53,158 nucleotides of DNA from Solirhodobacter olei (GTDB lineage: Bacteria; Pseudomonadota; Alphaproteobacteria; Rhodobacterales; Rhodobacteraceae), in the NCBI RefSeq assembly GCF_004010155.1, contig NZ_RRYH01000035.1, positions 1 to 53,158 on the forward strand, given 5' to 3'. The notes beneath the pieces are model-generated. The model worked only from the letters and a program-made list of their open reading frames with translations, made no database searches and had not been told where the DNA came from. Positions 1-53,158 of this stretch are shown here, one piece after another (the stretch's first letter is position 1; each line of letters starts with the position of its first letter). The position numbers and the translations under genes were made by a program.

Positions 1-135
1 CCTCAAGAGCCCAAGAGACGCGGGCCGGTGAATATCGTGGGCTAAGACCCGCCATGCAACAAATTACATCGGAGCTGGCTAAGCGTTCCGATCTAAGTCC
101 AGTAAGGTGCTCGCCCGGACATTCGATCTCCGAAA

Positions 136-846
136 ATGGTGGGTGAGATGAGTAAGCTAAAGGCTGCAGGTGATGAACCGGATGGCTGGGCCGCGCGCAC
201 CATCGAAGAAATAAAGGCTGACGGCCTGTCAGAGGCTTTGAATGTGGCTAGGGAGGAGATCAAGAATCTAAGTTCGGCGATGATCCACGAGCAAGGCCGT
301 GACTGGACAAGATATTGGTACGAAATTGGTCTCACCGATACCTCCGATTTGCGCGACGATCCGTCTCTGACTGAAGAGCAAGCTGTTTTCCTTCTCAAAG
401 AGGCCGAAACGAATGATGATGCCTTCGATCTCTTTCTGGAGTTTGTGGCATCATTTATTTCCAAAGGCGTGCCGATACCGGACGCCTGGAGGGTAAGGGT
501 TGTCGATGAGCTGCGGGGTGTTCGCCCAAGACAGGGTTCCACCAAAAGGAAGAAAGGTCGGCTAAATTGGGTTAGGGATTATATGATCAATCATGTGGCT
601 CGGTTGCTGTGCGATCGCTATGACATTAGTCTGACAAGAAATAAGGAAACTGAGGGAACGGCAGCAAGCGATGTGGTTTTCTACGCTCTGAGGGACTCAG
701 GCTTTGCAGAGATCGGTTTTGGAACGGTGCAAAATAAGATTTTCGATCCGGAGAGAGGGGAAGGTGGAGATCTTAAGAGCAGATTGAACTACGAGGTCAT
801 CAGGACTCTCGCGTTGGAGGCGCGTTTCGACAACGCTTCCGAGTGA
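136..846 (+). CDS. hypothetical protein, AT-richer than its neighbours
   Basis: The predicted protein has 236 residues. I do not recognise a family. It is soluble-looking, with no signal peptide or membrane segment, has a charged N-terminal half rich in Glu/Asp/Lys, and has a basic stretch (STKRKKGRLN) near residue 135. An ATG at 148 is an alternative start, and neither start has a convincing Shine-Dalgarno. The gene uses A/T-ending codons and rare Arg (aga, agg) and Ile (ata) codons far more than the rest of the window, which suggests recent transfer. It lies upstream of the AlpA-like and VapE genes and is probably cargo or an accessory gene of the same mobile element. That role is inference from position only. 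Confidence 0.6.
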   Translation: MVGEMSKLKAAGDEPDGWAARTIEEIKADGLSEALNVAREEIKNLSSAMIHEQGRDWTRYWYEIGLTDTSDLRDDPSLTEEQAVFLLKEAETNDDAFDLFLEFVASFISKGVPIPDAWRVRVVDELRGVRPRQGSTKRKKGRLNWVRDYMINHVARLLCDRYDISLTRNKETEGTAASDVVFYALRDSGFAEIGFGTVQNKIFDPERGEGGDLKSRLNYEVIRTLALEARFDNASE

Positions 847-905
847 TCGGATTCTGTACACGCAGACTCAGGCCTTGCCTGTGTACGCGACCTCTTTGAA
901 AATCT

Positions 906-938
906 GTCATACCTCCTGAAGCGAAGTCATACAGGAGG
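906..938 (+). promoter_or_regulatory. RBS-sequestering hairpin plus 20-bp-spaced direct repeats upstream of the AlpA-like gene
   Basis: CCTCCTG (912-918) is the exact reverse complement of CAGGAGG (932-938). The right arm contains the AGGAGG Shine-Dalgarno of the next gene, whose ATG is at 946. Folding of the leader would hide the ribosome site. In addition GTCATAC occurs twice (906-912 and 926-932), 20 bp apart or about two helical turns, which is suitable spacing for a protein operator. Translational or autogenous control of the HTH gene is inferred. Confidence 0.5.
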
Positions 939-945
939 ATTGGAA

Positions 946-1194
946 ATGACAGATCATGACAAACCTATGGGCAGTGGGCTTGGTTGGACTGGTAGCGAAC
1001 GGCCGGCCAGCGAATATCTTCGGCCACCAGCTGCGGCCATCTATTGTGGGTTATCGGAATCCAAGCTTGCGAAAATGCGCATGCGATTTAGTCAGTCGAA
1101 AGGTCCTCGATATCTGAAAATCGGCTCGGTGGTGATGTATCGGCGATCTGAGCTCGACGCTTGGCTGGACAGTCATATCGTTGAGGTCGACTAA
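946..1194 (+). CDS. AlpA/excisionase-like helix-turn-helix protein
   Basis: An 82-residue protein with the signature of the AlpA/MerR-like excisionase HTH family: a Tyr/Leu-rich start (EYLRPPAAAIYCGLSESKL) forming the first helices, then PRYLKIGSVVMYRRSELDAWL, the typical beta-wing plus last helix. Such proteins bind DNA as transcription factors or excision directionality factors in P4-like satellites, prophages and integrative elements. The ATG at 946 is chosen because AGGAGG lies at 933-938; a TTG at 940 would overlap that site. It stands 160 bp before the VapE gene, so control of that replication gene or of excision is plausible. No integrase is visible in the window. Confidence 0.82.
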   Translation: MTDHDKPMGSGLGWTGSERPASEYLRPPAAAIYCGLSESKLAKMRMRFSQSKGPRYLKIGSVVMYRRSELDAWLDSHIVEVD

Positions 1195-1357
1195 TGCATT
1201 GGCATGCGAGTGATGCGGGCTTGCTGGGATCGAATGCGGGCGTTCGACGCCACATGATTTTGGCCGGCCTCAGGGAAAAGCTAGGGTTTCGGTTGATAGT
1301 CGACACGGTGCGCTGGTTCTGTTGGTCGAACCGCGATGGGTCAGGCGAAACGCCTTG

Positions 1358-4084
1358 ATGAGCGACATCGCACCATCCCGCTTTGCCATCTGCCACGGTA
1401 CTCACCGCGGCAAGGGCAAAAACGATCTGTGGACCGCCACCAAGCTCTGGACCAAGTTCCAGAAGCCGATGGTCGATACGTCGATCACGTGGGCCAAGTA
1501 CCTGAATCTGAACCCGTCCTCCCAGAAGGACCAGACCCTCAAGGCCGAACTGAAGGCCAAACCGGGCTGGTATAAGATGGGGCAGTATGAGGACGGTCGG
1601 CGGAAGCTCGGCCACCTCCTGGGCGTCTCCGCGATCTCGCTCGACCTGGACGATGTGCAGCCCGATCAGATCGAGCACATCCGCCTCGGCCTGGCCCCGA
1701 TCAATCGCTTCGTCTGGATCGGCCACACCACCCGGTCGCACACCCCCGAGAAGCCCCGCTGGCGCCTGATCGTCTTCCTCGACCGCATGGTCGATCTGGA
1801 CGAGGCCAACGCGCTCGCCCGCCTGCTCGCGACCCTGCTCGCCGACGACCCGCAAGAGGGCGTCGACATGTGCGACCAGGTGTCGTTCCGCAACAACCAG
1901 GCCATGTACTGGCCGTCGATCTCGGATGGTCAGCCCTACGAGACCGACCGGAACACCTCCGGTTCCATCGTTCGGGTGGACGAGTTCCTGGCCGAGCACC
2001 CAAACTGGCAGGACGTGACCACGCTGCCGCGGCAGGAGCACGAGAAGTCCGCCGCCGGCTCCGACCCGAACAAGCGGTTCGAAGACCCCCGCGACAAGCA
2101 GGGGATCATCGGCGCCTTCTGCCGGGCCTACGACATTGAGGCGGCCATCGCCGAGTTCATACCGGATGTCTATGTCCCGGGGGACTCGTCCGGCTCCGAC
2201 ATCCGCTACACCTATGCCCTGGGCTCGGCCGCCAATGGCGCCGTGGTCTACGACGACGGGCTGGTCATCTACTCGAACCACGGCACCGACCCGATCCAAG
2301 GCGGGGCGAACGCCTGGGACATGGTGCGGCTGCACAAGTTCGGCCACCTCGACGCCAAGGCGAAGGAAGACGACAGCCCGACCAAGCTCCCGTCGCACAA
2401 GGCGATGGTCGAGATGGCCTCGAAGGACAAGGCGGTCAAGCTCGAACTCATCGAGAACACCCGCGGGAAGTTCGAGGAGAGCTACGACGAGGACGACGAG
2501 TCGGAATCCGGCGATGATTTCGACACGTCGGGCGAAGATGACGATGCGACCGACACGTCCGACGCCCGCTTCGATGACGATGACGACGACTTCCTCGGTC
2601 TCGGGGAGACGGATGATGACGACTTCCTGGGTCTGAACGAGCCGGGCGAGAAGACCAAGCCCAAGAAGAAGCGCAAGTGGAAGGCCGACCTTCGTATGAA
2701 CATGGAGACCGGCACCCTCGCGAAGTCGGTCCACAACGCCGCGCTCATCCTCCAGAACGACCCCGCCTTCCGTGGGCGGGTGGCCTTCAACGAGTTCTCG
2801 AAGAAGATCGTCTGCACCCAGCCCATCGACCTCCCGGACCTCACGACACTGGCCCGTGGGCCGGTGACGGCCGACGACCTGAAGCTGCACGGCGGCCGGG
2901 AGTGGCTGGACACCGATGATAGCGACGTGCGAGCCGCGCTTGCCGCGCCGAACGATCTCGGCGGCTGGGAATTCGATGTCGCCCTTCTCGACGTGCGGAC
3001 GGCGGTCGATCTGGCCTCGCGGCAGAACTCGATCCACCCTCTCCGGGATCGCATCCGGTCGTTCCCCTGGGACGGCATGAGGCGGGCCGAGACGGTATTC
3101 ATCGACTACCTCGGCGTCGAGGATAACCCCTACCACCGCGAGACGTGTCGGCTCTGGCTCCTGGCCGCGGTAGTGCGCCTGTTCGAGCCCGGCCACAAAT
3201 GGGACTTCGTGCCGATCTTCGGCGGTGCGCAGGGGATCAGGAAATCGACGTTCGTGGATGTGATGTCGCTCGGCTACTCGGGCGCCCTGCATACGGACGT
3301 GAACAACCTGGGCCGCATGATCGAGTCGATGCTCGGCAAGTGGATAGTGGAGATCGGCGAACTGACGACGCTCTCCAAGGCCGACTCCGAGGAGGTGAAG
3401 CAGTTCATCACCGAGACCAAGGACACCTTCCGGCTGGCCTACCGGCACAACGCCGAGACCTTCAAGCGGACGTGCGTCTTCGGGGGCACGACCAACCAGG
3501 AGCAGTACCTCAAGGACGAGACCGGAAACCGCCGGTACTGGCCGATCCTCTGCAAGGTGCCGCAGATCGACACCGTGGCACTGGAGAAGGTCGTCCGGCA
3601 GATTTGGGCCGAGGTCTACACCTGGTATCTGGAGGCCCGCCGGGTCCAGCCGTTCGGCACGCTGCCGCTCTATCTGCGCGACGAGGAGTCGAAGCGGATC
3701 AGCGTGGCCCTCCAGGATGCCAGCCGCAAGGTATCGCCGGCCGAACTCATGGCCGAGAAGATCGAGGAGTGGCTGAACACGCCTCGGGACCTGTCCTCGA
3801 TCACCGAGGGCGGAGACGACCGTTTCGACCGGGAGAGCGCGGGTGAAGGCGTCATGATGCGCCGGGTTCGAGCGGCGATGAGCGAGGTCTGGCATATCGG
3901 CCTCGGGCAAGACCGGGAGATGAACCACTCCGACACGACCACGCTTGGCGCCGCGATGCGGATGGTTCCCGGCTGGACGCAGGCACGGCGCCGCTTGAGC
4001 ACTGGAGCCCGGACGACCATGATGACCCGCAACGGGTCCGATTGGGAAGCGGCCGAATGGGAGCCATTCGAGGCCGGAACCTGA
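1358..4084 (+). CDS. VapE-family phage/satellite primase-helicase
   Basis: A 908-residue protein of the virulence-associated E (VapE/DUF5906-like) type found in prophages, phage satellites and integrative plasmids. The N-terminal 330 residues resemble the primase-side region of such proteins. Residues about 373-430 form a very acidic linker with the repeat DDDDFLGL, followed by a basic patch (KPKKKRKWK). The C-terminal half is the P-loop ATPase: Walker A at 622-631 (GGAQGIRKST), then a Walker-B-like WIVEIGEL, then FGGTTNQEQYLKDETGNRRYWP, a hallmark of the family. Walker A has Arg628 where Gly is expected before the Lys. ATG 1358 is preferred over the upstream TTG at 1322 because the upstream residues look unrelated to the family. 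The gene ends at a terminator followed by an iteron-like array, suggesting a role in replicating the element. Confidence 0.85.
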   Translation: MSDIAPSRFAICHGTHRGKGKNDLWTATKLWTKFQKPMVDTSITWAKYLNLNPSSQKDQTLKAELKAKPGWYKMGQYEDGRRKLGHLLGVSAISLDLDDVQPDQIEHIRLGLAPINRFVWIGHTTRSHTPEKPRWRLIVFLDRMVDLDEANALARLLATLLADDPQEGVDMCDQVSFRNNQAMYWPSISDGQPYETDRNTSGSIVRVDEFLAEHPNWQDVTTLPRQEHEKSAAGSDPNKRFEDPRDKQGIIGAFCRAYDIEAAIAEFIPDVYVPGDSSGSDIRYTYALGSAANGAVVYDDGLVIYSNHGTDPIQGGANAWDMVRLHKFGHLDAKAKEDDSPTKLPSHKAMVEMASKDKAVKLELIENTRGKFEESYDEDDESESGDDFDTSGEDDDATDTSDARFDDDDDDFLGLGETDDDDFLGLNEPGEKTKPKKKRKWKADLRMNMETGTLAKSVHNAALILQNDPAFRGRVAFNEFSKKIVCTQPIDLPDLTTLARGPVTADDLKLHGGREWLDTDDSDVRAALAAPNDLGGWEFDVALLDVRTAVDLASRQNSIHPLRDRIRSFPWDGMRRAETVFIDYLGVEDNPYHRETCRLWLLAAVVRLFEPGHKWDFVPIFGGAQGIRKSTFVDVMSLGYSGALHTDVNNLGRMIESMLGKWIVEIGELTTLSKADSEEVKQFITETKDTFRLAYRHNAETFKRTCVFGGTTNQEQYLKDETGNRRYWPILCKVPQIDTVALEKVVRQIWAEVYTWYLEARRVQPFGTLPLYLRDEESKRISVALQDASRKVSPAELMAEKIEEWLNTPRDLSSITEGGDDRFDRESAGEGVMMRRVRAAMSEVWHIGLGQDREMNHSDTTTLGAAMRMVPGWTQARRRLSTGARTTMMTRNGSDWEAAEWEPFEAGT

Positions 4085-4114
4085 CTCGAATCTCGCATTT
4101 CAATATTTGGTAGA

Positions 4115-4140
4115 GCCGCCGAAAGGCGGCTTTTCCTTTT
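4115..4140 (+). terminator. Rho-independent terminator after the VapE gene
   Basis: GCCGCC (4115-4120), loop GAAA, GGCGGC (4125-4130), then TTTTCCTTTT. The hairpin starts 31 bp after the stop codon and is the clearest intrinsic terminator in the window. Confidence 0.85.
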
Positions 4141-4211
4141 CCACGTTTCGTAGACTACCGGGCCTCCGGGCGAACTCACCGGGCGCTGCGCGCCGAAATG
4201 CCCGAAATCCT

Positions 4212-4514
4212 GGCCAACCTACCCGCTGTGGCCAACCTAGGCCGGAGATAGGTTGCCCGGGGTAACGCATTGGAATCAAACACCGATTCCGGGCCTGGCC
4301 AACCTGGGCAACCTGTTCTCCTAATGTGAGACGGTTTTGGGGCCCTTGCGTGGATTCGCGGGTGTCTCACCGCGCCTTCGGCGGTGTTTTCCGTTTTCCC
4401 TCTAGCAACTCTATTAGAAACAGGTTGCCCAGGTTGACCAGGTTGGCCACAGCCTTAAAAATAAGGGCGAAATGCTGGCCAACCTATGCGCAAGGGGGTC
4501 TGCCCAGGTTGGCC
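4212..4514. repeat. iteron-like array: ten copies of the nonamer GG(C/G)CAACCT; candidate replication origin
   Basis: Forward copies start at 4212, 4230, 4297, 4306 and 4477. Reverse-strand copies start at 4250, 4422, 4431, 4440 and 4506. Nine fit GGCCAACCT or GGGCAACCT exactly; the copy at 4431 reads AGGTTGACC. Two copies abut head-to-tail at 4297-4314 and three at 4422-4448. Short AT-rich stretches lie near 4405-4420 and 4455-4465. Repeats of this size and number beside a primase-helicase gene resemble satellite or plasmid origins where the initiator binds iterons. Because orientation alternates, the array is not simply a coding repeat. Origin function is inference. Confidence 0.6.
4326..4370. 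repeat. 7-bp inverted repeat inside the iteron-like array
   Basis: GTGAGAC (4326-4332) and GTCTCAC (4364-4370) are exact reverse complements separated by 31 bp. They sit between the two clusters of nonamers. They could form a cruciform or bracket the central part of an origin. The function is unknown. Confidence 0.4.
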
Positions 4515-4933
4515 AGGGGCCTCGCTCGGTTCTCCACCAATCGTTGACACTGTGATCTTGAAAGCCTTGGGGCGCCAGCCGTGGGACCAACTCGACCGGC
4601 TGCACGGACGCCGGGACTTCGCTGGGGGTCACGCCGGGATTCCGCAGACCGCTCGCACGGAAACCCCAATGCCGACATGTGATATTATAACATAACGGAT
4701 GTGCTATAGAACAATCCCAGAACTCTCGAATATCGCGCTCCGCGCCCCCCGCGTGCAGGGTCAACTGGGCAGAAGGACCCGCAGCGGCAGATTGACAACC
4801 ATCTGCGGAAGACCTGCGTCAATTTCTCCGTGCGCCGAAACGTGAGGCTGTTCGACCGCGTAGTGCCGCGGAGTCGCGCCGAATGAATCGAGGTGCCATT
4901 GCAAGGCGCCGAGCCGGAAGAGCCAAGCCGGAA
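4515..4933. other. no recognisable gene between the iteron-like array and the IS66 remnant
   Basis: About 420 bp without a supported gene. Open frames on both strands are short and show no family resemblance. There is a small AT-rich patch at about 4680-4700. It is probably element backbone or decayed transposon DNA. Confidence 0.5.
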
Positions 4934-5261
4934 AAGCGCTCAAGAAGCATTCGCGCGGCTGCCTCGCCCATTGCGTGTCGCGGTTTAGAGATGGCAGATA
5001 ACCGCCCCGGAATGTCGGACGGCAGGGTCTGCCTTACGAACAATTGTGCCGAGAGATCACTGCGGGGGGCGCTCTCGGCAGAAAATCATGGCTCTTTGCC
5101 GGCTCAGAACGCGGGGGCCGCCGCGCAGCCTCCAGTATTCCCTGATCGGCTCGGCGAAGCTCAACGGCATCGTCCCGCAGGCCTGGCTTGCTCGTGTCAT
5201 CGCCCGCGTCTCGGATATGACGGTCTCACGCCTGCCCGAGCTACTGCCCTGGGCCTGGAAT
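4934..5261 (+). pseudogene. IS66-family transposase, C-terminal remnant with two frameshifts
   Basis: Pieces of the IS66 transposase C-terminus occur in order but in three frames. From 5018 the frame reads DGRVCLTNNCAERSLRG, containing the Glu of the DDE triad. From 5077 it reads GRKSWLFAGSERGGRRAA. The third frame gives YSLIGSAKLNG, PQAWLARVIARV and finally LPELLPWAWN ending at 5261. An intact protein would need at least two single-frame corrections, and the N-terminal two thirds are missing. A CTTAC near 5314-5318 may mark the old right end of the element. The remnant separates the VapE module from the D-peptide locus and suggests that insertion and decay shaped this boundary. Confidence 0.8.
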
Positions 5262-5454
5262 ACTGCCGTGTCACGTCAAGGCCGACTGACCGCGGTTCTC
5301 CGCGAAGGCCTACCTTACAGTTTCCGACAACCACCTGCGCGACTTCCGGGTCTTGATTGTCAGTGGACCTATTGGCTTTTCGACACAATGATCGGACCCG
5401 CTCGACCGCTCCAGCGCACTAAGCCGTGGCTCGTTGAAAACAAAGCTCTGTCAG

Positions 5455-6621
5455 TCAGGTGGAAGCGGATTGGGGTAAAGGAGCCTGGCTAGAGGTGCAT
5501 CTGGCGTCGACCGGCACCGCCGTGCATCGGCCTGAGGTTCGAACCATCACAAAACGGTCAGTCAGATTCATGACGGGGCAGGCATGATTTGGAATGATCC
5601 GTAGCTTTTCGCCAACGGCCAGCGGGCGCCCCTCACGGGCGATGAACCCGTGTTCCTCCGACAGCTGGGAGATGACGAAGGGCTGGTCCGACGGGTTGTT
5701 CAGGCGCACCGCTATGCCGAAACCCGGAATATTGTCGGAGCCGTGCGGCCCACGATCCGAGCTGAGCACCTTCGATCCGGCGTCGATGATCGCGTACTGC
5801 TGGTTCGAGCTGACCACGCTCGCCAGGACGGTTAGCGCGACATCTTCTGGCCGGGCAGCTCCGAGCGAAATCTGCATCCGATCCAAGAACACGTAATTGC
5901 CGGGTCGGATCTCCGTGATGCCGTCCAAACCATCGTTCAGCAGAACCGTAGGTGTGCTGCCGACCGAGACTTCGGGCACCTCCAGCTTGGCAGCTTCGAG
6001 CCGCGCCCGCATGTCGGCCATGGTCGCGCATTCTTCACGGGCAATCCGTCGTACTGCATCGGCGCTGCCCGAAGCATAGGCGTGGCCCGCGTGGCTCAAT
6101 ATCCCGGCAAAGGCGAGGTAAGGGGCCCTGGCGATGGCAAGGGCCAGGCTGACCGCATCTCGGGAGTATGGATCGACCCCACAGCGGTGCAGGCCGACAT
6201 CGATTTTGAGTTGCACCTCCGTGTGCTGACCGAGCGCGTGGCTGGCGTCGGCGGCGACTGCCACAGTCTCGGGGCTGTCCGCGATCAGTCGTAGCGCGGT
6301 ACCGTGACGTGCGGCCGCGGCGAGGACTTCACGTACCACCTGCGGATGGAACAGCGGGTACGCTAGGGTGATCGCCGTAAAGCCTGCCTCGATAAACACC
6401 ATGGCTTCGGCCGGTTTCGACGCAGTGATCCCGCTCGCGCCCAGTGCTATCTGCGCGCGCGCGAGCCGGATCGACTTGTGGGTCTTGATGTGCGGGCGCA
6501 GTGCCACGCCGCTGCTACGGGCCAAGTCGGCCATGCGGTCGATGTTGGCCAGCATACGGTCTTCGTCGACGCAAACGCAGGGTGTCAGCAGGTCATTGAG
6601 GGAGTCGCAGACACCCAGCAT
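5455..6621 (-). CDS. D-threonine aldolase / D-serine dehydratase-like PLP enzyme
   Basis: A 388-residue fold-type III PLP enzyme with an alanine-racemase-like N-terminal barrel. RPHIKTHKS places the PLP-binding Lys at 46, and PNHACPVMNL near the C-terminus supplies the His346/Cys348 metal site of D-serine dehydratases and D-threonine aldolases. Family members cleave D-beta-hydroxy amino acids to glycine plus aldehyde or deaminate D-serine; the exact reaction cannot be read from sequence. The protein is cytoplasmic, with no signal peptide. It is divergent from a D-aminopeptidase gene and next to a peptide importer, consistent with use of D-amino acids released from peptides. The length is normal for the family. 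Confidence 0.85.
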   Translation of the reverse strand: MLGVCDSLNDLLTPCVCVDEDRMLANIDRMADLARSSGVALRPHIKTHKSIRLARAQIALGASGITASKPAEAMVFIEAGFTAITLAYPLFHPQVVREVLAAAARHGTALRLIADSPETVAVAADASHALGQHTEVQLKIDVGLHRCGVDPYSRDAVSLALAIARAPYLAFAGILSHAGHAYASGSADAVRRIAREECATMADMRARLEAAKLEVPEVSVGSTPTVLLNDGLDGITEIRPGNYVFLDRMQISLGAARPEDVALTVLASVVSSNQQYAIIDAGSKVLSSDRGPHGSDNIPGFGIAVRLNNPSDQPFVISQLSEEHGFIAREGRPLAVGEKLRIIPNHACPVMNLTDRFVMVRTSGRCTAVPVDARCTSSQAPLPQSAST

Positions 6622-6922
6622 CTCTGTTCGATCCTTTTCAAGGGTTAGCTGAGTGCAGCTGGCCCGCCCTACCGCAACTGGCGGAATCCGTGCAGTTTAT
6701 AATAGTAAAAAAAATTCTTAAAAGAAAATTTTACCCTTGACGGTGATCACTCCCATTCGCATGGTTGCCCCATCGGTGGGCCCGGCGAGTGGTCCGCAGG
6801 GCTCGCCCGTAGGGTCTAGCTCGACGGGTGAGCGAGCCGTAGCGCGAGACCCGGACACCAGGGGCCGTAATTCGATGCCCCGCCAGTCCCGGCCTCCAGG
6901 GGGTTGAGGAGGCCGCATCGCC
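6622..6922. promoter_or_regulatory. divergent intergenic region with AT-rich core
   Basis: About 300 bp between the leftward D-amino-acid enzyme and the rightward D-aminopeptidase. A conspicuous AT-rich block lies at about 6695-6735 and contains TATAAT (+ strand, about 6698-6703) and a near-palindromic TTCTTAAAAGAA. TTGACG near 6738 could be a -35 box for the rightward gene. Divergent promoters are likely, but I cannot fix their exact positions. The GC-rich part 6780-6910 holds nothing I recognise. Confidence 0.35.
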
Positions 6923-7723
6923 ATGAAAGTTTTTCTGAGCGCCGACATCGAGGGCACGGCCGGAATCGTGCATTGGGACGAAGCCACCCGAACCCATTCC
7001 GACTATGCCGAATTCCACGCGCTAATGACCGGTGAGGTCGTCGCGGCCTGCGAGGGTGCCCGCGCGGCAGGGGCTGACGAGATCGTTATCAAAGATGCCC
7101 ATTCGAGTGCACGGAATCTTATCCTAGACAGGCTACCGGATTATGCCCGCATCATCCGCGGCTGGTCGGGCCACCCCGATCTGATGATGTACGGGCTTGA
7201 TCCGGATTTCGCGGCCGCGATCTACACCGGCTACCACGCCAAGGCAGGCAGCGATGCCAATCCGCTGGCCCATACGCTCACCGGGCGCATCAATCGGCTC
7301 CTTCTGAATGGCGAGATGGCCTCAGAACTTACGCTCAACGCGCTCTGCGCTGCTGGTTACGGCGTGCCCTCGGCGTTCCTGTCGGGCGATGCCGGCATCT
7401 GTGCCGACGCGGAGGCGATGCTGCCCGGGATTGTGACCGTCGCAACGCTGGAAGGTGCCGGCTATGGCGCCTCTTCGCACTCTCCCGAGCGTGCGCGGGC
7501 GATGATCCGGGAGGGCGTGGAACGAGCCCTATCGAAGGACATGGCCGGCCAAATCCCAACGATTGCCGACCGCTTCGAGATGATCATCGAGTTCAATAAC
7601 CCATCAGACGCCTACAAGGCGTCTTGGTATCCTGGCGCGAAGGCCCACGGGCCCTGCGCCGTGGCCTTCGAGACAACCGACTTCTTTGAGATCCAACGCG
7701 CCCTGAGGTTCATTTGCCTTTGA
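6923..7723 (+). CDS. M55-family D-aminopeptidase (DppA-like), copy 1
   Basis: A 266-residue protein of the DppA family, zinc D-aminopeptidases that release N-terminal D-amino acids such as D-Ala from short peptides. Visible signature: SADIEGTAGI with Asp8 and Glu10, KDAH with His60, TGYHA with His105, AHTLTG with His117, and a Glu in the following NGEMASE. These match the metal and catalytic positions of the family, and the length is usual (about 270). There is no signal peptide, so it acts in the cytoplasm on imported peptides. It shares the family with the gene at 14817 but is clearly divergent from it, suggesting different peptide preference. It precedes the peptide importer genes by about 380 bp. 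Confidence 0.9.
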   Translation: MKVFLSADIEGTAGIVHWDEATRTHSDYAEFHALMTGEVVAACEGARAAGADEIVIKDAHSSARNLILDRLPDYARIIRGWSGHPDLMMYGLDPDFAAAIYTGYHAKAGSDANPLAHTLTGRINRLLLNGEMASELTLNALCAAGYGVPSAFLSGDAGICADAEAMLPGIVTVATLEGAGYGASSHSPERARAMIREGVERALSKDMAGQIPTIADRFEMIIEFNNPSDAYKASWYPGAKAHGPCAVAFETTDFFEIQRALRFICL

Positions 7724-8102
7724 CCCCCGAGCTTGACTTGGCCGTCGATCGGCGCGGGAAGGTCGGCAGACCCCGTCGCAGCCGGCTATCCCGGTCGCCT
7801 CCACAATGGAGGTGCGCTTCGCGGAAGCCCTTTCCCGAAGCTCACTCAAGTCAAACGCAAAAGCTTCAATTTCTGCCTCTTCCGACGCAATTGGTGAAGT
7901 AGCCTTGGTGAATAATTCAGCGCAACGGACCCTAACGCTATAGTTATCGGGCACATCCTGAGTTTCGCTGTATAGTTCGGGAAACCGAAGAAAAATGACT
8001 GAGAGCAATCAGCATAATTGGAGTTCCGATTCGGAAAAGACATCAAATGCCGCACGAAGGGAACCAGTGGCCATAACCTTAAATCCACAGGGAGTATCTA
8101 CA
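7724..8102. promoter_or_regulatory. leader of the peptide-importer operon with two short palindromes
   Basis: No gene is supported here. TTCGG/CCGAA arms (7976-7980 and 7985-7989, loop GAAA) form a small hairpin. TTCCGATTCGGAA (8024-8036) is a perfect palindrome around one base. Both lie within 130 bp of the binding-protein start and share a TTCGG core, so they may be operator sites for a local regulator such as the XRE-cupin protein encoded at 15792. This is inferred. Confidence 0.35.
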
Positions 8103-9659
8103 ATGAAAGCATCACCAATCGGCTCATGCCTACTTGGTCTGGCGGCGGGGGTCGCAATGAGCGTGAGCCCGCTCGCGTTTTCCGCCGCGAGCGCCCAGGA
8201 CACGCCAGTGCGTGGCGGCAACCTTGTCATGCTCCGGGCGGAGCAACTTCGCACGCTCCTTCCCTCGCAGCCGACCGACAATGCCTCTATCTGGGTCATT
8301 GAAGAGGTCTTCGACACGCTCCTCTTGCCTAAGGCGGACGGAACAGGGGTGGTTCCCGATCTGGCGACCTCGTGGACGCAATCCTCCAACGGGCTCGAAT
8401 GGACCTTCCATCTGCGCCACGGCGTGACCTTCACCAACGGCCAGCCGTTGACCTCGAAGGATGTGAAATTCTCAATCGAGCAGACTGCAAAGCCCTCCAG
8501 CCCCTTCGCCTTCATCGATGCCTCGATCGCCAAGATCACAACGCCCGATCCCTATACGGTCGTGATAACAACGAAGAAACCCTTCGCGCCGCTGCCCTCC
8601 GACATGGCAATCTTCGCCAACTCGATCGTGCCCTATAACTATGCCGGCATGAAGCCTGCGGACTTTGCAAAGCATCCGATTGGCAGCGGGCCGTTCATGC
8701 TGAAAAGCTGGACGCCGGGCGTGGAGGCGACTTTCGATCGCAATCCGCACTATTGGCGCAAAGGCCTGCCCTATCTGAATTCGATCACCTTCAAAACCGT
8801 GGCCGACAGCAACACGCGGGCCAATGAAGTGCAGGGTGGTCAGGCTCAGATCGACGAGTTTCCCGCATATTCCAGCATCTCGGCACTACAGAACTCGGGC
8901 GGGTCTGTGAAGGTCGGCACCTTCCCCTCCAGCCGGGTCGACTTCCTGTCGATCAATAACACTAAGAAGCCTTTCGACAACGTCGACGTGCGCCGGGCCA
9001 TCGCCTCGGCGATCAACAAGAATACGCTGGTGAAGGTGGTGCTGTTCGGCCATGGCACGCCGGCCGGCGCCTACATGTCGCCAAGCTCCTGGTCCTTCGA
9101 CAAGAGCATCAAGGGCTATCCCTACGACATGAAGGCGGCCAAGGCGTATCTGAAGAAATCGCCAGTGCCGAACGGTTTCTCCGGCACGATCATGGTGGCC
9201 AGCGGGAACTCCGACCAGCAGACCATGGCGCAGATCATCCAGGCCTCGGTGGCCAAGCTCGGCATCAAGCTGACGATCCAGACGCTCGATCCCTCGGCGG
9301 CCTATGAGGCGCTGCAGAACGGCAATTACGAGATCGGCTTCGGATACGATACGACTGATATCGTCGACCCCGACGAGATCATCCGTTTCGTCGGCTCGTA
9401 CGAAGGCGGGTCGCACTCGCTTTATTCCTTCTACAAGAACAAGCAGATCGACGAGTGGATCAACAAGGCGGCGATGCTGAACGACCAAGCAGCACGGCAG
9501 AAGCTCTACTTCAAGGTAGAGGAGCAGTGGAACAAGGATTCCCCCGACGTGCCGCTGTTCTACACGCCGGAAGTCTATGCCTATTCGGGTAATGTCCACG
9601 GCTTCCATCCTTTCGTGACCGGCAATTACGGGCTGGTCAACGTCTGGATGTCGAAGTGA
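8103..9659 (+). CDS. dipeptide-type ABC importer, substrate-binding protein
   Basis: A 518-residue periplasmic binding protein of family 5 (DppA/OppA/NikA type). ATG 8103 is chosen over the in-frame upstream starts because it is preceded by CAGGGAG and begins a typical signal peptide: Met-Lys, a hydrophobic core LLGLAAGVAMS, and a cleavage site after SAASA. The mature protein shows family-5 landmarks: ATSWTQSSNGLEWTFHLRHGVTFTNGQPLTSKDVKFS and HPIGSGPFMLKSW. It captures peptide-like ligands and delivers them to the permeases encoded immediately downstream. The surrounding D-peptidases suggest D-residue-containing peptides as ligands. A strong hairpin follows the stop codon. Confidence 0.93.
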   Translation: MKASPIGSCLLGLAAGVAMSVSPLAFSAASAQDTPVRGGNLVMLRAEQLRTLLPSQPTDNASIWVIEEVFDTLLLPKADGTGVVPDLATSWTQSSNGLEWTFHLRHGVTFTNGQPLTSKDVKFSIEQTAKPSSPFAFIDASIAKITTPDPYTVVITTKKPFAPLPSDMAIFANSIVPYNYAGMKPADFAKHPIGSGPFMLKSWTPGVEATFDRNPHYWRKGLPYLNSITFKTVADSNTRANEVQGGQAQIDEFPAYSSISALQNSGGSVKVGTFPSSRVDFLSINNTKKPFDNVDVRRAIASAINKNTLVKVVLFGHGTPAGAYMSPSSWSFDKSIKGYPYDMKAAKAYLKKSPVPNGFSGTIMVASGNSDQQTMAQIIQASVAKLGIKLTIQTLDPSAAYEALQNGNYEIGFGYDTTDIVDPDEIIRFVGSYEGGSHSLYSFYKNKQIDEWINKAAMLNDQAARQKLYFKVEEQWNKDSPDVPLFYTPEVYAYSGNVHGFHPFVTGNYGLVNVWMSK

Positions 9660-9669
9660 TCCTGTGATC

Positions 9670-9708
9670 CGGGCGGGGTCTGGCGGCGGTGCCGCCGGGC
9701 CTTGCCCG
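9670..9708 (+). promoter_or_regulatory. intercistronic hairpin after the binding-protein gene
   Basis: An outer stem CGGGC (9670-9674)/GCCCG (9704-9708) encloses an inner stem GGCGGC (9682-9687)/GCCGCC (9691-9696). There is no T-run. Such hairpins after binding-protein genes commonly stabilise the upstream mRNA and lower downstream expression. Confidence 0.5.
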
Positions 9709-9734
9709 TCCACCGGTCTCCTCAGGAAGGACTG

Positions 9735-10670
9735 ATGCTGAGATTTCTCACAAGGCGCATGCTGCTTCTCGTTCCCGTGGTCCTCGGAGTTGCTACGCTG
9801 ACCTTCATGCTGATGCATATGGCGCCTGGCGACCCGGCGCGAACCTATCTCGGCGATCGCGCCAACCCCGCTGCGATTGCCGCCCTGCGCCACGAATGGG
9901 GGCTCGATCAACCGCTCTGGCGCCAGTATCTTAACTTCATGGGCGGCCTGGCTGTCGGTGACCTCGGGCGGTCGATGTTCTTTCACGACCGGATTATCAC
10001 CCTTCTCGCGATCCGGCTGCCGCCGACGCTCTGGCTCATGGCGATGGCGACGCTGTTCAGCATTGTGATCTCGGTCCCGCTCGCAACTTGGATGGCGGTG
10101 AGCCGGGGCGGAGCAGTCGATGCCGGGGTGCGCAGCTTCAATGCCATAGCGCAGGGCACGCCGCTATTCTTCACTGGTGCGGTACTGATTGCGATTTTCA
10201 GTCTCAATCTGCACTGGTTCCCCGTCGCGGGATACGGAAATACCGTTTCGCAGCATATCGCTTCGCTCATCCTGCCCTCACTCTCGGTGGCGCTGGTGAT
10301 CGTACCGTTCCTTATCCGGGGATTGCGCGGTGCCCTGATGGACGCGCTGAACAGCGAATACGTGAATTTTGCGAAGGCGAAGGGGCTCAATCGCAGGGCG
10401 ATTTGGATCAATTATGCATTGAAGAATGCATCCATTACCGGGATCTCCATTCTCGGCATACAGGTCGGGTATTTGGCCGGGGGGTCTCTTGTGATCGAAA
10501 ATGTGTTTGCAATCCCCGGAATGGGAACCTTCCTGATGAAAGGGATTCTGAACCGTGATTTCCCTGTCGTGCAGGCGAGCGCCTTAGTGTTCGCGCTTCT
10601 GGTGATCTTCATCTATCTGTTGACGGATATCGCTTATGGGCTGTTCGATCCGCGGGTGAGGCTGAAATGA
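9735..10670 (+). CDS. dipeptide-type ABC importer, permease 1 (DppB-like)
   Basis: A 311-residue inner-membrane permease. It has the DppB/OppB N-terminal segment MLRFLTRRMLLLVPVVLGVATLTFMLMHMAPGDP, multiple hydrophobic helices, and the EAA-type cytoplasmic loop (EYVNFAKAKGLNRRAIWINYALKNA) that contacts the ATPases. The C-terminus (GLFDPRVRLK) is characteristic. ATG 9735 is selected because AGGAAGG lies at 9724-9730. It overlaps the next permease gene by four bases, so the two are translationally coupled. Confidence 0.93.
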   Translation: MLRFLTRRMLLLVPVVLGVATLTFMLMHMAPGDPARTYLGDRANPAAIAALRHEWGLDQPLWRQYLNFMGGLAVGDLGRSMFFHDRIITLLAIRLPPTLWLMAMATLFSIVISVPLATWMAVSRGGAVDAGVRSFNAIAQGTPLFFTGAVLIAIFSLNLHWFPVAGYGNTVSQHIASLILPSLSVALVIVPFLIRGLRGALMDALNSEYVNFAKAKGLNRRAIWINYALKNASITGISILGIQVGYLAGGSLVIENVFAIPGMGTFLMKGILNRDFPVVQASALVFALLVIFIYLLTDIAYGLFDPRVRLK

Positions 10671-11532
10671 CCGAGGCGTCCCAAATCACCGAACGCGTCG
10701 GGCCGATGATGCGCACCTCCCGCAGTGGACGGCGGCGCAACCAGCATCTGAATTTCGGGGTGGCGATCGTCGGCATCGTCGTCATGATGGCGATCTTCGC
10801 GCCACTGCTTACGCGCTACAGCCCGATCGATCAGGATTTCTCTGCCACGCTGCAAGGGCCGAGTTGGACCCATCTCCTCGGCACCGACAACCTCGGCCGC
10901 GATCTGTGGAGCCGTATCCTCTATGGTGGGCGGATCGACCTGTTCCTGGCCACCGTCGCCGTGGCCGCGCCGCTCGTTATCGGCACGGCGGTCGGGGCCC
11001 TCAGCGGCTATTTCGGCGGCTGGTTCGACGTCATCGTGATGCGGATCGCCGATATTGTGGTGGCCTTTCCCTTCTACGTCCTCGTCATCAGCTTGGTCTT
11101 CATCTTCGGCAACGGCGTGGGCAGCATCTTCGCCGCAATTTCCATTGTCTCTTGGGTCGCCTATGCCCGTATCGTTCGGGCTGAGGCCCTGGTGATCCGC
11201 TCGACCGACTTCATGGATGCGCTCCGCGTTGGCGGCATCGGCACCGTGCGCATCGTGTTCCGCCACCTCGTGCCCAACGTCGTGAGTCAGGCCATCGTCT
11301 ATGCGATGAGCGACATCGTGGCCAACATCGGGGTGATCGTCACGCTAAGCTATTTCGGCATGGGTATCGTGCCGCCGACGCCGGACTGGGGCAGCATGAT
11401 GGCGGACGGCCAGCCCTTCTTTGTGGGCGGTTATTACGGCTTGATGGTCATCCCGGCGCTCGCCGTCATCGTCACGAGCTTCGGCCTCTCGCTGATTGGC
11501 GATGGCCTTGCCAATGTGCTCAGGGTGAAGAG

Positions 11533-11536
<4 letters not shown>
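10667..11536 (+). CDS. dipeptide-type ABC importer, permease 2 (DppC-like)
   Basis: A 289-residue inner-membrane permease. The DppC/OppC pattern is complete: an N-terminal cytoplasmic tail, a first helix (VAIVGIVVMMAIFAPLL), the periplasmic segment LLGTDNLGRDLWSRILYGGRIDL, the EAA loop near residues 180-200, and the conserved PDWGSMM plus the GDGL ending. It pairs with the upstream DppB-like protein. Overlaps of four bases at both ends (ATGA) place it firmly inside the operon. Confidence 0.93.
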
Positions 11537-12518
<982 letters not shown>

Positions 12519-12522
<4 letters not shown>

Positions 12523-13289
12523 GCGGCTCGGAGCTCGTCGCGGAGAAGATCTCCGTCACCTTTGCCACGCGGCGGCACGATCCCGGTCACCGCGCCCTGA
12601 CCGATGTGAGCTTGCGCGTCGGCAAGGGTGAGATTGTCGGCCTTGTCGGCGAATCCGGCTCTGGCAAGTCCACCCTCGGCCGGGTGATTGTGGGGCTGCA
12701 GGAGAGCTACACCGGCAGCGTCCGCTTCGACGGCGAGACGCTCGCCCACCGGCGCACCATCGCGCAGCGCCGGGCGATCCAGATGGTCTTCCAGGACCCC
12801 TACGCCTCGCTCGATCCCCAGATGACGGTCTGGCAGATGCTCGAGGAGTTGCTTGTCGTCCACCGCATCGGTGGCACGCGAGAGGCGCGGCGCGAGCGCT
12901 GCGGGGAGCTGATGCGCCTCGTCCACATGCCGGCGGGCCTGCTCGACGTCCGCCCGGCCGGCATGTCTGGTGGGCAGCGCCAGCGGGTGGCGATCGCACG
13001 CGCGCTTGCAGTCGATCCCAGGCTTGTCGTGGCGGACGAGGCGACATCGGCACTCGACGTCTCGGTGCAAGCCGGCATCATCAATCTCTTCGCCGACCTG
13101 CGCGACAAGATTGGCCTGTCGATCCTGTTCATCTCCCACAACCTCGCCGTTGTCCGTTCGCTCTGCGACCGGGTGGCAGTCATCTGTCAAGGCGAGATCG
13201 TGGAGGTGGCCGCTACCCAGGCCATCTTCGACGCCCCGCAACACGACTACACGCGGCAGCTCCTAGCTGCTGCGCCCGATCTGCCATAG
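12519..13289 (+). CDS. dipeptide-type ABC importer, ATP-binding protein 2 (DppF-like, short)
   Basis: A 256-residue cytoplasmic ATPase with Walker [11 protein letters not shown]-loop FQDPYASLDP (typical of DppF/OppF), signature MSGGQRQRVAIARAL, Walker B LVVADEATSALD and switch His in FISHNLAVV. It ends soon after HDYTRQLLAAAPDLP and so lacks the roughly 60-residue C-terminal extension of most DppF proteins. That extension is dispensable for nucleotide binding, so the gene looks functional. Last subunit gene of the importer; the peptidase genes follow 30 bp later. Confidence 0.92.
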
Positions 13290-13319
13290 CGCCACGAGAG
13301 CCGCAGCGAAGAGGACCCG

Positions 13320-14759
13320 ATGCCATCAGCGAGCACCCGCGCCGATTTCGACGAGATGAAATCCGAGATTTCCGCTTTCTTCGAGGCGCGGGTGCGCGAG
13401 GGCCGGACCCCCGGCACCTTCTTCACGGTTTTCGATGGAGACGGGGTGTTGTTCGAGGGCGGCTTCGGTTGTCGCACCCTCGACGGGCCGGCGCCCGACC
13501 GGCAAACGCGGTTCCGAATCGCCTCCTGCACCAAGAGTTTCACGATCGCCGCCCTCCTCACTCTGCGCGACGCAGGCAGGCTCGTTCTCGACGAGCCGGT
13601 CACCACCTTCGTGCCGGCTTTGCGCGCCACGCTGCCGACCGGTTCCCCGGTCGCACCGACGCTCAGGATGCTTATGTCGATGGCAGGGGGCCTACCGACC
13701 GACGACCCATGGGCAGACCGGCAGGAGTCGCTCTCTCGCGAAGCCTTCCTCGCCATCCTGACGAAGGGAGTACGCTTCTCCACCGTGCCAGGTAGCAGGT
13801 TCGAATATTCCAACCTCGGCTTCGCGCTTCTCGGCCAGGTGATCGAGGAGGTCACCGGCCAGACCTTCCCGGATTTCGTGGCCGAGACGCTCCTGCGCCC
13901 GCTCGGCCTCGGGATGACGACATTCGATTATACCACCGTGCCGAAAGAGCAGATGGCCACCGGCTACCGTCCTGTGGGCGGCGACTGGCTGGCCCTGCAG
14001 CTGAGCGAGCCAGGTGCCTTCTCCAGCATCGGCGGGGTGATCTCCACCGGCGCGGATCTCGCGAAATGGGCCGCTTGGCTCTTCGAGGCGTTCCGCGACG
14101 ATGTGCCCGAGCGCGGCCCACTCTCGGCGGCGAGCCGGCGCGAGATGCAGCGGGTGCATTGCCCGATCGCTCCTGAGCCGGGGGAGGGCCTGCTATTGAA
14201 GGGCTACGGCTTCGGCCTGATGGCCGAGACGGACGCCCGCCACGGGCTGACTGTCCACCATTCGGGCGGTTATCCCGGCTTCAGCTCGCATATGCGCTGG
14301 AGCCCGGAGGCGCAGATCGGCATCGTCGGATTCGAAAATGCGACCTATTCCGGCGCCTGGAAGCCGGTTGCCGCTGGGCTCCGGCGTATTCTTGACCGGT
14401 TGCACCCGGACGCACCGACGCCCGAGCCGCCGGAGGAGATCGTCGTCCTCGGCCGCAAGCTGGTCTGGCTGGTTGCGAACTGGGACGAAAGCGTGCTCGC
14501 ACAACTCTGCCTCGAAAACGTCGCGATGGACCGCCCCTTCGCCGAGCGTGGCGCGGAACTTGCCGGACTCGTCGCAAAGGTCGGCTCGCCTGATGCCGGT
14601 CACATCGAGATCCGACCGGCCGACACGGGGATGTTCGGCCGCTTCGAGGTCCGGATGCCGTGCCGCACCGGAGTGATCACGGCCACCGTCTGGCTCGGTC
14701 CGCCGGAACCAGCACGCATCCAGATGCTCGCCTTCCGGGTCGAGGCGACCGATCCGTGA
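13320..14759 (+). CDS. beta-lactamase-fold serine hydrolase (S12-type; candidate D-peptidase/esterase)
   Basis: A 479-residue serine hydrolase of the class C beta-lactamase/D-aminopeptidase/EstB clan. The triad of motifs is intact: SxxK at 69-72 (SCTK), YxN at 163-165 (YSN), and HxG at 314-316 (HSG, replacing KTG). HxG in place of KTG is usual in D-aminopeptidases (DAP) and esterases rather than true beta-lactamases. About 110 extra residues after the catalytic domain may form a DAP-like C-terminal domain. There is no signal peptide, so it acts on imported substrate. Position between a peptide importer and an M55 D-aminopeptidase supports hydrolysis of D-amino-acid peptides or amides. Substrate is inferred. 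Confidence 0.85.
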   Translation: MPSASTRADFDEMKSEISAFFEARVREGRTPGTFFTVFDGDGVLFEGGFGCRTLDGPAPDRQTRFRIASCTKSFTIAALLTLRDAGRLVLDEPVTTFVPALRATLPTGSPVAPTLRMLMSMAGGLPTDDPWADRQESLSREAFLAILTKGVRFSTVPGSRFEYSNLGFALLGQVIEEVTGQTFPDFVAETLLRPLGLGMTTFDYTTVPKEQMATGYRPVGGDWLALQLSEPGAFSSIGGVISTGADLAKWAAWLFEAFRDDVPERGPLSAASRREMQRVHCPIAPEPGEGLLLKGYGFGLMAETDARHGLTVHHSGGYPGFSSHMRWSPEAQIGIVGFENATYSGAWKPVAAGLRRILDRLHPDAPTPEPPEEIVVLGRKLVWLVANWDESVLAQLCLENVAMDRPFAERGAELAGLVAKVGSPDAGHIEIRPADTGMFGRFEVRMPCRTGVITATVWLGPPEPARIQMLAFRVEATDP

Positions 14760-14816
14760 TCGGCAGAGACGACAATCGTTTCCGGGGCCCACCGTCCGGA
14801 GCAGAGGGAGCGTAAG

Positions 14817-15635
14817 ATGAAGGTCTATATCTGTGTTGACATCGAAGGCGTGGCCGGCGTGGTCAATCCCCAACAGGGGATGCCCGGCAACCCGGAATAC
14901 GAACGCGCCCGCCGCCTGATGACGGAGGAGGCCAACGCCGCCATCGAAGGCGCGCTGGCCGCCGGAGCTGAAACCGTCGTCGTCAACGACGCTCACGGGC
15001 CAATGACGAATCTCGTGCCGGAGATGCTCCGGCCCGAGGCGTCCTTTATCATCGGCAGGCCCAAGCCCTTCAACATGTTCTCCGGCCTCACACCGAAGTT
15101 CGACGCGGTGTTCTGCGTCGGCCATCATGCAAGCGCCTCCGGCTTCGGCGTGCTCGCCCACACTACCAACGGCTTCGCCTTCCGCACGGTCAGCATCGAC
15201 GGCCAGCGGCTGGGCGAGCCCGGGATCTACGGCGCCTATGCGGGTGAGATGGGCGTGCCTGTTGTGCTCGTCACCGGCGACGATCGCTGTGCCGCCGAGA
15301 ACCGGCCTTTCTTCCCCGATGCGGGCTTCGTCGTAGTCAAGACAGCACTGGCCAACCGCGCTGCACAGGCAATCTCGGTACAGGCGGCACGCGACGCGAT
15401 ACGCGCTGGGGCCGAGGCGGCGCTCGGCGCGGAGAAGCGGCAAGCCCCTTTCGTGATCGAAAGGCCGCGTATGGTCGAGTTCACGCTGACGCATCCGTCG
15501 CTCGCCGATCTGGTTGAGGCGTTGCCCCCGGCCGAGCGGACGGATGCCGTAACGGTCCGCTTCGCGATCTCCACGGTCGCCGAGGCAATCGGCTGGATGA
15601 ACGCGATCTCCGCCATGTCAGCGGTCTTGCGCTGA
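14817..15635 (+). CDS. M55-family D-aminopeptidase (DppA-like), copy 2
   Basis: A 272-residue zinc D-aminopeptidase of the DppA family with the canonical residues at canonical positions: CVDIEGVAG with Asp8/Glu10, NDAH with His60, GHHASA with His104, AHTTNG with His115, and GEPGIYGAYAGEMG with Glu134. It lacks a signal peptide. It probably removes N-terminal D-residues from imported dipeptides in a decameric self-compartmentalised assembly, as known for the family. Preceded by a GAGGGAG ribosome site. It is closer to the Bacillus DppA pattern than copy 1 at 6923, so the locus has two specificities at its two ends. Confidence 0.92.
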   Translation: MKVYICVDIEGVAGVVNPQQGMPGNPEYERARRLMTEEANAAIEGALAAGAETVVVNDAHGPMTNLVPEMLRPEASFIIGRPKPFNMFSGLTPKFDAVFCVGHHASASGFGVLAHTTNGFAFRTVSIDGQRLGEPGIYGAYAGEMGVPVVLVTGDDRCAAENRPFFPDAGFVVVKTALANRAAQAISVQAARDAIRAGAEAALGAEKRQAPFVIERPRMVEFTLTHPSLADLVEALPPAERTDAVTVRFAISTVAEAIGWMNAISAMSAVLR

Positions 15636-15791
15636 GGCCACGCGGGGCGAGGGGATCGATTACGCCGCTTGAACAACGGCTCCGCATGATCCAGAACCCG
15701 GAGACTGGGACAAAAGGGGACCAGACCTGCCGCCACCCGCGGTTTGCATTATCCCGGAGACTCGTAGGAACCGTATCAGAGAACTTTGACG

Positions 15792-16436
15792 ATGGACCTC
15801 TCAGGTAACCAGATTGGCGAGCGCATAAAGCATCTGCGCAAGGAGCGGGGCTGGACGCTGAAGGAGCTCAGCGGCCGGGCGCAGGTCTCGACGGCGACGC
15901 TGTCGAAGATCGAGAACGCCCAGGTTGCTGCGACCTTCGACACGCTGGTCAAGGTAGCCCAGGGCCTGAACGTCACCTTCGATAGCATGCTGATGGATGT
16001 CGGCGCCTCGCGCGCAGGTGGACGGCTGGTCGTCACCGGCCCCGGCGACACGGTCCATTTCGCCACCAGCATGTATGACTACGAGGTGCATTCCGGCGAG
16101 CTGCGACGCAAGCGAATGATTCCGCTCATCATGAGGATCAAGGCCCGCTCGCTCGAGGACATCACCAATTGGAGCTCGCATGCCGGTGAGGAGTTCATCT
16201 TCATCATGAAGGGGACGGTCCGGCTCTACACCGAGTTCTACAGCCCGGTAGAGCTCAAGGTCGGCGAAAGCGCCTATATCGACAGCGAGATGGAACATGC
16301 CTTCGTTAGCATCGGCGAGGGGGAGGCCGAGATCATCTCGATCTGCCTCAGTACGCAGACGACGCAGGCCTTTTTCGCGGCCGCCGGCATGTATGAGACG
16401 AGCGACCCACCGGACCGGTCCCCGCCGTCCAAATAG
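15792..16436 (+). CDS. XRE-family regulator with C-terminal cupin domain
   Basis: A 214-residue regulator. The N-terminal HTH_3 domain (residues about 6-62) includes RIKHLRKERGWTLKELSGRAQVSTATLSKIEN. A linker follows, then a C-terminal cupin_2 domain at about 110-190 (SHAGEEFIFIMKGTVRLYTEFYSPVELKVGESAYIDSEMEHAF) that binds a small ligand. Members of this class often control amino-acid, polyamine or peptide catabolism. ATG 15792 is chosen; a TTG lies six bases upstream. It is encoded between two peptidases in the same direction, so it most likely regulates this locus in response to an imported peptide or D-amino acid. Confidence 0.9.
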   Translation: MDLSGNQIGERIKHLRKERGWTLKELSGRAQVSTATLSKIENAQVAATFDTLVKVAQGLNVTFDSMLMDVGASRAGGRLVVTGPGDTVHFATSMYDYEVHSGELRRKRMIPLIMRIKARSLEDITNWSSHAGEEFIFIMKGTVRLYTEFYSPVELKVGESAYIDSEMEHAFVSIGEGEAEIISICLSTQTTQAFFAAAGMYETSDPPDRSPPSK

Positions 16437-16466
16437 AGGGCTCGCGCCGGCGCAAAGGAGGCCAGC

Positions 16467-17576
16467 ATGACCCAGAAACCCCGTGCCCGCGCGCTCGGCC
16501 TGCCGTTCCGCGGAACGCCCGGGCCGTTCAACGCAATCACCGACGTGCCCGGCGTCCGCGTAGGCTTCACCACGCTCACCGATCCCGCGCGAAAGATGCG
16601 GACCGGGGTGACCGGGATCCTGCCGCGGCCCGATACCGGCCGGCCGAACCCGGTCTGGGCCGGGTTCCACGCGCTCAACGGCAACGGCGAGATGACCGGC
16701 GTCCACTGGATCAACGATGCCGGCTACTTCCTCGGCCCGGTGCTGATTACCAACACCCACGGAATCGGCGCCTGCCATCAAGGCGCGATCGAATGGATGA
16801 TCCGCACGTACGACACCTACTTCCGCGAGGAGCACGCTTGGGCGATGCCCGTCGTTGCAGAAACCTACGACGGCGTGCTGAACGACATCAACACGGCCCA
16901 TGTTTGCCCGGAGCACGCGGTGGCTGCGCTCGAGGCCGCTGCCTCTGGCCCGGTGGCCGAGGGTTCGGTGGGCGGCGGCAACGGAATGATCGCCTACGAG
17001 TTCAAGGCCGGCACCGGCACCGCCTCGCGCCGCGTGGAGATCGGGGGAGAGAGCTATACAGTCGCCGCGCTTGTCCAAGCCAATTTCGGCATCCGCGAAT
17101 GGTTCAACGTTCTCGGCGTCCCCGTCGGCCTAGAGATGCCGGTGAAACCCTTCCGCGGAGCGAAGGAGGAGGTGGGCTCGGTCATCGTGGTACTCGCCAC
17201 CGACGCGCCGCTGTCGGACACGCTCCTGCGCGGGCTTGCCAAGCGCGCGGGGATGGGGATCGCGCGAACGGGAACGCCGAGCGGCAACAGTTCCGGCGAC
17301 ATCTTCTTGGCCTTCTCGGTTGCCGACGAGATACCCACGCCGTCGAAGGCGGGCCATGTTATCACCCGCCACAGCCTGAACTGGGACGAGATGAACCCGA
17401 TCTATGAGGCCGCTGCCCAAGCGGTGGAGGAAAGCGTGATCAACTCAATCGTGCAAGGGGAGGATGTTCCTTGCATCAAGCCGGTCGGCGGCATCTGCCC
17501 AGGGATCGACACCGCGCGGCTCTGCGAGGTTATGGCGACCTACGGTCGCCCCGGCCGACCGCCGGTAGTGCGATAG
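16467..17576 (+). CDS. DmpA/BapA-type P1 (S58) aminopeptidase
   Basis: A 369-residue self-processing Ntn-type hydrolase of family S58 (L-aminopeptidase/D-esterase DmpA, beta-peptidyl aminopeptidase BapA). Landmarks are NAITDVPGVRVGFTT, GVHWINDAGYFLGPVLITNTHGIG, VGGGNGM, and the processing site TPSGNSSGDIFLAFS. Autocleavage before Ser275 (Asn274-Ser275) would expose the nucleophile. The family cleaves N-terminal residues from peptides, D-amino-acid amides/esters or beta-peptides. AAAGGAGG precedes the ATG. It is the last intact gene of the D-peptide operon; a LacI remnant begins at its stop codon. Confidence 0.9.
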   Translation: MTQKPRARALGLPFRGTPGPFNAITDVPGVRVGFTTLTDPARKMRTGVTGILPRPDTGRPNPVWAGFHALNGNGEMTGVHWINDAGYFLGPVLITNTHGIGACHQGAIEWMIRTYDTYFREEHAWAMPVVAETYDGVLNDINTAHVCPEHAVAALEAAASGPVAEGSVGGGNGMIAYEFKAGTGTASRRVEIGGESYTVAALVQANFGIREWFNVLGVPVGLEMPVKPFRGAKEEVGSVIVVLATDAPLSDTLLRGLAKRAGMGIARTGTPSGNSSGDIFLAFSVADEIPTPSKAGHVITRHSLNWDEMNPIYEAAAQAVEESVINSIVQGEDVPCIKPVGGICPGIDTARLCEVMATYGRPGRPPVVR

Positions 17577-17851
17577 GTAATGGCCGAGTCGAGACGTTTT
17601 CGGCAATTCGGGCGCTTGGAAAGTCCATTCCAGACGACGTTTCTCTCATTTCCTACTTCGACGCCGATTGGACGAGGGTAACCGCGCCGGAAGTCACCGT
17701 TGTGGACCAACCCATCTATGAGCTTGGCAAGAGCGCTGCTGACCTGGTCCTCGCACGGATTTCGGGGGGCGTTGACGAGCACCGGCGCCTCGTTGTCCCA
17801 ACCCGGCTGATCGAGCGTGGTTCAATTGGCGAAATCCACAAGAGGCTCTAA
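17576..17851 (+). pseudogene. LacI-family regulator, C-terminal remnant
   Basis: About 90 residues of the ligand-binding domain of a LacI/GalR regulator: SAIRALGKSIPDDVSLISYFDADWTRV, TVVDQPIYELGKSAADLVLARI, then VVPTRLIERGS. This is the end of a normal regulator of about 340 residues; the HTH domain and most of the sensor domain are absent, and no start codon fits. SYFDADW replaces the usual GFDDADW, another sign of drift. The fragment abuts the stop codon of the S58 peptidase gene, indicating an old deletion or recombination junction. Confidence 0.8.
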
Positions 17852-17886
17852 GAAACGCCGAGCCAAGCCAGTTCGGATGCAGACAT

Positions 17887-18645
17887 TCAGCCTGGACGCT
17901 CGAGAAGATGGACTTCGATTGCCTGATAGTCCCCAAGCGCAATTGAAACAGAAGAGACCTTTGGCGCATTCAACAGATTGACGAGCGAGCCGGTGGTCAC
18001 AACGGTGCCTGTGCGCAGAGTCCCAAAGGGCTCCGAGGGGTGTCGGGCGTAAGCGAGGAGTGGAGCCAAGGCGTCGCCAAAAGGATGTTTGGCCTCGCCC
18101 AAATAGTGGGCTCGATCGTCAATCAATGCCTTGACCGCCAATCCGTCGACCGCTGGCAGCTGCGGGATGGCTTGGCGTCCGATCACGTAGCCCATGCTCA
18201 ACAAGTTGTCGGCGAGCGCGCCAAATCTTCCTGCCTTTGTTCGATCGTCGAGGCGGGTGCCGATGAGCTCGATTCCAACCGAGAAATGACTGACCGCAGC
18301 AAGCACACCTGCCCGTCCGGCGGACGCGTGTTCGGCTGTGAGATCCTCGCCAAGAACGGCGGCAACTTCGATTTCCAGTCCGAGAAAGGTGCCTTCGCCG
18401 ACCACGAGGCTTGCTCCGGATGTCACCACTTCGTCGGACAGGATGGGCGCGACCAGGGCCGTTTCGCCGGAAAGGGACAATTTGACTACCGGGGCACTCT
18501 GACCGAGCCGTCGTCTGACGGCGGCCTGAACAGCCATTGCCTGATCTTCCGAGAGCCCGCTCAGTTGTTCGGCGCCGACCAGTGGTCCAGCGCCGGTTCG
18601 TGCCGCGACCAAAGCGCCAGCAATCAGGTCAATTTCAACGGTCAT
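17887..18645 (-). CDS. 2-keto-4-pentenoate hydratase / fumarylacetoacetate hydrolase-like protein
   Basis: A 252-residue protein of the hydratase/decarboxylase (MhpD/DmpE) branch of the FAH superfamily. Supporting segments are FLGLEIEVAAVLG (the E-x-E metal ligands), FSVGIELIGTR, and RTGTVVTTGSL followed by GDYQAIEV. Such enzymes hydrate or decarboxylate 2-oxo-enoic acids using Mg2+. ATG 18645 is selected with GGTGGAG upstream; longer in-frame extensions run into the next gene. It overlaps the upstream oxidoreductase gene by 11 bases and is therefore the last gene of the leftward three-gene operon. The natural substrate is unknown; it may act on an oxidised or dehydrated 2-keto sugar acid. 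Confidence 0.75.
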   Translation of the reverse strand: MTVEIDLIAGALVAARTGAGPLVGAEQLSGLSEDQAMAVQAAVRRRLGQSAPVVKLSLSGETALVAPILSDEVVTSGASLVVGEGTFLGLEIEVAAVLGEDLTAEHASAGRAGVLAAVSHFSVGIELIGTRLDDRTKAGRFGALADNLLSMGYVIGRQAIPQLPAVDGLAVKALIDDRAHYLGEAKHPFGDALAPLLAYARHPSEPFGTLRTGTVVTTGSLVNLLNAPKVSSVSIALGDYQAIEVHLLERPG

Positions 18646-19630
18646 AAGCGATCTCCACCTCCGCACGCTCATCGTTGGCACGATATGCCGCTTCGATGAT
18701 CGCCAGGATCTGACGCGCATCGTCCGCCGAGACCGGCGGAGCGGCCTGGTCAAGTATGGCTGTGCACATAGCTTCCCATTCCCGTACGACCGCCCGATGC
18801 ATCCATTCCGGTTCGAGCGAGTCGGGTATCTTTTCGAATGTGCCGTTTCGTCCGAGCCAGAGCCCGCTGCTGAAATCAATGCGAAGGGCGCCGCGTTCGC
18901 ACACGAGATCCATCGCGAAGCTTGAGCCGCCGTCACGATAGCCGATGCTCTGGACCTGTCCGATAGCACCGTCGGAAAATCGCAAGCCGATGAGCGCGGT
19001 ATCGTCCGCCTGTTGCTGATGAAAATGGCTACCCATCATAGCCGATACGCCGACCACGTCCTGCCCCATGAGCCACACGAGCCGATCGAGGGCATGGATG
19101 CCGGCCGTCATCAGCATCCCGCCACCGGTCTCGCGATGCAGATGCCATGGCCTGCGGTTTCCTTCCATCCAGAGCTTGATCATCCCGCTTGTGCCGACGG
19201 CCGGCAGGCCAATGGCTCCCGACCGGATGATCTCCTTCGCCATCAGGCAAGGGAGAGCGAAGTGCATCACGTGCCCCACCATAAACTGGACGCCCGCCTC
19301 GCTGACGGCGTGCGCGATCTCGTCACAGTCTGCCACGGATGGGGCCATGGGCTTTTCCAGGAGGATGTGCTTGCCGGCCCGTGCGGCGCCGAGGGCAATC
19401 TCCTTGTGCAGGTGGTGGGGGGTCGCGATAACCACCGCATCGACATCGGGATCCTCGAGAAGGACTTGCCAGTCGGAATAGGCCTTGCCTCCGTATTCTC
19501 TTGCGAAGACTTCCGCCTGTTGTTGGTCTTCTCTGCAGACAGCAACGATCTCCAATCCTTCGACCTCGGTTATTGCCCGCGCGTGGACGGCGCCGAAGTG
19601 ACCCGCGCCGATGATCCCGATACCGATCAT
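18635..19630 (-). CDS. Gfo/Idh/MocA-family NAD(P)-dependent oxidoreductase
   Basis: A 331-residue sugar-type oxidoreductase. The N-terminal Rossmann motif is GIIGAGHFGAVHA, and EKPMAPS carries the usual catalytic Lys of the family. The C-terminal alpha/beta domain contains GGGMLMTAGIHALDRLVWLMG with a His in the expected active-site region. It has no signal peptide. Enzymes of this family oxidise or epimerise sugars and inositols, and one group (NanOX/YjhC) interconverts anhydro-sialic acid and sialic acid. It overlaps the upstream paralogue by four bases. The sialate-type operon on the other strand suggests processing of an unusual amino sugar; this role is inferred. Confidence 0.88.
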   Translation of the reverse strand: MIGIGIIGAGHFGAVHARAITEVEGLEIVAVCREDQQQAEVFAREYGGKAYSDWQVLLEDPDVDAVVIATPHHLHKEIALGAARAGKHILLEKPMAPSVADCDEIAHAVSEAGVQFMVGHVMHFALPCLMAKEIIRSGAIGLPAVGTSGMIKLWMEGNRRPWHLHRETGGGMLMTAGIHALDRLVWLMGQDVVGVSAMMGSHFHQQQADDTALIGLRFSDGAIGQVQSIGYRDGGSSFAMDLVCERGALRIDFSSGLWLGRNGTFEKIPDSLEPEWMHRAVVREWEAMCTAILDQAAPPVSADDARQILAIIEAAYRANDERAEVEIAYDR

Positions 19631-20598
19631 TGTTTTGCCTTTTCGTATGCGACGTCGATGAGCCGCATTGCTTTGACATAGTCTGCAAGCGTGACGGCCG
19701 GTGGTCGGCCGGACGCGAGCCTTTCTAATGTGTCGATCATGAATCGGCGGTAGCGAAGGGAGGTCGGCTCTGGCGGAAGTTCATATCTCTGGCCGTCATC
19801 CAGACGGACGGCGAAGGCCATGTCGCCGCGATCGATCAGAGTGGTGTTTGTGGTCGCGATCCGCCATTCGAAATCGCCGCCGGGCTCCATCGAGGCATAG
19901 GTGTAGCCGGTTTCGATGACAAAGAGTGCGCCGCTTTCGTCGCACAGAACGACGACCGCATGATCCTCAATGGCCTCATTGGTGTGGATCCTCTTCCCAA
20001 TATGGCTCGATGCCACTCGAAGCGGGCCGCGGGCGAGTGAAATTGCTGCGTCCACGCCATGGATGCCGAGATTGCGCAGTGCGCCACCGCCTGCAATGTG
20101 CGGGTCAAGGATCCAGTCCACCCCGTCCAGCCGGTAGCGCTTCGGGGGGCCGTTGATCAGGCGGAACCCCGCGTGGCGGACGTGCCCGGTGTGCCCTTCG
20201 GCCATCAGTCGGCGAAGCTCTGTCATCGCGGGGCCATGCCGGTTGGGCAAAGGCACGGCGACAAAAGCATTGTTATGTGCCGCCTCAGCCAGGAGCGCCT
20301 CCAGCTGGACTGTCCCTGCAGCAGCCGGCTTTTCAAGGATCATCGGCATTCCCATGGCGAAGAGTCGTCTCGCCAGGTCGGGGATCTCTCGCGGATGCCC
20401 CATCAGGACGGCGAGGTCCGCACCGGCGAGGGCGGCCTCAGGTGTCGCCGCATTGGGGATCCCGGTGCGCGCCGCGAATTCTGCCGAATGCGCTTCGCTC
20501 GCATCCCAGGCGGCCACGATTTCGGCGCCGGCGGCCAGGGCGGCCTCATGGTGCATCTTTGCGTGCCAATGACTCGTTCCCAGCAACGCGATCTTCAT
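19627..20598 (-). CDS. Gfo/Idh/MocA-family oxidoreductase, first gene of the leftward operon
   Basis: A 323-residue protein of the same family as its downstream neighbour but only distantly similar to it. It starts MKIALLGTSHWHAKMHHEAAL, a variant Rossmann motif (LGTSHWH instead of GxGxxG), continues with EKPAAAGTVQLEAL, then NRHGPAMTELRRL and DPHIAGGGALRNLGIHGVDAAISL. The altered nucleotide-binding loop means cofactor preference or activity may differ. GGGAG precedes the ATG. The start lies just downstream of the palindromic site at 20615-20640, which probably controls both directions. Confidence 0.85.
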   Translation of the reverse strand: MKIALLGTSHWHAKMHHEAALAAGAEIVAAWDASEAHSAEFAARTGIPNAATPEAALAGADLAVLMGHPREIPDLARRLFAMGMPMILEKPAAAGTVQLEALLAEAAHNNAFVAVPLPNRHGPAMTELRRLMAEGHTGHVRHAGFRLINGPPKRYRLDGVDWILDPHIAGGGALRNLGIHGVDAAISLARGPLRVASSHIGKRIHTNEAIEDHAVVVLCDESGALFVIETGYTYASMEPGGDFEWRIATTNTTLIDRGDMAFAVRLDDGQRYELPPEPTSLRYRRFMIDTLERLASGRPPAVTLADYVKAMRLIDVAYEKAKQ

Positions 20599-20614
20599 TT
20601 TGACTCCCTATCCG

Positions 20615-20640
20615 ATATGGGGTTGTGGGATATCCCATAT
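20615..20640. promoter_or_regulatory. palindromic operator candidate between the divergent amino-sugar operons
   Basis: TGGGATATCCCA (20626-20637) is a perfect 12-bp palindrome. ATATGGG (20615-20621) and CCCATAT (20634-20640) form a second, overlapping inverted repeat. The site is in the 120-bp gap between the oxidoreductase gene and the FadR-type regulator gene. FadR/GntR dimers typically bind such palindromes, so autoregulation and divergent control are likely. Confidence 0.6.
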
Positions 20641-20718
20641 GTTGCTATAGCACAAGCCGCGAAGTGTGCCGCGCCTTTAAGTGTGGGCCGATGAAGAAAG
20701 AGAAACGGGACCCTGAGG

Positions 20719-21459
20719 ATGGAGCGCCAAGTGACGATACCGCAGGTCGAGCGTCCGCAGCTGCTGCACGTGACCGTGCAGGAGACGCTGAAGGGATACA
20801 TAGAAAGCAATGGGTTGCGGGGCGGGGATCCGCTGCCGGCCGAAGCTATCCTTGCGCAGCAGCTCGGGGTTGGTCGCAACTCCGTCCGGGAGGCGATCAA
20901 GGCGCTCGAGTCGCTTGGCATTCTCGAGACGCGCCGCGGAATCGGTGTCTTCGTGAAGGAGTTTTCCTTCGAGCCCTTGCTCGACAACCTGGCTTACGGA
21001 CTGCAGGACTCACTTCGCAGCGTCGATGAGCTTCGGGAGATCCGTAGCGTCCTTGAGACCGGTCTGATCGAGAAGACGATCGAGATGATTGGTCCGGAGG
21101 ACCTCGCGGAGCTTCGTGAGGTAACGAAGCGCATGAAGGCGCGCGCCGAGCGCCACGAGAGCTTCGCGGCGGAAGACCAAAGGTTTCACCAGCTGCTGTT
21201 TCGCTGCCAGGGCAACAGCATGCTGAGCGCGCTGATCGACATCTTCTGGCTCGCCTTCAACAAGGCGTCGGACTTCAGCAATCTGCAAAACCCCGATCCG
21301 CTGAGCACCTGGCGCGACCACCACGAAATCGTCGAGGCCATAGCCAACCGGGACGTGGAGTTGGCGAAGTCGCGGTTGCGCGACCACTACAGCGGCATCC
21401 GCGACGTGATCGGTCGGAGCCGCAAGGCCCTGAACCAAGAAAAATCAGAGGAGGAGTGA
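20719..21459 (+). CDS. GntR-family regulator, FadR/FCD subfamily (NanR-like context)
   Basis: A 246-residue repressor. The winged HTH (residues about 10-78) contains LPAEAILAQQLGVGRNSVREAIKALESLGILETRRGIGVFV. The C-terminal all-helical FCD domain carries the expected polar/metal residues (EDQRFHQLLFR, RDHHEIVEAI, RDHY). This subfamily senses carboxylates or sugar acids; E. coli NanR is a member. It is the first gene of the rightward operon, its stop codon adjoins the binding-protein start at 21460, and the palindrome at 20615-20640 lies upstream. The ligand is probably the imported sugar acid, by inference. Confidence 0.9.
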   Translation: MERQVTIPQVERPQLLHVTVQETLKGYIESNGLRGGDPLPAEAILAQQLGVGRNSVREAIKALESLGILETRRGIGVFVKEFSFEPLLDNLAYGLQDSLRSVDELREIRSVLETGLIEKTIEMIGPEDLAELREVTKRMKARAERHESFAAEDQRFHQLLFRCQGNSMLSALIDIFWLAFNKASDFSNLQNPDPLSTWRDHHEIVEAIANRDVELAKSRLRDHYSGIRDVIGRSRKALNQEKSEEE

Positions 21460-23046
21460 ATGATGAACGTGAAGACGGTGTCGCGGGGCCTCATGCTTGC
21501 GGGCCTGATGATGGGGGCGGCGGTGCTGCCGGGGCCCGTGCTCGCGCAGGGCAAGACCATCACCGGTGGATTTGACGTCGGGCCCGGCGGGTTCCCGAAA
21601 AACTTCAATCCCTTGGCGGCCACGGCTGGCTTCACCTGGCTCACGACCTATTACGAGCCCTTGGTGATCTACAATGCGGGCCTTTCGAAGATCGAGGGCG
21701 ATCTGGCGTCGAGCTATTCGCTTAGCCCGGACCAGAAGACCTACACCTTCAAGCTGGTGAAGACGAACTGGCAGGATGGTGCGCCATTCACCTCTGCCGA
21801 CGTGAAGTTCACGCTGGATCTGGCGCGCAACGCCGCGACCGGCAGCGTCTTCGTCGCACGCCTCGGCGCTATCGCCGACGTCGAGACGCCGGACGATCAG
21901 ACCGTCATCCTGAAGCTCAAGAGGCCGGACAGCGGTCTACTCTCGACGCTGACACAGGTGATGATGCTTCCGAAGCACGCGCTCGCTGACAAGGCGCCCG
22001 CAAGTCTTGCGACCAGCTCCTGGTGGTCGACGAAGCCAATCGGGACGGGGCCGTTCACCTTCAGCCGGTACGTGACGGATCAATACGTGGAATTGTCGGC
22101 CAACGACAACTACCGCGGCGGCAAGCCCAAGGTGGACCATCTCATCAACCGGTATTTCGCGAATGCTGCCGCGGCCGTCTCCGCGCTCCGGGCCGGTGAA
22201 ATTCAATTCACCTATGTCGAGCCGGACGACGCGCGAACCTTCGCAGGCAAGCCCAATTTCCGCGTGATCGAAGGCTCCTCCTATGTCGTGAACTACATCG
22301 GCTTCAATCAGAAGGTTGATCTCTGGAAGGATGTCCGGGTTCGCCAGGCCGTCATGTATGCGATCAACCGCGAGGCCATCATCAAGAGCCTCTACGGTGG
22401 CGCCGCGAAGGCCGCACAATGCGGATATGTTGCGCCGCAACTGGTACCGTCCGGGCTGAACGACTACGCCTACAACCCGGCAAAGGCGAAGAAGCTTCTC
22501 GCCGAGGCCGGTTGGAACAAGATCAACGGAAGCAAGCCGATTACCTGGCTGACCTATTACGGTAGCCAGCAGGCCGCAAATGTGATGGCGGCCATCCAGT
22601 CGATGCTCGCGCAGGTTGGGATCAATGTCGTTCCTCGGGTAGTCGATGCGCCGACCTACAACGGCATCGTCTACAAGCAGAACAATCCGGACTGGAGCGC
22701 CTTCCCGATGGTCTATGCCGGCCTGCAGGACGGACCGAACCCGGCCAGCATAAACGTCGGGCTGAACAAGTCACAGCTTCCGCCCGCCGGCGCCAACATC
22801 ATGCGGGTGCAGTTCAATGATCTGAGCGCAGCCTTCGACGCGGCCCTGGGCGAGACCGACAAGACCAAGGTCGACGCGAGGTGGCAGGATGTCTGCCGTC
22901 TGATGAACAAAGAGCTGCCTTGGGGAACGATGTGGGCGGCCAACCGCTACGGGGTCGCCTCGAAGAAGCTGGTCAACTTTGTCTGGACTCCGGCGCCGGC
23001 CGGCGGCCCGTTCGCCGACCATCCGGAACAGTGGGACATCAAGTAA
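21460..23046 (+). CDS. dipeptide-type ABC importer, substrate-binding protein of the amino-sugar locus
   Basis: A 528-residue family-5 binding protein. The signal peptide ([20 protein letters not shown]... cleaved after VLAQ or nearby) is followed by typical landmarks ([51 protein letters not shown]). In Haemophilus a family-5 dipeptide-type system (SatABCD) imports sialic acid, and the catabolic genes downstream support a similar role here. GAGGAGG lies just before the start. The gene directly follows the regulator gene and is itself followed by a 9-bp GC hairpin. Confidence 0.92.
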
Positions 23047-23063
23047 CGATCCTCCCCAACTGC

Positions 23064-23087
23064 GGCGGCGCGACAGATCGCGCCGCC
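23064..23087 (+). promoter_or_regulatory. intercistronic hairpin after the binding-protein gene
   Basis: GGCGGCGCG (23064-23072) and CGCGCCGCC (23079-23087) form a perfect 9-bp stem with a six-base loop, 17 bp after the stop codon. There is no T-run, so it is more likely an mRNA-stabilising or attenuating element than a full terminator. Confidence 0.55.
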
Positions 23088-23123
23088 GGCCTTTCGTCCG
23101 CCTCCCTCCGACCTGGACCGATC

Positions 23124-24086
23124 ATGCTTACCTATATGTTTCGGCGTCTTGCCGTCGGGCTTGCAATGCTCCTGGCGCTGAGCGTTCTCGTCTTCATTCT
23201 GTTGCGCCTCGCACCGGGCGACCCCGTGGCGGCCTATATCAATCCCTCCGCGCCTCTGTCGCCGCAAGCGCTGGCCGAATTGCGCGCCCGGCTCGGTCTC
23301 GACCAGCCTCTGCCCGTGCAGTATCTGGCCTGGCTGCGGGCCGCGCTCAGCGGGAATTTCGGATACTCGATCCAGCGCGGCGGTGTGCCGGTTCTGCCTC
23401 TGGTCCTCGGGCGGGTGGGCCCCACTGCCTTGCTCATGGGAACCGGTCTCGTCATTGCCACAGTCGCCGGAATCGCGACTGGAATCGTCAGCGCGGTTCG
23501 TCGCAATTCATCGCTGGATGTCGCGCTTTCGGCGGTGGCATCGCTCGGTATTTCCAGCCCGGCGTTCCTGACGGCGCTGCTGGGCCTCTATCTGTTCGCG
23601 GTCAAGTTCCACGTTGCACCGGCCGGCGGGATGCTGACGCCTGGCGTACCATTCTCGCTGACTGACCTTCTCGCGCACCTGATCCTGCCCGCCTGTCTTC
23701 TGTCGCTCGGCTATGCCGCAATGATCATGCGCTACATGCGGTCGTCACTGCTCGAGGTGCTGAACCAGGATTATGTGCGCACCGCACGCGCAAAGGGAGT
23801 CCGGGAAGTCTGGGTGATCCTGAAGCACGCCACGCGCAACGCCTTGCTTCCGGTCATAACGCTGATCGGATCGACCATCGGCGTTGCAGTCGGCGGGGCG
23901 ATTTTCCTGGAGAGCGTCTTCAACTGGCCGGGTATGGGGCTTCTCCTCGTCGATGCCGTGAGCAGCCGCGACTACCCGGTCATCATGTGCGCGACGCTGA
24001 TCACGGGAGCCGGCGTTATCCTCGTCAATCTGCTGACCGACTTGCTCTATGCGGTCATCGATCCACGAATTCAGGTGTCCAAATGA
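23124..24086 (+). CDS. dipeptide-type ABC importer, permease 1 (amino-sugar locus)
   Basis: A 320-residue inner-membrane permease of the DppB type. It begins [34 protein letters not shown], shows six hydrophobic segments and an EAA loop ([29 protein letters not shown]), and ends in the family's DPRIQ motif. ATG 23124 is the first Met that gives the conserved N-terminus; the long upstream extension of this frame lies inside the binding-protein gene. Overlaps the next permease by four bases. Confidence 0.92.
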
Positions 24087-24970
24087 GCGCTACCGCACCG
24101 AACGATGTTGGCATGGCACCCTCGGGGTCAATGATGCGCGCGACCTTGCGCTTCCTGTCCAATCGCGCCGCCGTCATGGGACTTGTGATCTTTCTTCCGA
24201 TTCTTCTGGCGATCTGCACCTACAGCCTCTGGTGGCCCTATGGGCCCAACGCGATCGATCTGTCCGCTCTCAACCAAGGCCCCTCGATGACGCACTGGCT
24301 TGGCAGTGATGGAGTCGGCCGGGACGTGTTCGCGCGGCTCCTGCAAGGCGGGCGGACATCGCTGACCGTGGCGGTCGTCTCTGTGGTCATTTCCACGGCG
24401 CTCGGGTTCCTTGTGGGGGCGCTTGCCGCCTTCGGAGGGCGCTTTGTGGATGGCACGCTCATGCGGCTTGTCGATCTGGCCATGACGCTTCCCCCGGTGA
24501 TCTTCCTTCTCGTGCTTGCGTCGATCGCAGGGACCGGCCTGTTCCCCACAATCATGGTGATTGCGCTGCTGTCGTGGCCCGTTCTGTCGCGCATGGTGCG
24601 AGCCCGGCTGATGGAGCTTCGCGAACGTGACTTCGTCGTTGCGGCGCGGGGCATGGGCGCCGGGATACGCCATCTGCTTCTGCGCCACGGGTTGCCCAAC
24701 TGTATGGACATCATCGTGGTCTTCGCGACGCTTCAGATCGCCAACGCTGTGCTGCTGGAGGCGGGCCTGTCGTTCCTGGGCCTCGGCATCCCACCGCCGG
24801 AGGCGAGCTGGGGCAACATGCTCAACTCCGCCAGGTCCAGCGTCGTTCTGGAACAATACCCCTGGCAATGGATGTTTCCCGGCGCCGCCCTGGTGCTGAC
24901 CGTTCTGGCCATCAACTTCATCGGCGACGGTCTACGCGATGCGTTCGATCCGCGCTCTGATCTCAATTAG
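24083..24970 (+). CDS. dipeptide-type ABC importer, permease 2 (amino-sugar locus)
   Basis: A 295-residue inner-membrane permease of the DppC type: an N-terminal tail, a first helix ([15 protein letters not shown]), [23 protein letters not shown], an EAA loop ([25 protein letters not shown]) and [13 protein letters not shown] before the last helices, ending [18 protein letters not shown] 24083 overlaps the preceding stop (ATGA). It partners the upstream permease. The lyase gene starts 13 bp downstream. Confidence 0.92.
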
Positions 24971-24983
24971 CAAAGGCTCTGAA

Positions 24984-25904
24984 ATGCCCCTCTTTACTGG
25001 CGTCGTTCCTCCGGTCGTCACTCCTCTCAACCCGGATTTCACCGTCGATTATGCGTCCTTCACCCGGGTTCTCGAGCATCTGCTCGCGGGCGGTGTGCAT
25101 GGCCTCTTTGTGCTCGGCTCTACCAGCGAGGTTGTCTTCCACGACCTGGCGACACGCAGAAAGATCGTCGAACATGCACTAAACGTTGTTAACGGGCGGG
25201 TGCCCGTGCTCGTCGGCGTGATCGACCCGACCACCGATCGCGTGATCGCGCATGCGCGGGAAGCGAAGGATCTGGGTGCAGACGCGGCGGTTGTCACCGC
25301 GCCATTTTACACGCGCACGAACCAGGCCGAAACGCTCGATCACTTCCGTTACGTGCGGGACGCGGTGGATCTGCCGTTGATCGCCTATGACATCCCGGTC
25401 TGCGTCGGCCTGAAGCTTGAGCGCGCAACGACGGTCGCACTTGCGCGCGAAGGGACCATCGTTGGGCTCAAGGATTCAAGCGGCGACGATGGCAACCTTC
25501 GCTACGTTCTCGCCGATATGAAGGAGGACAAGACCTTCTTCGGCATGACCGGCTCCGAGATTGTAGTCGACAGCTGCCTTGCAATGGGCGCACACGGCGT
25601 TGTCCCCGGCCTCGCAAACGTCGATCCGCTCGGCTACGTCCGGCTTTGGAACTTCATGAAAGCCGGCGATCACGCTGCAGCGAGGGCAGAGCAGGAGCGG
25701 CTGTGCGCGCTCTTCGAGATCGTCTGGGTCTCGTTGGGTCGCACAAGTGCGGGCTCGGCCGGTGTCGGCGCGTTCAAGACCGCAATGCGCAGTCTCGGTA
25801 TCATCGCCAGCAACACCATGGCGCGGCCGCAGCGGGCGCTGAACGAGTCCGAGACCAGCCGGATCGACGCCATTCTTTCCGCGACCGGGCTGATGGCAAA
25901 ATGA
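24984..25904 (+). CDS. DapA/NanA-family aldolase (candidate N-acetylneuraminate or 2-keto-3-deoxy-acid lyase)
   Basis: A 306-residue TIM-barrel class I aldolase. The Schiff-base Lys is in [10 protein letters not shown] and the catalytic Tyr in [10 protein letters not shown]. The substrate-carboxylate loop is GSTSE rather than the GTTGE of DapA or GSTGE of NanA. These features exclude ordinary dihydrodipicolinate synthase but do not discriminate between sialate lyase and 2-keto-3-deoxy-sugar-acid aldolases, since LKDSSGD is common in the latter. Context (NanE-NanK fusion, NagA, SIS deaminase) favours release of pyruvate plus N-acetylmannosamine. It overlaps the following ATPase gene by four bases. 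Assignment to a precise substrate is inference. Confidence 0.85.
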
Positions 25905-26908
25905 AGGACGCCGTGCTCGATATCTCCGGCCTCACGACCACGTTCACCATCGGCGGGCGGGCTATCCCGGCGGTCCAGGATCTCGACCTGGCCATCGCTG
26001 CGGGGGAAACCGTCGCCCTGGTCGGTGAGTCGGGCTCCGGCAAATCCGTCACGAGCCTCTCGATCATGGGGTTGCTGCCGAGAAGAGTGGGGCAGGTAGC
26101 GGCAGGCTCGATCCGGCTGCGCTGCAAGTCGGGGCAAACGACCAGTCTGACAGGGCTTGACCCGGAGTCGCTTCGGCGGCTCCGCGGCAACGATGTCGCA
26201 ATGGTGTTTCAGGAGCCCATGACCAGCCTGAACCCGGTATTCACGGTCGGCGAGCAGATCGCCGAGCCGATCCGGATTCACCTGGGCAAGTCGCATCGGA
26301 GCGCGGCGGCCGACGCGGTACGTTTGCTCGGCGAGGTTGGCATTCCTGATCCCGAGAGGCGCGCGAAGCAATATCCGCATGAACTTTCAGGCGGCATGCG
26401 TCAGCGGGTCACAATCGCGATGGCGCTCGCCTGCGACCCGCAGCTGCTGATCGCCGACGAGCCGACAACGGCCCTCGACGTGACCATTCAAGCCCAGATC
26501 CTCACGCTCATGGCGAAGCTTCAGGCCGAGCGCAGCATGGCAGTTCTGTTCATCACCCACAATCTGGGCGTCGTCGCAGAGATCGCGGACCGGGTTGCCG
26601 TAATGTATGCGGGCCGGATCGTCGAGACCGGTCCGGTGCAGGACGTTTTTGACCACCCGCGTCATCCATACACCAAGGGCCTCCTCAGATCGGTGCCGAA
26701 GCTCGGGGAGGCGGCCCAGCTGAAGGCGCAAGGTCGGGACCTGCCGACCATTGCCGGAAATGTTCCCTCATTGCGCCACCTGCCTCCAGGTTGCGCCTTC
26801 GCGAACCGCTGCGAGCTCGCAACGGAGAGCTGCCGGGCCGCGGTCCCGGTGCTTGAGGAGGTGAGCTCGGGTCGCCACGCGCGCTGCATCCGCTGGCGGG
26901 AGGTGTAA
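25901..26908 (+). CDS. dipeptide-type ABC importer, ATP-binding protein 1 (amino-sugar locus)
   Basis: A 335-residue DppD-type ATPase with Walker [10 protein letters not shown]-loop [12 protein letters not shown], signature [15 protein letters not shown], Walker [13 protein letters not shown] and switch His in FITHNLGVV. The C-terminal oligopeptide-transporter extension includes [17 protein letters not shown], the cysteine cluster typical of DppD/OppD. ATG 25901 is chosen because the frame upstream is inside the lyase gene and the start overlaps its stop (ATGA). Confidence 0.92.
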
Positions 26909-26911
26909 GTA

Positions 26912-27880
26912 ATGGATGATCTTTACCTTTCGGTCCGCAACCTGACGAAGCATTTCCAGCCTTCCGGGTTTTCCCGTGGCCCTGCTGTGAAGGCGCTGCA
27001 GGACATATCCTTCGATATTCCTCGCGGGCAGGTCGTTGGCCTGGTCGGAGAATCCGGGTCGGGAAAAACGACAATCGGGCGCTCGATCCTACGCTTGATT
27101 GAGCCGACGAGCGGACAGGTCATCATGAACGGTACTGACGTCGTGCGACTGTCGGCACGCGGTCTGAGGCGTCAGCGGCGCAAGATGCAATACGTTTTCC
27201 AGGATCCCTTCGCGAGTCTGTCTTCGCGCATGACGATCGGCCGGATCCTGATGGAAGGGCTGGATATCCAGCGTTTGGGCTCCAAGTCCGATCGGCAGGC
27301 TCGAGCGAGAGCAGCGCTTGAGATGGTCGAGCTTCCTGAAGACGCGTTCGACCGGTTCGCGCATGAATTCTCCGGTGGCCAGCGGCAACGGATCGGGATT
27401 GCGCGGGCTTTGGCGATGCAGCCCGAGTTCGTCGTGGCTGACGAGCCGGTGTCCGCTCTGGACGTCTCGATTCAGGCACAGGTTCTCAATCTGCTGCGCG
27501 GTCTCCAGATGCGGCTGGGACTCACCATGCTGTTCATCTCCCACGATCTGGCCGTGGTCGAGTACATCTGCGATACGGTGATCGTCCTCTATCTCGGCCG
27601 GATCATGGAAATCGCTCCGGCGGCTGAACTCTATGCACGCCCAAGGCATCCCTACACCCGCGCCCTGCTCTCAGCGATCCCGACACCGGATCCGATCCGC
27701 CGGGCCAAGCGGCAGGTCCTGACCGGGGACATTCCCAGCCCCGCGAACCCACCTTCGGGTTGTGTTTTCCGCACCCGCTGCCCTCTCGCGGTCGATGCCT
27801 GCGCTACGTCGGTCCCGCCGCTGCGCGAGATGGTGCCCGGGCACAGCATGGCCTGCATTCGGGATGAGGCCATAATATGA
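26912..27880 (+). CDS. dipeptide-type ABC importer, ATP-binding protein 2 (amino-sugar locus)
   Basis: A 322-residue DppF/OppF-type ATPase: Walker A GESGSGKTT, Q-loop FQDPFASLSSRM, signature FSGGQRQRIGIARAL, Walker B FVVADEPVSALD, switch His in FISHDLAVV. The full C-terminal extension with a cysteine motif (PSGCVFRTRCPLAVDAC) is present, unlike the short DppF at 12519. It overlaps the NanE-NanK gene by four bases, tying transport to catabolism in one transcript. Confidence 0.92.
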   Translation: MDDLYLSVRNLTKHFQPSGFSRGPAVKALQDISFDIPRGQVVGLVGESGSGKTTIGRSILRLIEPTSGQVIMNGTDVVRLSARGLRRQRRKMQYVFQDPFASLSSRMTIGRILMEGLDIQRLGSKSDRQARARAALEMVELPEDAFDRFAHEFSGGQRQRIGIARALAMQPEFVVADEPVSALDVSIQAQVLNLLRGLQMRLGLTMLFISHDLAVVEYICDTVIVLYLGRIMEIAPAAELYARPRHPYTRALLSAIPTPDPIRRAKRQVLTGDIPSPANPPSGCVFRTRCPLAVDACATSVPPLREMVPGHSMACIRDEAII

Positions 27881-29427
27881 TGCCCCGCGAACCGCTCCTT
27901 GAGAGACTGGCGGCCGGCCTGATCGTGTCCTGCCAGCCCGTGGATGGCGGGCCGATGGATACGACGGAAACCGTGGTCGCCATGGCGTTGGCTGCACGAG
28001 ATGGTGGCGCGCGGGCGTTGAGAATCGAGGGTGCAAGCCGGGTTGCCGCGGTGCGCGCCGCCTGCGACCTGCCGATAATTGGCATCGTCAAACGGGATCT
28101 TGACGAGAGCCCGGTACGGATTACCCCGTTCGTCCGAGATGTTCGGGCACTTGCCGAAGCCGGCGCGACGGTCATCGCTGTCGATGCGACCCAACGGGTG
28201 CGCCCCGTGTCTGTGTCGGATCTGCTTGCCGCGATAAGGTCTACCGAATGCCTTGCAATGGCGGATCTGGCAACGCTGGATGAGGCGAGATCCGCATGCG
28301 ACCTCGGCTTCGATATCATCGGGACCACGATGTCCGGCTACACCGGCGGTCCGATACCGACAGCCCCGGATTTCGAGTTGCTGTCGGTCTGCTCCCGACT
28401 GGGCACGTTTGTTATCGCTGAAGGGCGGTTCAACACACCAGCTCTTGCGGGTTCAGCGATCGAGGCTGGAGCGGATGCCGTCTGTGCGGGATCCGCAATT
28501 ACCCGCCAGGAATATGTTACGCGCTGGTTCGGGGATGCGATCGCGCATGCCAACGCTGTGCGCCGAGGAACGGCGTTGGCGCTTGATATTGGCGGAACGA
28601 AATCCCTGCTTGCGCTTGTCCAAAACGGCGAAATCCTTGACGAGCGGACGGCTCCCACGATGCGGCGGATCGCTACTGAGGACTGGTTCGCCGAATTGAG
28701 GACCCTGGCCGCCGATTGGGCCGGCCGGTACTGTGCCGTCGGCGCCGCGGTGACGGGTGTCGTCAGAGAAGGGCGCTGGAGCGCTCTGAATTCCGACACG
28801 CTCGATATTCCGCCCGAAACACCTCTAGCCGAGCGACTGGCTGAAATCTTTCAGTGCGATAGCGCGTTGGCAGTCAACGACGCTCAGGCCGCTGCATGGG
28901 GGGAATATCGGTACGGCGCGGGGCGTGGCACAGACATGGCCTTTGTCACGGTTTCCTCCGGAATTGGCGGAGGTATTGTCATTGGCGGACAACTCTGGCG
29001 TGGGAGCCGGGGTCTCGCTGGAAGCCTTGGACAGACCCGGCTCACGGATGGCACCCGACTGGAAAGCTTCGCGTCCGGGTTCGCGATGAGCCGGCGCGCC
29101 GGTACCGAGGGCTGGCCTGACGATACGCGGGCCATATTCTCGGCGCTCGCGGACGGTGAACCCTGGGCCGCCTCCATCATCGCGGATGCAGCGGGCGAAG
29201 TCGCTCGAGCGCTCGTCAACTTGCAGGCCATCGCGGATATCGAGCGCGTCGTATTGGGCGGTGGCGTCGGTCTGCTTCCGTCTTACCAGGCACGCCTGCA
29301 GGGTGCCCTGAAGGCCTATCCCTCAATCTTCCTCCCGGTCATCGTGCCGGCTGCGCTCGGCGCAAAAGCAGGTGTGGTGGGGGTCGCCGACCTGGCCTTG
29401 CGCGGCTCGCAACGCGGTTCCGCCTAG
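27877..29427 (+). CDS. nanEK: NanE-NanK fusion: ManNAc-6-phosphate 2-epimerase plus ManNAc kinase
   Basis: A 516-residue bifunctional protein. Residues 1-225 are NanE: GLIVSCQPV, IRIEGA, IIGIVKRDL, SPVRITP, IIGTTMSGYT, VIAEGRFNTP and GSAITR are all family hallmarks. Residues about 230-505 are a ROK-family sugar kinase: ALDIGGTKSL, AVTGVV, LAVNDAQAAAWGEY with the catalytic Asp, and VSSGIGGG. Together they phosphorylate N-acetylmannosamine and epimerise it to GlcNAc-6-P. The ROK zinc motif (CxCGxxGCxE) is missing: GLAGSLGQTRLTDG runs straight to TRLESFASG, and the usual His of GLAGH is gone. The kinase therefore belongs to a zinc-less variant or is impaired. The two activities are usually encoded separately. 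Confidence 0.92.
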   Translation: MMPREPLLERLAAGLIVSCQPVDGGPMDTTETVVAMALAARDGGARALRIEGASRVAAVRAACDLPIIGIVKRDLDESPVRITPFVRDVRALAEAGATVIAVDATQRVRPVSVSDLLAAIRSTECLAMADLATLDEARSACDLGFDIIGTTMSGYTGGPIPTAPDFELLSVCSRLGTFVIAEGRFNTPALAGSAIEAGADAVCAGSAITRQEYVTRWFGDAIAHANAVRRGTALALDIGGTKSLLALVQNGEILDERTAPTMRRIATEDWFAELRTLAADWAGRYCAVGAAVTGVVREGRWSALNSDTLDIPPETPLAERLAEIFQCDSALAVNDAQAAAWGEYRYGAGRGTDMAFVTVSSGIGGGIVIGGQLWRGSRGLAGSLGQTRLTDGTRLESFASGFAMSRRAGTEGWPDDTRAIFSALADGEPWAASIIADAAGEVARALVNLQAIADIERVVLGGGVGLLPSYQARLQGALKAYPSIFLPVIVPAALGAKAGVVGVADLALRGSQRGSA

Positions 29428-29469
29428 GACGGCCAGTCGGGGCACGCAAATCTTCCAAAGAGAGGTACA

Positions 29470-30501
29470 ATGACAGCCAAGACGCATATGCGGCGGGAGA
29501 TCGAAGAGATCCCCGCAATCGCTGCCCATTTTCTCGACACCGGCCGCCCTGCGCTTGCCGCTGCCGGTGCTGCGCTTCGGGAGCTTGATCCGCGGTTCGT
29601 CGTGAGCGTGGCGCGCGGCTCTTCGGATCACGCCGCGACCTATCTAAAATACGCGATCGAGCTGATGATCGGCGTGCCGGTTGCCTCGATCGGCCCGTCT
29701 ATCGCGTCTATCTACGGCGCAAGGATGCGACTGGAGCGCGCGGCCTGCATCGGCATTTCCCAATCGGGTCGCAGCCCGGATATCGTCGCTATGATGCGAG
29801 CGGCGGGGCAGGGCGGAGCGCTCCCCATAGCCATCACCAACGATCGCCATGCCCCAATTTCCGAAGAGGCGGCTCATACCCTGGCCCTTCATGCCGGACG
29901 TGAACGCAGCGTCGCAGCAACAAAGACGTTCGTGACATCCGTCCTTGCGGGGCTCGCACTGCTGGCGGAATGGAGCGGTGATGACGACCTCCGCCGTGCC
30001 GTGGCCACGCTTCCCATCGCCTTCGAACAGGCGCTGACCTGCGATTGGACGCCCTTGGCCGATCGCCTTGTCCGGGCCCGATCTCTCTACGTCCTTGGTC
30101 GCGGCCCAAGCTTCGCCATCGCCAGCGAGATGGCGTTGAAGTTCAAGGAGACCTGCGACCTGCATGCCGAAGGATATTCCTCGGCTGAGGTGCTTCACGG
30201 ACCGGCCGCGATCGTAAACGCGCGGTTTCCCGTTCTTGCCCTCGGCGTCCAGGACGCTGCACTTCAACAGGCGACCGAAACCGTAACCAGGCTGGTGGGG
30301 CAGGGCGCGGACGCCTTCTTCACCGGCCCGGAACCGGTCTCGGGCGCGACAGCGTTGCCTGCAGTTCAAGGGTTGCACCCGCTCGTAGCGCCGCTGGTTC
30401 TGGTCGTCAGCTTCTACATCTTCGTCGAAGAACTGGCCCGCCGCAGAGGCCTCAATCCCGATATCCCACAACATCTGCGGAAAGTGACGGAGACGGTATG
30501 A
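29470..30501 (+). CDS. double-SIS-domain protein, GlmS-like glucosamine-6-phosphate deaminase type
   Basis: A 343-residue cytoplasmic protein with two SIS domains as in the isomerase half of GlmS but without the glutaminase domain. SIS-1 shows VSVARGSSDHAATY and ISQSGRSPDIV. SIS-2 shows LGRGPSFAIASEMALKFKETCDLHAEGYSSAEVLHGP, with the conserved Glu of the GlmS isomerase site. Stand-alone proteins of this kind (NagB-II/AgaS group) deaminate amino-sugar 6-phosphates to ketose 6-phosphates. Placed just before NagA, it most simply converts GlcN-6-P to Fru-6-P. GAGAGGT precedes the ATG at 29470. It overlaps nagA by four bases. Confidence 0.87.
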   Translation: MTAKTHMRREIEEIPAIAAHFLDTGRPALAAAGAALRELDPRFVVSVARGSSDHAATYLKYAIELMIGVPVASIGPSIASIYGARMRLERAACIGISQSGRSPDIVAMMRAAGQGGALPIAITNDRHAPISEEAAHTLALHAGRERSVAATKTFVTSVLAGLALLAEWSGDDDLRRAVATLPIAFEQALTCDWTPLADRLVRARSLYVLGRGPSFAIASEMALKFKETCDLHAEGYSSAEVLHGPAAIVNARFPVLALGVQDAALQQATETVTRLVGQGADAFFTGPEPVSGATALPAVQGLHPLVAPLVLVVSFYIFVEELARRRGLNPDIPQHLRKVTETV

Positions 30502-31646
30502 CCCGACAGATCCTGATTGGCGCTCGTGTCTTCGATGGGTCTGAATTCTTTGAGGACGCGGCCGTCGTCGTAGAAGACGGGTGGGTCGCCGCGCTTTTGC
30601 GGAGATGTGATGCGCCGCCCGGCGAGGTGACAGAGCTTGCCGGTGGCATACTCGCTCCGGGCCTGATCGATCTGCAGGTGAATGGTGGCGGCGGCGTAAT
30701 GCTCGGCGAGAAGGGCACGCTGGCGGAGATTGAAACGATCTGCCGGGCGCATCTGTCGGCCGGAACCACGGGCCTGCTGCCGACACTCATCACCGATACC
30801 CCGGAGATGACGGCGCGGGTGATTGAGGCCGGGATCGCGGCTGCCAACCTGGGTGTGCCAGGCTTTATCGGCCTACATCTGGAGGGCCCGCACCTCGACC
30901 CGCGGCGCAAGGGCGCGCATGATGCCGGGCTCATCCGGCCGATGACGGAAGACGATCTGGAGCTTTTGCTGCACGCGGCCGCCGAACTGCCCCGCCTGAT
31001 GGTGACGCTTGCCCCGGAAGCCGTCACAACGGACCAGATCTCTTCACTGGTCCGGGCCGGCGTAATTGTAAGTCTGGGCCATACCGATGCGTCTCTCGAG
31101 ACGGCGAACGTCGCTATTGCCGCCGGCGCCACCTGCGTGACCCATCTCTTCAATGCGATGAGCCCCATGTCCCACCGGGCGCCGGGAGTAGTCGGCGCCG
31201 CGCTGGATGCCCCCGATGTTTTCGCTGGCATCATCTGCGACGGCATTCATGTCGCGCCCGAGGTCCTGCGAGTGGCCTTCGCCGCCAAGCGGGGCAGGGT
31301 GAAACTGTTTGCCGTCACGGACGCGATGGCTGCTGCGGGTACCAACCTGCCGTCCTTCCACCTGGCCGGTCGGGAGGTCTTGCGTCGCGACGGCCGTTTG
31401 ACGCTGGCCGATGGCACCCTTGCAGGAGCAGATGTCACGTTGCCCGTGTCACTCCGTTTTCTCGTTGAAATCGCGGGTTTGTCGGAAGCGGCGGCGTTAG
31501 AGGCCATAACGGCAGCTCCAGCGGCTTGCATTGGGCTTGAGGCTGAGCGCGGGCTTATCAAGCCGGGTGCTCGTGCCGATTTTGTCTGGTTTTCAGATGA
31601 CTATGAATTGCAGGGTGTGTGGGTAGAGGGCAAGGCCAATCCATAA
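30498..31646 (+). CDS. nagA: N-acetylglucosamine-6-phosphate deacetylase
   Basis: A 382-residue amidohydrolase. NagA landmarks are all visible: GLIDLQVNGGGG, LHLEGPHLDPRRKGAH with the metal-binding Glu, LGHTDAS and THLFNAMSPM with metal His residues, CDGIHV, VTDAMAAAG with the catalytic Asp, and LADGTLAGA. It removes acetate from GlcNAc-6-P to give GlcN-6-P for the SIS deaminase. Length is normal. It is the last gene of the operon that begins with the GntR regulator; a weak hairpin follows at 31692-31708. Confidence 0.94.
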   Translation: MTRQILIGARVFDGSEFFEDAAVVVEDGWVAALLRRCDAPPGEVTELAGGILAPGLIDLQVNGGGGVMLGEKGTLAEIETICRAHLSAGTTGLLPTLITDTPEMTARVIEAGIAAANLGVPGFIGLHLEGPHLDPRRKGAHDAGLIRPMTEDDLELLLHAAAELPRLMVTLAPEAVTTDQISSLVRAGVIVSLGHTDASLETANVAIAAGATCVTHLFNAMSPMSHRAPGVVGAALDAPDVFAGIICDGIHVAPEVLRVAFAAKRGRVKLFAVTDAMAAAGTNLPSFHLAGREVLRRDGRLTLADGTLAGADVTLPVSLRFLVEIAGLSEAAALEAITAAPAACIGLEAERGLIKPGARADFVWFSDDYELQGVWVEGKANP

Positions 31647-32772
31647 TTAAGAAATGTGATTAAGACATTGTAATTTTAAGATAATGCACGACGATCTCTC
31701 CGAGATCGAGGCAGCGTGATGGGGGGGAGTGGCCTAAAACTGACCGCCGGCAAGCAATCCGGCACCGGTGCTCGCAACGAGTGCCGCTCCGAATAGGATC
31801 ACGGCAACGAGCATCGCTCTGGCGCCCGGTATTTGATCGATCATCCGTCTTTGCTGGCGCGCAACGCCTTTTGCGGATTTACGGTGCCGGCGAAGACGCG
31901 GGAGTATCGAGCGAACACTCGTGCGGGGGGCATAGGTCTGCGACGGCTCCGCGGGCATCAATTCGCAGAAGGCGGCCGGGAGGCCATGGCCGGTCGAACT
32001 GGTAGGTCGGTGAGGCACCTTCGTCTGCTCCTGAGCGCTTTCACATTTTTCGCCGCGCAAGCCCCGTGCCTTAGAATTCACCCTCGGAAAATGTCGTATT
32101 GGTGCACCTGAGGCGTCATTTTCTGGGCGCAACCTTGGTTGAGATCAGCAATCCGGCTTCACGGGCTGAATTGGTTCAGTTCAAGCAACCGGACCTGCTT
32201 GTGCCTCTGCCGTTCCTCGAATTGGGATTGCCCTGTTGGGGACGCGGCCTTCTACCCGTGGAGGCTATGTTGTGAAGCGGCACTTGAGCGCGGTTGAATT
32301 TCTGGGATTGCCGATTGGCACTCCATAGGTGTGGGATCTGGCAAGAGCGGCATCGGCTCTGCGATGGCATTGGGTTCCGCTTCGTAAACGTTTGGTAGAG
32401 ATGTTCTGAAAGTGACAAAAAATGGCAAAAATGAGGCCGAATCTTCGGCAAAAAGTTTGGATTTCGTAAGGGGATCTTTTCATGCGCAAGAGCTTCCCCC
32501 GACTTTCCGCTCGCAACTGAACAGTCTTCGGCGCCCTTGTGGTCGAGTGCTCGCGGGCGGGTAAGCGTGAACTGCCGCAGACCCGTGCGACCAGACTAAA
32601 CGGGTAGGGGCCCGTCTCAACATCCAAAAAACCTAAGGCAGAAGGCACTGTCCTGGAGGCGACGGAGGTAGAGTTGCGAGCTGAAAAGGGTCAATATTCG
32701 CGCTTGTTTGCTGGCTATCCAATAATGCGGCCCGTGAGAAACTGCTGCCGAGGCTCCGCACCGATGCTGAGT
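31647..32772. other. 1.1-kb region without a supported gene; two small hairpins
   Basis: CGATCTC/GAGATCG (31692-31708) is a 7-bp hairpin 46 bp after nagA without a T-run. GCCGAA/TTCGGC (32436-32449) forms a second hairpin flanked by A/T-rich DNA on both sides and could act as a weak terminator for either strand. On the minus strand 31734-31844 could encode a 36-residue peptide with one membrane segment (AMLVAVILFGAALVAS), but there is no clear ribosome site. The rest shows no family resemblance and looks like decayed DNA. Codon structure is poor in all frames. Confidence 0.45.
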
Positions 32773-34161
32773 TCAGCCGCCCCGGATCGCGCCCACGGGA
32801 GCTTCGGCGTCGCTGAAGCCCGTCAAGTCTGTCGGCTTGAGCCGATATTGACGCGAGTATCGTGGCTCCGCATTCAGGATCTCCGGCGAATGACCCTGCT
32901 CTATCTCGGCAATCCAGGCCAAAAGGCGCGACTTGAGCTGGTCCGCCAAGTCTCGGAACACAGTCAGCCCAACGAGGTTGACCATTTCGTAGGGATCACT
33001 GTCGAGATCGTAAAGATAGGCCTCGCGATACACTTGCGATCGCGGCGCGTCCTCGTCGTACTCGGAGGTCACGCCGTATTTCCAGCGGTGCGTTCGCAGC
33101 GCACGGCCAGTCTCCGTCTCGCTTATCTGGAAAAAAACGTCTTCCCTCCACGGTGCGCGTGCGTCTCGTACAACTGGGATGATCGAACGGCCCACCATTC
33201 CTTCTGGGACCGCAAGACCCGCCGCCTCGATCAGCGTAGGGGCCACGTCGACGGTGCTGAATAGCGCCCTGACCTGCCCGCCGGCGTTGAAGCCCGGGCC
33301 GGTGAGCATCGTCGGAACCCTTACCGCGCTTTCATGGCAGGAGCGCTTGTACTCACTGTTGCGAGTCTTGAAGTGGCAGGCGTGATCGGACGTGAACATG
33401 ACTATAGTGTTCTCTGCCATGCCGAGGCTCTTCAGCGCATCCATTAGCCGGCCAAAGGCCTCGTCCAGCCTCTTCACCATCCCGTAGTAACCGCCCAGGT
33501 GCCAACCGCTGGTGCCCTTCAGAGTCGCGAGGTCCGGCGGGATCCAGAGCTTCGCCGTCATGTCTTCGCGGTAGCCCTCCGGCGGGGGATAGTCGTCCAC
33601 GTGGTTCTGGTGATGAGGCTCGAGGAAGGACACGAAGAGGAAGAACGGATTGTCATGATGCGCATCACAATAGCGGATCGCCGCATCGGTTATTGCGTCT
33701 ACACGGTAACCCGGCAGCTTGGTGCGCTGGTCTTCAGTGTCGAATAGGACGCAGTCATATGCGTCCGAGCAGAACTCCAGCAGGTTCGCGGCAAGCCACG
33801 TCTGGTAGCCTCCCCTCTCGCGCGCCGGAACTGGGTCACTTCCACCGAGGTGCCACTTGCCGATGTAGGCGGTGTCGTATCCGTTCCGGGCGAAGACCTT
33901 GGCCATTGTCTCGGCGTCCTCTGACAGCGGAATTCCGTTGCGAAAGACCCCGGTTTGAGTTGCGAAGAGACCTGTCTGCATCGATGAGCGCGCAGGCCCA
34001 CACAGTGGCTGGCTTGTGAACGAGTTGTAGAGATGCGTCCCTGACCGGGCCAGGCGGTCGAAGTTAGGGGTTAACCCCATTGGATTTCCATGCACACCGG
34101 TCGTGTCGTGGCGCTGCTGGTCAGTGAAGAAGACGATAACGTTCGGTCGGCCCTGTGACAT
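32773..34161 (-). CDS. type I sulfatase (cytoplasmic), copy 1
   Basis: A 462-residue sulfatase of the alkaline-phosphatase-like clan. FFTDQQRHD gives the first metal Asp (14). LCGPARSS holds the formylglycine site C-x-P-x-R (Cys54, Arg58), and GKWHLGG and FTSDHACH supply further active-site residues. Cys must be converted to formylglycine by a maturation enzyme that is not in the window. There is no signal peptide, so it would desulfate an already imported substrate. It lies downstream of the LysR gene on the same strand, and a second sulfatase stands at the far end of the importer operon. Confidence 0.9.
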   Translation of the reverse strand: MSQGRPNVIVFFTDQQRHDTTGVHGNPMGLTPNFDRLARSGTHLYNSFTSQPLCGPARSSMQTGLFATQTGVFRNGIPLSEDAETMAKVFARNGYDTAYIGKWHLGGSDPVPARERGGYQTWLAANLLEFCSDAYDCVLFDTEDQRTKLPGYRVDAITDAAIRYCDAHHDNPFFLFVSFLEPHHQNHVDDYPPPEGYREDMTAKLWIPPDLATLKGTSGWHLGGYYGMVKRLDEAFGRLMDALKSLGMAENTIVMFTSDHACHFKTRNSEYKRSCHESAVRVPTMLTGPGFNAGGQVRALFSTVDVAPTLIEAAGLAVPEGMVGRSIIPVVRDARAPWREDVFFQISETETGRALRTHRWKYGVTSEYDEDAPRSQVYREAYLYDLDSDPYEMVNLVGLTVFRDLADQLKSRLLAWIAEIEQGHSPEILNAEPRYSRQYRLKPTDLTGFSDAEAPVGAIRGG

Positions 34162-34245
34162 TCGGCTTTGCTCCTGATGTTGTGCCGAACATAGGAGGTC
34201 CAGATATGACGGAATAATGATATTAGGGTTGTGCCTCGATAACTC

Positions 34246-35151
34246 TTAGGAATGCCCGGAGATTTGAGTCTCTGCAAAATGCCGGGCCAACTCGATTGCG
34301 CGGAGCAGCGCTGGGTGATCGCGCAGGGACTGTCGATACCAAGCGCCCGACTCGAAGGAGCAAATCGGCTGTTCGAGCCGAAGCGCTACCAGACCCGCAC
34401 GTTCGGCGAGGTCGCGCACGTAAGGATTCGCCAGTGTGATGTAATCGGTTCCGGCGACGATGCGGAACGTGGCGACAAGCGAGTCTACCTCCATCGCGAT
34501 CTCAGGATCAGGCAGCATGTGATCCGAGCAGAACTCCCGCAGCCGCTCCGCGTTGAGGCGGTCGCGATGATAGATCACCCATTTTCGCCTGACGAGATCG
34601 GCGGGCGTGACTCTCTCAGCCTGCGCCAGGGCGCTGTCCTGGGAGGCGTATGCGATGATCTGCACATTGATGATAGGGCGGGTTTCGATCCCTTCGGTAA
34701 AGGCGGAGAGCAACGCTCCGAACAGCAGATCAATTTCGCCATCCATGAGTTTCGGAAGCGCGTTGTTGGCCGCCTCGAATCCAAGCCGGAAGCGCATGCG
34801 CGGATACTCCAGACTGAGTTGCTTGACGACATCGGGCGCGACGGCGCTGTGGTAGGCCGTCCCTGCAGCAATCCTGAACTCGGCGAGCGTTCCGTCCCGG
34901 ATCAGCTGGATTTCTTCCCGAGCTTGCTGGTGGTGCATTTCGATCATTTCGCTCCGTGAAAAGAGCATTCGCCCAGCCTGCGTCAGTGCCATTCCCCGGA
35001 CGGATCGCTCGAAAAGCTCGGCGCCGAACTCCTGCTCGGTCCTCCGGATGGCCTTGGTCAACGCAGGCTGGGTCAGGCCGATCTGTTCAGCCGCTGCGGT
35101 AAGGTTTCCTGATCGAGCGACCGCCAGAAACGCCTTGAGATTGCGATCCAT
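34246..35151 (-). CDS. LysR-family transcriptional regulator
   Basis: A 301-residue LTTR. The N-terminal HTH (MDRNLKAFLAVARSGNLTAAAEQIGLTQPALTKAIRRTEQEFGAELFERS) is followed by a periplasmic-binding-like effector domain from residue about 90. It is transcribed away from the sugar-importer operon across a 185-bp gap (35152-35336) that has an AT-rich stretch at about 35180-35200. This is the classic layout for an LTTR controlling the divergent genes and its own expression. The effector is probably the sulfated or desulfated sugar, by inference. The sulfatase gene follows 84 bp downstream on the same strand. Confidence 0.9.
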   Translation of the reverse strand: MDRNLKAFLAVARSGNLTAAAEQIGLTQPALTKAIRRTEQEFGAELFERSVRGMALTQAGRMLFSRSEMIEMHHQQAREEIQLIRDGTLAEFRIAAGTAYHSAVAPDVVKQLSLEYPRMRFRLGFEAANNALPKLMDGEIDLLFGALLSAFTEGIETRPIINVQIIAYASQDSALAQAERVTPADLVRRKWVIYHRDRLNAERLREFCSDHMLPDPEIAMEVDSLVATFRIVAGTDYITLANPYVRDLAERAGLVALRLEQPICSFESGAWYRQSLRDHPALLRAIELARHFAETQISGHS

Positions 35152-35336
35152 TCCATTCCTCTCGGTTATCGATGTGGGTAGAATATATCATTTCTTTGTC
35201 ATCGTTGCGCAAGCTATCGTCCTCCGAGGCAGCTGCCTTCGACCGGGGAGGGATCGGTGGCTGCGCGCGTGGCCTGCGCCAGCAAGCATTGGCCAAAACG
35301 CCGCAGGAAATCGTCGGCAAACAGGGAGAGATTATA

Positions 35337-36695
35337 ATGAAATGGACAACGACGGGCCGGCGGCTGGTTGCCACGGCCATCATCGCGCCACTACTGGCAG
35401 CACCTGCGCTTGGGGCAAGTTTTCTCGACGTCGGCAAACAGGCCCCGATCAACGTTCTGATCAATGCGTCGCCATGGTATGATGGTTTTCAAGCGGTCGT
35501 CGCGCTTTATGAGAAGCAGACCGGAAACAAGGTGAATCTTGAGGTCACCCCATTCCCCGGCATGTTGGAAAAAGCGCGAAACGCCGTCCGAGCCGGTGGC
35601 ACGAGTCCACTCGATCTACTCAATATCGACAGCCAGAATGTCGTTGAGTTCTATGCTGGCGGCTTCCTTGAGCCACTCAAAGAGATCGACCCGAGCTTCG
35701 CCCTGCCCAAGGAAGTCCTGACGCTGGACGATGCAGGCTGCTGGGACGCCAAGAAGCAGTTTCGCACGTGCTCTACTGGAAAGCTCATGGGCTATGCCCC
35801 TAATGGCAACATCGAGCTCTTCTACTATCGCAAGGACGTCTACGACAAACTGCACCTCAAGGTCCCGAAGACTTTTGACGACGTGCTGGCCAACTGCAAG
35901 GTGCTGCAGAAGCCGCCGAAGTCCTATGGCTATGTCGTCCGCGGCCAGAAAGGTGATTCGATCTTCTACGACATGAACGCCTTCATGCTGGCGTACGGCG
36001 CCAAATACGTCAAAGACGCCGAGAACGGTGACTTTACTGTAGAGATCAACAGCCCACAGGCTTTGGCAGCGCTCAAGAAGTACATTCAAATACAGAAGGC
36101 CTGCGGCCCGGCCAATGCCGGTTCGCTAGGGCAGGGGGATCTGATTCAGTTGGTCCAGACCGGTAAGGGGTTGCAGGCTCAGGCCGTCATCGCCGCTTTC
36201 CCGAACTTCGACAACCCACGAAAGTCCGCTGTCGTCGATAAGATGAACGCTGCAGTTCTACCTGCCGCGACACCGGGCGGGAAGCCCGGCGTTGCGATCG
36301 GCAGCTGGGTGTTTGCTATCCCGAAGAACGCCTCTGAAGCTGGAAAGAAAGGTGCGATTGCATTCTCGAAATGGTTCCTGACCTACAAAGCGCAGTATGC
36401 TTATGCCGAAGCCGGCGGGATTCCGGTCCGGACCGACGTCTTCTCCTCTGATCTGAAAAACAAGGAGAAGTATCGTTGGATGACGGCCTATCTGGACGAG
36501 ATCAAATACGGCAAGCAGATTCTCGGCTTCAAGGAAGGTCCTGCGATCAACCAGATGCTTGGCCTGCGATACAACCAGGCGCTCGTTGGCGAGTTGAGCC
36601 CCGCTGCCGCGCTGAACAAGGGCGCACAGGACATGTACGACCTGTTCAAGAAGGATGGCCGCAAGACCGGGATGCTTCCTCCCCTTCCGGAGTAA
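35337..36695 (+). CDS. carbohydrate ABC importer, family-1 substrate-binding protein
   Basis: A 452-residue periplasmic binding protein of the MalE/UgpB kind. ATG 35337 is chosen: it follows GGGAGAG and opens a signal peptide (KWTTTGRRLVATAIIAPLLAAPALGA). The mature part begins with INVLINASPWYDGFQAVVALYEKQTGNKV and contains the WVFAIPKNASEAGKKGAIAFSKWF region common to sugar-binding proteins. An insert with cysteines (DAGCWDAKKQFRTCSTGKL) is unusual and may be a disulfide-closed loop. It feeds the permeases encoded at 36877 and 37818. A 15-bp hairpin lies after the stop codon. Confidence 0.92.
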   Translation: MKWTTTGRRLVATAIIAPLLAAPALGASFLDVGKQAPINVLINASPWYDGFQAVVALYEKQTGNKVNLEVTPFPGMLEKARNAVRAGGTSPLDLLNIDSQNVVEFYAGGFLEPLKEIDPSFALPKEVLTLDDAGCWDAKKQFRTCSTGKLMGYAPNGNIELFYYRKDVYDKLHLKVPKTFDDVLANCKVLQKPPKSYGYVVRGQKGDSIFYDMNAFMLAYGAKYVKDAENGDFTVEINSPQALAALKKYIQIQKACGPANAGSLGQGDLIQLVQTGKGLQAQAVIAAFPNFDNPRKSAVVDKMNAAVLPAATPGGKPGVAIGSWVFAIPKNASEAGKKGAIAFSKWFLTYKAQYAYAEAGGIPVRTDVFSSDLKNKEKYRWMTAYLDEIKYGKQILGFKEGPAINQMLGLRYNQALVGELSPAAALNKGAQDMYDLFKKDGRKTGMLPPLPE

Positions 36696-36703
36696 GGCCA
36701 ACA

Positions 36704-36740
36704 GGTCGCCGCCGCACCAAGTAGCGGTGTGGCGGCGACC
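36704..36740 (+). promoter_or_regulatory. strong intercistronic hairpin after the sugar-binding-protein gene
   Basis: Arms 36704-36718 and 36726-36740 pair over 15 bp with one G-U position and a seven-base loop. They start nine bases after the stop codon and carry no T-run. The position is the same as for the hairpins at 9670 and 23064. It probably protects the binding-protein mRNA and reduces permease expression. Confidence 0.6.
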
Positions 36741-36876
36741 ACTTCATGATTTTGACTTCCTGCATTTCTGCATTCGCCAACCCAACCAGGAAGCGTTGGA
36801 ACCGAAGGAGCCGAGATGGAATACCGCGTGAACCTGTTTCTCGTATCCGGCGTCGCTCTTGGCGCGCGCCGAAGCT

Positions 36877-37818
36877 ATGCCCCTGCCTGACTCAATGGCG
36901 CTCGCGCAAGCCCCCGCGTCCGAGGCGCCCCGGCCTGGCCTTTCCGACTTCATCGATCGGCACCTCGGCTGGTTTACGCTAGGCCCAGCCATCGTCCTGC
37001 TGGTGCTGCTCACGATCTACCCGATCGTCAACCTCGTGCTGATGGCGGGCTCCACGATCAATTTTCAGCAGGGTCATGAAATCTGGAAATTCTCGCTGTG
37101 GAGCAATCTCGCCACCCTTCTTCACGACGGCATCTTCGGCGTTGCGCTGCGCAACACAGCGATCTATGCGGCCATCTCGGTCGCTGTGGAGATGGTCCTC
37201 GGTCTTGGCCTTGCGATTCTCGTAAGCTCGATGCGCCGCGGCAAGGGCATCCTGCGGACGCTGCTGATCGTGCCGATCCTGCTGCCTCCGGTCGCCATCG
37301 GCTCGATGTGGAAGCTGATGTACAGCTTCGATTTCGGAGTGCTGAACCAGATTGTCACCGGCGTTGGCTTGCAGCCTGTAAACTGGCTCGGCTCCACCTC
37401 CCTCGCGCTCATGTCGGTTATCATCGTCGATGTCTGGCACTGGACGCCGTTCGTCTTCCTCATTCTGTTTGCCGCGGTCGAGGGGCTGCCGTCCGAGGTG
37501 ATCGAGGCCGCGCGGATCGACGGCGCCGGGACCTGGAGCATCGTCTTCAAGATCATCATTCCGCTTTTGAAGCCCGCGATCGTCGTCGCGGCGCTGTTCC
37601 GGATGATCCTGGCCTTCAAGGTGTTCGACGAAATCTTCCTGCTCACATCCGGTGGACCTGGCAACGCAACGGAAGTCGTCAGCCTCCACCTCTATCAGGT
37701 GTTCTTCGAACAGAATCAGCTCGGCTACGGGGCGATGATGTCCGTCGCTATCATCGCCGCGACGGTCGTCTTCATCTGGATCGGCCATCGGGTTTCCAGC
37801 GCGATGGGGCGGCTGTGA
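36877..37818 (+). CDS. carbohydrate ABC importer, permease 1 (MalF-like)
   Basis: A 313-residue inner-membrane permease: a hydrophilic N-terminus, a first helix (LGPAIVLLVLLTIYPIVNLVLMAG), and the EAA loop EVIEAARIDGAGTWSIVFKIIIPLLKP, which is diagnostic for MalF/UgpA-type permeases. The start is uncertain: ATG 36877 or ATG 36895 lack a good ribosome site. The spacing from the binding-protein gene is unusually long (181 bp) and contains the 15-bp hairpin. It overlaps the second permease gene at TGATG (37816-37820). Confidence 0.9.
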   Translation: MPLPDSMALAQAPASEAPRPGLSDFIDRHLGWFTLGPAIVLLVLLTIYPIVNLVLMAGSTINFQQGHEIWKFSLWSNLATLLHDGIFGVALRNTAIYAAISVAVEMVLGLGLAILVSSMRRGKGILRTLLIVPILLPPVAIGSMWKLMYSFDFGVLNQIVTGVGLQPVNWLGSTSLALMSVIIVDVWHWTPFVFLILFAAVEGLPSEVIEAARIDGAGTWSIVFKIIIPLLKPAIVVAALFRMILAFKVFDEIFLLTSGGPGNATEVVSLHLYQVFFEQNQLGYGAMMSVAIIAATVVFIWIGHRVSSAMGRL

Positions 37819-38648
37819 TGCTTGTGCTGCGCGGATACTCCCGGATCGTCGGCATCCTTCTGCTGGCGCTCGGCGTCTTCATCATCGTCGCCCCCTTCCT
37901 CTGGGTTGCGATGCAGAGCTTCAAGTACGAGATCCAGATCCTTCAGGGCACCTGGTTCACGATGCCGACGCTCTACAACTATATCGACGTCCTCTGGTCG
38001 CAGCGGTCCGACTTTATGACCAATGTCGCAAACAGCATGATCGTGGCGACCAGTTCGACGATCTGCGTTCTCCTCGTGGGCACGCTGGCGGCCTATTCCC
38101 TTTCGCGATTGAAATGGAAGCGTTGGATTGCCGCGGTCTTCCTTGGCTGGACGCTGATCTTCAACATGATCCCGCCTCTGACTCTCGTTGGCCCATGGTT
38201 CCTGATCTTCCGCGAGATCGGCCTTTATCAGACGCTCTTCGCGCTAACGCTGACGCACATAACGTTGAACCTGCCGATGACGGTCTGGATGATGATGGCG
38301 TATTTCAACGAGTTGCCGAAGGACATCGAGGAGGCGGCAATGGTCGACGGATGCCGCCGAATTGACGCCTTCTGGCGCATAGCCCTGCCGTTGGTCCGGC
38401 CTGGCCTGATCGCGGCGGGCGTGCTGGCCTTCGTGTTCTCCTGGAATGAGTTCGCGGTTGCCCTGAACCTCACCGGCCGGGCCACTGCGACCGTGCCGGT
38501 CGCCATCGCCCAGTTTTCGCAGCAGTACGAGGTGCAGAACGGCCAAATGGCCGCCGCCTCCATTCTGTCCACCATTCCCGCGCTTCTGCTGATGTTCTTC
38601 GGTCAGAGGTTCATCGTCCAAGGTCTGACCATGGGCGCGGTCAAATAG
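37818..38648 (+). CDS. carbohydrate ABC importer, permease 2 (MalG-like)
   Basis: A 276-residue inner-membrane permease. The first helix (IVGILLLALGVFIIVAPFLWVAMQSFK) and the EAA loop (ELPKDIEEAAMVDGCRRIDAFWRIALPLVRPG) match MalG/UgpE. It ends FIVQGLTMGAVK, the standard C-terminus of this group. ATG 37818 overlaps the preceding TGA, and the frame's long upstream extension is a shadow of permease 1. It forms the transmembrane heterodimer with permease 1. The ATPase gene starts 15 bp downstream. Confidence 0.93.
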   Translation: MLVLRGYSRIVGILLLALGVFIIVAPFLWVAMQSFKYEIQILQGTWFTMPTLYNYIDVLWSQRSDFMTNVANSMIVATSSTICVLLVGTLAAYSLSRLKWKRWIAAVFLGWTLIFNMIPPLTLVGPWFLIFREIGLYQTLFALTLTHITLNLPMTVWMMMAYFNELPKDIEEAAMVDGCRRIDAFWRIALPLVRPGLIAAGVLAFVFSWNEFAVALNLTGRATATVPVAIAQFSQQYEVQNGQMAAASILSTIPALLLMFFGQRFIVQGLTMGAVK

Positions 38649-38663
38649 GTCGAAAGGCAAGAC

Positions 38664-39716
38664 ATGTCGCAGGTCGTCCTGAAGAACGTCCAGAAGCTTT
38701 ACGGTGCCTTTCAAGCACTGAAGGACATCAATGTTGAGATCGGGAACGGCGAGTTTGTCGTGCTGGTAGGCCCGTCGGGTTGCGGCAAGTCCACTCTTCT
38801 GAGGATGATCGCGGGGTTGGAGGAGATCTCCGGCGGCGAGATATCCATCGGTGGGCGGGTCGTGAACGAGCTGGAACCCCGCGAGCGCGACATCGCCATG
38901 GTGTTCCAGAGCTACGCTCTTTATCCGCATATGAACGTCACCCGGAACATGAGCTTCTCGCTGGAGCTGAAAAGGACCCCGGCCGAGGACACCCAATCAG
39001 CCGTCAGCGGCGCGGCCAAAGCGTTGGGGTTGGAGAAATTTCTCGACCGGCTTCCTCGCGCGCTCTCCGGCGGACAGCGCCAACGGGTAGCGATGGGACG
39101 GGCCATCGTACGCCAGCCGCAGGTGTTCCTATTCGACGAACCCTTGTCGAACCTCGATGCCCAGCTTCGGGTTCATATGCGGACCGAGGTACGGCGCCTG
39201 CATCAGCAGCTCAACGCGACCTCGATTTACGTCACCCACGATCAGGTGGAGGCGATGACGATGGCTGACCGGATCGTCGTGCTCGACCAGGGCCGCATCG
39301 TCCAGGCCGGCAGTCCGCTGGAGCTCTACGAGCGCCCGGCCAACCGCTTCGTGGCCGAGTTCATCGGCTCGCCTGCAATAAACATCGTGCCCGGCGAGCT
39401 GTCCGAGAGCGGCCGCCTCGCCATGGGCAACGGCAGCTATCAACTGAACCTCAAGCGCGCGCCAGCGGGCGCGGTGGACGTCGGCATCCGTCCAGAGGAC
39501 CTTCAGAAGGCCGACAACGGACCGCTCGCAGGGAAAGTGACGGTGGTCGAGCACCTTGGCGCGGAGACCTATGTCTTCCTGAATTGCTCAGGCGTCGAGC
39601 TCTGTTGGCGAGTGCCGGGCACCCTCCGCATAAACGTCGGCGAGCAGGTAAGCCTAGCGGCCAACCAGAACCATCTTCACTTATTCCGGCAAGATACAGG
39701 CCTTCGGCTGGCCTGA
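38664..39716 (+). CDS. carbohydrate ABC importer, ATP-binding protein (MalK/UgpC-like)
   Basis: A 350-residue ATPase: Walker A GPSGCGKST, Q-loop FQSYALYPHM, signature LSGGQRQRVAMGRAI, Walker B FLFDEPLSNLD and switch His VTHDQVEAMT. The last 110 residues form the TOBE regulatory domain (VGIRPEDLQ). It energises the MalFG-like permeases. The sulfatase gene begins 30 bp after its stop, so desulfation is probably co-transcribed with transport. Confidence 0.93.
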   Translation: MSQVVLKNVQKLYGAFQALKDINVEIGNGEFVVLVGPSGCGKSTLLRMIAGLEEISGGEISIGGRVVNELEPRERDIAMVFQSYALYPHMNVTRNMSFSLELKRTPAEDTQSAVSGAAKALGLEKFLDRLPRALSGGQRQRVAMGRAIVRQPQVFLFDEPLSNLDAQLRVHMRTEVRRLHQQLNATSIYVTHDQVEAMTMADRIVVLDQGRIVQAGSPLELYERPANRFVAEFIGSPAINIVPGELSESGRLAMGNGSYQLNLKRAPAGAVDVGIRPEDLQKADNGPLAGKVTVVEHLGAETYVFLNCSGVELCWRVPGTLRINVGEQVSLAANQNHLHLFRQDTGLRLA

Positions 39717-39746
39717 GCCTGGGTCGGTCAAATCAGAGAGCCCGCC

Positions 39747-41252
39747 ATGAAAACCGTCTTTGTCCTGTTCGACTCCCTCAACCGCCATCTGCTCGGTCCC
39801 TATGGCGGTACCCGTATATCGACGCCGAATTTTGATCGGTTGGCTGCTCGGGCGCAGGTGTTCGATCACCACTATGTGGGTTCGATGCCATGCATGCCCG
39901 CGAGGCGGGACATGCTGACCGGCCACCTCAGCTTTCTACACCGGAGCTGGGGCCCGCTCGAGCCTTTCGATAATGCATTCCCTGAGCTTTTGAAGACGAA
40001 AGGTGTACATTCCCACCTCGTCACCGACCACTATCACTATTGGGAAGATGGTGGCGCGACCTACCACAATCGTTACTCCACCTTCGACTTTGTCAGGGGG
40101 CAAGAGAGCGATCCGTGGAAGGCCATGGTCCAGCCACCGTGGGAGCGGCTGCGAGAGAAATATCACGCCCGCCAACAGGCAATGTTCGACGCCGCACCCC
40201 ATCACCGCGCCCATATCATTAACCGTGAATACATGAGCGAAGAGAAGGACTTTCCGTCAGTCCAGGTCTTCGCCAAGGGACTCGAATTCCTTGACCAGAA
40301 CCGCGAGGCTGACGACTGGTTTCTCCAGATCGAGACGTTCGATCCGCACGAGCCCTTTTATGCGCCGCAGAGGTTCAGGGACCGCTTTGACACCGGCTGG
40401 ACCGGCGGCATCTACGACTGGCCGCGCTATGGTCGTGTTGAGGAATTGCCGGAAGAAGCCGCGGAACTGCGTGCCAACTACTACGCCCTTGCCGCGCTGT
40501 GCGACGAGCTTCTTGGCCGCGTTCTCGACGAGTTCGACACGCACGACATGTGGAAGGACACCGCGCTTGTCGTGACGACCGACCACGGCTTCCTTCTAGG
40601 TGAGCACGACTTTTGGGCAAAGAACCGAATGCACCTCTACGAGGAGCTGGCACATATCCCGCTGTTCGTACACAACCCGCATAGTCCCGGTCCCGCCCGC
40701 GTTTCGCGCCTGACCCAGAGCACGGACATCGCGGCCACCTTCCTTGATTTCTGGGGGGTTGCGCCCCCGGTCGAGACCCAGGGCGTGTCGGTGATTCGGG
40801 ACAACAAACGAGAGGCGGTAATCTTCGGTTATTTCGGCGGGGCAGTTAATGTCACCGACGGTCAGACCAGCTACCACCGGTTCCCTAAGCACTTAAAAGA
40901 TCAGGAGATCTATCAGTATACCCTAATGCCCACCCACATCACCTCGCGCTTCACGCCAGAGGAGCTGCGATCCGCGACCCTCGCGCCGCCCTTCGACTGG
41001 ACCAAGGAAGTGCCCCTGCTAAAGGTCCCGGTCATCGAGCGCTCACCGATGTACAACAACTACGGCCCGGGCGCCTTGATGGAGGACGACAGCCGGCTAT
41101 ACGACTTGACCAGCGATCCCATGCAGGAAAAACCCCTCCACGACGACCGGCTGGAAGCGAAAATGGTCGCGAAGATGCTGCGGCTGATGCGGAAAAGTGA
41201 TGCCCCAGCAGAAGCTTATGATCGCCTCGGCCTGACGCCGGAAGCCGCCTAG
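39747..41252 (+). CDS. type I sulfatase (cytoplasmic), copy 2
   Basis: A 501-residue sulfatase only distantly related to copy 1. VLFDSLNRH carries the first metal Asp (9). SMPCMPARRDMLTG has the formylglycine motif C-M-P-A-R (Cys49, Arg53), and TTDHGFLLGEHDFWAKN supplies the second metal site. It has no signal peptide. Two different sulfatases in one importer locus suggest a substrate with two kinds of sulfate ester or a family of sulfated oligosaccharides. Which sugar is involved cannot be read from the sequence; no glycoside hydrolase or kinase is in the cluster. It needs an external formylglycine-generating enzyme. Confidence 0.9.
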   Translation: MKTVFVLFDSLNRHLLGPYGGTRISTPNFDRLAARAQVFDHHYVGSMPCMPARRDMLTGHLSFLHRSWGPLEPFDNAFPELLKTKGVHSHLVTDHYHYWEDGGATYHNRYSTFDFVRGQESDPWKAMVQPPWERLREKYHARQQAMFDAAPHHRAHIINREYMSEEKDFPSVQVFAKGLEFLDQNREADDWFLQIETFDPHEPFYAPQRFRDRFDTGWTGGIYDWPRYGRVEELPEEAAELRANYYALAALCDELLGRVLDEFDTHDMWKDTALVVTTDHGFLLGEHDFWAKNRMHLYEELAHIPLFVHNPHSPGPARVSRLTQSTDIAATFLDFWGVAPPVETQGVSVIRDNKREAVIFGYFGGAVNVTDGQTSYHRFPKHLKDQEIYQYTLMPTHITSRFTPEELRSATLAPPFDWTKEVPLLKVPVIERSPMYNNYGPGALMEDDSRLYDLTSDPMQEKPLHDDRLEAKMVAKMLRLMRKSDAPAEAYDRLGLTPEAA

Positions 41253-41599
41253 ATCCCTTCGATTGCCACGCGAATGACGCGGTTCTTGCGCGTGGGTAGC
41301 TCTGGCGCTATGGGCCGAATGACAACGCACACTCACTTCCACGGGCGGTTATCATTGATCAGGACAGACGACTTTCTCCGGAGAGCGAGGACAACTGTCG
41401 CCGACAACTGAAACAGACAGCCGGCAACATAATCTCACCCCTTTCGACGCGGTCATGTTACGCCTTCGCCCTCGAACAGGGTCGGGCTACGCCATCCATG
41501 TATCTTACTGCGCCCAGATCATGCTGCAGCGTTTCAGGTCTCGGAGTAAGCGAAAAGCGGCGGGAGGATAAACTCGCGCAGCCCTTTCCACTCGGTGAA
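41253..41599. other. intergenic region between convergent sulfatase and exonuclease genes
   Basis: About 350 bp. TGTCGCCGACA (near 41396-41406) is a small perfect palindrome. I see no gene, clear terminator or repeat otherwise. It marks the boundary between the sulfated-sugar locus and the exonuclease module. Confidence 0.4.
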
Positions 41600-43003
41600 C
41601 TATTCCGCCGCGAAGCTGGCACCGCGCAACGACCACGCCCGGAGATAGGCCTCATACTCATCCAGGATGACAGCGGTTTCGCCGACCGCCGGGCGCAGGG
41701 ATTTGATCTCGTCGAGCGCCTTGGGGATCGACATCCACGGCACGTCCATGGCTGTCATGCGATACTGCAATTCATCGAGGTAGGTCGCGCGGTCGCCCGG
41801 AGGCATTGCCTCCGGCCATTCTGAACCCATGAGCAGTTTGCCCAGTTCACGAGCGCGCGGGTCGTGGAAGGCCGCGATGATCTCGGGCTTCTGCGCGGGA
41901 TCGGCCCGATGGAACGCATCGAATAGCGCCCGGTCGTCCGCAGCCGGAAAGAAGCCGCCCGAGTACAACTGCTCTTGCACATGGACCTTTTCTTCATAGC
42001 CGTCGCGTATCATCTGGCTCGCCGTCAGAATGCTCGTGGCCAGCGAGCCGTCCATGCGCAGCTGTTCGGCGAGCATGCCGTCGAACTCGACGATCAGACC
42101 CGCAATGGCCGGGTCCTCCATCGAGAACACAAGCGGCATCTTGTTGGTCGTGACCCCGACGATAGGCGTGAGACCGCCCGACGACTTGAAGGCGCGAACG
42201 AGTTGGTCGGGCTGGATCCCTATCACGCGACTAGGATCGGCTGCCAAGTTGACGCACCACCACTTCGTCGAGATTTCAGCGTCACGGCAGATCGGCAGCA
42301 GGACGCGCGTGGTGGCCTTGTCGCCGCGGTGGTTCCAGTCCAGCTTGACCACCGGTTGACCCGAGGCGAGCAATTCGTCGATCGAGTTCTTCGATCGGAG
42401 CGAGTGGGTAGCGCGCCAGAGCTTCGGCGAACGGGCGCGGATCGTGTTCGCGACGTGCATGGTGGCGTCCACGTCCCCCAAGGCGTCGTGGGCGTCGTGG
42501 TTCTCAAACCCGAACACCGGTGCCAGGTGTTCCAGCTTGAACGACCGCTTCCCTTTTTCGTTCACCGGCAGGTCGTAGGCATCCGGGTCGCAGATCGCCG
42601 CCGCCTTCATAGCGAGCAGAACGTCGAGACGTTCGTTTCCCCCGAACTGGGTCACGTAGGGCTGCAGAAGATTGGCGTAAAACGTATGCCGCAGAATCTC
42701 CTCATCGTATCCGATTATGTTATAGCCAGTGACCACGGCAGGTGCTGCTTGCTCGAAGAAAAGGTGGATTTGCCTCGCAAGGGCATAGGCACTGGTTTCC
42801 TGCCTCATGACCGAGTTGATCCGCTGACCAGTGACAGCAAGCGCGCCGGGACTTGGCAGAACGTGCAGCGGCGGACGGCCCCTCAAGTTTACGGCGGACA
42901 ACTCGCTGCCCGTCGCATCGTAGACCTTCGCCGCAAACTGGAGCGGTGCTTCGAAGGGCTTTTCGAGCCCAGTGGACTCGGTGTCGTAGTTCAAGATTTT
43001 CAT
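41600..43003 (-). CDS. sbcB: exodeoxyribonuclease I
   Basis: A 467-residue DEDD-family 3'-5' exonuclease acting on single-stranded DNA. ExoI motifs are intact: NYDTESTGL (Asp7, Glu9), GYNIIGYDEEILRHTFYANLLQPY (Asp100), and NHDAHDALGDVDAT (His172, Asp177), followed by the SH3-like and C-terminal regions of SbcB proteins. Overall length matches E. coli ExoI (about 475). The enzyme takes part in recombination and mismatch repair. It is not linked here to other repair genes; the neighbour is a small protein of unknown function, and the pair sits between catabolic loci like an inserted module. sbcB is not common in alphaproteobacterial chromosomes as far as I know. Confidence 0.92.
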   Translation of the reverse strand: MKILNYDTESTGLEKPFEAPLQFAAKVYDATGSELSAVNLRGRPPLHVLPSPGALAVTGQRINSVMRQETSAYALARQIHLFFEQAAPAVVTGYNIIGYDEEILRHTFYANLLQPYVTQFGGNERLDVLLAMKAAAICDPDAYDLPVNEKGKRSFKLEHLAPVFGFENHDAHDALGDVDATMHVANTIRARSPKLWRATHSLRSKNSIDELLASGQPVVKLDWNHRGDKATTRVLLPICRDAEISTKWWCVNLAADPSRVIGIQPDQLVRAFKSSGGLTPIVGVTTNKMPLVFSMEDPAIAGLIVEFDGMLAEQLRMDGSLATSILTASQMIRDGYEEKVHVQEQLYSGGFFPAADDRALFDAFHRADPAQKPEIIAAFHDPRARELGKLLMGSEWPEAMPPGDRATYLDELQYRMTAMDVPWMSIPKALDEIKSLRPAVGETAVILDEYEAYLRAWSLRGASFAAE

Positions 43004-43167
43004 GTTCAGCGTCCTATGGCTGAGGACACGCTGAACGCCACGTCAACTTGACATTAGCTTCTTGATTGGCAAATTGGTGGCAACGCTCAGCGTGCTGGGT
43101 GTGAAAGTCAGGGCGGGGGCCGGCTCGTAGTCGCCAAACTTGGACCGGCCTCCCGTCCGCTAATTTC

Positions 43168-43560
43168 CTAAGGCGCTACCTCCTCTCGCTTGGCCAAGTT
43201 CCAGGTTCCTTTGTCGTCGTCGTAGATCAGTCGCCCTTCATTCTTGAAACGCGTGAGCTGGCTACGGAACGTACTGGGTGACATCGTCGGGAAATCGCGC
43301 GCGATCTGCCGATAGATGTCAGTCGCCGACGCGCCGCTTTGGCGGTTATACGCATTTTTCGTCAGATATTTAGCCACCTGTCCAAGCACCGCAAACTTGT
43401 GAGCGGTACGCTTGGTGACTACATCTTCAGGAATGAGAAGGTGACGGTGGTAGTAGAGATCGCCGGCCAGTTTCCACGAACGTGCTTCGTCATTGAGGTC
43501 GTCGATCTCGTTTTGGATCGCCGCCTGCCTTGCGCGGATGTGTTGAAATACGTCGTCCAT
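43168..43560 (-). CDS. hypothetical protein, possible winged-helix fold
   Basis: A 130-residue protein of unknown family. The N-terminal 45 residues are helical and charged (HIRARQAAIQNEIDDLNDEARSW), suiting a short coiled coil. The C-terminal part (GASATDIYRQIARDFPTMSPSTFRSQLTRFKNEGRLIYDDDKGTWNL) has the shape of a winged helix: three helices followed by a two-stranded wing. It could be a DNA-binding regulator or accessory protein. It is encoded upstream of sbcB on the same strand with a 164-bp gap. The perfect palindrome at 43677-43723 is 117 bp upstream of its start and is a natural operator candidate. Function not known. Confidence 0.7.
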   Translation of the reverse strand: MDDVFQHIRARQAAIQNEIDDLNDEARSWKLAGDLYYHRHLLIPEDVVTKRTAHKFAVLGQVAKYLTKNAYNRQSGASATDIYRQIARDFPTMSPSTFRSQLTRFKNEGRLIYDDDKGTWNLAKREEVAP

Positions 43561-43676
43561 GCCCGCAACATGAGGCGAAGGCTGCCCCGCTGCAAGGGCT
43601 CCCTTCTGCAGCAGAACGCTTTCTAATTGCTATGTGCCGCCATATTTTCCAATAGCTTAATGGGTTGACGTTTTCA

Positions 43677-43723
43677 TCATACCAATCTACAATCAATATT
43701 GTATTGATTGTAGATTGGTATGA
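43677..43723. repeat. perfect 22-bp inverted repeat with a 3-base spacer
   Basis: Left arm 43677-43698 (begins TCATACCAATC) and right arm 43702-43723 are exact reverse complements around TTG. The element is strikingly AT-rich in GC-rich surroundings and has no T-tract typical of a terminator. A perfect 44-base match in an intergenic region is not expected by chance. Candidates are a high-affinity operator for a dimeric or tetrameric regulator, a cruciform/hairpin replication or transfer site, or joined terminal repeats of a lost mobile element. Confidence 0.8.
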
Positions 43724-43895
43724 ATTACCATAGCCAACAGCCACACTTTTGTTTCAGTGGCGCGAGAAACTCCCCGACCCGTCACCAAATTCGCTCTCTC
43801 CGCGTCGTCTCCGCACGTTCGGCGCCCGACCGCGTCACGTGTCAGGAAATGACGGGGATTGCGGAGAGCGCCGCCGAGAGCTCACCACGTGCCGC

Positions 43896-44223
43896 GTCCA
43901 TCTGGCGCTCTATGACACCGCACGTCTGGAGGGGCCGGTGGCCTATGACCTCACCGCCTGTGGGCGCTCGGCGATGGAGCGCATGGCAGGACGGCGCCTG
44001 ATGACTTTGGTTGCGGATGGGCGCGAGGCGATCGTGGCCGAATTCCACCCTGACGATAGCGTTGAGGCGGTGCGCACCGACAATCCGGTGATCGGACTTC
44101 TGGCGACGGAGTACGTGAAGGCCGACGTTCTTGGCCGGCTGCTGATCGACGACATGGGCGACGCGCGGTTCGAGGAGATCCGCTATCACCCCGGGCGAGA
44201 TCGACGCGCTGCTGAGAAGTTAA
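43896..44223 (+). pseudogene. fragment of an unidentified protein with a C-terminal frameshift
   Basis: A coherent coding stretch (HLALYDTARLEGPVAYDL, RRLMTLVADGREAIVAEFHPDD, LLATEYVKADVLGRLLIDDMGDARFEEIRY) with GC-rich, coding-like third positions. At the CCCCGGG run near 44190 the frame must shift by one to read PGEIDALLRS followed by TAA at 44221. The N-terminus before 43896 is not convincing and no start is evident. I do not recognise the family. It appears to be the remains of a gene disrupted at both ends. Confidence 0.55.
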
Positions 44224-44447
44224 GACGGCCTTCGAACCAAAGTGCGAAGGCGCTTTGGAAGTCTCACACCATAAGACCAGGAGCGACCGCGTCGCTCTGC
44301 AATCGGTCGGGCCCCGGCAGAACGGCTCAGCCACGGCTCGCCGCTCTGGAGTGCCGAAACCGAAGGCGGTCGTAGCGTCACGATGCACGAACGGTGGGCG
44401 TTTCATCTGGGTTAACCCGCCTCGATCGGCCGGACTGGCAAAAGCTC
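44224..44447. other. spacer between the broken gene and the LacI promoter
   Basis: No supported gene. The open frame that continues from the broken gene has no family-like content. The stretch leads into the LacI promoter region at 44448. Confidence 0.4.
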
Positions 44448-44495
44448 TTGACAGGTTAATGCCCGCCAAGTCTTGTAAAGCGGTTTAGTAAACCG
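44448..44495 (+). promoter_or_regulatory. promoter and LacI-type operator of the RbsBAC/PTE operon
   Basis: TTGACA (44448-44453) is a consensus -35 box; TTGTAA (44473-44478) or the bases just before it may serve as -10. Immediately downstream CGGTTTAGTAAACCG (44481-44495) is a perfect palindrome around one G, the size and place expected for a LacI/GalR operator covering the transcription start. The regulator gene begins at 44531, so negative autoregulation of the whole operon is likely. Confidence 0.65.
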
Positions 44496-44530
44496 ATTCA
44501 CTAGCGTATCTGGCAGGAATCCACGAAGCG

Positions 44531-45592
44531 ATGGCAGACCGGCGCTCTCCCAGCCTCAAGGATGTTGCTCGTACAGCGGGGGTCTCCGTTACCACCGTCT
44601 CACGGATGTTGAACGGCTCGCTCCAGCTACCGGACGAGACGCGGCTGCGGATCGAGGCGGCGATCCGCAGCCTCGACTATCAACCCAATCCGCATGCCCG
44701 CCGCCTGAGCCGCGGGCGCTCCGACACCATCGGACTCGTTGTTCCGGACATAGCCAACCCGTTCTTCGCCATGCTGGTGGCCTCGGTGGAAGAGGAGGCC
44801 GACCGCCGCGGCATGGCGCTGACGCTCTATGCTACGCTCAACCGTCCGGGGCGCGAGTTGTCCTATCTGCGGCGCATCGAGGACAATCATGTCGACGGTC
44901 TAATCTTCATCACCAACCACGCCGACGATGGCAATCTGGGCAGGGCGATCAACCGCACCGGCAGGGTGGTGCTTGTGGACGAGGACGTGCCCGACGCGCG
45001 CGCCCCTCGGCTCTTCTGCGACAACGAGATGGGCGGCTATCTTGCCGGCGCGCATCTGGCCGAAAATGGGCACAGGCATGTTCTCTTCGCGGGGCAGGGC
45101 GACCGGATGCTCAGCGCCCACCGCCGTTACGCCGGGCTGGAGCACGCGCTACGCGAGGCCTTCGGTGCCCGCGCCGAGCTGACCCGCTACGAGGGCGAAT
45201 ACACCATCGAATTTGGTCGCGCCGCGGCCCGTCGCTTCCTCGATGAGGGCTGTCCGGCAACAGCGATCTTCGCCAGCTCTGATGAGATTGCCATTGGCGT
45301 GATTGAAGTGTTCCGCGACCGCGGCATCGTAGTGCCGCGCGACGTTTCAGTCATCGGCTTCGACGACGTCGGACCGCTGCATCTTTTCGCTCCAGCGATC
45401 ACGGCGGTTCGTCAGCCGGTCCGGCAGATCGGCCGCCGAGCGCTGGAGCTTCTGCTCGATACCAGCTGGCAGGCCCTCGACCCGACAATGCCAGAAGAGC
45501 TCCTGCCGATAGAACTCGTGGTGCGGAATTCCGTTGCGCCGCCCGCGGAACAACCAGTGCAACGCGAACCCCAACAGAGGAGAACGACATGA
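44531..45592 (+). CDS. LacI/GalR-family transcriptional regulator
   Basis: A 353-residue repressor. The N-terminal HTH with hinge helix (SLKDVARTAGVSVTTVSRMLNG, then ALRSL-type ARRLSRGRS) is followed by a periplasmic-binding-like sensor domain (IGLVVPDIANPFFAMLVASVEEEA, VDGLIFITN, IGFDDVGP, ITAVRQPVRQIG). It is the first gene of an eight-gene operon: its stop overlaps the binding-protein start (ATGA, 45589-45592). It probably senses the imported ligand or a phosphorylated product and binds the palindrome at 44481-44495. Confidence 0.93.
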   Translation: MADRRSPSLKDVARTAGVSVTTVSRMLNGSLQLPDETRLRIEAAIRSLDYQPNPHARRLSRGRSDTIGLVVPDIANPFFAMLVASVEEEADRRGMALTLYATLNRPGRELSYLRRIEDNHVDGLIFITNHADDGNLGRAINRTGRVVLVDEDVPDARAPRLFCDNEMGGYLAGAHLAENGHRHVLFAGQGDRMLSAHRRYAGLEHALREAFGARAELTRYEGEYTIEFGRAAARRFLDEGCPATAIFASSDEIAIGVIEVFRDRGIVVPRDVSVIGFDDVGPLHLFAPAITAVRQPVRQIGRRALELLLDTSWQALDPTMPEELLPIELVVRNSVAPPAEQPVQREPQQRRTT

Positions 45593-46542
45593 TGACGGGC
45601 ATACCCAGAAGAGTGTTTCTTTCGGCGATGGGCGCCGGCCTCGTGCTTGGACTGGCCGGTACGGCTCCGGCCTGGGCCCAGGGCAAGACCTTCGTGCTGG
45701 TCCAAATCAACCAGCAGGCGCTGTTCTTCAACCAAGTCAATGCCGGCGCCGAGAAGGGCGCCAAGGAGACCGGCAATAAGCTGGTGATTTACAACGCCAA
45801 CAACGACCCGTCGAAGCAGAACGACGCGATCGACACCTACATCCAGCAGAAGGTGGCCGGCATCGCGGTGGACGCGATCGACGTGAACGGCATTATGCCG
45901 GCGATCGAGCAGGCGACGAAGGCCGGCATCCCCGTCGTTGCGCTCGACGCGATTCTGCCCGCCGGTCCGCAGAAGGCACAGGTCGGCGTCGACAACGCCA
46001 AGGCCGGTGCTGATCTCGCGCATTACTACCTCAACTACGTAAAGACGCATATGAGCGGGAAGTCTACGCTCGGCATCGTGGGAGCGCTGAACTCCTACAT
46101 CCAGAACGTCCGCCAGAAGGGCTTTGAGGATGTCGTCAAGTCCGCGCCCGGCATCAAGATCGCCGGCGTGGTCGATGGCCGCAACGTGCAGGACACTGCG
46201 CTGAATGCGGCCGAGAACCTGATTACCGCCAACCCGGACATGACCACAATCTATGCCACCGGCGAGCCGGCGCTGATCGGTGCCATCGCCGCCGTCGCAA
46301 GCCAAGGCAAGCAGAAGTCGATCAAAATCTTCGGCTGGGATCTGAGCCCTGAGGCAATCGCAGGCATCGACAAGGGCGAAGTCATCGCTGTCGTCCAGCA
46401 GGATCCGGCGCTGATGGGCGAGGAGGCGATCAAGGCGCTGGTCAAGGTCGCCGACGGTAAGACGGTGGACAAGAACATCTACGTCCCCGTGACCATCGTC
46501 ACCGAGAAGAACGTGGCCCCCTACCGGTCTGTGTTCAAGTGA
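45589..46542 (+). CDS. ribose-type ABC importer, substrate-binding protein (RbsB-like)
   Basis: A 317-residue periplasmic binding protein of the RbsB/XylF group. The N-terminal signal has a twin-arginine-like start (PRRVFLSAMGAGLVLGLAGTAPAWA, two Arg but only a partial Tat consensus) cleaved after AWA. The mature domain shows VQINQQALFFNQVNAGAEKGA, YNANNDPSKQNDAIDTYIQQKV, IPVVALDAIL, and WDLSPEAIAGI. Ligands of the group are furanose or pyranose monosaccharides and related compounds. The next gene starts at TGATG overlapping the stop, without a hairpin, unlike the other three binding-protein genes in the window. Confidence 0.92.
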   Translation: MMTGIPRRVFLSAMGAGLVLGLAGTAPAWAQGKTFVLVQINQQALFFNQVNAGAEKGAKETGNKLVIYNANNDPSKQNDAIDTYIQQKVAGIAVDAIDVNGIMPAIEQATKAGIPVVALDAILPAGPQKAQVGVDNAKAGADLAHYYLNYVKTHMSGKSTLGIVGALNSYIQNVRQKGFEDVVKSAPGIKIAGVVDGRNVQDTALNAAENLITANPDMTTIYATGEPALIGAIAAVASQGKQKSIKIFGWDLSPEAIAGIDKGEVIAVVQQDPALMGEEAIKALVKVADGKTVDKNIYVPVTIVTEKNVAPYRSVFK

Positions 46543-47339
46543 TGGCGACAGGCGCATCGCTAACGGACGGAGGGGCATCGCCCCTCCGCTCCGCCGTGGG
46601 CGGGACAGTTCCCCGCATCCGCCTCCGGGGAATCCGCAAGCGGTTCGGCTCGGTTGACGCCCTGCGGGGCGTCGATCTGGAGCTCTTTCCCAGCGAATGC
46701 CTCGGCCTTGTCGGCGACAATGCCGCCGGCAAGTCGACGCTCACCAAGATCATCTCCGGCACTTACATCCCAGACGCCGGCACCATCGAGATCGACGGCG
46801 AGGTGGTCCGGCTGACCGGCCCGGCCGACGCGCGCGGCCGCAACATCGAGATGGTTTTCCAGGATCTGAGCCTGTGCGACCACATCGACGTGGTCGGGAA
46901 CCTGTTCCTAGGACGGGAACGCACCCGTGGCCCCTTCCTCGACCGCGCTCGGATGCTGGCCGAGGGCCGGCAGATGCTGGACGCGCTGGAAATCCGGATC
47001 CCGAAGCTGACGACCCGCGTCGCTCAACTTTCAGGCGGACAGCGCCAGGCGATCGCCATCGCTCGCGCTGCCTCGTTCCGCCCCAAGGTCCTGATCATGG
47101 ACGAGCCGACCTCTGCCCTCGCCGTGGCAGAGGTCGAGGCGGTGCTGCACCTGATTAACCGGGTCAAGGCGAGCGGCGTTTCGGTCATCCTCATCACTCA
47201 CCGGCTGCAGGACCTATTTCGAGTCTGCGACCGGATCGCGGTGATGTACGAGGGCACCAAGGTCGCCGAGCGGGCGATCGAGAACACCGACCTCGAAGAT
47301 CTCGTCAAGCTCATCGTTGGACAGGGGACTCTGCAGTGA
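46542..47339 (+). CDS. ribose-type ABC importer, single-domain ATP-binding protein (FrcA-like)
   Basis: A 265-residue ATPase with one nucleotide-binding domain, in contrast to the duplicated RbsA. It has Walker A GDNAAGKST, Q-loop FQDLSLCDHI, signature LSGGQRQAIAIARAA, Walker B LIMDEPTSAL and switch His ITHRLQDL. FrcA-type systems of rhizobia use the same arrangement, where the ATPase functions as a homodimer. The start is ATG 46542 (a GTG three bases earlier is possible). It overlaps both neighbours, so the three transporter genes are translationally coupled. Confidence 0.92.
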   Translation: MATGASLTDGGASPLRSAVGGTVPRIRLRGIRKRFGSVDALRGVDLELFPSECLGLVGDNAAGKSTLTKIISGTYIPDAGTIEIDGEVVRLTGPADARGRNIEMVFQDLSLCDHIDVVGNLFLGRERTRGPFLDRARMLAEGRQMLDALEIRIPKLTTRVAQLSGGQRQAIAIARAASFRPKVLIMDEPTSALAVAEVEAVLHLINRVKASGVSVILITHRLQDLFRVCDRIAVMYEGTKVAERAIENTDLEDLVKLIVGQGTLQ

Positions 47340-48340
47340 CCGAATATGCCGAACGCCGGCAAGGCCCGGACATCGCCGATTTCCTGATCGACAATGCACA
47401 GGTCCTGTCGATCGCCGTGTTCTTCGTCGCCTGCACCATCTTCTTCTCGGCCTCTGCCGATTACTTCCTGACTGTAGGCAACATCCTGAACATTCTGCGC
47501 CAGGCGGCACCACTCCTGATAGTCGCCACCGCGATGACCTTCGTCATTGTCACAGCCGGGATCGACCTCTCGGTCGGCTCGCTGATCGCACTGATCAACG
47601 CGGTGGCCGCAATCGCGCTCGCCGCCGGGCTGCCCTGGCCGCTGGTGGTGCTGGCGATGTTCGCCCTCGGGGGGTTGATCGGCCTCGCCCAGGGCTGGTT
47701 CATCGCCTATCAGGACGTGCCGGCCTTCATCGTCACCCTCGCCGGGCTGTCAATCCTGCGCGGCGTCGCGCTCTATCTGACCAAGGGATATTCGATCCCG
47801 ATCTCCGGTGTTCCAGGCTTTCTCGCCATCGGTCGCGCGACGGTCTATGGCATCCCGCTTCCGGCCATCATCGCCGCCGCAGTGGCGCTCGTCGGTTATG
47901 TCGCGATTGGCCGGACCAAATACGGCCGCCAGGTCGTCGCCGTCGGGTCCAACGCCGAGGCGGCGCGGCGGGTCGGGATGCCCGCGCGCTGGATCGTCGC
48001 CTCTGTCTACATCGTCTCGGGCGTATGCGCCGCCCTGGCCGGGATCATGCTCGCCGCCCGACTCGGCTCTGGCTCCTCCAACGCCGCGGTCGGCTTCGAG
48101 CTGCAGGCGATTGCCGCAGTCGTCCTAGGCGGCACCTCGCTGATGGGCGGACGTGGCACGATCCTCGGCACGATCCTGGGCACGCTCACCATCGCGGTAA
48201 TCGGCAACGGGCTGATCCTGATGCACATCTCGCCCTTCTTCACCCAGATCGTCACTGGCGCGATCATCCTTGCGGCGATCTGGATCAACACCCGCATCTT
48301 CTCCACCAGGTTTCGTCTGAAGCAGCGAAAGGAGGGTTAG
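47336..48340 (+). CDS. ribose-type ABC importer, permease (RbsC-like)
   Basis: A 334-residue inner-membrane permease of the RbsC/FrcC group, with about eight to ten hydrophobic segments. Diagnostic segments are ILNILRQAAPLLIVATAMTFVIVTAGIDLSVGSLIAL, AFIVTLAGLSILRG, RRVGMPARWI, and the C-terminal LGGTSLMGGRGTILGTILG. It starts with GTG at 47336, four bases inside the ATPase gene. It completes an importer for a sugar-like ligand; the enzymes downstream suggest a lactone- or phosphate-forming route rather than plain ribose use. Confidence 0.93.
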   Translation: MTEYAERRQGPDIADFLIDNAQVLSIAVFFVACTIFFSASADYFLTVGNILNILRQAAPLLIVATAMTFVIVTAGIDLSVGSLIALINAVAAIALAAGLPWPLVVLAMFALGGLIGLAQGWFIAYQDVPAFIVTLAGLSILRGVALYLTKGYSIPISGVPGFLAIGRATVYGIPLPAIIAAAVALVGYVAIGRTKYGRQVVAVGSNAEAARRVGMPARWIVASVYIVSGVCAALAGIMLAARLGSGSSNAAVGFELQAIAAVVLGGTSLMGGRGTILGTILGTLTIAVIGNGLILMHISPFFTQIVTGAIILAAIWINTRIFSTRFRLKQRKEG

Positions 48341-48344
48341 CGTC

Positions 48345-49430
48345 GTGGCCAATCCACCCGCCGAAGACCTGTCGCCCGCACATATCCGCTCCGGTCAGGT
48401 GATGACCGTCACCGGCCCCGTCGCGGCCGCCGACCTCGGCGTCACCCTCATGCACGAGCACATCCTGAACGACTGCCGCTGCTGGTGGCACGCCCCAAAG
48501 GAGTCCGAGCGGGAGCACCTCGCGCATCGTCCGGTGAGCATCGAGATCCTGTCGGAGCTGCGCCAGGATCCGTTCGTAAACCTCCACAACATCGCCCTCG
48601 ACGACGAGCCACTGGCGATCGAGGAGCTGGGCCAGTTCGCTGCCGCCGGCGGCCGCACGGTGGTCGACCCGACCTGCCGCGGCATCGGCCGCGACCCGGC
48701 AGCGCTGGTCCGTATATCCGGGGCAACCGGCCTGCGCATCGTCATGGGGGCGGGGTACTACCTCGCCTCGTCGCATCCGGCAGAGCTGGCCGCGATGTCG
48801 GCGGCAGATGTTGCCGATCAGATCGTGGCCGAAGCGCGCGACGGCGTCGACGGCAGCGGTGTTCGCATCGGGCTGATCGGCGAGATTGGCGTCTCCTCCG
48901 AATTTACCGCCGAGGAGGAAAAATCGCTGCGCGGCGCCGCCCGGGCGCAAGCCCGGACCGGGCTGCCGCTGATGGTCCACCTGCCGGGGTGGTTCCGGCT
49001 CGCCCACCGGGTGCTCGACATCGTGTCAGAGGAGGGTGCCGACCTTCGCCACACCGTGCTCTGCCACATGAACCCGTCGCACGGCGATTTCGATTACCAG
49101 CGTTCGCTCGCCGCGCGCGGCGCCTTTGTTGAATACGACATGATCGGAATGGACTTCTTCTATGCCGACCAGCAGGTCCAGTGCCCGAGCGACGACGAGG
49201 CCGCCCGCGGCATTGCCCGGCTCGCCGAAGCTGGCTATCTCGATCGAGTGCTGCTGTCGCACGATGTCTTCGTGAAGATGATGCTCACGCGCTATGGCGG
49301 GAACGGCTACGCCTTTATCCTGCGGCATTTCCTGCCGCGACTGCAGCGCCACGGCTTCGACGAGCCGTCGCTTGTGGCCCTTATGCAGCACAACCCCCGC
49401 CGCGTCTTCGATGCGACCTTCGATGTATAA
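48345..49430 (+). CDS. phosphotriesterase-like amidohydrolase (PHP/lactonase type)
   Basis: A 361-residue metal hydrolase of the phosphotriesterase family. A full binuclear site can be traced: His37-x-His39 in LMHEHI, bridging Glu180 in LIGEIG, His212 in MVHLPGW, His241 in CHMNPSHGD, and Asp307 in LLSHDVF. Glu rather than carboxylated Lys at the bridge is the pattern of PHP-type proteins. Most relatives act as lactonases or on sugar phosphates, not on phosphotriesters. It starts with GTG, five bases after the permease stop, and is cytoplasmic. It probably opens a sugar lactone or cyclic product of the imported compound, by inference. Confidence 0.9.
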   Translation: MANPPAEDLSPAHIRSGQVMTVTGPVAAADLGVTLMHEHILNDCRCWWHAPKESEREHLAHRPVSIEILSELRQDPFVNLHNIALDDEPLAIEELGQFAAAGGRTVVDPTCRGIGRDPAALVRISGATGLRIVMGAGYYLASSHPAELAAMSAADVADQIVAEARDGVDGSGVRIGLIGEIGVSSEFTAEEEKSLRGAARAQARTGLPLMVHLPGWFRLAHRVLDIVSEEGADLRHTVLCHMNPSHGDFDYQRSLAARGAFVEYDMIGMDFFYADQQVQCPSDDEAARGIARLAEAGYLDRVLLSHDVFVKMMLTRYGGNGYAFILRHFLPRLQRHGFDEPSLVALMQHNPRRVFDATFDV

Positions 49431-49457
49431 GCGGCCGAACCGTATTTGGGAGGAAAG

Positions 49458-50234
49458 ATGACAAAGAAGGTTCTTCTGGTCGGCGAAAGCTGGATGAGTT
49501 CGGCGACCCACTACAAGGGCTTCGACGCATTCGGAAGCGTCACCTTTCATCTTGGGGCGGAGCCTTTCGTTGCTGCGCTCCGGACCGGCGGCTTCGAGGT
49601 CGATTACATGAAGGCTCATGAGGCAGTGGAGCACTTCCCCTACGAGATGGCGGGGCTCCGAGCCTATCATGCAGTGATCCTATCCGACATCGGCGCCAAT
49701 TCCATCCTGCTGCCGCCGGAGGTCTGGCTGCACTCGCGCACGGTGCCGAACCGGCTCAAGCTGCTGCGCCGCTGGGTCGAGGAGGAGGGCGGCGGCCTGC
49801 TGATGGTCGGCGGCTACCTGTCGTTCCAGGGCATCGACGGCCGCGCCCGCTGGCACCGCACCCCGGTCGAGGCGGCGCTGCCGGTGACCTGCCTGCCTTA
49901 CGACGACCGGGTGGAGATGCCGGAAGGCGCGCAGGCGGTGCTGACCCGGCCCGGGCATCCGGTGCTCGCCGGGCTCTCGGGCGACTGGCCGCCGCTTCTC
50001 GGCGTCAACGAGGTCGTGGTGCGGGAGCGTCCGGACGTGGAGGTTGTGGCGCGGCTGCCCGAGGATCAGGGCGGCCATCCGCTGCTGGTTCTCGGTCGCT
50101 CCGGCAAGGGGCGGAGTGCAGCCTGGACCTCGGACATCGGGCCGCACTGGCTGTCTCCGGAGTTCTGCGCCTGGGAGGGCTACGGCCGGCTCTGGACCAA
50201 TCTCGTCGGCTGGCTGTCCGAGGCGCGGGCATGA
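49458..50234 (+). CDS. class I glutamine-amidotransferase-like protein (STM3548 type)
   Basis: A 258-residue cytoplasmic protein with a flavodoxin-like GATase1 fold: VLLVGESWMSSATHYKGFD at the start, AYHAVILSDIGANSILL, RWVEEEGGGLLMVGGYLSFQGIDG in the nucleophile-elbow region and WTSDIGPHWL near the end. The elbow lacks the catalytic Cys of true amidotransferases (GGYLSF), so glutaminase activity is unlikely. From memory, a Salmonella relative (STM3548) lies near a phosphotriesterase homologue, the same pairing as here. ATG 49458 follows GGGAGGAAAG. Function is unknown; it may be a chaperone, isomerase or structural partner of the hydrolase. Confidence 0.8.
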   Translation: MTKKVLLVGESWMSSATHYKGFDAFGSVTFHLGAEPFVAALRTGGFEVDYMKAHEAVEHFPYEMAGLRAYHAVILSDIGANSILLPPEVWLHSRTVPNRLKLLRRWVEEEGGGLLMVGGYLSFQGIDGRARWHRTPVEAALPVTCLPYDDRVEMPEGAQAVLTRPGHPVLAGLSGDWPPLLGVNEVVVRERPDVEVVARLPEDQGGHPLLVLGRSGKGRSAAWTSDIGPHWLSPEFCAWEGYGRLWTNLVGWLSEARA

Positions 50235-50246
50235 GCCGCGTGCGGA

Positions 50247-50915
50247 GTGGCCGCGTGGCGGGCACCGGGGCTGGACGCGATGCTCTCGGATGACATCCTC
50301 GCCGAGAACGCCGGCAGGTTCGAGGCGATGGTCGACCACCGCTTCGTGCGGGACATCATGGCAGACCGGCTCGACGATGCGGTGTTCCGCCGCTACCTCG
50401 TCTACGAGGCCGGCTTCGTCGAAACCGCGATTGCCATCTTCGCGCTCGCGGTCGCGAAGGCGCCGTCGATCGCCGGGCGGCGCTGGCTGATCGGCGTACT
50501 CGAGGCGCTCGCCAACGAGCAGATCGGCTATTTCGAGCGGAGCTTTGCCATCCTCGGGATCGACCCCGCCGCGGTTCCCGGCGACCCGCGCGTGGTCGCC
50601 TTCAACGACGGGATGCGCGCCATCGCCGAGCGGGGCAGCCATGCCGAGATCATCACGGCGATGTTCGCTGCCGAATGGATGTACTGGACCTGGTGCCGTG
50701 CCGCCAACACCTGCAAAATCGGCAATCCGGAGCTGCGCGCCTGGGTCGGCCTGCATGCTGCACAGGACTTTGCCGACCAAGCGCTGTGGCTGAAGCGGGA
50801 ACTGGACAGCCTCGGCGAAGGTGCCGACGCCGCCTGCCGCCGCCGCTTGTCGCAGGTCTTTGCCGAAGCGATGGCGCTTGAAATCGACTTCCACGACGCC
50901 GCCTACGGGCCCTGA
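50247..50915 (+). CDS. TenA-family protein (TenA_E-like)
   Basis: A 222-residue all-helical protein of the TenA/thiaminase II family: FRRYLVYEAGFVETAIAIFALAVAKAP, the middle helix GVLEALANEQIGYFERSF and C-terminal AWVGLHAAQDFADQALWLKRELD. Where TenA has its catalytic Cys (PCYWLY), this protein has AAEWMYW with Glu143, the trait of the TenA_E group. No thiamine gene is nearby. Its place inside a sugar-type operon suggests cleavage of an amino-pyrimidine or N-glycoside-like substrate. The start is GTG 50247 with ATG 50280 as an alternative. This membership in a catabolic operon is unusual. Confidence 0.85.
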   Translation: MAAWRAPGLDAMLSDDILAENAGRFEAMVDHRFVRDIMADRLDDAVFRRYLVYEAGFVETAIAIFALAVAKAPSIAGRRWLIGVLEALANEQIGYFERSFAILGIDPAAVPGDPRVVAFNDGMRAIAERGSHAEIITAMFAAEWMYWTWCRAANTCKIGNPELRAWVGLHAAQDFADQALWLKRELDSLGEGADAACRRRLSQVFAEAMALEIDFHDAAYGP

Positions 50916-50943
50916 CCCAGCCGGCCACCCCGGAGAAAAAGCC

Positions 50944-51792
50944 ATGCCCCATCCTGCCTCGATCCATCAGTCCAAACCGGATCCGATCCGCGCCATGTTC
51001 GGTCGCGGAAAGGCGATCATCGGCGTTATCCATGCGCGCCCGCTGCCCGGCGCCCCGCGCTACTCCGGCGAAACCGTCGAAAGCCTCTGCGCTTATGCCA
51101 TCGCCGAGGCCCGCCGCTACCGCGAGAACGGCTGCGACGGTGTCATCGTGGAGAACCACGGCGACATCCCCTTCGCCAAGCCCGACGAGATCGGGCCGGA
51201 AACGGTGGCCACCATGGCGGTGATGACGGCGGCGGTCCGCGCCGCGGTCGGCGGCCCGGTCGGTGTCAACGTGCTGGCAAATGCCGCGGTAGCCGCACTC
51301 GCCGTCGCCAAGGCGGCCGGAGCCGACTTCATCCGCGTCAACCAATGGGCCAATGCCTATGTCGCCAACGAGGGCTTCGTGGAGGGCAAGGCCGGCGCGG
51401 CGAGCCGGTACCGGTCCTGGATCGGCGGCCGCGACATCCGCGTCTTCACCGATGTCCATGTCAAGCACGGCGCCCATGCCATCGTCGCCGACCGGCCGCT
51501 GGCCGAGCTGGCGCGCGATGCAGAATTCTTCGACAGCGACGGCATCATCGTCACTGGCCAGCGCACCGGCCACGGGGTCGACCTCGATGAGCTTCGGCTC
51601 TTTGCCGAGGCCACGGCGCTCCCCGTCATGGTCGGAAGCGGCGTCACTGGCGAAAATGTCGCCGACATCTTCCGCTACGCCGACGCGGTTATCATCGCCA
51701 GCGCGCTGAAGCACGACGGCTCCTGGTGGAACGATGTCGACCCGCAGCGGGTGCGCGACTTCGTGGCCATTGCGCGGAAGGCCTTCCCGTGA
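50944..51792 (+). CDS. BtpA/SgcQ-family TIM-barrel protein
   Basis: A 282-residue protein of the BtpA family (photosystem I biogenesis protein in cyanobacteria; SgcQ in enterobacterial sugar operons). The family pattern is clear: IIGVIHARPLPGAPRY, NGCDGVIVENHGDIPF, VGVNVLANAAVAALAVAKAAGADFIRVNQW, TDVHVKHGAHA, SDGIIVTGQRTGHG, and VMVGSGVTGENVADIF. The barrel ends in a phosphate-binding GSGVT loop, so a phosphorylated substrate is likely. GGAG precedes the ATG at 50944. It overlaps the PfkB gene by four bases (GTGA). The enzymatic role of BtpA/SgcQ proteins is largely unassigned; here it probably acts on the kinase product. Confidence 0.9.
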   Translation: MPHPASIHQSKPDPIRAMFGRGKAIIGVIHARPLPGAPRYSGETVESLCAYAIAEARRYRENGCDGVIVENHGDIPFAKPDEIGPETVATMAVMTAAVRAAVGGPVGVNVLANAAVAALAVAKAAGADFIRVNQWANAYVANEGFVEGKAGAASRYRSWIGGRDIRVFTDVHVKHGAHAIVADRPLAELARDAEFFDSDGIIVTGQRTGHGVDLDELRLFAEATALPVMVGSGVTGENVADIFRYADAVIIASALKHDGSWWNDVDPQRVRDFVAIARKAFP

Positions 51793-52670
51793 CACGCATC
51801 CTGGTGATCGGCAATGCGACGGTGGACTTCGTCTTCCGCATGGCGCGCTGGCCCGCGCCGGGCGAAACGGTCCTGGCCGACGAGATGACCCAGAGCCCGG
51901 GCGGCAAGGGGTTGAACCAGGCTGTGGCCGCGGCCCGGCTCGGCGTCCGGGTGGAGCTTCTCGCGCCGATCGGGCAGGATGCGAACGCCTCCTTCATCGA
52001 CGAGGCCCTGCGTGGCGAGACCGGCCTGACCCCGCACTGGCGGCCCCGGGAGGCGCCGACCGATATCTCCACCATCTGGACGATCGAGGCCGGCGAGAAC
52101 CAGATCGTATCTTCCGCCGCCTGCGCGCGGTCGCTGCGCCCCGAAGAACTCGGCCCGGTCGCGACGCTCGCGTCGGGGGACATCCTGCTGCTGCAGGGCA
52201 ATCTCGGCGCCGAGACGACTGTGGCGGCGGCCCGGCTCGCCCGGGCGCGCGGCGCCTCGGTTCTGCTAAACACAGCGCCGATCTGGTGGGACATGAGCGA
52301 GATGCTTTGCCTCGCCGATCTCGTCGTTGGCAATGAACCGGAAATCGGGATGCTGGCCGGCGGCACCGCCCCGGAGGACCTTGCGGCGCTCCGGGGCCGC
52401 TGCGCCGGCGACATCGTGATGACCCGCGGCGCAAGGGGGGCACTGCTCCTCCAGGCCGGTCAGGCTGAGGCCTTTCCCGCCCCCAAGGTGGAGGTGGTCA
52501 ACACCGCGGGCGCCGGTGACATGGCGATCGGCGCGATCGCTGCGCTGCGCGCCGGGGCGCTACCCCTGCCGGAGGCGATCGAGCGGGCCATGGCCCTTGC
52601 CGCGCGCACCGTCGGCCGGGCGGGCGTCCTATCGGCCTTCCCGACAATGGCGGAGCTTCGCGGGGTCTGA
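51789..52670 (+). CDS. PfkB-family carbohydrate kinase
   Basis: A 293-residue ribokinase-type kinase. The N-terminal motif is SPGGKGLNQAVAAARLG; the C-terminal motif is NTAGAGDMAIGAI with catalytic base Asp244. The usual DTxGAGD is changed to NTAGAGD, so the first Asp is Asn, which may affect monovalent-cation or phosphate handling. GNEPEIGMLAG is the typical ribokinase NE-x-E region. It starts with GTG overlapping the BtpA-like gene. As the final gene of the operon it should phosphorylate a sugar-like intermediate; the exact substrate is unknown. Confidence 0.92.
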   Translation: MTRILVIGNATVDFVFRMARWPAPGETVLADEMTQSPGGKGLNQAVAAARLGVRVELLAPIGQDANASFIDEALRGETGLTPHWRPREAPTDISTIWTIEAGENQIVSSAACARSLRPEELGPVATLASGDILLLQGNLGAETTVAAARLARARGASVLLNTAPIWWDMSEMLCLADLVVGNEPEIGMLAGGTAPEDLAALRGRCAGDIVMTRGARGALLLQAGQAEAFPAPKVEVVNTAGAGDMAIGAIAALRAGALPLPEAIERAMALAARTVGRAGVLSAFPTMAELRGV

Positions 52671-53158
52671 GCAGGGTTTCATCGCCCGGCACGCGGGATA
52701 ACCGAAGGCCCGTTAAGGCCTCCCGCGGCTCGACCGAAACCCCGTGACGTGCCGCTTGCGGATCACCTGCGGCTAAAATGGCGGTCTGGGGCCCGACTGC
52801 GCCCAAATACAGGGCGGGTCTGGGCTGGTTGGAATAGCAAGCGACGTACCCTGTGACCGTCTGCTTCCTCGGGTCGGCCGCCCGTAACCTGCCTGGCTGT
52901 AGACGGCCCCCGAGCCAGCGGGCCGCTGCCAGGCCCTGAGCCATCCGGCAGCTGAGAGCCCTCAAGACGGTCGTTCACCCCCGGAGTAGGGAGCCCCAAT
53001 ACCTGCCGTTCGACGCGGTATCTTGCAGATCGGTTGGGTGGACCTTGCCGTCGTGCCACAGCCTCAAGCAATGGTGGCAGGCAGGCCAAAGTTGACCTCT
53101 CCGCCTCGCTTTGCGTTAACCCGCCATATTCGCGCAAATCTGAGGGAAAGGTTGCGTG
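52671..53158. other. right end of the window without a supported gene
   Basis: About 490 bp. No open frame resembles a known family on either strand, and no clear terminator follows the kinase gene. The last 60 bases contain an AT-richer stretch (GCGTTAACCCGCC and CGCAAATCTGAGG) that could be the edge of an insertion element, but I cannot support that without the adjoining sequence. Confidence 0.4.

Follow-up and report, generated by a model that had tools for sequence, protein, structure and literature searches.

A VapE gene and the repeats beyond its 3' end

The stretch of DNA analysed here (the window) is one whole contig of 53,158 bp, C53, from a 4.78-Mb genome assembled in 122 contigs. 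Near its left end lies a gene for a 236-aa protein (136–846) that had no match in Pfam, PHROG or NCBIfam, followed by a small plus-strand gene (940–1194) for an excisionase/AlpA-like protein, which matched HTH_17 at an E-value of 1.7e-4, under the Pfam cut-off, and phrog_66 (excisionase and transcriptional regulator) at 8.7e-5. Downstream of these, vapE (1358–4084, plus strand; ATG at 1358, alternative TTG at 1322) encodes a VapE-type primase-helicase of 908 aa in an intact reading frame. Its match to PF05272 (E = 3.8e-68, 229.6 bits, the cut-off being 25) places the protein in this family, and it also matched phrog_256 (E = 3.3e-202).

The AlphaFold2 model of VapE (mean pLDDT 84.5) comprises an N-terminal primase, an acidic linker of low confidence (residues ~378–437), an SF3-like AAA+ helicase (~560–765) and a C-terminal winged-helix-like domain (~790–892) built from helices and two strands. 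The top Foldseek match was 7pds, PriRep1 with dsDNA (E = 8.4e-33, TM-score by target 0.74), so that VapE has the fold of the PriRep1 helicase; a family profile (A6) also matched 7pds through the C-terminus (E = 6.5e-129). This protein, which we take to be from SaPI1 and whose entry is annotated 'Similar to D. nodosus vapE', is the nearest solved relative of VapE by both fold and sequence. The Walker A motif (3218–3250, residues 621–631) reads GAQGIRKS, with Arg at the usual Gly position. Among 79 VapE clusters with a recognisable motif, that position held Gly in 59, Arg in 8 and another residue (Tyr, Phe, Asn, Lys, Cys or Asp) in 12, and seven loci had no motif match.

Beyond the stop codon at 4084 a terminator-like hairpin with a 9-bp stem (4112–4133, plus strand) precedes a T-rich stretch, and the surrounding segment (4085–4145) folds at -20.3 kcal/mol (z = -3.7, equalled by none of 200 shuffles). 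An array of short repeats (4212–4514) begins 127 bp past the stop, directly 3' of the gene, and the original prediction had correctly placed it beyond the terminator of the primase-helicase gene. Further right, a C-terminal remnant of an IS66 transposase (~5017–5296) separates the element from host genes, which from 5455 onwards encode a D-serine-dehydratase-like protein, an M55 aminopeptidase and an ABC-transporter substrate-binding protein.

The repeats form two convergent sets around a spacer

Nine exact copies of GGSCAACCT were present in the window and all fell within 4212–4514, against an expectation from shuffling of 0.60 (sd 0.79, largest 3); none of 100 shuffles reached at least nine. 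The array had been described as ten copies of GG(C/G)CAACCT, which holds for nine of them, the tenth (4431–4439) being GGTCAACCT and outside the GG(C/G) pattern. On a separate array score the segment 4200–4520 reached 8.4, which none of 300 shuffles equalled (maximum 4.6). Of 264 tiles across the window, the top one began at 4201 and likewise scored 8.4.

Counting the ten copies of GGNCAACCT by orientation, we found the order ++-++ [107 bp] ---+-. On the left, three outer iterons (4212–4258; + 4212, + 4230, - 4250) are followed by an inner tandem pair on the plus strand (4297–4314; + 4297, + 4306). On the right, an inner tandem triplet on the minus strand (4422–4448; - 4422, - 4431, - 4440), made up of GGGCAACCT, GGTCAACCT and GGCCAACCT, is followed by a CCTTAAAAATAAGGGC box (4454–4469), a pattern picked post hoc, and by two outer iterons (4477–4514; + 4477, - 4506). 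The mapped order confirms the predicted tandem runs of two and three. Both inner sets repeat every 9 bp and face each other across the spacer (4315–4421), which we propose as the melting region. Its GC content of 54.2% is modestly below the 62.4% of the window, and the poorest 30 bp, at 4387, have 36.7%; as in PICI-type origins, two iteron sets flank a lower-GC stretch, here with modest AT-richness. The spacer also contains a second hairpin (CACCGC...GCGGTG) followed by a T-rich stretch, and a pair GTGAGAC/GTCTCAC. Its overall folding was that of shuffled sequence (z = -0.39).

Over the whole genome (4,778,327 bases in 122 contigs) GGNCAACCT occurred 183 times (82+101) and the reversed pattern 30+39 times. 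Same-orientation copies at most 30 bp apart were found only at the array (4 matches; 0 for the reversed-pattern control). The word is therefore not peculiar to the array, single copies being scattered through the genome, but its close same-orientation pairing is. Among 394 family genomes, our own counted, 20 had a close GGCCAACCT-GGNCAACCT pair, and at the 14 such loci inspected outside the window we found neither a VapE gene nor an array.

Arrays are frequent 3' of VapE genes

We assembled 103 VapE loci, including the window: 18 from 147 family genomes (17 in other genomes and one more in our own), two from single-protein scans, two Ruegeria phages and the best 80 of 317 IMG/VR matches. These formed 86 clusters at 90% identity, 83 of them with sufficient 3' DNA. 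A fixed test scored the best 8-mer, with at most one mismatch and in both orientations, in a tile from 40 bp before to 360 bp after the stop codon, the threshold being the 99th percentile of control tiles. It was passed by 48 of the 83 non-redundant loci (the IMG/VR part being the best 80 of 317). Upstream tiles never exceeded the threshold (0 of 79), and few did so among the adjoining 3' tiles (3 of 80), the remaining tiles (18 of 1796) and the shuffles (3 of 1660; Mann–Whitney p = 4e-32). The repeat word usually changed from one locus to another.

The 35 loci that failed include the window itself, which scored 5.4 where 5.81 was needed, its array being cut by the tile. Others, such as L007 and L065, also have arrays that are cut by the tile or lie farther 3'; in some no array was visible. 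The array is 1.8 kb away in L030, 4.2 kb away in L033 and upstream of the gene in L031. Six of the 18 genome-derived loci passed (L034–L038 and L040). The original prediction counted the lack of an array beside close VapE homologues as a refutation; our searches found no VapE above ~45% identity to that of the window, and more distant homologues do carry arrays, mostly of other words. A class-wide search with PF05272 gave a match in 18 of 385 genomes, of which our own, with its two loci, entered the comparison.

Among 15 additional phage and satellite records from several phyla, 12 scored higher than their own shuffles as well as the control tiles and 9 scored at least 7, the score being the best of four tiles and so slightly favouring the observed value; the other three, Montesquieu, BT2 and BcepNY3, showed no clear array. 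Five phages (phiFL4A, Dina, Bob, PMP-GADVASU-IND and phiPaco) have the array in mid-genome, with vapE on one side and VRR-nuclease and helicase genes on the other.

Two loci carry other repeats at a distance from the gene. In L039, ~1.8–2.2 kb 3' of vapE, various 8-mers occur seven times over ~375 bp, mostly in one orientation, possibly as a CRISPR-like tandem array. In L005, ~1.5–1.9 kb 3' of vapE, CATGGGAC (GTCCCATG) occurs seven times in 351 bp, separate from the ACAACTGA repeats closer to the gene.

One layout is written in many repeat words

Oriented towards the spacer, the words at individual loci include TGTAACCA, TGTCAACA, TGGAACAC, TGTGAACC, TGCACCACCT, GGGTCCGGGT and GGCCAACCT. Across the VapE loci compared, the repeat word varies and the layout is constant. 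A clean core, consisting of a tandem pair, a spacer and an inverted tandem pair, was recognised in 24 clusters, with a median spacer of 100 bp whose GC content was below that of its locus in all 24 (mean -17 points), and the window fits this geometry. The same held for 43 of 43 loci in a larger set, in which the most AT-rich gap was taken if several fitted, a choice that favours low spacer GC and was not made for the 24 clusters.

The words share a degenerate consensus of about TG[TG]NAAC[CA]. Their information content was 3.33 bits for the 24 loci, against maxima of 2.04 for column shuffles and 3.26 for random flips (60 runs each), and 3.50 bits for the 43 loci, against 1.50 and 3.39 (40 runs each). 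So narrow a lead over random flips makes any claim about a common orientation weak. We also asked which part of VapE might predict the word. In 57 loci (1527 pairs) no domain stood out. Separate nearest-neighbour tests of domain similarity against repeat word gave p values of 0.40, 0.27 and 0.11, and an orientation-aware version with 43 loci gave 0.68, 0.99 and 0.18. The suggestion that the C-terminal domain would set specificity therefore draws on the V18/V16 phage pair described below, the structural model and the SaPI literature. Locus L064 has a V16-like C-terminus and, at first look, a V18-like word; the left copies taken from its largest AT-rich gap are TGTTCCATT, near the TGTCCGATT of V16, as judged by eye, the program having picked another gap.

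The box CCTTAAAAATAAGGGC of the window resembles CCTTATAAATAAGGGG of V16 and CCATATAAATAAGGGG of V18 and L064, and all are placed alike beside the right inner iterons. Boxes of CCATATAAATAAGGGG adjoin the right inner iterons 3' of vapE in L007 and L064, twice in the latter. The pattern TA[AT]AAATAAGG, picked after viewing the sequences, occurred 6 times in 95 kb of 3' DNA and 3 times in 941 kb elsewhere, the six including two in redundant V16 copies and two in L064.

The array most like that of the window came from a scan of a virus collection for three tandem copies of its word, which returned seven stretches. Six had no VapE gene and by their position look like coding repeats. The seventh, L174, carries a gene of the VapE family that is truncated at the edge of the contig (PF05272, E = 2.8e-61), and 3' of it ten exact copies of GGCCAACCT in the order ++-+++ [82 bp] --+-; a degenerate third right-hand copy can be seen in the sequence. 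The arrangement of outer and inner copies almost matches that of the window (++-+++|--+- against ++-++|---+-). The two VapE proteins are 43% identical over 141 helicase residues, and BLASTP reported no similarity between their C-termini despite the common word. The L174 spacer, at 63% GC against 67%, is hardly AT-rich. Since a gene for a terminase large subunit lies farther along the contig, L174 is probably a phage.

Helicase half and array were exchanged together between two phages

The best evidence that the helicase half and the array belong together comes from a comparison of two Ruegeria phages, V18 and V16. Residues 1–360 of their VapE proteins are 98% identical (353/360). Similarity at the DNA level stops near codon 448, after which the helicase halves are unlike and the arrays are written in different words, GGAACAC in V18 and ATCGGAC/GTCCGG in V16. 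It resumes within ~10 bp of the end of the array (at 7611 of the V18 locus, the final repeat stopping near 7602) and continues over 106 bp with 95% identity, beyond which the genome ends differ again. V11 and DSS3-P1 are like V18 (99.99% over 7743 bp). On this alignment, V18 and V16 have swapped the helicase half together with the array, as a single block. The genome announcement records that V16 differs at its genome end, and a word search of its text gave no occurrence of origin, repeat or helicase (PMC6256702).

The surrounding element

Bases 1–41 of the window are of interest for the left border: 37–39 of them are identical at contigs C55, C42, C88 and C46, where the continuations differ. 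These four shared-sequence loci stop at those 37–39 bases, which marks them as contig ends, and the shared bases are likely to be a terminal repeat belonging to a multi-copy insertion sequence. No integrase gene was found on C53, all 13 integrase matches of the genome being on other contigs. We found no tRNA gene in the window, and no PICI hallmark genes or att site on the contig. A search within the genus gave no empty site, the right flank yielding short weak matches only (7 genomes), and among the plasmid matches listed (15 of 386) only the IS66 stretch matched. Given the contig start in a repeat, the IS66 remnant and the lack of an integrase on C53, the element may be decayed; its left part may also lie on another contig. 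The original prediction had favoured a satellite. This label stays conjectural, in view of these same features and of the likest array, that of L174, being on a terminase-bearing contig.

The second VapE gene of the same genome (L047; G000:C47:37000-47000) lies in a row consisting of an integrase with an arm-binding domain, a PLD-like gene, HTH_17, VapE and then an array, a gene order that matches that of the window. This array is sparse and weak, with GTAGGGCT in both orientations, and its score of 5.2 in the fixed test was no strong pass on either threshold.

The array as a probable replication origin

The comparisons across loci support the proposal that the array is a replication origin well: 48 of 83 VapE loci have a 3' array, and the layout is like that of the SaPI and PICI origins described in PMC6092414 and PMC7581432. 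In this respect the original prediction was well supported by comparison. Our main reading, to which we give a probability of roughly 0.85, is that a VapE-type replicon has its iteron origin in this array of 303 bp, which VapE would bind, which would melt in its spacer and which would be primed by the primase. The C-terminal winged-helix domain would bind the GGSCAACCT repeats, with one helicase ring seated on each of the convergent inner sets (4297–4314 and 4422–4448); the 107-bp spacer between them would then melt, and the fused primase of VapE would supply primers. Binding, melting, the two rings, priming and continued replication of the element are all proposed by analogy.

Several other readings were weighed against this one. 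The array could be an attachment-site region, with arm-type sites for an integrase or sites for the HTH_17 protein at the right end of the element. Integrase arm sites may consist of short repeats that face both ways, no recognisable feature of the element lies farther right than the array, and an excisionase-like gene is found upstream of it. However, in the five phages named above the array sits mid-genome rather than at an integration module, in the second element of our own genome it follows vapE rather than the integrase, and the window has no tRNA gene. In the Ruegeria phages, too, the integration module is situated elsewhere (PMC6256702). We consider an attachment region improbable. Slightly less probable still is an array of regulatory operators, serving autoregulation by VapE or the HTH_17 protein or forming part of a terminator region. 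Some initiators do double as repressors of their own genes, and a terminator-like hairpin adjoins the array, but the array lies 3' of the gene to be regulated, none of 79 loci exceeded the threshold in the 400-bp stretch preceding vapE, and convergent sets around a low-GC spacer suit melting rather than repression. Almost no weight is left for a chance, coding or general intergenic repeat. The genome does contain many single copies of GGNCAACCT (183), and isolated direct pairs are found elsewhere in the family (20 of 394 genomes, our own included); against this, none of the 100 and 300 shuffles matched the array, the 14 family pair loci had neither VapE nor array, and an Rfam scan of 3900–5500 gave two sub-threshold matches, both outside the array.

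A different question is whether the origin is vestigial, with gene and array persisting in an element that has lost its integrase and neither excises nor replicates. The contig starts within a sequence that is repeated at other contig ends, the IS66 remnant lies at ~5017–5296 and the contig has no integrase match, all of which would fit such a relic. Yet the 908-aa VapE frame is free of stops, the ten repeats are intact and in canonical layout, and the absent left part may simply be on another contig. We regard decay of this kind as a real prospect, at somewhat less than even odds.

Relation to known replication origins

In the pathogenicity islands of Staphylococcus aureus (SaPIs), the C-terminal domain of Rep sits on iterons directly 3' of its own gene, apparently as two hexamers (PMC7581432), and the origins of PICIs, known from E. 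coli and other bacteria, consist of two iteron sets around an AT-rich region, a pri-rep-ori segment being able to support plasmid replication (PMC6092414). The window resembles these systems in having an initiator helicase of the VapE or a related family with a C-terminal DNA-binding domain, here a predicted one, and an origin directly 3' of the gene with short iterons, two sets and a lower-GC middle. It differs from them in that the element is alphaproteobacterial, the word is GGSCAACCT, the primase is fused to the helicase, and a terminator and 127 bp separate gene and array; unlike a PICI, its contig has no hallmark genes, integrase or att site. The original prediction held that this was an origin of a kind not known to be described. 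That claim fails because the SaPI/PICI Rep–ori system is already of the same kind, and the window is a further case of it in an alphaproteobacterial element.

The alpha protein of phage P4 is likewise an initiator in which primase and helicase are fused; it binds DNA through its C-terminus, and its short repeats face both ways. It bears another family label, and the P4 repeats lie in two separate regions, ori and crr. On this description, P4 alpha/ori/crr would be like the window in its fused initiator and its short repeats in two orientations. P4 is mentioned in passing in PMC6092414. The SCCmec helicase Cch2 has a C-terminal domain that on its own binds repeats lying downstream of the operon, but Cch2 belongs to another helicase family (Primase_Cterm/D5-like) and its putative origin has three 5-bp AAGTG iterons (PMC7581432). 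The crenarchaeal plasmid pRN1 has a primase-helicase gene, a terminator and then a ~100-nt element needed for replication, although this system is archaeal and a stem-loop takes the place of the iteron array (PMC4234260).

What looks new is the spread of the Rep–ori kind in phages: a search of open-licence papers found none that describes phage VapE genes as generally accompanied by such an origin. IMG/VR virus contigs (best 80 of 317) and named tailed phages show the same layout next to their VapE genes, so that PICIs may either have inherited a phage origin or donated one. Taking the results together, we see about an even chance that the helicase half of VapE and the 3' array constitute a self-contained plug-in replicon cassette of tailed phages, satellites and integrative elements from different bacterial phyla, with one geometry, one degenerate ancestral word and fast-changing specificity. 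If this is true, each lineage would read its own origin only, hence the swaps of whole modules as between V18 and V16, and a layout that is termed unique to PICIs in PMC6092414 would be a general phage origin type. The census also makes VapE, which still carries a name from virulence, a predictor of origins, the repeat word being readable from the DNA 3' of the gene. Fast-diverging pairs of initiator and iterons, together with the natural swaps, offer a route to how an initiator changes its target.
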